The position numbers and the translations under genes are program-made. The notes below the pieces were generated by a model. The model saw only the letters and a program-made list of their open reading frames with translations. It did no database searches and was not told the origin of the DNA. A DNA stretch of 64,000 nt from Apteryx mantelli (taxonomy: Eukaryota; Chordata; Aves; Apterygiformes; Apterygidae), in NCBI RefSeq assembly GCF_036417845.1, contig NC_089990.1, positions 379,501-443,500 of the forward strand, in the 5' to 3' direction. Shown here piece by piece: positions 1 through 64,000 of the stretch; position 1 is the first letter of the stretch; each line of letters starts with the position of its first letter.

Positions 1-3000
1 CGGTTATTTCACTCACTGCACTGGCAAGACGGGAGTGCAGTGTTACTGTCATCTCTCACATGACATCACCCATGAGCATGGTGCTGTACACAGACGAATT
101 GACAGTGAAGGAGCTTGCAGGTGAAGCTGAGGTGCAAACAGCAGGAAGGAATGGGAAGGAGCTATCAAGGTACAGGCTATAAAACCGTGTGGCTGCTTAT
201 TAAAAGTGAGGCATATGTGTCTATGGGGGAAGAGTGCTGAATTACTTGTTTTACTTGTTTGGGAGTATGAAAAACTAAAGTTGGGACCTACAGGACAAGA
301 TGGAGGAAGATATTACTGTGAAGCAGGGCTAGGCAGAAGGGACTTTCAGCCTGAGTTGAGTAAGGGAGGGGGTTGCCTAGGAAGAGACAGCGAACTAGGA
401 CTAACAGCTTCTTTGTTCCCTACTAAATTAGAGGGCACAGAGGGTGGGGGCGATTTTCAGCTCTGGGGAGGCCTTGCAGTCCTTATTCTTCTGAACTTCT
501 GCACTTTTGCAGAAGGATGCCTGCTGCTCAGGGACAGTCCTTATTGAACTACTTAGGGCTGTCACCTCCTGTTCAAGGCTGGGACAACTGCTGTGGAACT
601 GCAGTTTCCAGAAGCTTTCCTTTGGGCACGGCAGCTGCTCTGCACACCGTCCAGTAAGCTACAGCCCAAAGATACCTCAGAGCCCCTGGTGAGGAAGCAA
701 GGGTCTCCCCAGTAACTCTAGAGCCGAGGGGAGAGGGGATCACCTCCTGCCTGGCACCTCCTGCCTGTAGCAAGGGCAGGGACAAGGGTGTCACAAAAGC
801 TGTTGCCCCGCACTGCCATTGCACAGCTCCTCCTGGGGAACAAGTGACTTTATACTGCTGAAAAGACTCTCTCCTTGCCTGTGTCAGCCCTTTGGGAAGG
901 CAGAGCCTGGCCCCATCAGCAGCAACAGCCTCCTTAGCCTGGAGCTGCGTGGCACAGCCAAGCAGGGAGCCGTGGAGCTGCTTTGGCACCTGTCAGCTAA
1001 GAAGCAGGAGTTATTAATTAACAAGCTGTGGCATTTGGCCTCTTGCTCTGTTTCTATATTGTTAACTGTCTCATCCAAGTCAGCAGATGTGTTACAGAGA
1101 TACACTTGGATATGCAGCCCAGCTTGCCTGCGATGCAGCAAGCCCTTTTGGCAGCAGCTCCAGGCTTTGCTGGAGCCTGCCGGATACATGAGATTGAACT
1201 CACTGAGCGAAACGTTCAAATGTTTGTCAGGCAAAGATCCCAGCAGAATCAGCTGAATGGCTGGGATCATGGGAAGGTCCAAAATGGATCAGAACTGAGT
1301 AAAGGCTTCTGAATTTGACTTTGCTATAGCGAAGGCTTGCAGTTTCTAGGAGAAGCACGTCCCAAGGTTCCTGATGATCAGGGATTCAGCAAACTCTGTT
1401 CCCCACAGCCCTTTGGGAGTTCTTGCTTTCAGTTCAATCTGACAATTGGGTTTCTCTGCTAAGTGGAAAACAGAGATGGCCTCGAACCCAGTTCAAGTCC
1501 TGTATAACAAGTGCTTGTCCTGAAATGGCTGCTGTCTGCATCTTAGGACCCTGTCACTCAGCATGCAAAACCCACACAGCCACACTTTTATGCATGCTAT
1601 TACTAGGTTTTTAAGTCAAATCCATCCAATACTTTTACTTTTCATTGATTTTCATCACAAGTTGCAGAAGTCTGACAGCCCTGTAAAAATTTCTGAGAGA
1701 TCACATGTGGCTTGGAAGGGGAAAGCTGAAGCTTTTTGTGACTTTAATAAGGGACTGACTGAAGAATGCAGAAAGAAAAACTCTAGCGGCTGATTGTTCA
1801 GTCTGTTTTATAACACTAGGCTTACTTGGAAATACCCATTTCAGCTTGAAACCAGAAGCTCTGACAATGACAAATCCATTCAAAACAGATATTATCATTA
1901 CAGGGTGGGGCAGAGAGCTCCATTCCTATCTACTGATAGAATTATCTCCACTGTGTGACCCTTCTCTTATCTATTGCTGACAGCAACATTTTGAGTGACT
2001 GTTTTCCCCCTCAGAAAGCCACAATGGGGGGCTTATTTTAAGGTGCAATAGAAGAAGCAATGCTGTGGGTTTTTTTTTTTCCTCTCAAGGCCAGATCTCC
2101 CACTGTTAGAAATCAGCACTGAAGCTGAGGAAGGTCTGGTGACTGATATCTGCTGAAGAGCCTATTCAGTCTTTTCTTTGTGCAGCCTCTGCATCACAAT
2201 TTCATAGGGCTGAGAGTCCTTATGGGGACCACAGGTTCATTTTTCTTTTATCCACATTGCTGGTAGAATGCTCTCAATAGCGTGTGGTATCTAACTCTTA
2301 CTGATCAATCTTTTCCAGGTAGAGAGCGAGCATCCCTGTTTTACTAACACTAGCCACCCTATGCAAACCCCTCAGAGCTTATTAAAAAATGTTACTCTAC
2401 ATTATACAGCAGAGTTCAGTTCAGAAGGACAGTAATTTGATAACCAGACTGACAGACTGACTTAGACAAGGACCCAGGTGTCTTTATGACTGATCTGTTG
2501 TTAAAACCCACAGATCAGAGTATTTTAGATTAAAAAACATTAATTTAGAGCCTTGATTACATTAAAACATTTGCACAAGGGTGACAAAATGCTGGGAAGA
2601 TAGGTGGATGCCCCTCCCCGGCAGTAACCAAGAGAAGTCAGGTGCCTGACTGTTTTGTACCTCAGACCATATCACTACATTGGTGCGAAACCTTGAGGGA
2701 GATAACAAATCAGTTTTGACTGTGCTTAAACCAATATATCTTTTGCTAGACTGATCTTAAATTAACTTATCAACACTAATACAAGTTTTCCAGTACTCAA
2801 GAAATACACATACTTTTACCCATTGTTACATACTTCTTTTATCTACCATGGTTGAAATTCATTCTGAATTAGGAGCCAGAATAAAGAACTATCCACTATT
2901 TACATCTCACTAAAGGCCTAATGTGAAGGGTTGGCAGAATTTAAAAATGGCAAAGGCTTTGTAGTAACCCTGTCTAGAAATGGATTTTATCTTCAAAGCT

Positions 3001-4640
3001 ATAGCTGTTCTTTGCTGTTAAATCCTTATTTCGTTCTTTATTGTTTTTGGAGCACATATAGAAACCATATATTTGACATCACCACTTTTTATTTTGTACT
3101 TTTACATAGAAAACTCTCCCCTTTCCAGGCTTATTTCTATGTGTGTAATATTAGATGCGATCCTATGATCATCTTTCTAAAGTAGAATCCTAGAAGTTAA
3201 GAGATAGAAAAGACTGAATAAATCACCCACTGCAGGCCACTGTTAATATACCTTAGCTGAATCCTACTTTTGTGCCCTTTAATGGTATGCCTTCCAACAT
3301 GTAATTAACGTACCCATTTTAGTTTATCATTGTGCTATCAAAAATAGCCTGGCTGCTTTCTTAGAAACTGGTGCTGCTGGTCACATGAAATTAAAATCAG
3401 GGGAACTGGAAGAAAGCAAAAAGTGCCATTATGACAGCCTATTGGGGTAGAAAGCTCCATTTCTTGTAGCAGAGGCTTTTTATGTGAGCTGGAAATGAAG
3501 CAGAAAGGGTTAGTTTTGACAAAAGAAGTTTCACTTCATTCTCAAAGAAGTTCATTGTTTCCATATGCGATGGTTTGGTTTTCATTTAGCGCTACAATCT
3601 TTGCAACCATTTTGCCTAACAGTGCAGCTTCCTGGTGGCAGATGGAGATTGGGACTGATGTTTGCAAGGATGAGAGGCTGCTGTGGTTACTTTTCTCACA
3701 AAAGTGAACACATATGGCACTGGACTCTGAGCCAGTGCTGGCAGCTGAACTTACTTCCAACAGAGTCAGTGACAAATCACCATGTGTATGCAGAGGCACA
3801 TTTATACTTTTTTTTCAGTTAGGCTTGAAAGGTTCCCTCTTCAGTTCCTTAGGTCTGGGTAAAAAGGTTGGTTTTAGCTATCAGTGGTACAGTAAGAGGT
3901 AAAACGCTGAGCCTATCCCTGCCAATAGGAATTCCGTCGTTGGCATTCATGGAGCCAGGATTTTACCCCAACCTGTGTTAAGATACAGAAGCCCCATCCC
4001 ATGTTCTTTGGGATCTGTCACACTGGTTACAACTGAACTATTCACATATCTAGAGTTAGGCACTTAACTGAAGTACCTTACTATACGGAGGCAGTGGGGA
4101 GTGCCTGACTACTTGAATGCAAAATTACCACAAGGACCCAATAAAAGAAATTAAACTGAGAAACTTCAACAACTTGTTTCAGTTTAGGAGGATAAAAGTG
4201 AAAGCTATGAAAAATCTGTTAGATTATCATGCCCTTATCATGCCCTTATCTCTATTCAATGCAAAATTGCTCCCCTGCCCAATGTTCTCTGGGTCTTTGT
4301 CTAGACTTTCTGTGTCTACAGAGGTGTTGGTCTTCCTGATAATGTACCCAAACTGCACGTCTGAGTGTTTGCTTGGCCATTTTGTCAATATTTTAAGCTA
4401 CGAAGCTAGCTGTATAACTAAGGCAGAAGGTTAGTTTGGAGCTTTCAGCATCATTTCCAGCTTCACTGATCTTCAGCCTTTGGATTAACACAGCAGATGT
4501 TTTCCACAGCAGAAGGCAGTGTCTGCTTGTGCAGTTCTGCCTCTCCTGAAGAAAAGCATTGGAGTGTGAAATAGGGTGGGGATAATGAAGGTTTTTGCTA
4601 ACTGAAAAAAAGCCTCTGAAGTTAACAGCAGCTTCAGCCC
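1..4640. other. Region without recognisable protein gene
   Basis: Only short open frames occur, with no recognisable domain, splice-framed exon or family motif. By position this may include the promoter and upstream exons of the miR-223 primary transcript, which in mammals is spliced and driven by myeloid factors, but I could not identify those elements here. An eroded CR1-like piece near 3187 is listed separately. Confidence 0.5.
3187..3235 (-). repeat. Eroded CR1-like 3' end fragment
   Basis: The stretch reads like the reverse complement of a CR1 LINE 3' end: a TCCTAGAA start, then AGATAGAAAAGACTG and an AAATCACCCA segment, the layout usually seen near the CR1 3' terminus. It is short and diverged, so it is an old insertion. 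A repeat-library search is needed to confirm the family. Confidence 0.45.
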
Positions 4641-4665
4641 TTCTTTTTCCTCTCCATCTGCCTAG
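4641..4665 (+). promoter_or_regulatory. Candidate splice acceptor just upstream of miR-223
   Basis: A strong pyrimidine tract (TTCTTTTTCCTCTCC) is followed by CTGCCTAG, ending at 4665. It lies about 60 bases upstream of the miR-223 5p arm and could open the exon of the primary transcript that carries the hairpin. This is inferred from the splice-site pattern; no transcript evidence is available. Confidence 0.4.
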
Positions 4666-4699
4666 GATGCCACCTCAGCAAAGACCTGTTCGACGGCAC

Positions 4700-4806
4700 T
4701 TCGGAGAGCTGCAGTGCAGCACTGCGTGTATTTGACAAGCTGAGTTTGACACTCAGTGTGGCAGAGTGTCAGTTTGTCAAATACCCCAAGTGAGGCATTT
4801 GCTTAG
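4700..4806 (+). ncRNA. MIR223: miR-223 precursor hairpin
   Basis: The sequence folds into a hairpin whose two arms match miR-223. The 5p arm occupies 4725-4746 and begins CGTGTATTTGAC. The 3p arm occupies 4767-4788, with seed region GTCAGTTTGT and a run ending TACCCCA. The arms pair over TATTTGACAA / TTGTCAAATA and over GACACTC / GAGTGTC. The mature 3p sequence agrees with the vertebrate miR-223-3p that I know. In mammals miR-223 is a myeloid microRNA that tunes neutrophil and macrophage function, and its gene sits between MSN and VSIG4. The same neighbour, VSIG4, lies about 9 kb to the right here, so identity and synteny agree. Confidence 0.96.
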
Positions 4807-7170
4807 CAACACAGCGTGACACCAAGGAGACTGACCCCTTCCTCTGACTCGGGTGGGAAATTTCCTGTCCGTATTCTTCCCTTCGCCAAAAACCCAAAGA
4901 GGTACTGAACAAACCATCTCGTTACTGAATGTTTGACTCTGACTCCCGTGCTGTCAGGTTTCCCTTCCACCCCAGTTTTGGAAATGCCTATTGGGGTGCT
5001 CATCTTATTGGCAAATCTCTATAAAAGTTGTGCTGGCACAATTCCACTGAGATAGGAAAGCAAGAGAATTTGGCCCGGGTTCCTTATTCTCTGCAGCCAA
5101 AGACAGAGCTGTTCTCTTTCGCAACATTAACTAGCAGGCTGTTAATTAAGCTCCTGTTCAGTTAAAGGTTATGGCTATTATGGCTACTACAATCATAGCA
5201 TTATGGGTAGTAGCAGCATTATCTATAACATAGAATTTTTTCATTGGACTTAAAGGAATCTTCTTTTAATTGAAGTGAAAACTAATAACACTGCCGTTTC
5301 ACTTCCCTCTATCCCATTGGCCAGTGCAAAGTGGTGGTTTGCTCAATCCATTTTTAAATTAAGCCAAATAGTCTATCACTTCTCCTTGAAGCCCTTTTTG
5401 TTTAGAAAAGACTCGTTGGTTTTGGCTGGTTATTCCTAGTCAGCACTTGCTGCAAGGTTGCCTATTGCTTTTGCTACATTTCTGCTGTTTTATTAAAATA
5501 ATTCCCTCTAAATCATCCCAGCTGAAGATCTAATGATTGGTTAACATTTTTAATGACTGAGTTGTGGCATTTCATATCCAAAGCTTGAGATATCTCAGGG
5601 TGAAAGAATGTCACAGGGTGAATTCCCAGCCCCATTTGACAATTTGAACTCTCTGAAGATGTTTAAAATTGAAAACTCAGAAACCAAAAGAAAATCCCAA
5701 GATACTACTGACTTGTTTCAGGGCAGTACCACCAGCAAATTTTGCAACATTTGAGAATATTGATAAACTTTAATACTATGGGTTTTTTTTTTCTTGCCAC
5801 TATTTCTTGCCAAATATTTTGAAGAAGTTCGGATTTGTACAAACCTGTGACCAATGAATATATAGCATTGTCTAAGCAAATTGTGTTCTGCTTTCTGTCT
5901 AAGTCCTATCAGCAGGGCTTATTGTGCACTTCTGGACAAACACGGTCCTACTCACTATGACTCACACTCCCGTGGTCTCTCTCCAGCACCTACTCATGAC
6001 TCAGAGACATCACCCTGATCCGTATCGCTGAGGTCAGCTTCAGAAGAGAACAAAGTATTACTTCAGGGGTCATTTTGTCCCCAGTGGATCCTTAATGTAG
6101 TGGGCAGATGTGTCAACCCAAACTCTTTCTGCCATCACAGTCCCCATGGTTTCAGCAGACAAACTCTTGCACCACAGCTAGCTGAGTGTTCATTTTAAGC
6201 TCTTCAGCACTGTTTTCTTACAGTTTCATAGTTTTTACCTTTGCTGGTGTTTGCCCTTCTCCTTTTTTGCTAACTTTTCTCTAGGTAGCCCCCAATTCCT
6301 TCTAGATTGGTGGGGGGAAGGGGAAGAAATTTAATTCCATCCTCTCCTGCAAGAACAAACATCAACTTATAGTGGGACAAATTTCGCTGTCTGTAACTTC
6401 CTCTCCTTTCTCCGGGTTGAGAACAGCAGTTTCAGAATGGCTCTAAAAGCTAGGGAAACCTGACAGTTTAAAAGCCAACACATACCCTCAAACGTACAAA
6501 CCTTGCAGTTCCACCCTGCTTTGAAGCAAGGGGAGTTGCAAGTCTCATGACACTGTACTGGCCACTACAAAATAGTGTTTATCTGGAGGCGGTGTAGTTT
6601 CAGAGCAGAAGCTGAGGTTTCCCTTTCTGTGCTGGTGCAGAGCTGGTGCTTTGGGTGAGTCACATCAACGGGTGAGTGACCGGCACAAGGAAAGGAGAAG
6701 TTCTCTTGCTTAATGGAGACACAACACAGCAAAGCCCTCTGTGACTTTCAGAAGAAAAACGTTCTGATCAGAAAAAGCTTTTACTACCAAACATGCCAAA
6801 AATATAAATAAAAAAATAATTGCAGACTTGCTGCACAGGGAGAAACAACAACCTAAGCACTGGAGAGGGGCTATTTGCATTTTTGCTGTTCTGCTGATGA
6901 TGATCAGAACTGGTTTGCTGCCTGAACTAGAGGCAGTGCCAACAACTGAAGCACACAGGATCTGCTCCAGCTGGGACATCTGCTACCCCTTCCTTAGCCC
7001 TGTTGCCTTTTCTGTCTGCAACCTCCCCCAGGCTTCAGGGTTTCTGAAGAAGCCGCCCGGAGCTCCTCAGAGCACATCTGTGCTCAGAGGAATCAAAAGT
7101 AGGAAAAATCATGGTCTTACACAGTCAGTGAGGGAACTTGGAGTTGGGAGCTTATAATGGCAGCAAATCT
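4807..7170. other. Region without recognisable gene, 3' of miR-223
   Basis: No coding exon was recognised. It may hold the 3' part of the miR-223 primary transcript. A polyadenylation-type AATAAA occurs at about 7173, just past its end. Confidence 0.4.
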
Positions 7171-7172
7171 TG

Positions 7173-7250
7173 AATAAAACACTAGGTTAATTGTTTAAAA
7201 AAAAAAAAAAAGAGGATGGGACTTGGAAAGAAAAAAAAAAAAAAAAAAAA
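7173..7250 (+). repeat. AATAAA followed by two oligo-A runs
   Basis: AATAAA at about 7173 is followed roughly 20 bases later by a run of about 15 A, then a short purine stretch and a second run of about 22 A. This could be the genomic tail of an inserted retrocopied RNA, a genuine 3' end near an A-rich tract, or a simple A-rich repeat. The preceding sequence was not recognised as any gene. Confidence 0.4.
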
Positions 7251-9639
7251 GAGATAGCCAGTCCTGCCTGTTGGGTCTGGATCTGCTGTGAGGAGAGGAT
7301 GGGGAAACTGAGACGTTTTCGGTTCCTTCCCCTCATAGCACCAGCCTTGCACCACACGTTACCCCACGTGATCACAGTGGCGGCTATCCGGTCCACCCAT
7401 TTCTCTTGTTCTGCATTACCCCTGAAACTGCTAACACCAAAAGCTGCTGTTTCAACCTGGTGTCTTCAAGGCCAGCTTCTGGGGAAGTGTGCTCTGCAGT
7501 TTATGCACTAGCTACCACCACTGTGTGGGGATAAATTACACCATCCCCAGCAGCAAAGCTCAAGAGACCTCACACACCTTTCTAATGGTCTCAACACTTC
7601 TTGCCGCTGGGCAGGACAATGCTCCCCTCCTCTACCAGCTGTTACCTGGGAGCCAGCCAAGAGCAGCACCAACATATATGCCAAGAGAGCAATGCTTGGA
7701 GCAGGTCCTGGCCCTGCCACAACCCAAACAAGTACAGCCAGGTCCTGCTGGCCCCCTGGGATGCACAACAGCCTGACACTGCAGCACAACCGTCCTGTAG
7801 TGTCCAGTACTGTGTTACGAAACCTTTCGTAATACAGGCAGTACATAATGCTCATACAGAGAGGGAAGGAAAATTTGCTTGATAATCAACTAATGTCCTG
7901 AAGAAGAAGAAGCATCACTGTAATCCAGGGCTCTAAAGGTAAAAGTTGGGCTTTGTTCTTTCCAGTGCTCAGGCCATAAAAAGCTACATGAACTTGCAAT
8001 TACGCTGCCTACCCAGGAAGGGAAGACCAAGGCAGCAGTGGCATATGCCAGGTTGGTAAAAGTCCATGAAGGAGGGCTTGCATGCCCCACATCTCATCTG
8101 ATGCCTCACCCCCCAACTGCATCGACTGATTTAATAAAAGACAATGACTCTCCCTATAAACTTGGTTTGCTAAAGCAGGACTGACATTCCCCTTCCCTGC
8201 CCCCCCCCCCCAAGTATTTGCATCTCAAATCCATAGGATAAGTGGCTGCTGCCTGGAGGTGTCTAACTGGAGGGGCAACAAATGAGCAGCGCCAGTGCAC
8301 AGGCCAGAAGCAAGAAGCCCCTGGGCAAAGTGCCCACAACAGCAGCTCCTCATGTAAAATGCAAATGATTAACAAAGAGAACACAAATGAGCCTGTTCAG
8401 ACACAAAGGTTATCACAGGAAACTTCAGCTGAAGGCAGGAGCAGAACACACAGCATTACACCCCTTTGTGAAAAGGAACATTTCTGCTTTGTTTTTGGCA
8501 GAGATCCAGGAATGCCCTGGGGTGGGTTTAAGCACAGGTGACAGCTCACACACCCTGCAGCAACCCTACACCCCACTAGCACACTGGGCTCACAGTGTGG
8601 GGGCTCCTCCTCACGATTGCAAGCAATCCAAGGTTAACAAAATTTACAGGTTTTACATTAAAGAACATATTTTTCAGCACTCCTGCTTGAGAGGAAGAGC
8701 CTGGAAATGCAAAGTATGACCTTACATCTCAGGAACCACATGGCAAAAGGGGGAAGCCAAAATGCACATTCAGAGAAGATTCTTAACAGTAGTGCAGAGC
8801 ATGCAGGCTTTTGCTTTTTTTTTTAAGCTGCTCTCTTGATTTCAGAGCAGCTGACAGCAGAAGTACTGCTGCTCTAAAAGAGATGCTGTCCAAGCAGCTC
8901 CAATGCCTCCAAGCAGCAGAAGAGAAGCCAACAGGACCCTCCCTGCCCTGGGCACGCACCTGCAGGACTTCCTCACTCTTCCACCTTGCAGCTGGTTCCC
9001 TCTGCCTCAGGCCTCCTTGCTCAGAGCAGACCTCGCTGAGTCCCCGCGATCTTCAGCCAAGCAGAGATATTTCCCACCTGCAGGTGCTCCAGCATTTGCT
9101 TGCAGCTGGCTGCCTGGCAGAGGGGGGCTCCCTCCCCCAGTGCCCTTCATCCCACAGAGAAACCCCCTCCGAGGGCCAGCATCCTCCTCCTCCTCCCCCC
9201 CCTTCTTTAAGGCCTCTCAAGGCCCAGCTGCTCCTGCTTTCCCTCAGCCACCTCCTCCTCCTGCAGTTTTTAACCCTTTCTCTACCTGGGACAGCAGGAC
9301 AGAACCATAGGGAGATGCAGGATTTGCAGAATGAGCTGAGTTTCCCTTTTAGCTCTTTTAGCCCAGGAAGTTGCCCCCTTCCTTGGCTCGCCCAGGAGCT
9401 GCGGTCGGTTGGTCTTCAGACAAGGTCCGAGGGGCAGTTAGCCGCAGAACTAAAGCGGACTCGAGCCCAGAGCTGAATCTCTGAAGGTCTGCATTTCCCT
9501 AAAGGTGGCAACAGGCCTTGGCAAGGTATTTTTGGGCCTGTCCCGTCCGCTCTTAATTGTGTTAAAGCCAAGCAGAGGAATGGGTAGGAAACGGTTGCTG
9601 GAAGCCACGTGGTAGAAAGAGGCAGCAGTCCTCGGAATA

Positions 9640-9800
9640 TAGGACGTTCTGTCCAGCGGGAACGCAGGCTGAAAGCTCTCGAGGGCCCCGCAGCCGTTGC
9701 CTGTCCGTTGGCCGGCCCGTGGGCATGGGCTGACCGCGGGGCTCTGCAGCTGCAGGGCTCATGACAGCCACGCGGCGCGGAGGTGACAGCAGCGTCAACA
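9640..9800. promoter_or_regulatory. CpG-rich patch, possible promoter-type island
   Basis: CpG dinucleotides are frequent (GGCCGGCCCG, ACCGCGGGG, ACGCGGCGCGG) against CpG-poor surroundings. No first exon is recognisable beside it. It could be the promoter of an unrecognised noncoding transcript or a GC-biased recombination patch. Confidence 0.3.
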
Positions 9801-11169
9801 AGAGTTCAGCTGTTCGGGGAGCCGGTGCTGGCAGGGCTCGGGACTTCACCGCAAGACTCACGATAAGCAGCATCCTTCTCAAAGCTCCAGCTCCTGGAGC
9901 CAAAGGATTGGGTAAAAATCTTAGCTTTAATAGTATACGCACTTCTAGAGCTTGTGGTTACTGAGAAACTTTGGAAATGTGAACCTTTCAGGCTACAAAG
10001 ACAAAAAAAAGTTTAAAAGAAGCCCCAACTTTTTGCTCAAAGTCTTGCAGTTTGCCTGACAGCTCAATCCGCCCGGCAGCTAGAGCTGAGTTTCCCAGGA
10101 CTTGAGCTCTGGCGAAAAGTGGTGTCAGGGCCAGGCATGTTTGTGGCCTGGTGGGGGACCGTTGTTTGAAATAGTTCCAATAGTTTTTGTTATTGTGACA
10201 TGGAAATGTGTGGAAACCGAAACGGTTCCTGGAAACCCACCAGCTCTGACAGGATCTGACTAGGAGGGTTTTTCGCATCTCATCTCCCAGAACGGCAAGC
10301 GCCTTTGGTCGGAGTTGGGAGAGCCAGAGCCAGCGCCATGCCCTGCTGCAGGCAGAGGAGGCGGCACAGAGCCTGGACCTTTCCCACCGCTGCCTTTCCA
10401 AGCAATCGCACCTCATTCTGTAGCCAAGCCTTACGCCACCTCACTCGCGTAAGCGTGATGCCTCCTCTTATGCACTCGAGCGTGTACAGTGTTCATCGCT
10501 CCTGCTTTAACAAGCTACTCCCCAGCAGCGTGTGCAAGGGTACGCCTCCAGGCCATTCTCTCTCATTTTGGGTTGTTTCCTACAGCAGAGCAGTTTTTGT
10601 TTCCTTGTCAGCAGATGGTGCTAGAGAGAAGTAGAGCCTTCCAGCTTGGGGACGTAAAATGCTACCTGGTGTGATGTGGCGCTCAGAGCTGGAGGTTTTG
10701 GGACAGACACCTGATGTCTGGGAGCTGGATGCAGACCACCAGCTGATTTCATGCAGACTGCCAAACAGGGCCTCCTGCCTTCTGGAGCGATGAGGATGTG
10801 ACCTTCTCTGCACTTCTCCTGGCAGCATGAGTTCTTTTGATTGCCACACATCTCTAAGGCCACAGTCATGGTGCTTCCCTTGGCCTGGCCCTGGCATTTA
10901 AGATGTATACTGGAAGCGGTGTCTCAGGAAGAGACGATTTACTGCTTCTCAGTATTGTTTTCTCCTGCCTTGATCTGGCTCTTATCCTCACAGCTTCTCT
11001 GTGTTCGACAGGTGGATAGGAAGCTGTTTTCTGCATGCGAAGGTATGTTTTCACAACACGACTACTTGGAATTAACCCTGGGAACAGATTTAGTCATCAG
11101 TGTATTAAGAAGTCAGTGGTGGGGGGAAGGGGAAGCAATGAACTCTTAAGGCTTTGCGTGTTCCCGTCG

Positions 11170-11340
11170 GACCTGTGGAGTCGATGCAACCTTTACCTTC
11201 CAACGAGGCTGCGATTGCGACACGCTTAGCCATCGCCCAGGCAGGCTGAGGCCGGCGGCCGAGGGGCCGATGGCAACGGAGTCCTGCGGGGCTGCCCGAG
11301 ACGCTCGCCCGCGAGGGCCTGCCAGCCGGCGATGAAGTCT
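11170..11340. promoter_or_regulatory. CpG-rich patch
   Basis: A second CpG cluster (GGCCGGCGGCCGAGGGGCCG, GACGCTCGCCCGCG) with no recognisable exon. Interpretation is open, as for the patch near 9.7 kb. Confidence 0.3.
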
Positions 11341-12639
11341 GCTCGCTGGACCTGGGGTGGCTCAGCTGTGCCAGCAACAGCCCCGCTGTGAGCAGGGAGG
11401 ACAGGTGGGCCCCATAAGCTAATGCCTGGGACAGGCCCACAGTGTGGGGGACACTTCCTCTAGCTCCAGTGGTACCTTGGCGTTGAAGAGCTTGCACAGA
11501 GCACGGTGGTGGGCCATAGATGACCACACTACTGTTCCGTGTCTTTTCCCTCCCATAATTCTACACATCACGACACCTGCATTGCAGCTTAGACACAGCC
11601 TTGGAAGGTGCTGCAGATTCAAGGCTGTCATAGGTCGTCAAAGGGCTTGCTGACTCTGCTGTCCTCAAGGCTTACGTAGCTTAAAGATCACGGGACTGCA
11701 CAGCCTGAGGTGAAAGAATCTGGCTTGAGACTCTGGGACTGGAAGGCATTTGCAGCACTGGCTGTTAGAAAACAGCTCTGGTTTTGCTTGGAAAGGAATA
11801 GTTGATTTGAGCCTCTGAGAGCCGATAAATAGGGAGCCAAAGATTTTTTTAAATAACTGCTTTTCAGAGCAGACCAACATACTGAGTAATGGTGTGAGAT
11901 GAAAGTCAAGGATTTTAACTCCTGAGCTAAATCACAGGCAAGGTTTTATATCATTTAGATGATCTGTCTTGTCCAGCTCCTATCTTAGCCTTCCAGTGGC
12001 AGTGAAGCAAGAGTCAGTATTGCAGTATCCTCAGAGTCCTTCTAACCTCTGACAGTGACTTAGTAGCATAATAACACTTATCACCCCACTCTGACTGATA
12101 AACTCCTGAAAAAAAACAGAACTAGCTGAAGAGTTTGGAAGAAAGGTGCTGTTGGGAAACCCTCAACCAAATGTGCCTAGCTCAATCACTGATGCGCCTA
12201 ACCAACTCACTGAAATCGGAGTTTTTCCATTGACTTCAGGCCTCAGTCTGTCACCTTCATTTTTCTATATCTTACTGTGCTGCCACCACAGGGGTAGGTG
12301 TATGCAGGTCTGTGAAAATTTGCAAGTAGAGGCAGCCTGAAAACTAGCCTTATAGGGTCTGGTGTAGGCTGTAGGCATGAGAGGAGTTTGATGTGGGCTG
12401 ATGTGCAGGCATGCTGCCCCCCTCCTGTCCTCTCCTCTTTAGAAGACAAATAGAGGTCAGACTCCCAAGTCAAGTTGTGGCCATGACTGGACCCCTAGCT
12501 GTTCCTCAGAATTAAATCAGGAGACAGAGCAAAAGCACAAATTTGTAAGCAACAGAAATATGAAGGCACTGGATGGTGAAATATCAAGGAAGTCAGAATT
12601 GGTATGCAGTTGACTCCTTTGAAGCCTTTTATATTTGCC

Positions 12640-12845
12640 CTGGGGAAGAAAATACTTTGCACTAATCAATCACTTTTCAAGACATTTTACAAACATGAAA
12701 GTTCACAGCACCCCCATGACATAGGTCAGCATTAATATCTCCAATGTAATCAGATGGACAGATTGCATCATGTTCCACACAGTGAATTGGTATCAATCTA
12801 TGTTGAGTCCAGGGAGGTCCCTTGCTCAATCACTATACCAAATGC
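12640..12845 (+). repeat. Ancient MIR/CORE-type SINE fragment
   Basis: The segment preserves the order seen in old amniote SINEs: CATTTTACAAACATGAA, then CACAGCACCCCCATGACATAGG, then CACACAGTGAATTGG and a CCAGGGAGGTC ... CAATCACTATACCA end. It is strongly diverged and partly deleted. A similar remnant occurs at 33110-33245. Confidence 0.5.
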
Positions 12846-13630
12846 CTTAATTTTCTCTCTAAGCAATCATCAAGAAGGCTAATATTCTGCAATGCTTTTA
12901 TGTTATCATGCCTCTGGCCCCCACACTATAAAATAAAATTTTAACATTTCTTTCAACATCAGTTCTGCTTTTCCAGGAGAAAAACAGCCAGTGGGGATTA
13001 GGAGGATCATCAGGTCAGAGCCATTCCCTCTTCCTCTCAGTAATTTATTCCAGTCTGATTGGAAAAATGACATTCCTGGGACAACAACACCCTCTGTGGT
13101 CCCTTTACCATCCTCAAATGAAAAAGACTCAAGGGCAAACAAGCTGTACAACCAGTATTTGTAACTGTAAAAGCCAGGGAACATTCCACTTCCGGCACAA
13201 TTCCTGGTTCCTTGCAGTCTGTGATGTCCGAACAGGGGAACATATGCTTGAGAATATACCCTGCCGTTATTATTGGCCGGTAGTGCTGCAACCAGTTACA
13301 CCTAGACCTGCAGGCTAAAGGCTTCAGTGTTTCTACTTCTCCAGGTCCCTTCTTCCTCACCTTTGTCCTTCAGGCTGCTCGTAAATTAATAGCTACATAA
13401 ATGTAGGTAGAGAACCACTCAGCTGAGGGTTTCTGCACCAATGGGCAGGACCTTATTCACCAGAGCCCAAGGTTGTGCGGTTTCCCCAGGTTAAACAAAG
13501 CAATGAGACTGGTATATTTATCAGTGGAGAAGGCAGATAGGAAAAATAGTTTCCTTTGGCAAAATTCACCACTCAAGATCTGCAGCTCCATCTTCTGCAC
13601 AGCCGCTCATGTGGAAATGCAGGTACTCTA

Positions 13631-13853
13631 CTAAAAGTCTTCTGCTTCATATTCTGATTCCATTGCCTTCACAAGGGTCTCACACTCAGTGTTTTTCCCA
13701 GTACATATGTTGCTATAGTCATTGTCTTTCATGGTGACATATGGTGACATGGTTTCATATGCTGCTTCAGTCCTAGAATTTACCTCCTCTTGTGGGCACT
13801 TAGCAGGGACCTCCAAATCAGTCTCTGTTCTCATGACATCTACGGTGCTATGG
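13631..13853 (-). CDS. VSIG4: VSIG4 copy B exon 7: cytoplasmic tail and stop
   Basis: Acceptor TTTCAG precedes CCATAGCACC; the exon enters in phase 2 and ends at TAG (13631-13633). It encodes tail tyrosines 331, 337, 345 and 367. YETM (331) and YVTM (337) match the YxxM pattern bound by PI3-kinase p85 SH2 domains; YSNI (345) is another candidate. The end, ESEYEAEDF, parallels ESEYEVGDTV of copy A. Confidence 0.85.
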
Positions 13854-16800
13854 CTGAAACAACAGAGAGAGATTAATGAGAAGGGGGAATAAATCAGAAA
13901 TCATTTGATCTACACCTTGACCAGAGAATAGCAAAACTTACACTAATCTACTAAGAGTCTGTGAGGCTCTGAAAGACACTAGAAAGCAGTATTAAAAGAA
14001 TCACACACACACTCAAAAAGAGGAAACAAACAATTAACATTGGTATCACAGTCGCTGGTGGCATTATTATACTGGTATTCAACAGACTTTCCAAAGGTTG
14101 GATTGTCACCATATAGTCCAGCCTTTGCAAAATAACTACTATTAATAATTGCTAAAACAGCAATTGGTGGGGCCACAGGTGGGTAAGGTATATCTCTGAA
14201 CAGAAAAATAGGATGAGGGGATTAAGGGCTAAGATTAAGATGGGGCAGGAAATATGTTCTTATAAGTAGAAGCAAACAGGAATTGCACAAAATAACATAT
14301 TTAGATAACCACTGGAATATGTTTCTTAAGCAAAAGGCATGTAGAGGAGGAACTTATCTTGAGGGAAGAGATGAGAATTTGTGTTCTCTGCTTTGTGAAA
14401 TAATGTTGGAAATTTACTACAGAGAACAGCTTTCCCATGGCACCTGCAAGACAGAGTGAAGGACCCAAAATATCTTCCTCTCATTCTAACGTCTTAAAGA
14501 ATAGACCCTCTCTTACTATCTTCCGCATTGAAATGTTAATGTCCTCATGCTGCTAATCAAATGCACTGTCAAGGTATTCAGATCCTCCCCCCAAGAAAGT
14601 CAAGGAAATCTTTGATCGTTCAGTGAGAAAAGAGGTTTTTCTGAAACAGATGCCAGTACTGAATCCCTCAAAGTCTTCTCAACATCACAGATGAAGAATT
14701 GTACTCACAATGCAACTTCATAGAGGGGTTCTGAAAAAAAGGGAGAATCAAAGATGTACATCAATATATTTTATTATTAATCTGCCAGGGGTTCATGCTC
14801 TGCACCGGGGTGTCCGGCGCGGAGGGAGGGCGATGGCGATTCCCAGGGGTTCATGCTCTGCACCAGGGTGTCCGGCACGGAGGAGGGTGATGGCGATTCC
14901 CAGGGGTTCATGCTCTGCACCGGGGTGTCTGGCACAGAGGGAGGGCGATGGCGATTCCCAGGGGTTCATGCTCTGCACTGGGGTGTCCAGCGCAGAGGGA
15001 GGGCAATGGCGATTCCCAGGGGTTCATGCTCTGCACCGGGGTGTCTGGCACGGACGGAGGGTGATGGCGATTCCCAGGGGTTCATGCTCTGCACCGGGGT
15101 GTCCGGCACAGAGGGAGGGCGATGGCGATTCCCAGGGGTTCATGCTCTGCACCGGGGTGTCTGGCACGGACGGAGGGTGATGGCAATTCCCAGGGGTTCA
15201 TGCTCTGCACTGGGGTGTCTGGCATGGAGGGAGGGTGATGGCGATTCCCAGGGGTTCATGCTCTGCACCGGGGTGTCTGGCACGGACGGAGGGTGATGGC
15301 GATTCCCAGGGGTTCATGCTCTGCACCGGGGTGTCTGGCATGGAGGGAGGGTGATGGCAATTCCCAGGGGTTCATGCTCTGCACCGGGGTGTCCGGCGCA
15401 GAGGAGGGCGATGGTGATTCCCAGGGGTTCATGCTCTGCACTGGGGTGTCCGGCGCAGAGGGAGGGCAATGGGCAGAAGCGGCCAGAGCTGTCCCGGCAG
15501 AGGGACCCCACGGAGCTGGCTCCAGCCGAGCCTCCCGGTCTTTATTCGAGGCAGCCCGTGCAAAGCGGCCCTGCAGCAGCGGCCGTGTGGCACAGCCCAG
15601 CCGAGGCAGCGCCTGTCCCTGCTGGACCCCGCCAGTCCCGGCGCCCACCTGCCCGCCTCCCATCTCCTCCGGGCCATGCGTCGCTCTGCTCACCGTCCCT
15701 CGCCTTCCCTCGGCGCACGATGGCCACGGCGATGGAGACGAGCGCGGCCCCGCAGAGCCCGGCCACCAGGACGATGAGGTACAGCGGCAGGCGGCCCCGC
15801 TGCAGCCCTGCACGAGACAGACGAGCCCCGGTCCGCAAGCGCTCGCTCCAACGCCAGCCCGGGGCCCGGGGCCGGGACCTGCCGCCTCCCCGCCGGCCGT
15901 GGCCGCCTGGCTGGAGAGCCCGCGCGGATGCCGCGTGACATCCGGACCTCTGGGCCCGATCCATGCCCACGGGGCAGCATTTCTCACCCAGGGGTTAACG
16001 GGTGGGACGGGCTGGCATTGCAAGAGCGGTGCTGAGCACAGCCACATAAAGCATTTCGAGCGAGACCTCAAGCCGAGCTGCGCCAGCCTGCTCTGGAGCC
16101 TCTGCATCCAGCCCCTCCTATGCGGAGTCACTAAGGCTGCTGAATATTTGCAGTAAATACTCGTTTTGCTTTAAAACCAAACAAAACCTTCAACAGCAGT
16201 GAAAACCTAGCTAAACTGTGACATCTGTGCCTGAGTTCAATGTTAAAATTTTCAGCCCCTTTAAGGCAGAAACACAACGCAAACTTAAGGCAATAAACAA
16301 GCTCCAGAAGACCTGCGGATGGGAGGCCAAGAGGGGAATTCCTGCTTAGAGAAAAATCTGTTATTTGACAGGCCAGGAATTTGTTCTCTGAAGCAAAATC
16401 TGCTGCAAAATGCAGCTGCCAAGTCCCCTGTTTGGTCTGCCAGACAGCGGTTGTCAATCTGCCCTTGTCAGCGCTAATCTTGTATTTTTCTGCATGAGCC
16501 TTTTGCTTAGCGCTGTGAGGTCTCTGCTTACCTGTGGCAACGGGAGACCTTGCTGAAACATCGTCCTTCCTGGAGGTCGGTGTCGCTGTGGGCAGATCTG
16601 CAAAAGAGGAGGAGCGCAGCTGTAACGCTTCCCACCGCGTCAGGGCCGCGTCAGGCGGGAGCGGGGTTTGCTCTGGGACGCGGTGGCGGTGCTGGGGCGT
16701 GATCTCCGCGGGCCCCGTCCCACGCCCCCCGGCCGCCGGCGAGGCTCACCAGCACCACTCCTCACCACTGGCAGGCAACGGCTGCCCTGAGGCCGCCTGG

Positions 16801-19800
16801 CCCGTTTCGGCAAGAACATCGCCCTGACTCTCCCAGGCTAACGTTTCTGGGGTAAAAGGAAAGAAAACACCTATTTGACCTGCTCTCAGTGACAAGCCAC
16901 ATTTTTATCCCTGACGTTCCATCTCTGTCCCGGCCTCCACACCCCAACACGTCAATGGTAACCCTGCCAGACGTGGTGTGTTTGTAGATACAAGCGCTTG
17001 CGGCTGGCTTCAGATCAAACCCACATCTACAGCTGCAGAGGATGCTTCAATCTTCTCTCTCGCTGGGCCTCATCCAGGCTTCCGCAGGGCTTTCTCACTT
17101 CATCCCTCCTGCGATGACGCCCCAGCTGTCCTGGGGTGTTTTACAGGTGGCAGCTGCGCCCCGAGGCTCCCTGACGGATGAAGCCCCCAGGCAGGCTTCG
17201 TGCGCCCAGGTGACCTCCTGCTGAAGCTGTGCGACACCCTGGTTTCCCAGGCTGTGGCCCCCCAGCACGGGCTTGGCTGCTCTCAGGGGGGGCTCCGGCC
17301 CAGCCACGCAGAGCCGAGCACCTGCATCCAGGGCACATGGGCACCCACTTCCATCCCACCTGGAGAGAGCATCTGCAGCCCCAAAAGTCAATAAGGTGGA
17401 TTTGTCTCACTCGGTTCAAAGCCTTATTTCCACACCCTGCATCATTCACACGCTGCTGGGAAGAAAGCGGCACTTCCTTTGCAGCCCTGAGCCTGCCTCC
17501 GTCTCGGCCCTCGCTGGCCTCACCTCCCTGTGCGGTGAGCTTGGGGCTGGTGGGTCTGCAGGTCGCAGTGCCAGGCGCTGCCCGACCGGGACCCTGTGGG
17601 AGGGACCGGCCACGGGACAATTTCCCGCACTCCTCGTTGGCATTACAACCCGGGTAAGAGGAAGACATGCCAAGAGCAGGAGCGAGGCTCCTGCCCTGCG
17701 CATCTGGGTCCCACAGGGACGTTATTCTCAACCCTGCCACGATCAGCCATGCTCTGAAGCAGGGAGGATGTCAGACCTTGTGGTTTCCTCTCTGAGTGGC
17801 ACTAAAATCACAACTCATATTCGGCGTTAATTGTCTGATCTGTGTACAGAAAGGGGAAACCGTTTGCCTTGATCATTTCCTGCAGCTGCAATGACGAGCT
17901 CTAGTTTGGGGACTCACCTCTCACCGTCAGCTCTACGGCATCGCTCTGCCGGGCAACGCGTGCCCCAACCCTGTTCTCTGCTTCACAGTAGTATTTCCCT
18001 GAGTCGGAGGGTCGCAGACTGTCAAACGTGAGTTCGGCCTGACTGCTCAGATACTGAGCTTTTCCTCCTGGCTCTCCCAGGAACCAGCGGTAGCTGATGG
18101 GTGGGGATCCGCTGGCCACGCAGGTCAGGCTGGTCCTGGCTCCTGCTGGGAGCATCAGTCCCAGCTCACCAGCCCTGATGATGGGCTTAGTCACTGCAAC
18201 TGAAAGACAAGCAGATTGGGCTCAGGTCACACTGGCCTTGGCTGTTTCAGAAGTCTTCCCGACGCTCTATGGCAGTTCACTTGCCGGGTTTAAGCCCTTT
18301 CCCAGAAGGAACAGAGGCACCACTCTTATGTCACCTCTGCACAGATTAAGCTCAGCTCTCCTGTCCCTATAGACAGCTTTACACCAGTTATGCCACCCAT
18401 TGCAACTGCCATGTCACAGAAGACCTGCTCTGTTGGATTGGTGCCCTCTCTGCCCCGCCACAAACCCACCTTGCAGAAAGAGAGTTAGTTCTAGCACACA
18501 TTGAGGATGCTCTGGAAGGGGAGAAGGCATATTTGGCCAATACAACATCCACCTGATTTCCCATTTGCACAGGAACCATAGAGACACTAGTTATCTGGAC
18601 AGAACCAAAGACAGATTTGAGTGCTATCTCAAGCAGCAGTGGGTTCAGGTGGCCCACTGGTAGATCCAGATTTGGGTCTGAACTAACTGCTCCCCCTTCC
18701 ACAGTCCACCACACCACCACAGTCCTGAGATGCATCATTTCCTCCTCAGAGAGGAGGGTCTAGCAGCAAGGGAGAGGCAGACACTCTTCCCAACAAGATG
18801 CTTCAGCACCCAGTTTGGATGCAGGTAGACAATGTGCTGTGAAAGACTCTTGTGCTACACGCTTCCTACCAGCTGCCTCTTGTGCTATGTGCTTTGTGAA
18901 TTAGAAAGGCTATGCAAGAGCAGGGCTTTATTGCTGGATTTACCTTTGACAACTTTAACTGTAGTGGTCATCTCCTTTGTTATCAAGCTGTTATTTTTAG
19001 AGCTCCAGATGACTTGACAGGTGTAGTGTCCACTGTCAGGGATTTCAAGGTTCTTGATTTGAAGTGTGACATCCCCTGGGCTGTTCTTTGGGACAGTGAC
19101 ACGGTCTCTGAACCGAGACAACAAGACGTGGTCACCAGAGTTATCCCTCCGAAAGATGGTGGTGGTGCTGTAGTCTCGCTCCATACTCCAGATGAGTGTT
19201 TGCTGCGTGAAACCTTCTGAGGGCACATAGGTACAAGGTAAAGTGGTGGATTCCTTCCATGTCCCATTGATCTGGTGGAGGCCAGACAGGTCCAGGAGGG
19301 CTGCAGGGAACAACAGTTGAAGAGAAGAAATAAGAACACTGCAAAGGAGGAAGTGTCCTTAGGATAGACAGGAATCACCAGAAGGTGGAAGCCAGCATGA
19401 AGCAGCATGTTAGATGTGCTGCAGACCACAGCTGCCTAAACCTGAGCCTGTCTACATCTCACTGAGCACAGGGATGTGAACAGTTGCTTCAACCTCATGG
19501 CTATTTTTATTGATTCTCTCTGGATGCTTGCCAGTTTTCAATTCCTTCTTGGTACAGAGAGGCACAAATTCTGCTCCTGGTGGTAACATCACAGCTGTGG
19601 TGTTCACGAGATCTTAAGATGCACCTCTAAATCCTGCTCCACAGCCCCAGCCTTCATGTTCTGCTTTTGCTGCTTGGCTTTCTGCTTCTACTTGCAGGTG
19701 ATGAGTCAAACAGCAGTGGACCTTCTCCCACCCCCAAAGACACTGGGTGCTCTGACGACACCACTTGCGATATTGTTCTGTACCTTACACGTGGGAGGAA

Positions 19801-22048
19801 GGATGAACAAGTCAATTTTATTGTTTTACTGAAATTAAGCCTATTTAAGTCCAGTGTTTGCACTTATTAACGTCACTAATTTCTTACGTAACTTCCCTGT
19901 TGCTCACAGGTCACAGCACTATAGCTGTGCAGGCAGAAGCACTTCTCTGTGCAACAGCTTGTTCCAGAGCTATCAGGAGGGACCATTCAAGGGGAAGTGA
20001 GGATGTGCAGATCACTGTCCAGGAGGACAATCTAGGGGACTGTTGGGGCTGAATGCAGAGGAATTTTGTTTCTGACATGGAGCACTGTTCTTCCTTTATC
20101 AAATAACTTTGAGAGGGCAGGCACAGCTCCATTCTTTGAATCGCACATCTCTATCAAATGCAACTCCTTGATATATCTGCTTTTGAAGGTTTTCCATTTC
20201 TCTTCTTCCTCTCTTCACAGACTCCCATTCAGAAAAATTAAGAAGGATGGAAGCTATTTAGAAAACTGCTCAGATATATACTCTCAAGGCATTTGGTGCT
20301 CTCTACTTCAAGTGTGTTTAGCATCCAGTATACTTATCCAGACACAATTTTAGTTAAACATCTCTCCAGTATTGTTTTGTATTGCTGCGTGCCATGAAAT
20401 AGCTGCTAGCATGCACTGATTCACCATGGAGTTGGTGGCACTCTGTTTGTAATTGATTCCAGCACTAGTGGGGCTAACCCCAAAGGAGAGCTAATCAGAA
20501 GGAATGGAGAAATGCAGCAAAAGAAAAATCTCTGACAGAGCATTTTTAATGGAAATATTTCCTCCCAGGGCAATTATTAAACTGGGATGTAATCTTCCAA
20601 ACAATGTGAAACCTCCCGCCAGAGGTAGATAGAGCTGGACTAGACAAAATCTGAAGAGCTATATTAGAGAGTATCCCAGACAGGTCAGAGGGATGTGTAT
20701 CATCTGTAACATGTAAATTTTAAACTTCCATATTCTGACCCATTTTGTAAAGCAACTGAACATCTCCCTTCCTAGATTGCCAGCACCCAGCTTTCCTGGT
20801 GGTGTGGAAGCACCATGCAGACAGGGGCCTTTAGATATCTGCTCTGAAGTACTGGACCTGAAACAAGAACAGTGGACCCAAACCTGATCTTTGTGCTTTA
20901 GCCTTGGACGACTTCAGATATAACCTAGCTTTCTTGATTCATATCGGCCCCAAGCAGATAAACAAGTACCTTCCAAGTACTAAAGTAGGCACAGGAGAAG
21001 GGGGAAGGAGGGGTAGCAGGTATTTTGTGGTATTCAGCTCATTCTCCCAATTTATCTGGCTGTCTGCCCAGTGAGACCATAGTTCCTTTGGGAAGTGCCT
21101 CATCTAAGTGGCAAACTACCTGAATTTAGCTAGACTTGGCTCACCTTTATCCATACCACCTTCTCCCTCCTCCCCCCCTCCCCCTTCTTTTTTCCCCAGA
21201 AATGCACTGATTATATTCAGCTGCTTTAACTCACAAAAAGCAGCTTAAGAGGCTGATCACAGAAACCTGTAAAGCTGCTTTTTTCATGATGAAATGGGGA
21301 AAGTACTCTAACCTGTTTTTCTGAATATCAGGAGCAATTCTGTGCTTCTGTATACAACTGTCATAAAGCAGCTATAGCTTTTCCTGTTCTCCTGTTTCCC
21401 AAGACCTTTCTCTGTCAGTGTCAATGCACTGGGAGCAGGGACAAATGCTTCATGGGCCTATAAATCGAAGCAAAGATTCCAGTATCACCTATCCTAATGC
21501 TCCTAGAGAGTCAGTAGAGCAGGAGACACCAAGGTGAATTATGCGTGTGTCTGAATCTAGGCTCACAATTACAGCTGTACCTCTTCCTTCCCAGGACCAT
21601 GCTAGTAAAACGATGGTGATGCATCGTTAAGCTCTAAAAGAACGTGCATATTCCAGCTCCACAAAGACCATTTTGGAAGCTGACATACCAGAGCAGATCC
21701 TCTCCAAGGAACTTGAACAATCCTATTTTGTTCTTGCTCTGGAGGGCATGGGATCTGACTTTTTACTTTATACTGTTTAAACTATACTGTTTGTTCCACT
21801 CTCAAAAGCACATCATTGTGTCTGATGCCAAAGGAGACTCTTGTGAGTTCCCAGGCTCTATTTTTTTCATGCAAGAAACTAGAGATTTTCCACACTTGAC
21901 AATTTTTAAAAAATAAGATGCTATAATTCAGAAGATTTCCCCTGCCCTCTAGTACTCAGATTTTTCTTCTAATATGAGGAAGCATTTACTCACCACTGCA
22001 GCTGATGAAAGCCTTCACAAGCACCGCTATCTGTAGCATTTTTTCCAT
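13631..22048 (-). CDS. VSIG4: VSIG4 (CRIg)-type complement receptor, copy B
   Basis: A complete type I membrane protein of 372 aa, joined from seven in-phase exons: 21994-22048, 18944-19300, 17918-18199, 16532-16597, 15694-15807, 14709-14730 and 13631-13853. Order: signal peptide (about 1-18), V-set Ig domain (about 19-137; LPC cysteine, LIW tryptophan, DSGHYTC), C2-set domain (about 138-231; SLTC, DSGKYYC), 22-aa Thr/Ser-rich stalk, transmembrane helix (about 260-284) and a tail with five tyrosines. Fit to VSIG4 rests on the FRRDNSGDH segment, SGSPPISYRW in the C2 domain, and the MIR223/HSF3 setting. In mammals VSIG4 is a macrophage receptor binding C3b and iC3b through its V domain and restraining T cells. 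The tail is longer than I recall for human VSIG4 and has YETM and YVTM motifs. The C2 exon is identical to that of copy A. Which copy is the ortholog is not settled. Confidence 0.9.
14709..14730 (-). CDS. VSIG4: VSIG4 copy B exon 6: 22-bp exon
   Basis: A 22-bp exon between TTTTTTTCAG and GTGAGT encodes EPLYEVA plus two bases (phase 1 in, phase 2 out). Copy A has a 22-bp exon at the same place encoding AHVYEVK. Human VSIG4 ends EHVYEAAR, so this is where the mammalian protein stops and the sauropsid one continues. Confidence 0.85.
14786..15476. repeat. 58-bp GC-rich minisatellite, 12 units
   Basis: Twelve direct repeats with TTCATG starts at 14792, 14850, 14907, 14965, 15023, 15081, 15139, 15197, 15255, 15313, 15371 and 15428. 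The period is 58 bp, with two 57-bp units. Conserved parts include CCAGGGGTTCATGCTCTGCA and GATGGCGATTCCCAG; variation is mostly C/T and G/A at CpG positions. The array lies in the intron between the transmembrane exon and the 22-bp exon of VSIG4 copy B. Because 58 is not a multiple of 3 it opens long frames on both strands that are not genes. Confidence 0.97.
15694..15807 (-). CDS. VSIG4: VSIG4 copy B exon 5: transmembrane
   Basis: 114 bp, phase 1 to 1, between GTGCAG and GTGAGC. It encodes a membrane helix (LPLYLIVLVAGLCG onward to VAIV) followed by a basic stop-transfer RRGKAR. Length and helix start (LYLI) match the copy A exon although the DNA is much richer in GC. Confidence 0.88.
16532..16597 (-). 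CDS. VSIG4: VSIG4 copy B exon 4: stalk
   Basis: 66 bp, phase 1 to 1, between TTTTGCAG and GTAAGC. Encodes DLPTATPTSRKDDV and so on, a Thr/Ser/Pro-rich stalk. It is homologous to the DLPTTT exon of copy A. Copy B has only this one recognisable stalk exon. Confidence 0.85.
17830..18407. repeat. Identical block shared with copy A, proximal member
   Basis: Bases 17830-18407 are identical to 37605-38182 (constant offset 19775; I compared line by line and saw no mismatch). The block contains the C2 exon plus about 88 bp of downstream and about 208 bp of upstream intron. Just outside its left edge is a 4-bp length difference (CGGCGTTAATT against CGGCATT); on the right the copies diverge at once. 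Confidence 0.95.
17918..18199 (-). CDS. VSIG4: VSIG4 copy B exon 3: C2-set Ig domain
   Basis: 282 bp, phase 1 to 1. Acceptor CTTTCAG before TTGCAGTGAC was chosen over the CAG six bases on because it restores a VAVTKP linker matching LSVSKP in human VSIG4. It has both Ig cysteines (SLTC, KYYC) and SGSPPISYRW. Identical in sequence to exon 3 of copy A. Confidence 0.92.
18944..19300 (-). CDS. VSIG4: VSIG4 copy B exon 2: V-set Ig domain
   Basis: 357 bp, phase 1 to 1, between CCCTGCAG and GTAAAT. Encodes a V-set domain with LPC, LIW and DSGHYTC and an FRRDNSGDH segment. An NGT and an NNS sequon could be N-glycosylated. About 63% identical by eye to the copy A exon. In human VSIG4 this domain contacts C3b/iC3b. 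Confidence 0.93.
21994..22048 (-). CDS. VSIG4: VSIG4 copy B exon 1: start and signal peptide
   Basis: 55 bp from ATG to donor GTGAGT, encoding MEKMLQIAVLVKAFISCS and ending in phase 1. The start is supported by equal length and phase to exon 1 of copy A and by a similar 5' flank. Confidence 0.82.
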
Positions 22049-22109
22049 TCTGTTGGAACTGCAGGTTTGTCCTCCTTTCCCTCCACTTACTCAGAGAGAG
22101 ACCCACACT

Positions 22110-22240
22110 CCTGAGACCAGAATGCAAGTCAAGAATACTTCCTTTTCTTCTATTCTATATCATCTAGGATTCAGGCTGTGCTGCTGCCCTTTTTCCTTCC
22201 TTCTTTCTGAAATATCACGAGTCCATTTCACTGATGACTG
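22110..22240 (-). promoter_or_regulatory. Conserved 5' flank of VSIG4 copy B with ETS/PU.1-like box
   Basis: The flank shares blocks with the copy A flank (40450-40590): a CTGAGA/TTGAGA segment, TCATCTA, a pyrimidine run TTTTTCCTTCC and TGATGACTG. On the minus strand the pyrimidine run reads as a GGAAGGAA purine box about 145 bp before the ATG, the kind of site bound by ETS factors such as PU.1 in myeloid genes. No TATA box was identified. Confidence 0.4.
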
Positions 22241-22259
22241 GGGTGAAGGATGAACAAAG

Positions 22260-25200
22260 ACTACAAGGATCTTTCTGCTTCCATTTCATGTTTTCTTGTC
22301 CCCATCCACTTCTCTTATCATTCTCTTGACTTTTTCCAAGAAATGCTCTAAATGCTCTTTTTTATTCTCTTGATAATTGGGTGGGGTTTTTTTTGCTTTC
22401 TTTCTTTCCATGTTTGCAGTCATTTCACAATGAAAGAGCTTTATTATGACTACACAGTCAAGCACTCAGTAGCAAGGGAAAGCAAACTTCAGGATGCTTG
22501 AGAAGCATGAATTCAGTCCTCTCAGACTTGTGTGTGATGACATTGGCATTACTTACACAGTTACGTACTATTTTGCCATGCACAGGACAGGTGGTGTCAA
22601 TTCACTAGCTCTGCTTCTAACATTATGACTTATTTCATCCCATCTTTCTCTGCGGTTCTAGAATAGAGCTCCTGCCCATCAGTCAGTTCATCTTCCCAGC
22701 ACCTTTGTAAGGCTAAGCGTGATGTTAGCCACATTGTAAATGCAGAGAACTGTGGCACAAGGAACTGAAAGTCTAAAATATCTCCTGGTTTTGGATGCTC
22801 AATTTCAGAAGCCATGGATGATCTGATTTTCCAGAGTACATAACATCCCACAGCACTTGGGACATCCAAAACACTGCTCTCATCACCTTTGCGAGTGGCT
22901 GGGAGTGCTCAGCATCTCTATCCATCACACCATGAGGGCTCCTAACCAGGCATCCAGAAATGGAAAGCAGAGTAGCCTACCCCTGGAAAATTTGAACTGA
23001 CTACCTAACATCATACAGGAGCATAAAGTAGAGACCGATCTGTGCAGGCTCAATTCCATTTCCTCTCTGTCTTCTCCTCCTCGGCGCTCAGCTCTTCTAC
23101 CACACACACGTACCAGCTTCTGCAGCAAGAGACTCCTTTGAGACAACCCCACTCATCTTCTGAGCAGGTCAGTCAGCAACCTGAACGAGGAGGAAAGCCA
23201 GCCCTAGCTTCTTTGCCTAACAGTCTGACCCCTTTTTTCCCCAAGGATCTGACTTGGACCCAGCTTGGGCAGACTTCTATGGCAAACAACAAAAGGTACA
23301 TCCTTAGCATCCCCTGCCAAATTCAGGTCCTTGCTGAAAGGCACAAAGATACATCCTTTTTCTTCCCAAGCTGCTAATATTTTGATTTACTGCTACTGTC
23401 TTTTAAAAAAAAGTGCACTGATTTATTTCATTTGCTTAAAAGCCAAAAATATACACAAAATACTATTTATCTGAAGCAGTTTCCTATTTTATAGATATGG
23501 GCTACAAGCATATTTGTCTAAACCTTTCTGTTCCCAGTAATGGCTGAGATGGTGTGACTAAAATTTTTTTTAATTATTCAGGCAGAGATGAACTCAAATA
23601 CAGGAGTTACCAGCTAAAATACCACCAGTGTGACAATCAAAATTGATTGAGAACAAGCTCATATAATAAGAAATATCAGTCCACCGTAACAAGAAACTTC
23701 AGTACCTACAGTATGATTGGCAGTTCAGGAAAGATGAATGATGCATTCTCAGAACTGAGACTGGCACAACTTAAATCACGCTGAGTAATGCTGAACACAA
23801 AGTCTGGAATAACAAAATATTATAGATCATAAAACCTTTGAATGTCACTTTTATTAGGTTTTTTTTTTTTAATAGAAAATGGAACTTAGACTAAAAGATA
23901 TTTTCAGTTTAAGTCTTTCTGTAACTCTTCTGTTGTGATGAAATTTCCTAAAATACAAGTTTGCAATTTTTTGATATACTGCTATTTTTTTTAAACAAAA
24001 TCTGATATCTTTCATTTGTTTAAAATCAAGAAAGTTGCATGAAACGATTTTTTTTTTTTGATGTAATTTTCCTGGTCCTCCACTAAACACGCAATGCATG
24101 GGAAGTCTCTATGGCAGGTCTCTGAGCACGGTCACAGGGTGAGCTCAGTTCCTTGCCCTGGCCCACATACTGAGGAGGAACTGTCTATCCTTCTTTTCAA
24201 TGCAGTGGTCCCCTTTAGAGAGGCAAAGATGTGCCATAAGCCATGGCAGTCCAGGCATCAGCACTTCTTTTAAACTACTGTAGGACCAACTCCCTAACGC
24301 GGAAAGCACTGCTTGGGCAGGCACAAAGTATTTGTGAATCATGGGGAGGGGAAAGTGCATAGATGTCTGAGTCATGGTGTGAAAAAGGTTGAGAACAAAT
24401 GAAGAGAAAGATGTGGGTTTATATTTCTAGCTTGCTGATGCAGTGGTTTCCTTGGATTTCTTCCCCTTCCCCTAAGCATACCACCTCTTACAGTCCAGGG
24501 ACGATTTCTCTTTTCTTCCTGCTACTATTAAGTCTATATAAGGAAATAAGAACTAGCACCTAAGCCCGGACAACTGATGCTGGGGAAGGGAACAAGCCTT
24601 GTGCTTACCTGGGGTAACTGGGATTTGTACAATGCCACTTCTGTGATGGGGAGAAGAGATATTTAAAAACAACATCCTGCTCTTTACTACAATAGGAATG
24701 GAAAAGCTGCATTTTCCACCACTTGGCCAGAAACTATGCCCAATTGTGGTACAGCTATAGATGCAGTCACATCTACCAGGGATATGGAGAAGGTACATAG
24801 GGAAACCAGAGATTAACAACCTAGTCATCTACATTTAACATTACACAAGTTTTTACCATCTACTAGTGAGCAGATAATCACTGCTTGGTGCTCTTATTTT
24901 CACAGCATCACAGATCGTCTTGGTACACATCTCTGTTGCAACAGTCCAGCTCATGTGCAAATGCCATCATGCTTCATGTTCTGCAAACACATGCAGTGTT
25001 TTCTGAGGATGTAGCTTACAGACGGCAGGGAGTGGGGGATTTCAACCCAGGAGGCATTCTGGGCACACTCTGTAGTAGTACCTTTATAAGTAGATGCAAA
25101 AGTTATCAACAGATGTTATGTATAGGATCAATATGTGCCGGCTAAGTATTAACAATGGGAGAAGGAATTACAGAAGAAAAGAAATGCATATACAAGCAAA

Positions 25201-28200
25201 TCTACTGACCTAGTGGATTGTTATAGGCATTTAATCACTCACTAAAGCAGCTTGTTGATATTTATTCAATATTTATGCCTTAGCATTTAGTTTTAAGAAA
25301 TGCTCCGCTCAACACCACCACTGAAATGCTTCCAAGAAATAATTTCATTTCCCTTCCACTTCTTTGTTGTTGTGTCAGTGGGGAGAATTTCTGTCTGGAC
25401 AGTCTTCTTAGCTTGAAAGAAAAGAATAATGGACAGGAGGAAACAGCAAACTCCCCTGAAAGTCTTCTCACATACATCAGTATGGGAAGTCTAGGGTTCA
25501 CAAGAAATTCAGAATAAAATTTGAACATAAGGTAGACACATTTGAAATATAAGGAACCATTTTCTGATGGGCCTGGGAGGGAAAGTTAATATGTGCCGTT
25601 TTGCCACAGCTATGTCCCATCACAACAGATATTTATTTGGTTTAGTTAGGAAGCATTTACACAGCAGCTGAGGTCAGACCATTCTCTGGAAGTGCTGCAA
25701 TTTGTCAATGATGGCTTGTTCCCACCTCTGTGCAGGGCAATGAAAACCGATTACTATCTTCGTTTTCACAAAATTGGTCAACTGATGAGCACAGCGCAGG
25801 TCTCCTTCACTCTTTGGGTAAAAGCACCCCCACACTTGGCCTTCTGAATATGATTTAAGCTGAGTTCTGCTTATTGTTGCAATAAAACCTGCCTATGGCA
25901 AGCACTGGCAGCCTGGAGGAACAAGCTGCGTGTGGTGTGGCAAGACCTGTGCAACAAACATGTGAGGCTCCAGGCTAAGAGTTAACACCAGCTGTTATCC
26001 TGCGAAGAAAATAACAGAGGCAGAGCACTGCATGCTCTTGCAGAACATATCCTTGTTGTTATGATGGAAAATTGATTTTTGCTGCCTTTTCTTCTTGACT
26101 TCTTTGCTGAAGCTACCAGTATGGAACCAGTTCATTTGAATTGGAACAGAAACTTCTAGCTTGTGTGCTAATGCCTGTACTCTATCTGTCCATTCTCTGC
26201 CACCAAGTTGCCACTAGCTAGATTTAAGAGTGTCCTGCCTGGAAAAATAACAGCACTGTTAAAAGTCAAATAACGTCTCTGAAAGACTGAATGAGTCCAT
26301 TTTCAGAGACATGATTTAAAACCAACCATTTGTACATCCTGGCCCATGACTGGTAAGAGAAGATTGTCCTGAAAACTTATCTCCTATTCAAGAGACTTTA
26401 AAAGTTGTTGGATTTGGGGGAAACATGCCCCAGCACAAGCTCAAAACCCAAGCTAAAACTGCTGATATGATTATTTTCTGAACCGGACATGCAAGACTTC
26501 CTGAAGCTATAATTACAGAGGATAAAAGTTGACTACTTAGCTAAAATGAACATCAAGTAGTGTAGTTCCTCAAATGTGGTTTACTTGACATCTTTCTTTC
26601 CTGTGGACAGAGACATATCTCCTAGTTTTCTCCTCCCTGAGTCACGCAGTCTGCCCATTTCTTTCTAAGTGGACTCCTCATAGTTTTGCATCTGAAAGCA
26701 TGAAGAAAAAGCCTCTGTCTCAGACATTATGCCTAGTTACCTGGTTTATTATAATGAAATATTTAAAAGGAGCACCCCAAAAAGGAATACAGATAGGGCC
26801 TTGGATACTCACAGGGCCCAGCTCTGCAAAGCCTGAATCCTTACCCTCACACTTTGAGATAGTCTGCCAAAGGCTAGAGAAGAGTTTGCTATGCTGTTTT
26901 CTTGGTAATGCAATTAGCCTTCAGGCTGCAGGGGGTGAAATGCAGTACCAAGCTTTGTGCAAGCTGCCAAAAATAGGTGAGGGAGGGAGGGAGGAGAGTA
27001 CTCTTTATGAACCATTTGCACCCAGAAAAAAAAAGGACAAATTTTACTGCAAGACAGAGATTCTTATTAGGTCCAGCCATAGCAAACTCAGAATTGATTA
27101 AACAATCAGGTTTACTAAGTAATTTGGGGATGTTTCAGAGAAGTTAACTGTATTAGCCTTTACAATCATATGCACCACAGTTCTCGCATTTACCAGTTAA
27201 TAGTACAGACAGTCATGAGAACATGGCCTTTGATCCATCTAAAGAACCAGAAAGCTAGTGTAAATGAGCTTCTCCTTCGAGGCCTGAGTCACGCAACACA
27301 AACATGATGTACAAGTGATATTTCTGAAAATTAACTTCCCTTACCAGGAATCTCCAGGTCACTGACATCAGTTCTGGGTTGTCCGTTACCTCAGTCAAAC
27401 CCTTGTAAGCACTTCCTAGCAGTAAGCAAGCAATCCAAGAGTCAAGTATTCATTTCTTTCTTGTGCCCCCATCCTTGCCTCTCCTAGATGCGAGTACAGA
27501 TGGGCTTCACAAATTCAGCTATTAGACCAGTACAAATCCTTCCTTTACCTGCAGTTATCACACTCTTACTGGCTACTGATGCTTTTGGCAGTCTCACTGC
27601 TCTCACAAGGCCTGTTCTTTGCAGGCTTCCCTGTTCCTCCTTCAGTGGCTCCATAAAGGCTAGTGGAATTCTGATTTTGGTAAACATAAGTGTTGGTTTA
27701 GGAAGGTCTGCCTTAACCTCAGCTTGTCTTCCTGGCTTGCAGCTCCTTACCGTATTTCATCAGTGCACTCCACAGGATGCAGAGCAACTGCTCTTTTCCC
27801 CAGAGATATCCCACGCTGGATTAGGATCCATTCCCTATCTTGCATTATCCTGCTGTCCAACAGCATATGCAATCTTGGTGCATCCTCTGTGACACAAACC
27901 ACACAGAGAACCTAGTTCATAGATTTCATCTCAGTTTCATGAGCCTGAATTTTACTGCTGGTCTTAAAACAGTTTATTTTACATCATCAGCTCCAGGTTG
28001 CAGTTGTCCAGCCAATACAAAACTGCTATTTAGCCACATTCGCAGGGCTGCATCACCTGTGGTTTTGCAATGCAACTGGAATTGAATTGATTTTTTAATT
28101 TGCAGCACAGTTGAAATACAGCTGTAGGATAAATGAGAGCCATCATCCATAGGATATGGACAGTGAGAGTGGTTGGATATACGCAGATCACACCGTAACC

Positions 28201-31200
28201 AACCTGCCCTTCATTGGGATCCCCTTTGTCTCTGCACCTCTATCACTGCTTGCCTTAATGCTCTTTTCTCATGCCAGAGCTCTGCCCATGAGATATAAAA
28301 CATTTTTTTTTCCCCACATCGCACCACTTCAGATGGTCAACAGTGCAAGTAACATCGGGGCAGTCAGACTGAGGCATCAGTTTGTGTAGTGGTGGCAGTC
28401 GTGCTGAGATGCTCTGAGTATATCAAGCACTGCCACACTCCCACCTGAGAAAATACACTGTACAAGAACAATGCATTTACTGACATGGGTGTCTCCATCC
28501 AACTGCAATGGCACTCCAGCTTCCCCCCACATCCTTTGGGGGAACCATCATCTAGTGCAAAACCCACAACTTCTCTCTGAAAACAAAGATGAAAAGAAAG
28601 AAAAAACAGCTAGCTCCTGGGAACTGATAGGAGAAGTTACACTGCTTAAAATAACTGCCTCTAACTAGCACAGTACACGGGGTCAAAACCAGCAGCAAAG
28701 GAAATATCGCCAGGGAATAGCTTGTTGTGCTGACTGCATTGCTGTTCTTTTGTTCATACAGAGCTCAGCTCTCTCCTGAAGGGAGAAGTCTTCTGGTGTG
28801 GTTGGCTGTACCTACCACCCCCACTTACAAAAAAGGACGAGCTCCTTTCTCCTCATTCTCCAAGCAGCACATGTCACCCCCACCCCTTTTTTCTCAGATG
28901 TTCCCTCCAACACCCTGTCATTTGACTTTGGAGTACCTCTGCTTTCCAGTTGCTCCATATATTGCTGAAGCTCTATATTCCCATCGTAATGGGTTAGTTT
29001 CTGAGATGGACCTCAAATGGGTGGGCTGCTTTACAGTAACATTAACATTCTCTTCCCAACATGCTCCCCCCTCAACAAGCGCACATGTTTTTTTCTTTTA
29101 AATTCCTTTCCTAAGACAACATTACTGCAGGGTTCTAAAAACTGCAACCTCACCTAGAGTTGAAAGGCAAGAAAATGCAAGAGTTACCCAGAAAGTGTTG
29201 CAAGCATTGATTTGTAATTGCATCTCATTGTCCAGTCGTGATTTTTCTTTTGCCTTCTAGAAAACCCTTTTAGTGATAATTGTGTGCCTTGCAGTATGGA
29301 TGCAACAGTTTTCCCTCCCTATTCACCTTCCTCCTTCGGAAAAAACACCAGTAAGACTTCATTGACTTTTTTCATTCTCCATAATAAGACTCATTTTTTT
29401 AAATCACATGCTAAACATCTCATTTCACTAACTCCTAATCTCAAACTGGACTAGCAGAAACTCTTGCATCTTCTATTTCCTCAACTATGGCTGACTACAG
29501 TCTACAAATGTCACCTGACAATATCCACAACATATCCCAAACTTCAGCAGATGCACAATTCCTCTGCTTTCAAGTCAAGGGATGTGATAAGCACCTAGGA
29601 GCTGAATTTCTAGGCACATGCAGATGTTCACACACACCCAGCCTTATAGGCAAAATAAGAAGCATAACAAAATCTTCTAACTTCACAGTCCTGAATTTTA
29701 ATGATTTTCATTTGTTTCCACACATTTGTTATAAGCTGCATGCACATGTTGATAAATTTTTCCAAGACATTAGCACCAAAAAACACTGTTCATTTGTTCC
29801 CTTTTCATTTGAAAGTGAGGTTACCCAGCCCTTGATTTTTACGTATGTTATTAACAAAGAGAAATGAAACTTGTGATACAGAAAGTTCAGGGAAAAAGTA
29901 TAAGACCACTTATATGTACCGGTAAAATATCACTGATTCTTTGTGTTTAATAGTCATTGATGAACTTTTATATCATTAATTGTTCTAATTACTCATGGAG
30001 CCTCCATATAGTTTGGGCTTTCATAGCAGTGAATGAGCAATAATGTGCTGCACACTCAGTTATATATTGCATATCAAAAGTACTTATCTCCCTTTAAAAC
30101 TGCTACCAGATTATTTTATCCAACGTCATCCAATTTTTGCTGTATTTTGTCTTCTGAGAAACTGTAAACAATGCTGCCTATTCATCTTCTTTACACTGGT
30201 CATGTTCTATTAAATCCTTTTAAGATGAGAGACCTACAGGCATACAGAAGAGGCAAACACTCCATGTTTTTTTGTAGTATCACGTTTTCTGTTGTGTTTT
30301 AATTCCTTTCCTAATGGCTCCTAATGTTGTTTTTGAATGCTGGTGAATTTTCAGCTGATGCTTTCAAAAACACCGCACACATTTGCTGAATGTTAATAGC
30401 AAATTTGGGGACTACATCTTTATCTGTGTCATTGATATCCCCACCTTGCCCTGTCAGATCACCTGCTCTTTTATGTCCGTCTGCCTTGCTTTTGGTCTGA
30501 CATGGCACTGCCCTATTCGTTATAAAAAGATTCTCCTGCAACTCTGCAGTATCTGTATTATTGATTTACTCAGAATAGTAAAAACTATGAATAACAAAGC
30601 TTTTCACCTCCCTACTTGCCCTTCATACCTTTTAAGTTGTAAGGAAAGCACTTAATGAGTAACTTCTGGATATCTGCAATAACAAGCGCTTGCTGACATT
30701 TTAAAGACAAGCAGGTCATGTAAAAATATCCATGTTCATATCAAAGTAATTTAGGCATATGTAAACAATCCTAACCACAAGCTTAAGGAAAAGTATCTCA
30801 TCTCTTTCAAATATTAAAAATGCAATAAAAAATAGAATAGAAAAGTTGATTTCAGAAAGAATATGCATTGTTGCAATATTAACATGGCCCAAGCTGTCCA
30901 GCTCTAAAAATGACAGCTTTTACTGTAATTAGAAAGCGTGTCTGTATTTTACTGTGAGTGTACTGCAGAAAGGCATACTGAGTACAGCATGATGGATTCA
31001 CAGGATATTTCTTTTCATCCTTCTGCTCTTAGCATGGTAAGGTCCTTGATTTTAACCTAGCTTTAAGCTGTCTTTCAGCTTTTCTTTAACAGTTGTCTCG
31101 CACTTAAAATGAAACACCACCATTTAGGCAGTATTCTAGGCAGATAGTGGGGGGAGAGACACCACTTCCCAGGCCAGCATTCTCCTGCATTTTTAAATAC

Positions 31201-31590
31201 ACTAAGTTGAATGGGGCTATTTAGCAATACTTTGTGCCAGTTCAACACCCAGACAAAAATTGTTTATAAAGAGAATGAAGTTCCTTTTGACCATATAAAG
31301 CAGCAAGACTACTACAGTGCTTTCAGCCTGAAATCTGCAGATCCTAGCTTTCAAAGGGCTCTCTTCTACAGAGGTGGTGAAAGGGAATGAAGAAAAGCAA
31401 AAATCAAGAGATCTGTACAGCAGTCTACAGCTGTGACGTTTCTAAAGAGGTTTGCATTTTCACTGCAGAAATTTAGGGCTCCGATCAAAAACTGCTCGTT
31501 AAACCTATTTTTCAGAGAAAAAGATGAACAGGAAGATAAATTTTGTGTGGATGAGGGTGCTCTTCAGGATTGCTACCTGTAGAGAACTGT
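22260..31590. other. Intergenic region between VSIG4 copies
   Basis: No recognisable coding exon or RNA gene. It is AT-rich with short open frames only. A stretch at about 22650-22870 resembles an ancient interspersed repeat (CTGATTTTCCAGAG, AGCACTTGG) but is too eroded to name. No third VSIG4-like exon set was seen. Confidence 0.5.
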
Positions 31591-31596
31591 TGGTTC

Positions 31597-31801
31597 TTAT
31601 ACAGTGTCCCCCACTTCATATTCAGATTCCTTTGTATTTTTAAGGGTATCATATTCATTTTCTTTCAGGTTTGTTTCTTCAGATCTGTTGTTTTTCATGA
31701 GCGCCGTCATATAGTTGTTTTCAGTAGAGGAGATGGATTCTTCATAATGACCCACACTGTCAAACCTTGAAGAAGCCTTTGTTCTCATTGAGTTGTTATG
31801 G
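31597..31801 (-). CDS. VSIG4: VSIG4 copy A exon 10: cytoplasmic tail and stop
   Basis: Acceptor GATTTCAG precedes CCATAACAAC; phase 2 in, TAA at 31597-31599. Encodes tyrosines 381, 392, 412 and 423. ENEYDTL is a YxxL-type signal, but residue -2 is Asn, so it is not a canonical ITIM. It aligns with the copy B tail at FHxxxxMRT and ESEYE. Confidence 0.85.
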
Positions 31802-34800
31802 CTGAAATCAAAATACAACATGAAAGAAAAGTTGCAAGTAGAGTAGATAAAGCATCTCTCAGCTGAAGAGATTTTGAGCCAGATTCTGATCTGACTCAGA
31901 GCCATGTAAATCTGGGCCACTGGGTTATAACAGTATCCTGAAGGAAAGAATCTTGTCCTTTGCTTCTAGATGAAGGATAATGCTGGACATTACAACAACA
32001 TTGCTACAAATTCAGGGAGAGTTTCAGAGACAACAAAAGATACTTAAGCAACACAAGAACTACGATATCACTTCTTGGAATGACATAACCAGACAACTGC
32101 TCTTTGCAGAATAAGGATGTAGAGGACAGTGGATAAGTAAATGGCGAGCTTAATGCGGCCCACATCCACCATGCAGCTTATGGCAATTAATATCTTTAAA
32201 ATGAAGATAAATCTGTGGGGACAAATGCCATCACACTATGCATTCAGTTGCTCAGGGCTCAACTGTTACTTCAACATGCTGTTTTATAGACTGTTTGGGA
32301 AGCATAGTGTCTGGGCAAACATCACTGGCACATTGTATCATCACATTCAAATTGTCAGTATTTTAATTTATACCCAGATAAGTGGTTCTCCCTGTATGTT
32401 TTGGCTAGATTATTAGGCTTTTTGGCTTGTCTTGCATAGGTTACAAGTAGAACAGGATGCTGACGTTTGAGTTTAGAAATAGCTATAACATCCTGCCTCA
32501 GCTATGATTAAAATAGGCAAGTTCGGCCAAGGATATTTTGAGGATAACATCAGCATTTGATTCTTGCATCAGGAGTACTGGCTCTCTAGAAAGAGGGAAA
32601 TTCCTTTTTTTCCATTTGGAAAAATGCTGAGAATTTATCCTGGACAACAATCTTCACTTGGCCTTATCAGGCCGAGGAGTAATTGAACAGTTTCCACTCA
32701 TTTTTATGATTCTAATATTGCAAAGCAAAAGATCTCTCTTCCTACATTATATGTTGATGTGGGAAGCCCACAAAACATCCATAAAATGTACCAGAGGTAA
32801 CTTTTAATCTCCTCATCCATACTGCCAAAGAGATTTTTCATCTTGACAGCTAAGTGGCAACAATTTTTTCCTGTTCTGACAGTCCCCAAAGCCTCCTCAG
32901 AATGTTAGATAAAGGATTATACTCACAATTTTACTTCATAGACATGCGCTAGAAAAGAACAATCAGAAATGTATATCAATAATTTGCATTTTTATTCTCA
33001 AATGAAAATTTCTACTATGTCTTTCCTTGATATAAACAAGTGACTTCTGAAGAGAGAATAAAAATGGAAACCTTAAAGATTGTGTTAGGTGGGTGATGAC
33101 TCTTATTCTCAGGATTCAGGTCAAGAAAACAGGGGGGAAAAAAAACAAACAGCTAGAGCACAACTGGGTCAAAATAATTTGCCCAAAGTCAAAGGTAAAG
33201 TTCAGTTTAGAAACCAGAAGTTCCCAGTTCCCACACTTCTGTTATTCATTAGTTCAATAAAGAACAATTTTGAAAGAGGCTACTTTGGATTTCTTAAAAA
33301 GAAAAAAAAGAAAAAAGGAAGAAACAGTATTTGATAATTAATACTAATTAATAGCAAGGAGTTGCAGAAAGGTAATTACGGAAACAGAAGCACAACAAGA
33401 AGATTATGGCCACTGGTATTTAAGAGAAAAAAGCTTTCTGAACTCTGCTATATTATCAGTGAGAAAAGATTTTAACAAAAAGTGTTTGGTCAGGCATTTT
33501 CTAATATTAGTAAGGAAGACAAAAACATTCAATGAATATATCTATCCTATGCATGAAGATTAAATAGGCAAGGAATTTGTATCAAATCAGGAGAATTAAC
33601 TACAACTTTTTTTTTTTCATCTAGGTACTAACTATGGATAATATTAAAAAGCAGTTGGTGCAAAAGGTATTTTAAAACAGCAGGACAAGATTAACTTACT
33701 ATCAAAAACCTTAAAAGACTTGATCAAGAAACTCTGTAGAGCATGTGGGTTTGGGAACTATGCAATGTGCATGAAGACCAGAGGAAAATAACCATCAAGT
33801 AAGTAAGCTTGATAGAGCAGAGAAAAAAAGTAGGAAAGAAGCTGAGTAACACTGACATTGCACTCTGATGAAAGAGACCATGATACACTCCTCTTCAAAT
33901 CAACATTTAGATGAATATTAAATAAGTTATTTAAATAAGTTTAAAGTATTTTCTACAGCAGAATCAACATCAAGCCAGCCTCCTTTGGTAGCCCCTTTCT
34001 TTCTCCACAGTTTGTAGGAGTTGCACTGATACAGTGCCTGCTCAGAGGCAGCAAATATGAAATGCTTCTCTCTCATTTTGTTTCTAAGGTCTAACTAGCA
34101 AGTGCAACTAGTTCCAGTGGGCTCCAACCAGTCAGTTACAGGCATGGTCCTCAGTGTCAAAAGGAGGCTGCTTTTGGCATCTGGAATTACTAGAAACCAT
34201 GCCTGGGAAACACATGCAGTACTGAAGTGATTGGCAAAATACTCTAGATTCAGCCCTAAGTGGAAATCTGAGGAGATGGCTCCTGGGTCAGAGTTATCTG
34301 AGCTAGTCTGGCCCTTGCTGAAAATTGCCTGCCCTCTGGTGTTCAATCTCAAGTAGCAGCTCAAGGCAGGCACTTTCAAATGCCAGTCACCACCCCACAG
34401 GGTCTAGATTCATTGTGGACTACCTACCAGACTGGCCAAAGCCCTTTGGGAAATGATTACATCCCCGGAGTCTCAGTGAGCAGGGGCTGAGCAAGTCCAG
34501 AAAGCAGCCTGAGACTGCGTAATGCTATTGCTACCTTTCTAAAAAGGCATATTTTGTCAGTGTCTGAAAGAGCCTCTTGGACTTATGAGATTTCCCCCCC
34601 ACGCACACCCCGAGGAAAAAGGGACTTCTCTGCCCTTTACAATCTTCCTATTCTGATTCATGTATATTTCAATTAAGTACCTTCATGATTCAACCATCAG
34701 AGCTGCTACAGGCAGTAACGAGCACAGTACCACACCCACCCACAAAAGCCCTTAGGGGTAAAACCAAGCTGGGTATGCACAGCACATTCAAGTTTTCCAG

Positions 34801-37800
34801 AACACAGTACTCACCAGTTTTGGGCTTTCTAATGCAAAGGATAATAAAGATGATAAGGAAAACAACAGCACTGCAAACCACAGCAATCAGTATGATCAGG
34901 TACAGGGACAGGTGAGTCTTCTGGAAATCTAGAACGACAAAGCACAAGCCTTTCAAACAGAGAAACACTCCTGGGCTGCAATAGCAGCAGCAGTTACATG
35001 ATACTGACCATCTCCCTGAGGGCAAAAATGGGCTGGCTGCTCAGCCAGCCTTTGCAATGGGCAGGCAGTTATACCACATGTTTTTGTCCCTGCTTTTCCC
35101 TATCCTAACATCGCCTCAGTCATTTGGCTTTGAATAGGTGTGTTTGTGTAAGCTAGCTAGACTTACTGTTCATGCATCTCACTGAGACACTGGGACCATA
35201 AAGGCCACTGGCAGAACTTCTTACTTGGAGATGCTCAGGCTAACCGAGGCTGCGAGAACCACTCTGAGCAGAGCTGGACAGAATAGTTACAACACAAGCC
35301 ATGAAATTTGGGGGCTCAGTCTATACCATCAGCCCTTTTCATCCACAGATACAGTTCAGTTGTTAGAACTGTTTAAACCCACCACAGCACTGCAAAGCTG
35401 GATGAACTATGAAAGATCTGCCCAAACTGTACACTGAGCCTCTTCTGCTCATCCAACTTTCACGCTCAAAGAAAAGACCAGAACAGACTACTGTTTGGGA
35501 ATGCAACAAGGACTCTGTGACCACTCTAACTGTGAAACTGTATCTTTTCTTACATCCAGAGTCTTTTCAAGAGCCACCATGAAACATTCACATCATAAAA
35601 AGCAATGACTGGGATAAGAAAGAGGAACAGGTCAGCGCTTCAAAAATCTAAATACACCGAGAGCACCATTTGCATCCAAGATGCAGAACATTAGTTTGGG
35701 GGCTGAAGGTACTGACCGAGTGGCTAGTTTGGGTCCCTAATCTTCTTAGCTTTTGTTCTGTTCTCCACTTACCTTTAGTTGTATGATTCTTTCCTGGATT
35801 TCCTACATCATTCTCAGAAGTCATTACTGTTAGGGGCAGATCTGCAAAAACACAGTCTCCATCACCTTTACAATGCAGTGAAACTAGGCAAACTCTAGAA
35901 GGGCTATATATATTCACCTGCCACAGTGGTAGAGCTTTGTGGAGTCCCAGGGATTACTGAGGTGCCTCTGAACACCAGCTCTGTTTGGCTCTTTTCTGTA
36001 AGAATAGTCAAGAATGGTCAACATCTTCCCCTCAGTTTCTAGTTGCTGAAGGTGATTCACACAGCCTGCTGTGAGGCTGGCAGCGTACTATAAATTCAGA
36101 CAAAGCATTACCCCAAAATATTTTTTCCCACAAGCAGATCTACTCTACCCCAAGTCCAAATTCCCACAATCCATAAAGACAAACCATGCAAATTACAAGC
36201 CTCCTTTGAAACAACTGTCCTTGGTAATTTGGACCATTTCTGGACAAGTTTGAAGCAGTTTTTGTATCATCTGTATCTGCCAGTAGAGATACTACTACTC
36301 TGCCTCCCACTTCAGTGGTTTTCACTCAAGACCAGAAAAACAAGCAAAAAGCCCTTTAAAAGAAAAAAAGAACAAATTCCAGAATATCCTGTATGGTCTA
36401 CAAGTTAAGTAGTAGTATTTCTAGCAGCACTCAGAACATACAAATTTATTCAGACAGAAAGCTGAAGCAAAAGCAACAAAAATATTAAGTACCTTTTCAC
36501 CAGCAGCAAAATACAATGCTAAGTGCTGGCATTAAACCTCCAACTTGACATTTTTCTTTGCCATTAACTTTCTTCTTTGCCATTAACTTCCACTAAGCTC
36601 CTTGTACTTGTGTTTGTTATCTCCCTCTGAAAGACCCCTGTTGTTGGGGGTGGAGTTTGAGGGCCTACTGAGGTACCTGTGAGCACCAGCCACGGAGTCA
36701 TTGGGTTGTTTCTCCAAGGACAATCCTCCTTTAGGCTGGCTGACATATATATGGAGGGATGGGGTGAAAGTGTTCTTGGGGTGGGAGTGCACTTAGAATC
36801 AACCCGAAAGCCCAAAACCCACGAAGAAAAGGTGATCCAATGCCCAAGATCCTTACCCGACAGCCCACATAGACCATGGAAATTGTAAGTTTGGTCTCTC
36901 TACAGCCATCCTTGAGAATACAGGCTCAAAACGCTGCCAGCGTAAAATCAGCCCAAAAGATGAAGCAGTTTGTGGCAACACATAAAACACACATATACAT
37001 ACAACTAGACACACCACCTCAGCCTCTTATTAGACCTCAGAAAGGACTGGATACAAACCCCCTACAAGCAAGCAAAAAGCCCTCCACAGATTGGAGAGTT
37101 AGGAAAGTAGGATGCTTTGTATTCAGAGACAGCTGGATTAAAAACTGAGGCAAACAGACTAAAAATAATATTTTGTCAAAAGAGTGTTCCTCAGCAACAA
37201 AACCCATTGCAAAACACCGGTGTTAACCCTCCAACTGACTCCTTGTTCTTGCCATCAGCTATAACTGCTATTAACCCCTCACCTGTGGTTGTGTGGTATC
37301 TCTCTGGGGTTCCCACATCACTCGCAAAAACCACTGTTGTTGTGGGCAGATCTGCAAGTTGAACAAGAGTGACAGGCAAAAAAGGAGTTTGACCATGGTT
37401 TCTTTTGCTGCAGTAATACAGGAGAATTTTTCCACTTGACCTATAAGACAGTGAAAAGCCAACCAACCATCTAGAAGACAGGTAGGGGACTGGTTGCTAG
37501 CAGTGTTAGAAAGCAGGCACGGTCATAATTAATTCTTATTCCTTTGCTGTACACTCTTTTGCACTCATGCGCAACTGTTCCAAAAATAACAATGCATATT
37601 CGGCATTGTCTGATCTGTGTACAGAAAGGGGAAACCGTTTGCCTTGATCATTTCCTGCAGCTGCAATGACGAGCTCTAGTTTGGGGACTCACCTCTCACC
37701 GTCAGCTCTACGGCATCGCTCTGCCGGGCAACGCGTGCCCCAACCCTGTTCTCTGCTTCACAGTAGTATTTCCCTGAGTCGGAGGGTCGCAGACTGTCAA

Positions 37801-40404
37801 ACGTGAGTTCGGCCTGACTGCTCAGATACTGAGCTTTTCCTCCTGGCTCTCCCAGGAACCAGCGGTAGCTGATGGGTGGGGATCCGCTGGCCACGCAGGT
37901 CAGGCTGGTCCTGGCTCCTGCTGGGAGCATCAGTCCCAGCTCACCAGCCCTGATGATGGGCTTAGTCACTGCAACTGAAAGACAAGCAGATTGGGCTCAG
38001 GTCACACTGGCCTTGGCTGTTTCAGAAGTCTTCCCGACGCTCTATGGCAGTTCACTTGCCGGGTTTAAGCCCTTTCCCAGAAGGAACAGAGGCACCACTC
38101 TTATGTCACCTCTGCACAGATTAAGCTCAGCTCTCCTGTCCCTATAGACAGCTTTACACCAGTTATGCCACCCATTGCAACTCCTACACTGAAGACCTTT
38201 TCTGCTGTGTTGATGCCATCTCCATTCCTCTATAAATCATCACTGCCCAAATAAAGGGAGTTCTGGGATGTACAATGGTATTTGGTCAAAGAAGAGCAAT
38301 GCAATATCCTAGTTATTTCCTTTCTGCTGCAGATCCCACAGAAACATTGGGTAATCGGATACAAGTAGAGTCAGGGACAAATTAGTAAGTGAGAGGCCAC
38401 AAAACTTTCCCCCAATCCCTGAACCAGACACTGCAGTATCATGGGCCTGAATTCCCTTCCCTGACCCATTTCCTGCTTCTCAGAGGAGTCAGACTCCACT
38501 CAACAAAAGCTTCCTGTATTGGAAGTGAGTGATCACTGGCTACATGGTCTATTAAATAGCTAAATACTTTCTGAATGACAAAGCCTTCCACTCTTGCACA
38601 GCTTCCTTTTTGGATTTACCTTTAACCACCTCAACTCTGGTGGTGATCTCTCTTGTTATCAGGCTGTTGTTGCTGGCTCTCCAGGTGACTTGGCAAGTGT
38701 AGGTTCCCCTATCGGAGATTTCAAGTCTCAAAATATGAAGAGACACATTCCCTGGAGAGTTCTTCAGGACACTGACCCTATCTCTGTACTCAGACAGTAG
38801 AATGTGATCACCAGAGCTGTCCCTCCGAAAGATGGTGCCCGAATTTTGGTCATGTACCACAGTCCAAGTAAGTGTTTGCTGCACAAAGTCCTTCACAGGC
38901 ATATAGCTACATGGCAAGATGGTAGATCCCTTCCATACTCCTTCAATTTCATTGGGGCCAGCCAGGTCCAGAAGAGCTGCGAGAAAAATGGAGAGAGAAA
39001 AGGAAAAGAAAATCCAAAAAAACCCAGCCAAACAAAACTCCACTACCATGGTGAAGGCAGCTCCTGGATCATGAAACAATGGTGAGAGCATCAGCAAGTG
39101 GAATTCACCGTATCAGAAACACTGGCAGTCAATATAGAGTGAAGGAATGTCTTTCAGGGGCTGGGCTAACAAAAGAGCAACTCAGTGTGAAGATGACAGA
39201 TGGGAGACAGCTGATTGCAAGAAGAACTGAAATATGGCATGTGTGCTGAATTTGGCTGTGGTGCTCTGTCTGGTGTTTGCAGGTAAACACCAGACAGAGC
39301 ACAAGAGCCAAATTCAGCCTCAGGCAGTGCATGAGATCAGAATTAGTAGGTTTAAACTTGAGGGAAGCAGTTTGTCACCAAATCTAAGTCCCACAGCTCC
39401 CCAGTCACACTTAGCATTTATCCTTCTTTCACTTAATTTCACTTTCAGGGCTTTTGTGGGAAGCACTGCATGTTAACAGCAGATCATGACACGGTTTATG
39501 CTTCCTCTTCCCTACTGTCTAAACAATCATTCTTTGCTTTTCCATACCACCCCGAATTTAAGCAACTAAAGCAATAGACAAGAGAAATCTAAAACTCCTC
39601 CAATTTTGCCATAAAAAAAAGGTTTCCCCAAACCATTTTCCTTACTGTTAGGGGTGAACCTATACTTCCACAGACACCTTTTCAGGCAACATCAACCTTT
39701 ACCTTTCCTTCTGGTTTCCAAACCTCCCCTTTGCTGGTGCCATCCTACAGATGATATGGAGGCACATCTAAGGTCAAACTAAAGGGCTCTGTGAATCTAA
39801 CCTCAAATGCCAGGTTCCTTCTTCTTCATGCAAGCAGAGAAGAAGTAGACCAGGAGCTGACCCAGATGAATTGGGTGTCTGGTTGTGTCTCTAGCCTTGT
39901 GGTTACAGCAATATGTCTTTTCCCTTGCTGCTGGTGTTTAGTTTTAACAGCTATTCATGCTTCTCTTCGCAGTGAGCTTTCTGGAAGCTGACATGCCAGC
40001 CAGAGCAGAAACTCTCCAAGGACCTTGGGCAGTCCCTTTTGGTTCTAGCTTGAGGAACATCAGGGCTAACCAGATGTCCAGTGCTGTGCTGCTTGCTATG
40101 CCCTTTGAAAGAACTCATTATGTTAGATACAAGAGCTTTGTATTGGGCAGCGTTTCATACGCTTCATGCACCGTTACACTCTGCAGCCACTAGATTTGAA
40201 GCAACTGAACACCAAACCAGAAGTATGCAAAGAAGTTGGCTTTTTTAGCCATATTTCTTTTCCTGAAGCCCCTATACAAATATTCCCCTACATACACCTG
40301 GGTCAGGGAAGGAGCTTCCTCTGAACATAAAAGCTTTTTCATTACTCACCATTGCAGAAAAGAAGAGGACTCATAAGCACAACAGTTCTCACCAGCATTC
40401 CCAT
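31597..40404 (-). CDS. VSIG4: VSIG4 (CRIg)-type complement receptor, copy A
   Basis: A complete type I membrane protein of 429 aa from ten in-phase exons: 40350-40404, 38620-38976, 37693-37974, 37283-37351, 36608-36676, 35918-35965, 35773-35841, 34815-34928, 32927-32948 and 31597-31801. Order: signal peptide (1-18), V-set (about 19-137; LPC, LTW, DRGTYTC, FRRDSSGDH), C2-set (about 138-231), a long Thr/Ser/Pro stalk from four small exons (about 232-316), transmembrane helix (about 323-349) and a tail with tyrosines 358, 381, 392, 412 and 423. The role expected from the family is binding of C3b/iC3b-coated particles by macrophages. Its stalk is about 85 aa against 22 in copy B, and its tail has EYDTL (YxxL) rather than YxxM motifs. 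It lies next to HSF3, as VSIG4 does in mouse. The 36608-36676 exon is the least certain. Confidence 0.9.
32927..32948 (-). CDS. VSIG4: VSIG4 copy A exon 9: 22-bp exon
   Basis: 22 bp between TTTTCTAG and GTGAGT, encoding AHVYEVK plus two bases. Same size and phases as in copy B and clearly related to the HVYE end of human VSIG4. Confidence 0.86.
33110..33245 (+). repeat. Ancient MIR/CORE-type SINE fragment
   Basis: Inside intron 8 of copy A, a segment with AATTTGCCCAAAGTCA, AGTTCAGTTTAGAAACCAG and AGTTCCCAGTTCCCACACTT follows the order of old amniote SINE 3' halves (TTGCCCAAGGTCA, then CCAGGAGT). Diverged; the family is tentative. Confidence 0.45.
34815..34928 (-). CDS. VSIG4: VSIG4 copy A exon 8: transmembrane
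   Basis: 114 bp, phase 1 to 1, between GTTCTAG and GTGAGT. The helix LSLYLIILIAVVC to FIILCI is followed by the basic RKPK. Same length as the copy B exon but with AT-rich codons. Confidence 0.9.
35773..35841 (-). CDS. VSIG4: VSIG4 copy A exon 7: stalk
   Basis: 69 bp, phase 1 to 1, between TTTTTGCAG and GTAAGT, encoding DLPLTVMTSENDVGNP and so on. It is homologous to the DLPTTT exon at 37283-37351, so the stalk grew by exon duplication. One NHT sequon is present. Confidence 0.83.
35918..35965 (-). CDS. VSIG4: VSIG4 copy A exon 6: stalk
   Basis: 48 bp, phase 1 to 1, encoding a GTSVIPGTPQSSTTVA stalk with a good donor (CAG/GTGAAT). The acceptor is the second AG of CAGAG, chosen by phase and by likeness to GTSVGPQTP in the exon at 36608-36676. 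Confidence 0.72.
36608..36676 (-). CDS. VSIG4: VSIG4 copy A exon 5: stalk, weak donor
   Basis: A candidate 69-bp exon, phase 1 to 1, after acceptor GCTCACAG. It encodes GTSVGPQTPPPTTGVFQR and so on. Its length equals that of the two DLP-type stalk exons, and its surroundings repeat those of exon 4. The donor is CAA/GTACAA, weaker than its sisters, so it may be skipped or used only in some transcripts. Confidence 0.55.
37283..37351 (-). CDS. VSIG4: VSIG4 copy A exon 4: stalk
   Basis: 69 bp, phase 1 to 1, between AACTTGCAG and GTGAGG. Encodes DLPTTTVVFASDVGTPERYH and three Thr, a likely O-glycosylated stalk. Counterpart of the single stalk exon of copy B. Confidence 0.85.
37605..38182. repeat. 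Identical block shared with copy B, distal member
   Basis: 578 bp identical to 17830-18407. In copy A this GC- and CpG-rich block sits among AT-rich introns and stalk exons, while in copy B its surroundings are equally GC-rich. That contrast suggests it was copied from B into A. Confidence 0.95.
37693..37974 (-). CDS. VSIG4: VSIG4 copy A exon 3: C2-set Ig domain
   Basis: 282 bp, phase 1 to 1, base-for-base the same as copy B exon 3. Contains SLTC, SGSPPISYRW and DSGKYYC. Donor is GAG/GTGAGT. Confidence 0.92.
38620..38976 (-). CDS. VSIG4: VSIG4 copy A exon 2: V-set Ig domain
   Basis: 357 bp, phase 1 to 1, between TTCTCGCAG and GTAAAT. Has the Ig cysteines (LPC, YTC), LTW and DRGTYTC, and FRRDSSGDH, close to FLRDSSGDH of human VSIG4. 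NVS and NNS sequons are present. Confidence 0.93.
39245..39318. repeat. Near-perfect foldback, 34-bp arms
   Basis: Inverted repeat in intron 1 of copy A: left arm 39245-39278, 6-base spacer GCAGGT, right arm 39285-39318. The arms match at 32 of 34 positions (GCTGAATTTGGC pairs with GCCAAATTCAGC; GTGCTCTGTCTGGTGTTT pairs with AAACACCAGACAGAGCAC). Its 74-base span resembles a pre-miRNA-sized hairpin, but there is no evidence of processing; it could equally be a recent inverted duplication. Confidence 0.9.
39965..40060. repeat. Intron 1 block also found in copy B
   Basis: The stretch GGAAGCTGACAT ... CAGAGCAGA ... CTCTCCAAGGA ... CTTGG recurs in diverged form at about 21675-21750 in intron 1 of copy B. 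It shows that introns and flanks, not only exons, were included in the duplication. Confidence 0.7.
40350..40404 (-). CDS. VSIG4: VSIG4 copy A exon 1: start and signal peptide
   Basis: 55 bp from ATG to donor GTGAGT, encoding MGMLVRTVVLMSPLLFCN and ending in phase 1. The hydrophobic core fits a signal peptide. Same length and phase as in copy B. Confidence 0.85.
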
Positions 40405-40449
40405 CCTTTCCAGGACTGCAGCTTCTTTTTCCCTTCAAGTAAAACAGAC

Positions 40450-40590
40450 CTGCTCTCTTGAGATCAGGGAGTAAATCAGCAAGGCTTCTCTTTTTTTATT
40501 CACTTTGTCATCTAAAATCCAGAACAGCTGCCGATCGTTTTTTCCTTCCTCTTTTTTCACAAAATGAGTGTGTTTTAGTGATGACTGTCA
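40450..40590 (-). promoter_or_regulatory. Conserved 5' flank of VSIG4 copy A with PU.1-like box
   Basis: Blocks are shared with the copy B flank. On the minus strand the pyrimidine run at about 40537-40557 reads AAAAAAGAGGAAGGAAAAAA, containing GAGGAA, the core of PU.1-type ETS sites. It lies about 140 bp before the ATG, as in copy B. Suggested myeloid promoter; not demonstrated. Confidence 0.42.
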
Positions 40591-40599
40591 GAGGTGTGG

Positions 40600-43500
40600 G
40601 CAGAAAAGAAATCCTAACAGAGGATGAAAAGAAGAAAGATTAAGAATTATTTCTACTCTAGTTCATATTTCCTACTGAGTTTGCTTTTCCCCTCTGTTTT
40701 TTTAAACTCCATTTTAAAATAACTGTTTCCCTTGTTTTGTTTTTGTTTTTTATTCCTGAGAACCTATTTCCTCCTCTTTTCATCCTTGCATTGCTTTCTA
40801 AATAAAAACTTTTAATATACATGTTACATATAAGAAGGTCTGATAGAGCATTATTATAGAACTAAATGTTCAAGATTAGGAGAAGCAAATAGTCCTTACT
40901 ATTCATTTTCTTATCAGCTTTTCTATGGAACTAACCACTGCAATTTAAATTAATATTTATCAACCTAAAAATCAACCCTAAATCTTTACATTACCACTAT
41001 GAAACAAAAAATATCATACTAACCTCATCTAAGAGGTGGGGAATTTAGGAATATAAATCTGAAAACAAATCATTCCAGAAACTGTAACTACCTGGTTTGA
41101 CCATCCCACTCTCTATCACAGATTGATTCTCCTTTCTCACATAGCAATTTATCTATTTTGTTGAATAATTGATTAATTGCATTCAATTAACAGTATAGAT
41201 TAGGGACATATGCACCTGGATTTCCCTATGGACTACTTTGGAAACAGGTAAACAATGATATACCTAGAAAGAAAAAAAGGAAAAAAAAGTTTCTGAGGCT
41301 ATGAAATCATGACTTGTGAACTTTAATGGAATGTAGTCAATTAGATAAACAGAATTTAACCTTTGTTATTAACTTGAGCATTGGATCTGTCTAGGAGAAA
41401 TATCTACTCTCTACTGAAGTATAATCTTCAAGAGACTTTACATGCCTATTTCTCTTTTCTATAGCTCCACATTTTTCTTACCTTCTTCGTGACGTAAATC
41501 TCTTAGGCTTAATGCTTCATTGTATTCAGTTAAATTGATGTGAGCACTTTGCTATTATTACGTCCATATTCAACCTCCAGTCCTCAAAGGCAAGTAGCCA
41601 GACTAATAAAACACAGTCAACAAAATCTTAGACCAAATACTAAAATATAATTCCCTTGAATGACAGTAAGACAATTTTACATCTGTAGAATCACAGTACA
41701 TGATACCAGAGCAATCAATTCTGCATACCTGATTCTGAAGTACTGGAAATATGGGGAAAATTTGCTTGTTGTAATCTTATATACAGCTTAAAGACAGCTC
41801 CACCTACCTTAGCATTTATGGGCAACTTCATTAGGTTGTTACGTAGTTTTACATTAAAAATGGGAGATTTGTATATACAGCCCTGGGCCTCTGATATTAT
41901 CCTGTTCCTTTTTCTTTCCTGGTTTTTACTTTCAGTATGATTGCTTTTACATGCATTCTTTTTCTAGAGTCATTGATAGTTCATCCTACATAATAATGGT
42001 GCTTAAAAGCATATATACATATATGTATAATGTTTTGACTATTTGTTATTAATATTGATCTAGTTATGGCAATGTTATTGGTATGAGTTTGAATTTGGTT
42101 CTTTTCAGGTTATAATATTTTGATCTATGTTCCCCTGAAGATTGTGATTTTACTACACACAGGTGTTAGTTTTCCAACTCTGGAATCTCCTTGCCTTTAT
42201 TTGGATAAAAAAATCTTTATAACCTGTTGTAGTCACAGCCTGGAGAAACAACAGTTCAACTCATTTCTTATAATCTACCACGTCTGCAGTTTTAATTAGA
42301 GGACACCTAGCCAACCTAAAGCCTATATACTTCTGCAAATGTCCTACTTGAAAAAAAATCAAAAATGTTTGTTAGTTACCAAGAGATTTTTGGGACCTGC
42401 TTTCACATGCTTCTTCTTTACAGCCCTGTATTTCCTGCATCAGAAATTTTTCATGAGATGCAATTCCAGTCTGCAGTCACTGAGATTGAGAGAACAAATT
42501 GTTTGTGCCAGTTGCAGTGTTCACATACTTCTTGATTCAAAAAAAGAAGAGAAAAGAACACCTTAAGTTCAAATTAATGAAACTGCTTCCATGGCTGTCT
42601 GGGCAGGAAGGCAAAAGCGTAGCTTGACTCAGACTAAGTCATAAGGGAACCTACTGCTAGCAGTGTATGTGTCATCCTTGAAACTGTTAGACTGAGAACT
42701 ACCACTGCTTGATAAAAAAAAGGCATGTGTGTGTACATATACAGACATATATACATTTTTGGTTAGTGGGGACACGGGCAGGAGAAATCTCTCAGGTCCT
42801 TTACATGATGCAACTTAAGTACAGACACCTGTACACAGAGATGAAGCTTGGTAGTAGTCATGTCTCTTGCTTCTGCTTGGGAGAACTGTAATCACACAGA
42901 CACTGTTTTTCAAAATGGCAATCCTTTTTTAGGAGAGAGCAAAGTATTTTTAGCAGGAACTGGATGAGGTAGCATCATACAGTCCAGGAAAGACTGGTAT
43001 CAGAGTAAGTTACTGAAAACATGGAAGACCATCATGAGCTGAGCTCTCTCTCTCTGGATGAACTTGCAGAAGAGGATTTATTTAACTTTTACTGGACTGT
43101 GGTATTTCTCTTCAAGCAGCTGAGGACATCTCATAGGCATTGCATGGCTTGTTATCCTTGCCTTTGCAAGTCACAGGACTAACTCCTATTCCGGAAAGCT
43201 CTGTGTGAGCAAGTACAAAGGAATATGAGATAACATATGGATGGCTAAGGTGCAACAGGATGGGAGTAGAGTGCTAGTCTGAAAAAGTATGAAAACTGAT
43301 GATGAAAGGAGCATGTGATGGGCACTTTTCATTTGTTCACATTGTGCTTGTCATGCCTGGGTGTGTTCTGTAAATTCTTACCACACTGAAGTCAAGGAAA
43401 ACCAATCCTTCCTTCCCCAGCTACTGCGATACAGCACACTAAAACCAGAAGCAAGTAGCACTGGCCCTGAGCATTGACACCAGAGAAGGAAGGAAACTTG

Positions 43501-45600
43501 CGCTATAATGAAGCAACTGTGGGCGTTGGTAAAACTAACTTATTATGCATCAGGTTGCAGCGGTGAAGTGCTCTTAACTGGAAGAGTTAGTGATTCACAT
43601 AACAGTTGACCTGAGTAGGCACAGGCCTGGGCTGTGCTACACATATCACTTTGCCACAGGACAAACTCAACTGGCTAATTGTAAGGCAGGAGCATGTAGG
43701 CAGCTCCCACTTGGCACCTGGCAATGACACCACCAGGGTGTCCTTGTCTTTTATCTTGAAGTGAAGCAGCATGAAGAAGGACCATTCTTTTACTCAACAG
43801 TAGAAATAATGAATGGAGTTGTTTATTTCTAAGAAAATACTATAAAAAAATTCTAAAGATAACGGTGCCAGTGAACCTCAGCATGGATGGGATCTGCACA
43901 GCATGCCATGCCCTGACTAGAGGTCCATCTATTGCTTTACAACTTGGGGTTCCCAGCATCTGAAGGGACTTAAGATTATCTGTGCTATGCCCTTTTTCCT
44001 TCTTGTGTTATCTGTAATAAATGATATTTTAGTCAATACCTTATGGACTCAGCGCCCTTTTTACTGGGATCTATAACACACACACAGATACATTACAAAT
44101 GGTTTAATAGCAAATACTAGGACACAGCTTTCTAATGAGTGCTTGCTTGTCAGATACATGGAAACCTCTCTCTGCTATGACAGTATTTATTTGCACAAAA
44201 ACAAAAAAGTAAGGAAACATGTCCATTGCATCCAGAATTCTTCTATTTCACCCTCCCCCCTCCCCCCCCAATTTAGGAGTCACTCCATTCAACGCAGCAA
44301 CTGTTCTCCATCCTGACAATCACAGAGCTTTTGTTATTCAGTGATTTCAGTTATTTTGTTCATGCAATATCTAACAAGGTCTTAGTAGGTTAATGCCATG
44401 TCATATTTCTCTTCAGTACTGGTGAGCATTGTCCATGCATTCTCAGTTCCAACGCTGAATACAAGACAGACTTGTAATCTCAGTTTTTCCTGTAGGATTC
44501 ATCTTTCCACCTTGAGCACTGCTGGCCATGAACAATCATTCAGATACTACTGACAATATGTCAAACATCTGAACATCCCAACATTGCAAAAGCAACTTAG
44601 TGTTGTTTGCTCTGGGATATCCCCCTATGCCTTGCTTTTGAGTGTCATTCTTAAGTATGGTTTCAGGCTGAGACAACTTCCTCAGGACTCTCAGAATAAG
44701 CAAAAAGAGGTCCAAAATCATATCTCAGTCTTTGCACATTAAGGGATCTTTTGCAAAAATGAAGACCCGTTCAGTAACCACGGCCAGACTGTGTTTTTGT
44801 CCTCACAACAGTCTCAAGAACAATTTTGCTGGGTGCGCAGAACCTCCTTTGACCTGCAACAGGGCTGATATCTCATACCTTATTTAAAAAAAAAAAAAAA
44901 GTAGTGGACAGGAGGCGAGAGATTTGGGACAGGTTGCTGTTGATGAACAACCACATCCAGGAAAAAGTCCACTTTCTACACCAACTGTAATTTCCAAGTG
45001 ATTTGTCTATTGGCTCTATTCACAGCCAAATTCCAGCGTGGTTTTCACAGAACAAACATAGTCCTTTATAACAAATATTTCTGTATGTTTTACAGCTAAG
45101 CTAATGGTTTCAGCCATTACAAAAGTCCCAGCATAGTTCTTCCTTATTTATCAAGCAATAATGCAGAAATTTAAGAAAATATGGCCTTCATCCCAGCTTG
45201 AGAAAGAGAGAGAGAGGGGAAAAAAAAAAGGTCCAGTTTGATCATATCACAAGGTCTTTGAGATAATTGACACAGAAGTGCCAAAGTACTGGATCAGTTG
45301 AAGACATTAACTTCCCTTCTGCCCAGATGTCCCAATGGCTGATCTTAAGTTCCTCATTATCCCAGCCAAGCTTGGGGAAGAAGGGCCTATTTAAGGTTAT
45401 AGTATCACTAAAAGAATCATTGTCTTACACCCTATGGCAATCTGAAGTAATTTTGAAAACAGCATTTACCATAGCAAGCTGGATATGTTGTCTCCACAGT
45501 TCTATACATCTCTGGTATTTAACATTCAGCCAGTACTCTTTTCTGGCAAAAAGGTCAGTTAAAAGAAAAACAAGCAAACAAACAAACAAACAAAGCAGCT
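40600..45600. other. Intergenic region between VSIG4 copy A and LTR
   Basis: AT-rich with simple-sequence stretches (TATATACATATATGTATA near 42010, a CAAA run at 45568-45593). No exon, RNA gene or recognisable element was found. Confidence 0.5.
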
Positions 45601-45606
45601 GAAGGG

Positions 45607-46140
45607 TGTGCCGAGCACAAGTACCCCCCCCCCCAATCTCAGGCCCAGCTGACCACAGACAACTGACAGCGCCCAGGGCTGACCAGGAGGAACTAGGCCA
45701 TACTGGTTGCAACTGGTGAGGCCAGCAATGGCCATGAGGTCAGCCAAAGGGGTATATTTTCCCCAACACGGCATGAGGCCAGCAAAAAGGTATCTTTTCC
45801 CCAACATGGCATGAGATCAGCAAAAAAGGTACATCTCCACACCAAATATCATATGACCATGAGTCAAACTCCGTGCCCATAAATAGCGCCGCAGCCTAGA
45901 GCCCATGGAGCTCTCCTGCACGGTGGTGAATGTCCCCTTGCATTGGGACACCTCTCCAGGTGACTCTCCAGGAGGTAGGAGAACCTCTGACAAGAAACTG
46001 TGGGAGTGGTAAGAAACCGAGACTCGGGCAATAACAAATGTGCAGTAAGATTCGCTCCCTATGACTATGCTGTATCGCCATCTTCAATAAATCTGTTTGC
46101 AATAAACCCAGAGTTAATAATACCCCCGCCACCCCCGACA
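45607..46140 (+). mobile_element. Solo LTR of an endogenous retrovirus
   Basis: A 534-bp element begins TGTGCC and ends CGACA, flanked on both sides by the same 5 bases AAGGG (45602-45606 and 46141-46145), a target-site duplication. It has a TATA-like CATAAATAG at about 45879 and AATAAA signals at 46086 and 46101, the U3-R-U5 order expected on the plus strand. Three imperfect direct repeats of 38-40 bp lie in U3 at 45730-45846. No gag, pol, env or second LTR is near, so it is a solo LTR left by recombination. Five-base duplications suggest an ERV-L-like or related group, but the family was not identified. Confidence 0.85.
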
Positions 46141-46145
46141 AAGGG

Positions 46146-49100
46146 AAAGCATCTAACCATAAATGAAAGCATTCATACGTGTCAGTAGAAAGGGATCTAA
46201 TATTTCTGAGTTTCAGACAGACCAAAATCCCTCCTTAGAAGCCCTAGCACTTAAGTGACTGGGAGAAGGAGGAATATTCACTGAGACATAAAACAGAACA
46301 ATTTAATAAGCAGTATGACTTCCTGTTATTCAGGGTGCCACTGACTTTTAAGGGGTAGCGGGGAAAAGCTAACAACATGGTCTCCATGTGCTCAAAGAGA
46401 GAACAGTGTTGCCATATTCCTGCCTATCTGTTGAATTCAGACATCAAGTAAGATAGGTTTGGGCCCCCAACACAAGTGGATTCAGAATACCTTTTCTACT
46501 GAAAAACACCATGTCAAAAACAAACAAAAAAGCCTTTCAGATAAGGGGTGCTCATTTTAAGAAAAAGTGTTAAGAAAAATCAAAATATACTGTTACAGTG
46601 ATCTGAAACTATTTAATTTCTTTTCAAAGTCTGACTAAAACAAAATTGGAATTTTTCATTCCAAGAACTTCCTCCCTCCACCCCACCAATTCAAATGCTT
46701 CCCTTTATTTAAAATTTTTTGTTCTCCTGATTTTTCCTAGGCAGTGACATTTTCACTCAGCACAGCTTCAACAAACAGTGTGCAGAAAGATATACTAGTA
46801 ATTTAGTCCTTCATCACACTGCAGACGCAGGATGGGATTATGTTATTCCTGCTACTTGCAAGAGGAAACTATAGTTTTCACAAAATAAGTCCTGAAGAAA
46901 AAGCAGGAAATGCTTGTGCAAGTCTTATCAGCCTCTTTCACCTCTTTGCTTTTTGGAAACGGTGTCTCAAGACAGAACTTGATTTTTTCTGGATTAAAAA
47001 CCAAAGAGCTGGGTAGTTCTACAAAATCCACTTAAAAGAATGCAACTTTACCACTTCTCTGTTCACCTGCCCATCATCCAAACACCCCCACACAAAGGGC
47101 CTGACACGTGAGACATCTGCTTGAATACAGGGCTCTTCAAGATCAACAACAAATTAAGCACCAAGGAGCTTGTGGCACCCAAAAAACTTCTGCACACTTA
47201 CCAACTTAATGCCATTTCATCCTCCAGGATTTTCTCACAGAGCCCCATCGTCCACTCTGAATTATCAAAGGGACCAGATATTTCCCACACCTTGGCAGCG
47301 CAGCTGACGGCATCCAGATTTTTTCACTAACTTTTGTTCGAATTCTTTTGGTCCTATCTTTCATCTTGCTCTCCCTTTCACTTCAGTTGATTTGTCTCTA
47401 CGTGGCCCTCCTATATTGTTCAGGGGATGGCCGTGCTCTATCTCCTCTAGTATCAAGAATACTTCCTCCTTTGTAACAGCGGTAACATTTATTTTGCTGA
47501 GCTTGGGGCACAGTGATGATCTTTACTCCAGCACCTGTTTGAAATTAAAAATACAGCAGGTTCCTAAAGTGTCTGAAAAGATATAATTGCCATTTTACAG
47601 CACACAATCCATCAGGATTTTCAGTTGTCAATTATGGAGCCTTCTACTACAAGTTCTCCTCTCAGTAACTTCACAGTACAGTAGTTTGGGCTTTTACAAC
47701 ACCACCTAGGAAAACCACTTAATATTAAGACCCCTCACTGCCTATATCTGAAGGCTGGCAGCCAGCAAACTGCCCACATACAGGCAATGCACAAACTCCC
47801 AAATTCAGCCTGGCCCTGCACTGTCAGTGGCAGTCAGTCCCATTCCCCAAAGCTTTGATTCTGTGGTATGTTGAACATGGGTTAAGAATAAATCTAATCT
47901 TCCATCTTTCTCAGGCTTACAGCTCCAAAAGACAGGTGCCAGGCTAACCTTAGCACCTCGGTTATTTTTGAATCATCATCAGCAGCATAATGAGACTCCT
48001 TGAAAAGCATTAAAGCTCTTCTAGTAACCTGGTTTGGGAAATGTATTAGCACACACAGGAACACACACAAAATAGAACGTACAAGAAACACAGTACTGAT
48101 TTTGCAATCCATGAGTTTAATTGCTTTAGCTTGTGTTTTTTTTCTTGCTATTTAGCCATCCCCTTTCTATTGCAATCTTTGTTAGTAAACTTGCATAAAT
48201 ACACACTTTTCCTAGACCAGTACATAAACCAGATACAGCAGTGCAAGTTTCTATTTGCAGTTTTCTTAAGTCTTGGTTTCCTATCTTCTTAAGAGAGAAA
48301 GTGAATTTAAAAAACTATTAGGTAATTAGATCAAATATCTGATGGTGAGATGCAGTGCAATCGGATGACTCCATTATGGGAGAACATGACGGGAATCCAT
48401 AACAGGAACTACATTTCAATCTAACCTGTTCAGGAAACGGAAGTTGCAGAAGATCAGTCCGTCATAGAACTTTGTTGTCTGCACTCTGTTCAAAACAGCA
48501 CAGAAAAAAAAAAATCTGTTTTTCACTGTTTTACTCTTGGAAAAATTGAGGTCTTTGTGAAAGTAATTTCACGGGTAGGAATATCACATGATATTATACA
48601 ACTGGTTTTCTACCTGCCTCCAGACCTCTCCTAGCCCCAACAGTTTTGCATCACTAGGACAAATTTCAGGCTTGTGTGCACTAGTGATAGACAGCTACAA
48701 ATTTGTTATCTGTAAAGGAGCACTTGCTGTCCCACTGAAAAGCCGGGGCTAAGGGCTGATGTCTCTGTTACAGCTACTAACAAAAAATTAGGAGAAAAGC
48801 ATAGGAAGGAATTTTGGGGAAAGATTTTTTGATTAAACAGACACTATTATTTGTAATTCGCTGTCAAGGGATTTAACGCATCTCGTAAATTTATCTTTAA
48901 GATCCCACAGGCAGAAAATGCAGGAAAAAGTCCAATGCTCATATAGGGTTAGGTAAACAAGTAGCTACTGCAAGCAGAAGAGAAATCTCAATGTATTGTC
49001 CTATGTCAACGCAAATTACTGGACTGCTGGACTTTGCTAAGCATCTCCTGAATTGGTTCAGTTCAAAATTACTGAGAACAAGTGACCTGTGTGCTAAGTG

Positions 49101-49850
49101 CAAGTTACCCTAGAAGAACTGCCATGCAATGTGCATGAGAAATCAGCTTTATGCAGGGTGGAAAGCATTTCCTACCATAACACCTAAAATCCGTGGCAAT
49201 GGACATGTGTCAGCATGTTAAAAAGTAATAATCCACAGTTAAAATGTAATTTTCCATAGGAAAAATGTTGCCAGTACCTAGGAGCAAGTCTAGGAGTAGG
49301 AAAGTGATCTAAGCAGATGCAAACATTTATAGCCACAAACTATTAAAAAAAAGAAATCTCAAATGTAAAAAACAAAAAACAAAAAAACCCAAAAAACAAA
49401 CCCAACAAAAATCACACAATTTCAATCAGTAGACAAGCCACCTATTGAAACAGGCTCTCAGAAAGAGTAAAACCTATGTTTAAAATATTACATACCACCT
49501 TACTATCCAGCTAATAAAAAAACCCAGCCAAACTTTACAAACAGGATACAAACAGATTTCCTCTTGCAGTAAGAATATCAGATAAAAACAGTTACAGAAT
49601 ACATTGCAATATGTTTACAGGGAGCTTGTCCTTCCCTCCTCCCAACGCCTTCAATCCCATTAGTTCTTGTTTTGACCTTGTTTTCAGCTTTTCCAGGCTT
49701 GCTCTCTGCTTGCAGAAAGAGGACCTTCTTTTGTCTATACAGAATATGACACCCAGGAGGCAGGAGAGGAGAGAGAAGATGAAACTTCTCGCTGATCCAT
49801 TTATCTTTGTTACCTATTTTACATCACTAAGCCAGTTATAGATGTTACAC
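46146..49850. other. Intergenic or HSF3 3' UTR region
   Basis: No coding exon was recognised. Part of it is expected to be the 3' untranslated region of HSF3, which is read leftward from 49855. A minus-strand AATAAA occurs at about 47489 and an ATTAAA at about 48115; neither can be chosen with confidence. Confidence 0.45.
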
Positions 49851-49854
49851 AAGT

Positions 49855-50186
49855 TCAAGAAGGTTCTATCTCAGAGGCTTCTTCTATGAAGTTAGCAACA
49901 GGACTGAGCAGCAAGAGTGGAAACAGTTTATACTCTCCATTCCCATCCTCTGAGAGGAGAGGTGGATCACCCATTCCCACAGCATCAAGAGGCTCAGCCT
50001 GGTGTGCTGGAGCTGCTAGTGGCAAGACAGTTTCACTACCTGCTCTCCATCCTCCTTCAGGTTTCTCCTCCAGGGGGGCCAGTAGAAGGTCTTTAGGATC
50101 CTCTGTCTTCCCTGCAGCTTCACCTGAGGATAATTCTTCAAATAATGAAAGCAGAGGATTGGCCTTGTACTGTATCAGCTGCATAT
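49855..50186 (-). CDS. HSF3: HSF3 last exon: C-terminal domain and stop
   Basis: Phase 1 in after TTTCCCTCAG, TGA at 49855-49857. Encodes 110 residues starting [18 protein letters not shown], the HSF C-terminal signature region, then a Glu/Pro/Leu-rich likely activation segment ending EASEIEPS. Confidence 0.92.
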
Positions 50187-53100
50187 CTGAGGGAAAACAA
50201 ATATTTTAAACTCCAGACTCCTATGACACCTAAGTGAAGGCTCTTATTCAAGGCAAGTAAAACTGGAGAGGCTGCTTCAAAAATTCATTCACTGAAGAAA
50301 ACTGTACAGCTGTGCTCTGACAGGCTACATTCACAGCAGCAAGAGTCTAAGAACAGCAGCTAAGGCTCCTGTGTCTGTTAACATCAACATCTGAAGCATG
50401 CTTCAAGCCACCAGTAACACAAGGCATGCAATGGCAGCACTCAAGTAGTAAAATGAGGAGCACTGCATTTGTGGGGTTTTGTAGTTCATAAGAGACACAT
50501 CTGCAATGAGGTTTGCAGTTGTGTTCCCTATTGTGGCACTCTGCCACATGTTAGAAAAGGGAAATAATTAATGCAAATACGGGGCGCAGAATGGAGCTGG
50601 TAAGACTGAGGCACAGCTCCATTAAGATCTGTGGTATCTCCCAGTCTTCACATAAACAGAAGGAAGTAAGGCATATTACAGGCCAGAAAAACTCCATTTA
50701 AGAATACACAATTTTGGAAGAGTTTGGAACTGCTACAGCTCTCAGATTCCTTCCTGCCCACCTTTGTTTCCTGCTGTTGCTCTCTCACTTGCTCCCAGAT
50801 CTTCAGTGCTGTCTGCCAAGTTTGCAATCTGAAGCAAAATGTACACAGAATAAGGCAAAATGCTTAACAAAAAGCCCCCCCAAGTCTCTACAGACTGGCT
50901 AACAAAATTAAAAGTAAAGGGAAGAGAGAAGAGGAAGAAAACAGTTGGCCAACGCAACTTCTGACCCCACAGGCCCATTATTGCTCATGAGGACCAGCAA
51001 ACAGGGATTCTTCGAAGATGACATGGTGAAACACAGACAAACTTACTAAAGCCAAACAAGCTTCTGATTAGCAAGTATCTACTCTACCCTCCAAACTAGA
51101 ACCCTTATTATAGTCTGTCTTGTTGGAACAGCACAGTTAAATCCCATTGTTCATCAATACAATTAAATTTTGCAAGCGCTGCTTGAACACAGCAGCATTC
51201 CACCTCAGTTGTGATCTAAGCTCTTCTGAAAGGGAGGTTCAGTCCTAGTTTAAGTATTATTTCAGGACTATAAAATAAACAAATGACCCTTGCAAGGGTT
51301 TTCTGTAGCATGAGACAATTTTAGGTACTAGAACAAGAAAAGAACACTTGCACAGAACTTTTCTGTGTCCCCTGAGGAAACGTCATACAGCTATGCTCAG
51401 AATAAATAATGTACTGCATTATATTTTCTCCTTTAATACTTTTCTTTCAGTCTTCAAGTAGACTGAATACATACAATCTTATCTGAAATATAGTTCCAGA
51501 CCTAGTTATCACTTGGCAGAAAGACATCCTGGAAATCTCTGATGCTAGGAGAAACAAGCTAAGAAACTGTACTCACACTTGGAACAAAACATGACAAAAT
51601 TTTCCTAGCCTCCTCATTCTCAGAAGAGGGTACAGAAGTAATAGTTAAGGAGAAAAAAAATTCTCAACACAGACAGCTGAGTGAACAGACACCAGTTTGT
51701 TTCCCTTTTCCTGATGTGTTCAGATGTATTTAGAAAGCAAAGAATATGTTACTCAAAGCAAAGTGACAGTATGCTGAACATCTATTTAAACTGAGTATAT
51801 TACTGTGGCTAGGAACATAAGACCTTAAATTATTTCGAGAACTCTCTTAAATTACATATGCCAACAGTGATAACTGAAAACATTAAGACAGCAAGATTAG
51901 AGAAAAGAGCAGTTTCATCCTGTGCTATCAATCAGATCCCACCCTCAAACTTTGTCAGTCAAAATTTAGCTCTCAATATCATATTAACCCTCCCCATCAC
52001 AGAAAAAATCTCACTCTTACATTTTCCATACCAGGGGAAGTTTCCATCAAATTCATATCCAGGGCTGGCAGCTCAGGATTAAATGTCTGAAAGTAGAAAA
52101 CAGACTGTATGTAGGAGAACATGTCTTATAATAAGGTTCTTAAATCAGAGCCTCAGAGAAATCCTGACAGGACAGCAGGATCTGGCAGACCACTCCAGCC
52201 ACCCACTAAAGCACAGGGAAGGTGGCTCTCCTCCACTGGCCTACAGCAGGTTACTTTAAACCTGAGACAGAAAATTGATGGTCACACAAGAGAAGGCCAC
52301 CACATTTCTCAGTAATTCCAGGGACATGGCTAAGTTTCATTCCATATCATAACACACAATCAAACACATAATCAGGATGTGATAGTATGCGAAAAGGCTT
52401 AAGAGAAAACAGTTCAAAAATTTGAGTTATGCACAACAGAAATACTATATGAATTGGAAAAGGCTCTAGTATTAACTTGTACTTTGTTAGACTCCTAGGA
52501 TGACTATGTACCATTCTATCCAAAATTATTTACTTTTCAAGATTTTCCTCCCTCTTGCCCATTACAACATGGAATAAATCAGTAAAAAATTCATAATACA
52601 ACCTAATTAGTATCTCTCAGAAATCAGAATATATTAAAAGACACTCACATCACTGAAAGCTTCAGAACCAAGGTTATACTGCTTCCCAGATAGCATTGCT
52701 TGGAGCTCTTCAAGGCTGGCGTCAATGCAATTTAGAAAATCCTGGATTTCTTCCCTAAAAGGACAATATGATACTGTACCATGAGAAACAGTCAGCAGTT
52801 AGGGCCTTCTTTTGCACCACAATGTAGACAAACTTCTGGAAATGATCTGCTAACTTCTTGGTTACTATGGCCGTTGGGGCAAAAGGAGAGCCAAACTGAT
52901 ACAGAGAGGACTGCAGAACAGGTTATTGCCAAATACAAGAAACCACATTCCCGTATTACTTTTCACGGTCTGATTATTTGCAGAACAGGTACAAGGAAGG
53001 CCACCTGAACAGCATGTATACTAATAGCTATCATATCAAAAAAGCAGTTCTGCCTTCCATACATATTTCCTCCCTCATTTTAATATCTTCTGAATGTTCT

Positions 53101-56100
53101 CAGATGCCAGCCTGTATACTAATCTCTGTTTAAGCTGCAGTCTGATGGTTTTCACCTTGGGACAATACCTGATAAGCAAAGGGCTGGAAATAATCTATAT
53201 CTAAAGGAATGCTATCTTCTTTGGTAACATAAGTAACCAGATCATTGCCACATTTCAACTGTTTCTCAGGACAGCAGACAGGACATGAGACAAGCGGAAA
53301 GGAAGCTGCATGCATGGCTCCAATACCAAGTTTCTCGCTGTGCTTCAAGCTATCTCCTATATTACAATACTAGCTACATACAATTCCAAGCCATTGCCCC
53401 ACATTTTGCAGTGCCAGTGAGGCAGAATAGTACTGAGCCTTCAGATTGCACCGAGTACAGTGACACATTATCTCAGTTATTCCTACCTGAAGTTTTAAAA
53501 AGCTAATTTACTGTGTTCTAGTAAACACATCCTCTAAAACTTTGACACAGAAGCAGTTAATACAGAGATCCCACAGGATGATAACTGTATAAAACAGTTT
53601 CCAGAAAAGAGTTAGTATCATGATCTACAAACCTGTCCAGTAAAGGATCATTTTGATTTCCATAATTGTTTTCATTCAAGATGGAGTCAATCACTGACAC
53701 AGGGTCTTCTGGAGCATTAGCTTGTGCAGTATGGAGCTCCACAGCATCATTTCCTATTTCACTGGATTTGTTAGCATCTTTTATCTGAACTGGAGGGATA
53801 GGTTCTGCACAATTTAACTCAGCCGGCTGTGATACTTGACAAATAGGTAAGCCAGGATCCAGAGCTGTCTGTGTCTCTCTATAAAATATGACAGACATTT
53901 TATATAATATGCCACACCCAGAAACAAGATGCAGGAGAATTCACCAACTGTATTGTTCCTTGTTCCAAGTTTAGTATCTTGAATCTTAATACCTAATAAG
54001 GTCAAACCCATCAAGGGTTCAAATAATCAACTGGTCTTTTTCAAAAGAGGGAAAATAACTTCTTAAAGGCAGATGAAGAATCATTTATTACAGCTTATAT
54101 GGAGAGCATGTATCAGAGCAGAACATCCCATTTTGCCAGACTAAAGAGGGCATCAGAGACGCATGGGCATGTGGTAGGAGGGAAACTCATCACACCATAT
54201 CCCTCAAAATAAAAGTTCCAAATTGGTCCATATTTGACTCTGGATATTGACAATCAAATAAGTTTTTACAAGGATCTGAGGCCACACAAAAACTGTTTTC
54301 CCTTCAGTTGCACTTAGCATAATATCAAGAGTAGTACTTAAACTGGAGACTATAAGTCTTTGTTTGCTTATTAGTAAACTATATATGCATTCAGGTCCCT
54401 GTTCAGTCAAAGAGTCAAGCACGCTTATTTGTTAAGTAGGCAGAAAAGCCTCACCAAATTAAGCTCCAAGTGTCAACCAGCTTTCTAAGATTACAGGCAC
54501 TCTCAAAGAGATGTGAATTCTTAAAGAGCTTTGCTGACCATGGCCAATGCTGCATGCTGTAAAAAGACAGCCTACAAAGAAGCCTGTCATGCACAGACAT
54601 AGTAAAAAATTCAGAGAGGCTGTTTCCCATTATTCAAGTCAGTCACTTACATTAACATGACTACTTGGTTAACAACTTAAGTACGAATACTTTCTCATCC
54701 TTACACATACCTGGCTTTGCCACTTGTGCGGGCCAGAGCAAGGAGCCCATCAGTGGCATTATCCAGAGTGTCAGTGATATCTCGAATGATGATACCTGTA
54801 CCATTTTCATCCTCACCATCCAAATTATGTTCAGAAAAAGTCATCTGCAGGATACAGCAAACAGAATGAATAAATCAAAATTATGACTGTTTTGGTGTAG
54901 CATCTCCATTTTCCTTGCAGTTTTTCTTCCCCATTAAGATTTCATCTATGCCAAATTGTATGGATTGCGTGATTTTGTAGACAGGGTAATGCTTTAAATG
55001 TGTCCACTTCAAAATGGACTGTATTTGATTACAAGATTAGGATAGTAACAGTTGTAAGAAAGACTTGCGGGGGGTGGTGGAAATCACTGTATAGCATCCT
55101 GTCCACCCCAGGGTTTCATCCCCTGGGAAGACTTACTGCTTGGCCACTCTCCACAGGTATGCGAACATACTGACGACTATATTTGGAAGGTGAAGCACCT
55201 GCAGCATCTGTTAGAGACCTGAGAAGAAACATGGTTTTAGTGTACACTTCAGTAGTAAAAAGTTGTAGCAATGCCAAGTAAGTGCAGTAACAGTAAGAAC
55301 TAGTGTATTTCCACTTCTAGGAAACCTTGCTTTTTGAAATTGTTTTTATTAAATGTACTGCAGATGTATTACATTCTAAATACGCTTTTTGTTTTGTAAT
55401 AAATCAGTTACAGTTGCACTTTTTAAGAGTTACTGTTTCTGGCCCTTCAGAATTTAAAATTTAGCATATCTTCTCTTTCCATGCTATTTTTTATTATAAA
55501 CAAGAAGAAATCTTCATTTCATGCTTTTTTCCACTTCCATCAGCATTCTCTAATTTGAATGAAAGAACACAAGTGATAAAAACATTCTTTCTGCACTTTA
55601 AGTATGCTGCTTCTAGAAGTTGGTTTGTCCCCATAATGCACATCCAACACTAATTTGTGACCTAGCCAGTAATTACCTTTTTCTTTTGACCCCAACAATA
55701 TAATTTCCTCGCATCAAACTTAGTATAAATTGAAGAATCTAAAAAGAAAAAAACAAAAAAAAATAAAGGAACAAGTGATCAGCATAACAATCCTAATACT
55801 AAATTATTAATTCAGACTTAAGTCAGGCTTTAGCGCAAAGTTACGCAATTATGTGATTGAAATTAATAAGTAAATTAAATCTCCATTTGCGTTCTTGTCT
55901 TAAAAACAGAAGGATAGTTACAAATGGCATTGAAAAATTATCCCACCTGGACAGATTTTTTTTTTTAATCTAATGTAACACCACAAGTCACTACGGAAGA
56001 TACCAGACCAGAAACAGCTGAGAGAGAAACCAGAGAAAATTTGATCCAGTGCAGCAACACCTATAGTTTCTGGGTTCCAAGTTGACTTCTTGAGTGGTCA

Positions 56101-59100
56101 AAGTCTGTCTTGGTCAGAGATCTTTCACAAACTCCTTTTCATGTGCCTGCCATCTCTCTTTTTATGTTCCTACTACCATTCACTGCCTCCAGCCCCACGC
56201 TTACCCCAGGCCCAGTGCTGCATTCTTCCAAAAAATTGGTTTACTGATTTCTCTCCAAATAATCTAGCCTCACTGAGCTTTCAAACACAGTGAAATCCTT
56301 TTCGCTAAGACTCTTCCTTAGTATTTTGCTTGCAATTCTTTGTTTCTCTACTTCTTGGACTCTTAAGAACCGTGAACTTTTTTTCTATACTGCATTAATA
56401 TAGCCTGTTCAGCTCTGTGTCATTTGTCATTCTACATAAGCAAAGAATGCCGTCAAGTATCACAGAGGCAGGAATAAGGATGGTAGCACTGAAGATGCTG
56501 CAATGGTACCTTAGACAGCAGCTTCTGTTGTTGACTGTGCTTCTGCCTTAGAACTGCCACTTCTTTCCACAGGGCCTTATTTTCTCTGCAATGCAGAATA
56601 AATCAGAAGACAGAGGATGAACAGAGTTTACTTGATATGCTCTAGTTCCACAGCTTTCAAACTTTCACAGTACCTTGCAGGACCAATGGCAACACTCCTT
56701 CTGTGGGTGACTAACAATCAGTTAATCAAATTCACCATCTCTGGGTTAATTTAACTCCATATTCCACCAGGCAGGACCAAACACTCACTAATAAGGACGT
56801 TCTCATCCTCTGCTGCTCCACCAATACTCTTGACATTCATTCAAAGCCTCCAAAGCCTTAGAATAAGGACTTAGTGTTTGGAAACAGGCTAAGTGTAACA
56901 CAGATCACCTCAGAAGTTTTAAAACCAGGAAAGAAAACCAGGAAAGAAAAAAGAGAGAAAGAATGAACAGAGGGAGTGAAGGTATCTCCTGAGCTTCGGT
57001 TGAAACCTGCTTGCATGCCACTAATCACTGGGAATTCCCAGTGCTCATACAAAAAGAATCTGAAGGAACAGAGATGAGGACATACAAAGCCCATTTCCAA
57101 CTAAAAAGAAAGCCAAGCACTAACTCTCCCTCACTGCATCTAACCCTGTTATGTGTTTAGAACAGGAGAGGTTTTGGTCCCCCTAAAGAACAACTACAGA
57201 TGTTGGAAAACAAAATGAAATCTCAAGATAGTCAACAAATGCTCAATCTTAGTCTCTGGTCTGTTATTGAATTATGTAAATAAGATTCAGAATGCCATGC
57301 AGGGTGGAACAGGGATTCTTGGAAAAATACAGCTTAATCTGCTTTCATTTCAAATGAAACCCACATTTAGAGTCAGGATCCCTTAGATATAAACCACATT
57401 CAATACATAAATGCTTCTGAAACAGAGTCTACCTCTTCATATTAGCCAGTCTGACATCCATGTTGTTCTGCTGCTCTCTCATTTCCTGGACTTCAGAGAG
57501 TACTTTGTGTAAATCCTCTGTACAGACCTTGAGATCTTCAGTTCTTACTGCAGATACCTAAAATAGGATCAGGTTACATATGCTTTACTAAGGACTGTGT
57601 CTTGTATACTCCTTTTTAAAGGAAGTGTAGTTAGTCAGTAGATGAACAGGACCAAACTTCATTAAAAGATTAGGTAAGATTATATGATTTTACATATCAC
57701 AAAACATCACAGTTGCTACAGATGCAGTCCTTAGGACAGTCTCAGCTGTATGAAGAAAAACAGGATGTCAGTGAGCACATGACAACAGCACTTGGAGTGC
57801 ACAGACAGTATATTCACCATTGTATTTCATGCTAAAAATGCATCACTAATTCAAAACGGCCTTCCCTAAGTGGTTCTCTCTGACAAGTCTGGTGAAAGTT
57901 TGCCCCCTAGTGTCAAAGGGTAAGTCAACAGTCATAAACAAAATGCAGAAGCTGCTTGTGCAGTAATAATGCAATAGGCACACCCCTCTTAAGTGTGGGT
58001 AAATTTCTCAGCACAGGGCTCACAAGTTTCCATTAAATTACTAGGAAAAAAACATATGGGTCTAATTAGATGCATCCTACTTGATTGAAAATTTGTCCCA
58101 CACCACCTGAACTGCAGATTCCTATACTGTCATTTCCTCTATTGTCTCTCCACCCAGCGACATTCCAAAATTATGGAGACTTGTCTCTAGAGCCCTAATT
58201 GCTTTTCTGCCCACAGCAGAATCTATCAATGCTGGTCTTTCAAATGATGACGAAAGAGTCATCAGAAAGCAAAAAGCTCGCTCTCTCCTCCCTGCAACAG
58301 TTCCATATTCAAAACTTTCCATTTCCTTCAATAACTTTTTTTGGAGGTGGTGGCATTGATGGCTAATATACAATTCAAGATTTTTAAAAAGATAGGTCTG
58401 GTGCATCACATATCTGAATTATATGTTCGGGTTTTGTGGGCATAACTTTAAAAATCTTGTAGACAGACACTGCCCATAACTGAACCAGCTGGGGCTGGAC
58501 CAAATAACTGCCAGAGGCCCCTTTCATCTGATTCTACTTATTTTTTATGGGGTTCCAAGAGGGAGGTAGAAGCATCTGGGATTAGCCCTGTGAAGTGTCA
58601 GATAGCTTGCAGGCAGGCTGACTCACAGATCCCTTTTTCAAGAAAAATTGGCTGGTCAGAAATCAACCTACATTGTTATAAAATAACATCCTATCACTCC
58701 ACAATGAAACAGGACAGAATTATTATGTAATCGCTCCACAGAAGTAACTAATGGGTTTCCTAATATTTTTCCAATGTTACAAAGGATGGATTGAATGCCC
58801 CGATTGTCTGTGTCTACACTTTTTAATGTCTTGCTATTTGTTGTAGATGGTCAGGTATATACTCTGTACCCCAAATGAATTCATGACTGTCTTTTTCCTC
58901 TTCAGCATACCACCTGTACAGGGAAGCCACCAAAAAGATGCAGGCAGCTCTCTTCAGAGTCTATAGATAGTGAGGGCATCAAGACTGATGCACAGCAGCA
59001 GAGATCCTAGTGTGAACAGTAAAAGGGAGTTTAATTAAAGGAAATCCTGCATTCAAAGTTGAATTCCTGTTGGAGGTTTGAAAGACAGTTAACAGCAAGT

Positions 59101-62100
59101 GCTGAAATTTGACTCCATTCCAGATTGTAAAAGAGCAGGGAAAACTGATGGAGGTTCTATCCATTACAAAAATCACCAATAACTCCTGTGCAACAAAGAA
59201 TACATTTATCAGAACTCAACAGTTCCACCTGAATGTCCTTGGCACTAAATAAAGTTTTTGTCTTCCATCTAGAGTACTCCACCCAAAACAACACTCCTGG
59301 GATACGTGCTGCCATAGATAATGTCATCAGCTGACTGTCCCAGCATACCAGAAAGCAAGGTGTGCAAGCCAAGACAAGTTAGCAATTACAGCATCTGGGA
59401 GAAGAGGATGCCTGAGTCAGAGCAGCAACTGTACAACTATATTTGATCAACTGTGATTCTGAGCACAGATGGTTCAGCGAAGGATCAATCAAAACACAAT
59501 TGTGACTCTCCAGCTAATCCTCAAGCCTATACTGTACTTTTATTAACTTGGGCAATGTAGCCACCACATTATGATATTCTGAAGAAAAGACCCTGCAGTT
59601 CAAATGTCAGCATGATATATCATGATAGTTTCCTCTGGCAGCCAGGATATTACTGCTTGTAACAAGCAAATAGAGGACAACTACTTGTGCCAAAACAGGT
59701 CAGACAAAGCCTGAATTTACAAGAGAAAATTGGAAAGCCCTAACAAAGACGCAGCTTAGTGGCAACGTAGTTTTGGGGGAACAACACAGTTTACACAAAC
59801 TTGCCCAAATGAACAGATTTCTGCTGCCCTTGCTGTAGCCTTTGCTCTTTTGTCAATGAGCATCAAATGGGAGTGTGTTTCTTCTCCTTCTTCACTCTAA
59901 GACCCTTTCCAATTTTGCTATGCCAGCAAAATTGAAGACTCATTAAGCTGTGATTGTGTATGTGAACTCTGTATGGGAAAGGGATCTAGTTTGATGGCTA
60001 TAAGACTCGGGTCTTCCTCCAATGCATTCTTAAAGAATGGCAGGGTGTGTTCAGTCTAAGAGCTGATGGGAGGAGGCCAAGCCAAGCCTTAAGCCTGGCA
60101 TTCAGAACAGAACTACAAAAGCTTGTTGATGCACAACCTCGATGATACTTTTGGTTCACATGGAATTATTCGCTTTAAAGTGTTTGAGACCCCCAGACTT
60201 GTTCCGCATAAGCTACTTTTCGTAAGGGGGGGGAGAGAAAAAAAAAAAAAAAATCAAATTAAATACATTATTAGATTATACCTTGCGCTTGATGTTTTCC
60301 AGTAAGTGTGCCTTCCCTTGCTTGAAGAAAGGGTGCTGGAACTCAATGACTGAACTTTTCTCCACTGTAATCATACCATTCTCCAGAGCAATCACTTTCC
60401 TGAACCCATCTGTGGAGAGGGATTAAAAAAATCATTTCTTTCAATGTAAAGCTGACTGTTAGAACACACAGCTAAAGAAAACCCCAAAGGTACTGAAATA
60501 CCTACAGTAATAGTTATTAGGAGTAGGAACTATGAAAAAGAGGCTATGTAGTTTTTCTTTGGTGCTCAATCATTTCAACTGCTCTGATTTTCACAGCTGG
60601 GGAACATATCTACAATATTGCCAAACGATCTCGCAGAGAATGAAAGCAAAGGCTGTACAAACAGCATGCATGGCAAAGGCCTACTACTAGCATCCTAAGG
60701 CAAGGCAGTGATGTCCAAACAATCACAGAAGTTAATCAGAAGGGAGATTTATTAGGAAGTCTTGAATAAAACATTGTCCCAGTGGAAGAAGTGGAACTTT
60801 GCGCCTTCCCTTTCATGCCTATAATCCCAAGCAGCTATACAACAAAATGAATGTTATGTACCGCCAGGGTCTACAGAACAATTTAAGGAAGAGAAATTAG
60901 ATCTCAGCCTATGCAAACACATGCACACATAATCCTCTTTCCACACCACTCAGACTGCCTGCATAAAATAAGTCATTGCAAGCTCTATTTCCATCACGGC
61001 TTTAAATATCACAGGGTAGATGCAAAATACAGTTGGCAAAGCAATCCAAATCTCTCCTCGTTGAAGTTTTTTAATGTAGTTAATGTATTCCAGTTTCACT
61101 GCATCTTGGCATTACTATCATTAGACAACGTTACTCAGACCTAGAATAGGCCAAGCAGGAAAAGGAGCTTTCCATGACACTACATGTCTTTACAGAAATA
61201 TTTGGATTTTAGCATTTAATCTTGTTATAAGACAACTAACAATTACTTGTTTACATTATCCTTTGACACTCAGGCATTGGAATCTCAACACTTGACACAA
61301 ACAGCAGCATCCCCGCTATGCCAAGAGTCTAAATGATCACTTTCTCTCTCATATCTGAGATGGAATCTAAACATGAATGAGCTAGAGAGACTAGACAAAT
61401 TCACTCAGCCAAGGACTTTCACTTCTTCTCAGCAATTCCCTGAGACTAAGCCATAGTATTATTATCAATCCAGTGCTATAAATTAAATTACTTTAGCAAA
61501 GCTGTATGACGAATTCTATCCTTCTTTTCTTTCAAGGAGGAGTGTAAAATAATTGAAACACATTTCTAGCCTAATGAAACAGGAGGATTTTTGAAAAAAG
61601 GTAGAGATTTTATTTGTACTGAACAGAGTAAAGAGATATGGAATATATACAGCTAGTTGGTTGGTGAAATACCCAACTTAGCTCCTAAAGAGTTGTAATT
61701 CAGACCTAGAGCATCTTTCTGATTCTTTCCTTTTCTGAAAAGGATTTGCTTAGTCACTTAATCCCCCTCACCTCAAATGGACCTTCTAAATAAGAAGGCC
61801 ATTTTCTATGCAGTTTTCACCTTCACTTGGCCCATAAAATATCTACTGCAAAGCAACTATTTCTGATGTGTGTTGCAGCCCTGCACATTGTACTGTGTCT
61901 TTGAATTACCATCTCATTCCAGTTTATTTGCCTGTACAAGTTGTACATTTACAGTATTATATAACAAATACTACATCATGCTCAGAAGTAGAGCACAGAA
62001 AACATAAACGAAAAATTTAGTCCAGCTCTATCCATCAGTATGACTAATCTTGTTTCAACACAGCAATGCAGGCAACAGCATGATCTAGGCAATTTTTTTC

Positions 62101-62576
62101 ATATACTAAATCCATGGGTATAGATATGGCCTTTGTTCCTCCAAACATGCATAAGTTTGCTATTAATTTCTCGTTACCATTAACACCACTGTTAGAGCCA
62201 AGTGAACTACTTAAGCTTTATGTACCAACATAGGAAACAATGTTTTATTGTCATTGCTTAAAAAGACTCAGAGCTGAAATACAGAAAACAAAGACTAAGA
62301 CAAGTTCTGTTATTATCGTTCGCTTTTGCAAAGCAAGCTCAAGACCAAAATTCAGGTTTTCAGGGATGAAAGATCTGCCAAGTCAATTGCTTTGATTAAA
62401 GAAATACAAATTGATGCCAAGCAGCAATGAACTTGGCAGAAAGAACCCGAGAACAGTTGATACTTACACATGTTAAGCTGGCGTATGAAGCTGGAGATAT
62501 TGTTGTGTTTGAAGTATTTGGGAAGTAGCTCCTTTGCAAACCTCTGCTCATCCAGAATGCAGAAGTTCTCACCATT
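49855..62576 (-). CDS. HSF3: Heat shock factor 3, 5'-partial
   Basis: Twelve in-phase exons encode 510 aa of a heat shock transcription factor: the C-terminal two thirds of the winged-helix DNA-binding domain (to about residue 79 of the visible part), the HR-A/B leucine-zipper trimerisation region (about 80-167, with AVRTEDLKV and GVKRKR), a regulatory and acidic region, a C-terminal HR-C-like part ([16 protein letters not shown]) and a tail with [14 protein letters not shown], comparable to QLVHYTAQPLFLL of HSF1. [16 protein letters not shown] and [11 protein letters not shown] match the avian HSF3 type better than HSF1 or HSF2. HSF3 in birds binds heat shock elements as a trimer during strong heat stress. 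Exon 1 with the start codon lies beyond 64000. All splice sites are GT/AG and no stop interrupts the frame. Confidence 0.95.
50762..50828 (-). CDS. HSF3: HSF3 exon: [11 protein letters not shown]
   Basis: 67 bp, phase 0 in and 1 out, between TGCTTCAG and GTGGGC. Encodes [20 protein letters not shown] and NK. The donor GTGGGC is not ideal. If it were read through, the frame would stay open (GGQEGI...), and I recall similar residues in a chicken HSF3 form, so an alternative C-terminus is possible. Confidence 0.82.
52021..52086 (-). CDS. HSF3: HSF3 exon: HR-C-like segment
   Basis: 66 bp, phase 0 to 0, encoding [20 protein letters not shown] and EN. Donor AAT/GTAAGA was chosen over GTATGG 11 bases earlier because only the former keeps the next exon in frame. 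Confidence 0.88.
52649..52754 (-). CDS. HSF3: HSF3 exon: [16 protein letters not shown]
   Basis: 106 bp, phase 2 in and 0 out. Its heptad-like hydrophobic pattern corresponds to the segment before HR-C in HSF1 (a DxNLDNLQTML-type stretch). Confidence 0.92.
53633..53878 (-). CDS. HSF3: HSF3 exon: acidic regulatory region
   Basis: 246 bp, phase 2 to 2, between TTTTATAG and GTTTGT. Encodes [18 protein letters not shown] and a Glu/Asp/Asn-rich stretch including [16 protein letters not shown], which fits the regulatory part of HSF3. The donor GTTTGT is weak but frame and homology support it. Confidence 0.9.
54711..54844 (-). CDS. HSF3: HSF3 exon: [12 protein letters not shown]
   Basis: 134 bp, phase 0 in and 2 out. 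Encodes an acidic stretch, then [20 protein letters not shown], a segment conserved among HSFs after the zipper. Confidence 0.92.
55137..55218 (-). CDS. HSF3: HSF3 exon: Ser-rich linker after HR-B
   Basis: 82 bp, phase 2 in and 0 out, encoding [20 protein letters not shown] and PVESGQA. Confidence 0.92.
55677..55738 (-). CDS. HSF3: HSF3 exon: end of HR-A/B with GVKRKR
   Basis: 62 bp, phase 0 in and 2 out, encoding [20 protein letters not shown]. The basic GVKRKR follows the zipper as in other HSFs, where it forms part of a nuclear localisation signal. Confidence 0.93.
56510..56585 (-). CDS. HSF3: HSF3 exon: HR-A/B zipper
   Basis: 76 bp, phase 2 in and 0 out, encoding [20 protein letters not shown] and KLLSK, the central trimerisation helix with a W-E-hydrophobic heptad pattern. 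Confidence 0.95.
57433..57557 (-). CDS. HSF3: HSF3 exon: HR-A zipper
   Basis: 125 bp, phase 0 in and 2 out, encoding [20 protein letters not shown] and then [17 protein letters not shown]. Confidence 0.95.
58460..58550 (+). repeat. CR1-like 3' end fragment in HSF3 intron
   Basis: The order CAGCTGGGGCTGGACCAAAT, then CCAGAGGCCCCTTTCA and GATTCTACT, follows the 3' end of avian CR1 LINEs (GGGCTGGAC...AGGTCCCTTCCA...ATTCTATG). Diverged; orientation plus. Confidence 0.5.
60282..60409 (-). CDS. HSF3: HSF3 exon: DNA-binding domain, C-terminal part
   Basis: 128 bp, phase 1 in and 0 out. Encodes [30 protein letters not shown] and LLENIKRK: the end of the recognition helix, the wing and the last helix of the HSF DNA-binding domain. 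An A-run (about 60238-60253) lies some 28 bases beyond its donor. Confidence 0.97.
62468..62576 (-). CDS. HSF3: HSF3 exon: DNA-binding domain, recognition helix
   Basis: 109 bp after TTTCCTAG, phase 0 in and 1 out. Encodes [20 protein letters not shown] and [16 protein letters not shown], including the SFIRQLNMY recognition helix that reads GAA units of heat shock elements. This is normally coding exon 2, so exon 1 is missing from the window. Confidence 0.97.
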
Positions 62577-63830
62577 CTAGGAAACAAACCAAAGTAACAG
62601 TTAAAGAACAAGCACAATACTTCTAAAGCTACTCATATGTCAAGATGTAAATTGACAGAGACAGTTCCTACAACAGGAAAGGGCAAAACATTTAGTGAGG
62701 GAATAGCCTGCACGCGCATTTCCGAGTACTGAGGACTGTACTAAAAAGTTTGAATCCAAAAAGATAGCCACATGCAACATTCTTATTGAATAGGGGCCTT
62801 TTAAAAAAAGAAAACTTAAGTTTTGAGCTTAAGCCAAAGAAAAATAATAAAAAACCCTCACATATCTGCTTCTCTCTTGGTTCCCAGGACACATAAATAT
62901 TGCTCAAACACACTGGAATTCATGCCACTAGAGGGCTTATATCTCCCTTGATCAGTGTGACTACATCCTGACAAGGTTCTTCCATTGTGTGCACTATGTC
63001 ACCACTAAAAATAACCGAGTAACATTGCAGAGTTACTAAAAGTTCAAACACAATCCAGCAGTGAAAAAGAGTAACTATGACACAAACAGTTTCAGATTTA
63101 TCATACTCTCAAGCTCAACTTTCCTGGAACTGGGTAGGTATTTCTGACATTTTTATGCTATTCACAAAGAAGAAAAACAGTAAGTTTCTCTTCATCTTTG
63201 TCTTTGTAAAAGGCCAAACATCTGAAAAAAAGTGGATGAAAACCGATCATTTAAAAGTTACATGGGACTAAAATAAACACTGACTGTGTTTGTTTCAGAT
63301 GTCTTACTAGTCTGCCTGTGTTCGTAATATTCTATGCCTGAAGGCACACGAGACCAACAAGGCTTATTTTCCCAATCTTAAGAAGAAAAGATGAAAAGTT
63401 AATTACTTTTTAGAGTCTTTTCTCCTGAGTGTCACCACTTTTAGGTAATTACATACAATTTGAGATACGAATATTCTGACGTGTTACTCTGTGTAACGTA
63501 AGATCACTTAAAACTGTTGCGCTTGTTCACTTTTAATCATACAAACAGTTGCAGCAAGGGCTCTCCCATGGCAACGCAACTTAGAGTGAAGTATCAGCAG
63601 AAAAGCCAACATTCACGCTACCCAACGCCTGTCCTTCTTTAAGTAGGCATGCTTTCACATGTTCCTTTATGTATATCTGCCTGCTAACATACTCTCTCTG
63701 CTGAAATGCTATGCAGCACACTGTTACGTTTGCTACAGACGGACACGTATATTGGAGATGACCCACTGCCCAGATCAGGCACGCACATGCACCTGGTCTC
63801 CACGCCAACACCTGGGGGCACACAGATCTG
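62577..63830. other. HSF3 intron 1 sequence
   Basis: No exon or element was recognised. The expected exon 1 peptide around the ICWS motif was looked for on the minus strand and not found. Confidence 0.5.
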
Positions 63831-63834
63831 CCTG

Positions 63835-64000
63835 CTGCACGGGCAACACAGCAAGCCCTCTCCCTGAGCGCTCCCCACGCACCCACGCGTCCCCCAGGGG
63901 CCCTGCCCGCACCGTGCTCACCTCACCTCCCGTCACACCTGCGCTCCGCCGCGGCCCCCCACTGCCTTCCCCCGTGACCACCACTGCGCAGCCTCCTCCC
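63835..64000. promoter_or_regulatory. HSF3: Edge of a CpG-rich region near the HSF3 5' end
   Basis: GC and CpG content rise sharply to the window edge (ACGCACCCACGCGTCCCC, CTGCGCTCCGCCGCGG). By position this is probably the border of the CpG island over HSF3 exon 1 and its promoter, which would start just outside the window. Confidence 0.5.

Follow-up and report, generated by a model that had tools for sequence, protein, structure and literature searches.

Gene conversion between duplicated immune receptors has been described in birds and mammals, and the avian TLR1A/TLR1B and TLR2A/TLR2B pairs are the nearest precedent for the locus analyzed here. In these pairs, as studied with GENECONV and trees in several species, some regions are homogenised within species while the ligand-binding part diverges; the conversion concerns single-exon coding sequence, with the transmembrane segment and TIR included, and its events were dated by the authors to 0-20 My in birds (PMC3125219). 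In mammals, the tandem paralogues TLR1 and TLR6 are reported to have been kept alike by independent conversion events in nine species over one region, the C-terminal 300 residues with the transmembrane segment and most of TIR, while their other domains diverged (PMC2077338). Among Ig-superfamily genes, CEACAM paralogues swap exon-sized pieces, which are the bacteria-bound extracellular (N-) domains in primates and the leader exon with introns, as described there without the Ig exons, in ruminant CEACAM32 (PMC8860441, PMC7042247). As for the receptor itself, human and mouse VSIG4/CRIg consists of a V-set domain, then a C2-set Ig domain and one transmembrane segment (PDB entries; PMC10518620). 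According to the latter source, the V domain of human CRIg is the C3b/iC3b-binding domain and suffices for binding, the C2 domain being dispensable but restoring high C3b affinity. In the open-access literature that we searched, which is not all print, no title on duplication or conversion of VSIG4 in birds was found; in PMC6121843, VSIG4 figures as an entry in a SNP table.

We analyzed a window, that is the whole stretch of 64,000 nucleotides from the Apteryx mantelli genome (GCF_036417845.1, NC_089990.1, forward-strand positions 379,501 to 443,500), in which two VSIG4/CRIg-like genes, hereafter copy A and copy B, lie in tandem and share an identical tract in register around their C2 exons (Table 1). 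The eight best PDB sequences for the V ORF of copy A were all VSIG4 (E 1.4e-27 to 4.2e-23), which bears out the name given to the genes in the first-pass annotation; copy B is tied to VSIG4 via copy A, as 73 of the 118 residues of their V exons are identical. The C2 ORF also matched VSIG4 in PDB at E 2.6e-12, ranked behind other Ig proteins. Pfam Ig_3 was found in the ORF holding the C2 exon (E 9e-13) and Pfam V-set in the V-set exon of copy B (E 1e-10). All nine exons checked have AG/GT borders, a length divisible by three and a frame open from the third base, and can therefore join in frame; the structure of both genes as predicted from sequence then has the domain order V-set, C2-set and transmembrane in frame in both copies, as in human and mouse. 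No signal peptide exon or cytoplasmic tail was recognised by eye in the ORF lists of the window. Human VSIG4 is described as one protein with splice isoforms (PMC10518620), whereas here we observed two tandem genes, and in copy B the candidate stalk exon is duplicated, the second being a 90-nt repeat of the first at 70% identity. A repeat family of this type was not found in the corresponding stretch of copy A, and the stalk of copy B is perhaps longer and mucin-like. A further repeat in copy B, 35939-35979 with 36650-36690 (41 nt at 80%), reads as another Thr/Pro-rich candidate exon.

Table 1. Positions in the window of the predicted exons of the two VSIG4/CRIg-like genes, of the identical tract and of its edge zones.
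Feature	Copy	Position	Strand	Remarks
Transmembrane exon	A	15694..15807	-	114 nt, AG/GT borders, open
Candidate stalk exon	A	16532..16597	-	66 nt, AG/GT borders, open; resembles copy B stalk exons
C2-set Ig exon	A	17918..18199	-	282 nt, AG/GT borders, open frame, phase 1-1
V-set exon	A	18944..19300	-	357 nt, AG/GT borders, open
Transmembrane exon	B	34815..34928	-	114 nt, AG/GT borders, open; 13/37 residues as in copy A
Candidate stalk exon, second	B	35773..35841	-	69 nt, AG/GT borders, open
Candidate stalk exon 1	B	37283..37351	-	69 nt, AG/GT borders, open
C2-set Ig exon	B	37693..37974	-	same sequence as copy A
V-set exon	B	38620..38976	-	357 nt, AG/GT borders, open; 252/357 nt as in copy A
Identical tract	A	17830..18407		578/578 bases as in copy B tract
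Identical tract	B	37605..38182		578/578 bases as in copy A tract
Left edge zone	A	17804..17829		19/22 identity over 22 bp, 4-bp indel at tract edge
Right edge zone, intermediate identity	A	18408..18447		27/37 aligned columns, against 212/398 deeper in intron

Several other features were noticed around the two genes. Just downstream of the transmembrane exon of copy A lies a minisatellite (14785-15472) of a 58-bp unit in 11.9 copies with 91% matches, and upstream of the V exon of copy B a palindromic 74-bp stretch (39245-39318, self inverted match at 89%). The right side of the window carries a heat shock factor gene, with an HSF DNA-binding domain at 62355-62576 on the minus strand (Pfam HSF_DNA-bind, E 4.7e-13); the ORF 53560-53940 looks by eye like a C-terminal HSF part and gave no hit in the Pfam search. 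Avian HSF3 is located near VSIG4. A short plus-strand peptide at 299-325 resembles an Ig F-strand motif, probably by chance as its ORF is without a Pfam hit.

The tract shared by the two genes cannot be extended by even one base on either side. It is made up of the 282-bp C2 exon, 208 bp of upstream intron and 88 bp of downstream intron, and neither the ~74 synonymous sites of the exon nor the 296 bp of intron hold a difference. Among the pairs listed in the self-BLAST of the window it comes first with 1075 bits, while the best other pair between both genes reached 203 bits. In the alignment of both loci each 50-bp window from 17850 to 18399 was 100% identical, and the longest identical run, with gap columns removed, was 588 columns; when the columns (1439 ungapped, 327 mismatches among them) were shuffled 10,000 times, the longest run was at most 65. 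The second longest exact word common to 13-28 kb and 31-46 kb, compared on the same strand with words of at least 16 bp, was 18 bp.

Outside the tract the sequences differ strongly. All ungapped columns there are 62% identical (n=861), and between the unconverted parts of both genes identity is ~53-71%, no identical run being longer than 18 bp. The V exons, 70.6% identical at nucleotide level with a longest identical run of 18 bp, align over 118 codons with no indel (dN 0.26, dS 0.93), and the transmembrane exons over 37 codons (dN 0.58, dS 1.39) with a longest identical run of 8 bp. The upstream intron beyond the tract is 55% identical over 433 columns (239/435 when aligned alone), whereas in 10 trials with shuffled introns of the same composition the identity averaged 41% and never exceeded 45.5%, so the outer upstream intron retains a real but very old homology. 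A sensitive comparison of the loci found 13 same-orientation segments common to both copies, one of them holding the tract; six further segments with E of 0.002 or less are collinear at 56-65% identity across 13.6-27.3 kb (copy A) and 31.6-45.2 kb (copy B), and the last six, with E 0.21-0.90, may be due to chance except for one at 16519 on the stalk exon. On the evidence of these alignments the gene pair is an old tandem duplication, and a recent duplication of the whole genes is ruled out by the strong divergence of the other exons and introns. What had been claimed for this block on first sight, namely a lack of any mismatch with introns included, a C2 exon lying inside the tract in both VSIG4-like copies, strongly diverged V-set exons and diverged flanking introns, agrees with our alignments.

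At both ends the tract runs into homologous sequence. To its right, successive windows drop to 0.79 and then 0.54 identity; to its left, the edge window has 0.87 identity, followed by 0.42 or less. When 200,000 pairs of 22-bp pieces were drawn at random from the downstream introns, 0 attained the match seen beyond the left indel; homology on this side stops after 26 bp and the deeper left sequence does not align. On the right, the higher identity of the 40-bp flank relative to the deeper intron gave a one-sided p of 0.015, and other flank sizes gave 0.070 (30 bp), 0.038 (60 bp) and 0.058 (80 bp), tests which are post hoc and weak. The first-pass annotation had noted diverged homology on the right side, which we confirmed, but this was too narrow as the left edge has it as well. 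We therefore have an unusually identical stretch between paralogues which is bounded by diverged homologous sequence, the pattern by which a conversion tract is recognised.

We consider it probable that the tract arose by interlocus gene conversion, that this was probably recurrent and that the last event was recent. An ancient tandem duplication would have left two minus-strand VSIG4/CRIg-like genes separated by ~19 kb, and outside one island both copies would have drifted far. This island would consist of the C2 exon with ~300 bp of adjoining intron, in which a break in one copy would be repaired from the other, every repair would restore the identity needed by the next one, and the latest transfer would be recent enough that 578 bp hold no difference. 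Conversion needs a homologous seed. It is reported to occur mainly at >80% identity with ~200 bp of identical sequence as the efficient minimum, rarer conversion below these limits and with short seeds also being on record, and mean tract lengths are given as ~200-500 bp with one estimate of >1 kb (PMC3924818); the 578 bp observed here are thus near the reported means and within the known range. Since the remainder of the two genes, at ~53-71% identity and without an identical run above 18 bp, is under the limits of efficient conversion, a recurrent island is likelier than a single transfer between copies that had diverged throughout, and we rank it above the latter. Moreover, full conservation of the protein would not have kept the introns around the C2 exon from drifting as the neighbouring intron did, so repeated renewal of the island is the simplest consistent history. 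The zones of intermediate identity at both edges are weakly suggestive of recurrence, although they could instead be sites of strand recapture during one event; the edges are sharp and the left homology is gone after 26 bp, which speaks against a recurrent island. A recent conversion tract as the simplest reading, as proposed in the first-pass annotation, is accordingly supported as far as conversion is concerned, whereas a single recent tract is probably an incomplete account because the parts outside it are too diverged for efficient conversion. The accompanying statement that the C2 domain has been homogenised while the V domains remain different describes the sequence correctly.

The alternative which survives best, though we regard it as unlikely, is that one recent conversion took place with none before it, in which strand invasion started from a C2 exon of moderate conservation and exon and introns were copied together. 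The uninterrupted tract with its sharp ends is what such an event should leave, and low-rate conversion at <80% identity is on record (PMC3924818); however, it would need a seed in an exon where divergence is expected to be about that of the V exon, and copying would have to pass through introns which are elsewhere only ~55% alike. Somewhat less likely still is an artefact of assembly or polishing, in which case C2 regions that in fact differ, slightly or fully, would have received one and the same sequence through a collapsed bubble, a filled gap or polishing with cross-mapped reads. An identity without a single difference is what this would produce, but in each gene the tract has the right register and frame and its splice borders are correct, both of its edges pass into homologous sequence that has diverged, the window is without any N, and even a collapse of small differences presupposes a near-identical island. 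Purifying selection alone, for which it can be said that C2 codes for a plausible Ig domain, has a negligible probability and is ruled out as the sole cause, since the introns and synonymous sites are identical too while the adjoining intron is not. Equally negligible is the probability that the C2 exon was brought in by a mobile element or by a recent dispersed duplication. The sharp edges and the short left homology might suggest such an origin, but it is ruled out, like a retrocopy, by the register and reading frame that the tract keeps in each of the genes, by the included introns and by the homology continuing past both edges, in agreement with the earlier view that this is not an inserted element. 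No flanking duplication of the target-site type was seen by eye at the printed tract edges, and a search for relatives of the C2 protein in viral and prokaryote contigs, collections which would not contain bird elements, gave 13 and 169 pattern matches with 0 confirmed.

We also examined which copy may have been the donor and how recent the last transfer may be. The surroundings of the two copies differ in composition within 20 kb, those of copy A being GC-rich in contrast to those of copy B, with GC3 of the transmembrane exons at 0.97 (A) vs 0.54 (B), 15 vs 0 CpG, and GC of the 500 bp downstream at 0.59 (A) vs 0.42 (B). The tract itself, with GC 0.55 overall and 0.60 in the C2 exon, is intermediate to high relative to these surroundings, a composition which fits either copy as donor with or without GC-biased conversion. 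As for a third copy as donor, tblastn with the V and C2 proteins found no third Ig exon in the window, the best other hits among the matches printed at E <5 having E 0.16 (C2) and 0.26 (V). With 0 differences in 578 sites the divergence is at most 0.52% (95% upper bound). At a rate of 1.9e-9 substitutions per site per year this places the last transfer within roughly the past 1.4 My, and at the slowest yearly rate given for birds, 0.16e-9 (PMC9995274), within ~16 My, both being soft bounds.

Compared with the systems described above, the process of gene conversion is already known and the VSIG4-like pair is a new place for it. Like the avian TLR pairs these are duplicated bird immune receptors in which one region is alike and the ligand-binding part differs, but our evidence comes from one window, and here an internal Ig exon with introns is concerned while the transmembrane exons have diverged (PMC3125219). 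The pair likewise resembles TLR1/TLR6, with the difference that only the extracellular membrane-proximal Ig domain is kept alike (PMC2077338). It shares the exon-sized exchange with CEACAM, but in contrast to the primate genes the C2 exon has apparently been converted and the V exon not, and in contrast to ruminant CEACAM32 an Ig exon is involved (PMC8860441, PMC7042247). Distinctive for the present locus is that one internal Ig exon and its intron borders are alike while strong divergence is seen in the V exon on one side and the transmembrane exon on the other.

For work on the Apteryx mantelli genome it follows that short reads from within the tract fit either gene, so that expression values and variants called there would be attributed wrongly. 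More tentatively, and with somewhat less than an even chance in our estimation, the C2 exon may have been a conversion island alive since the duplication, so that in many bird lineages the two genes would have one constantly renewed membrane-proximal Ig domain in common, with C3b-binding V domains and membrane anchors evolving apart. If such a long-lived island is true, the two genes would in effect be two receptors sharing one common module. If confirmed across birds, the locus would offer a clean natural case for what sustains a small conversion island amid drift past the usual limits of conversion, and an Ig-superfamily complement receptor would join the tandem immune receptors in which the mode of evolution differs from domain to domain.
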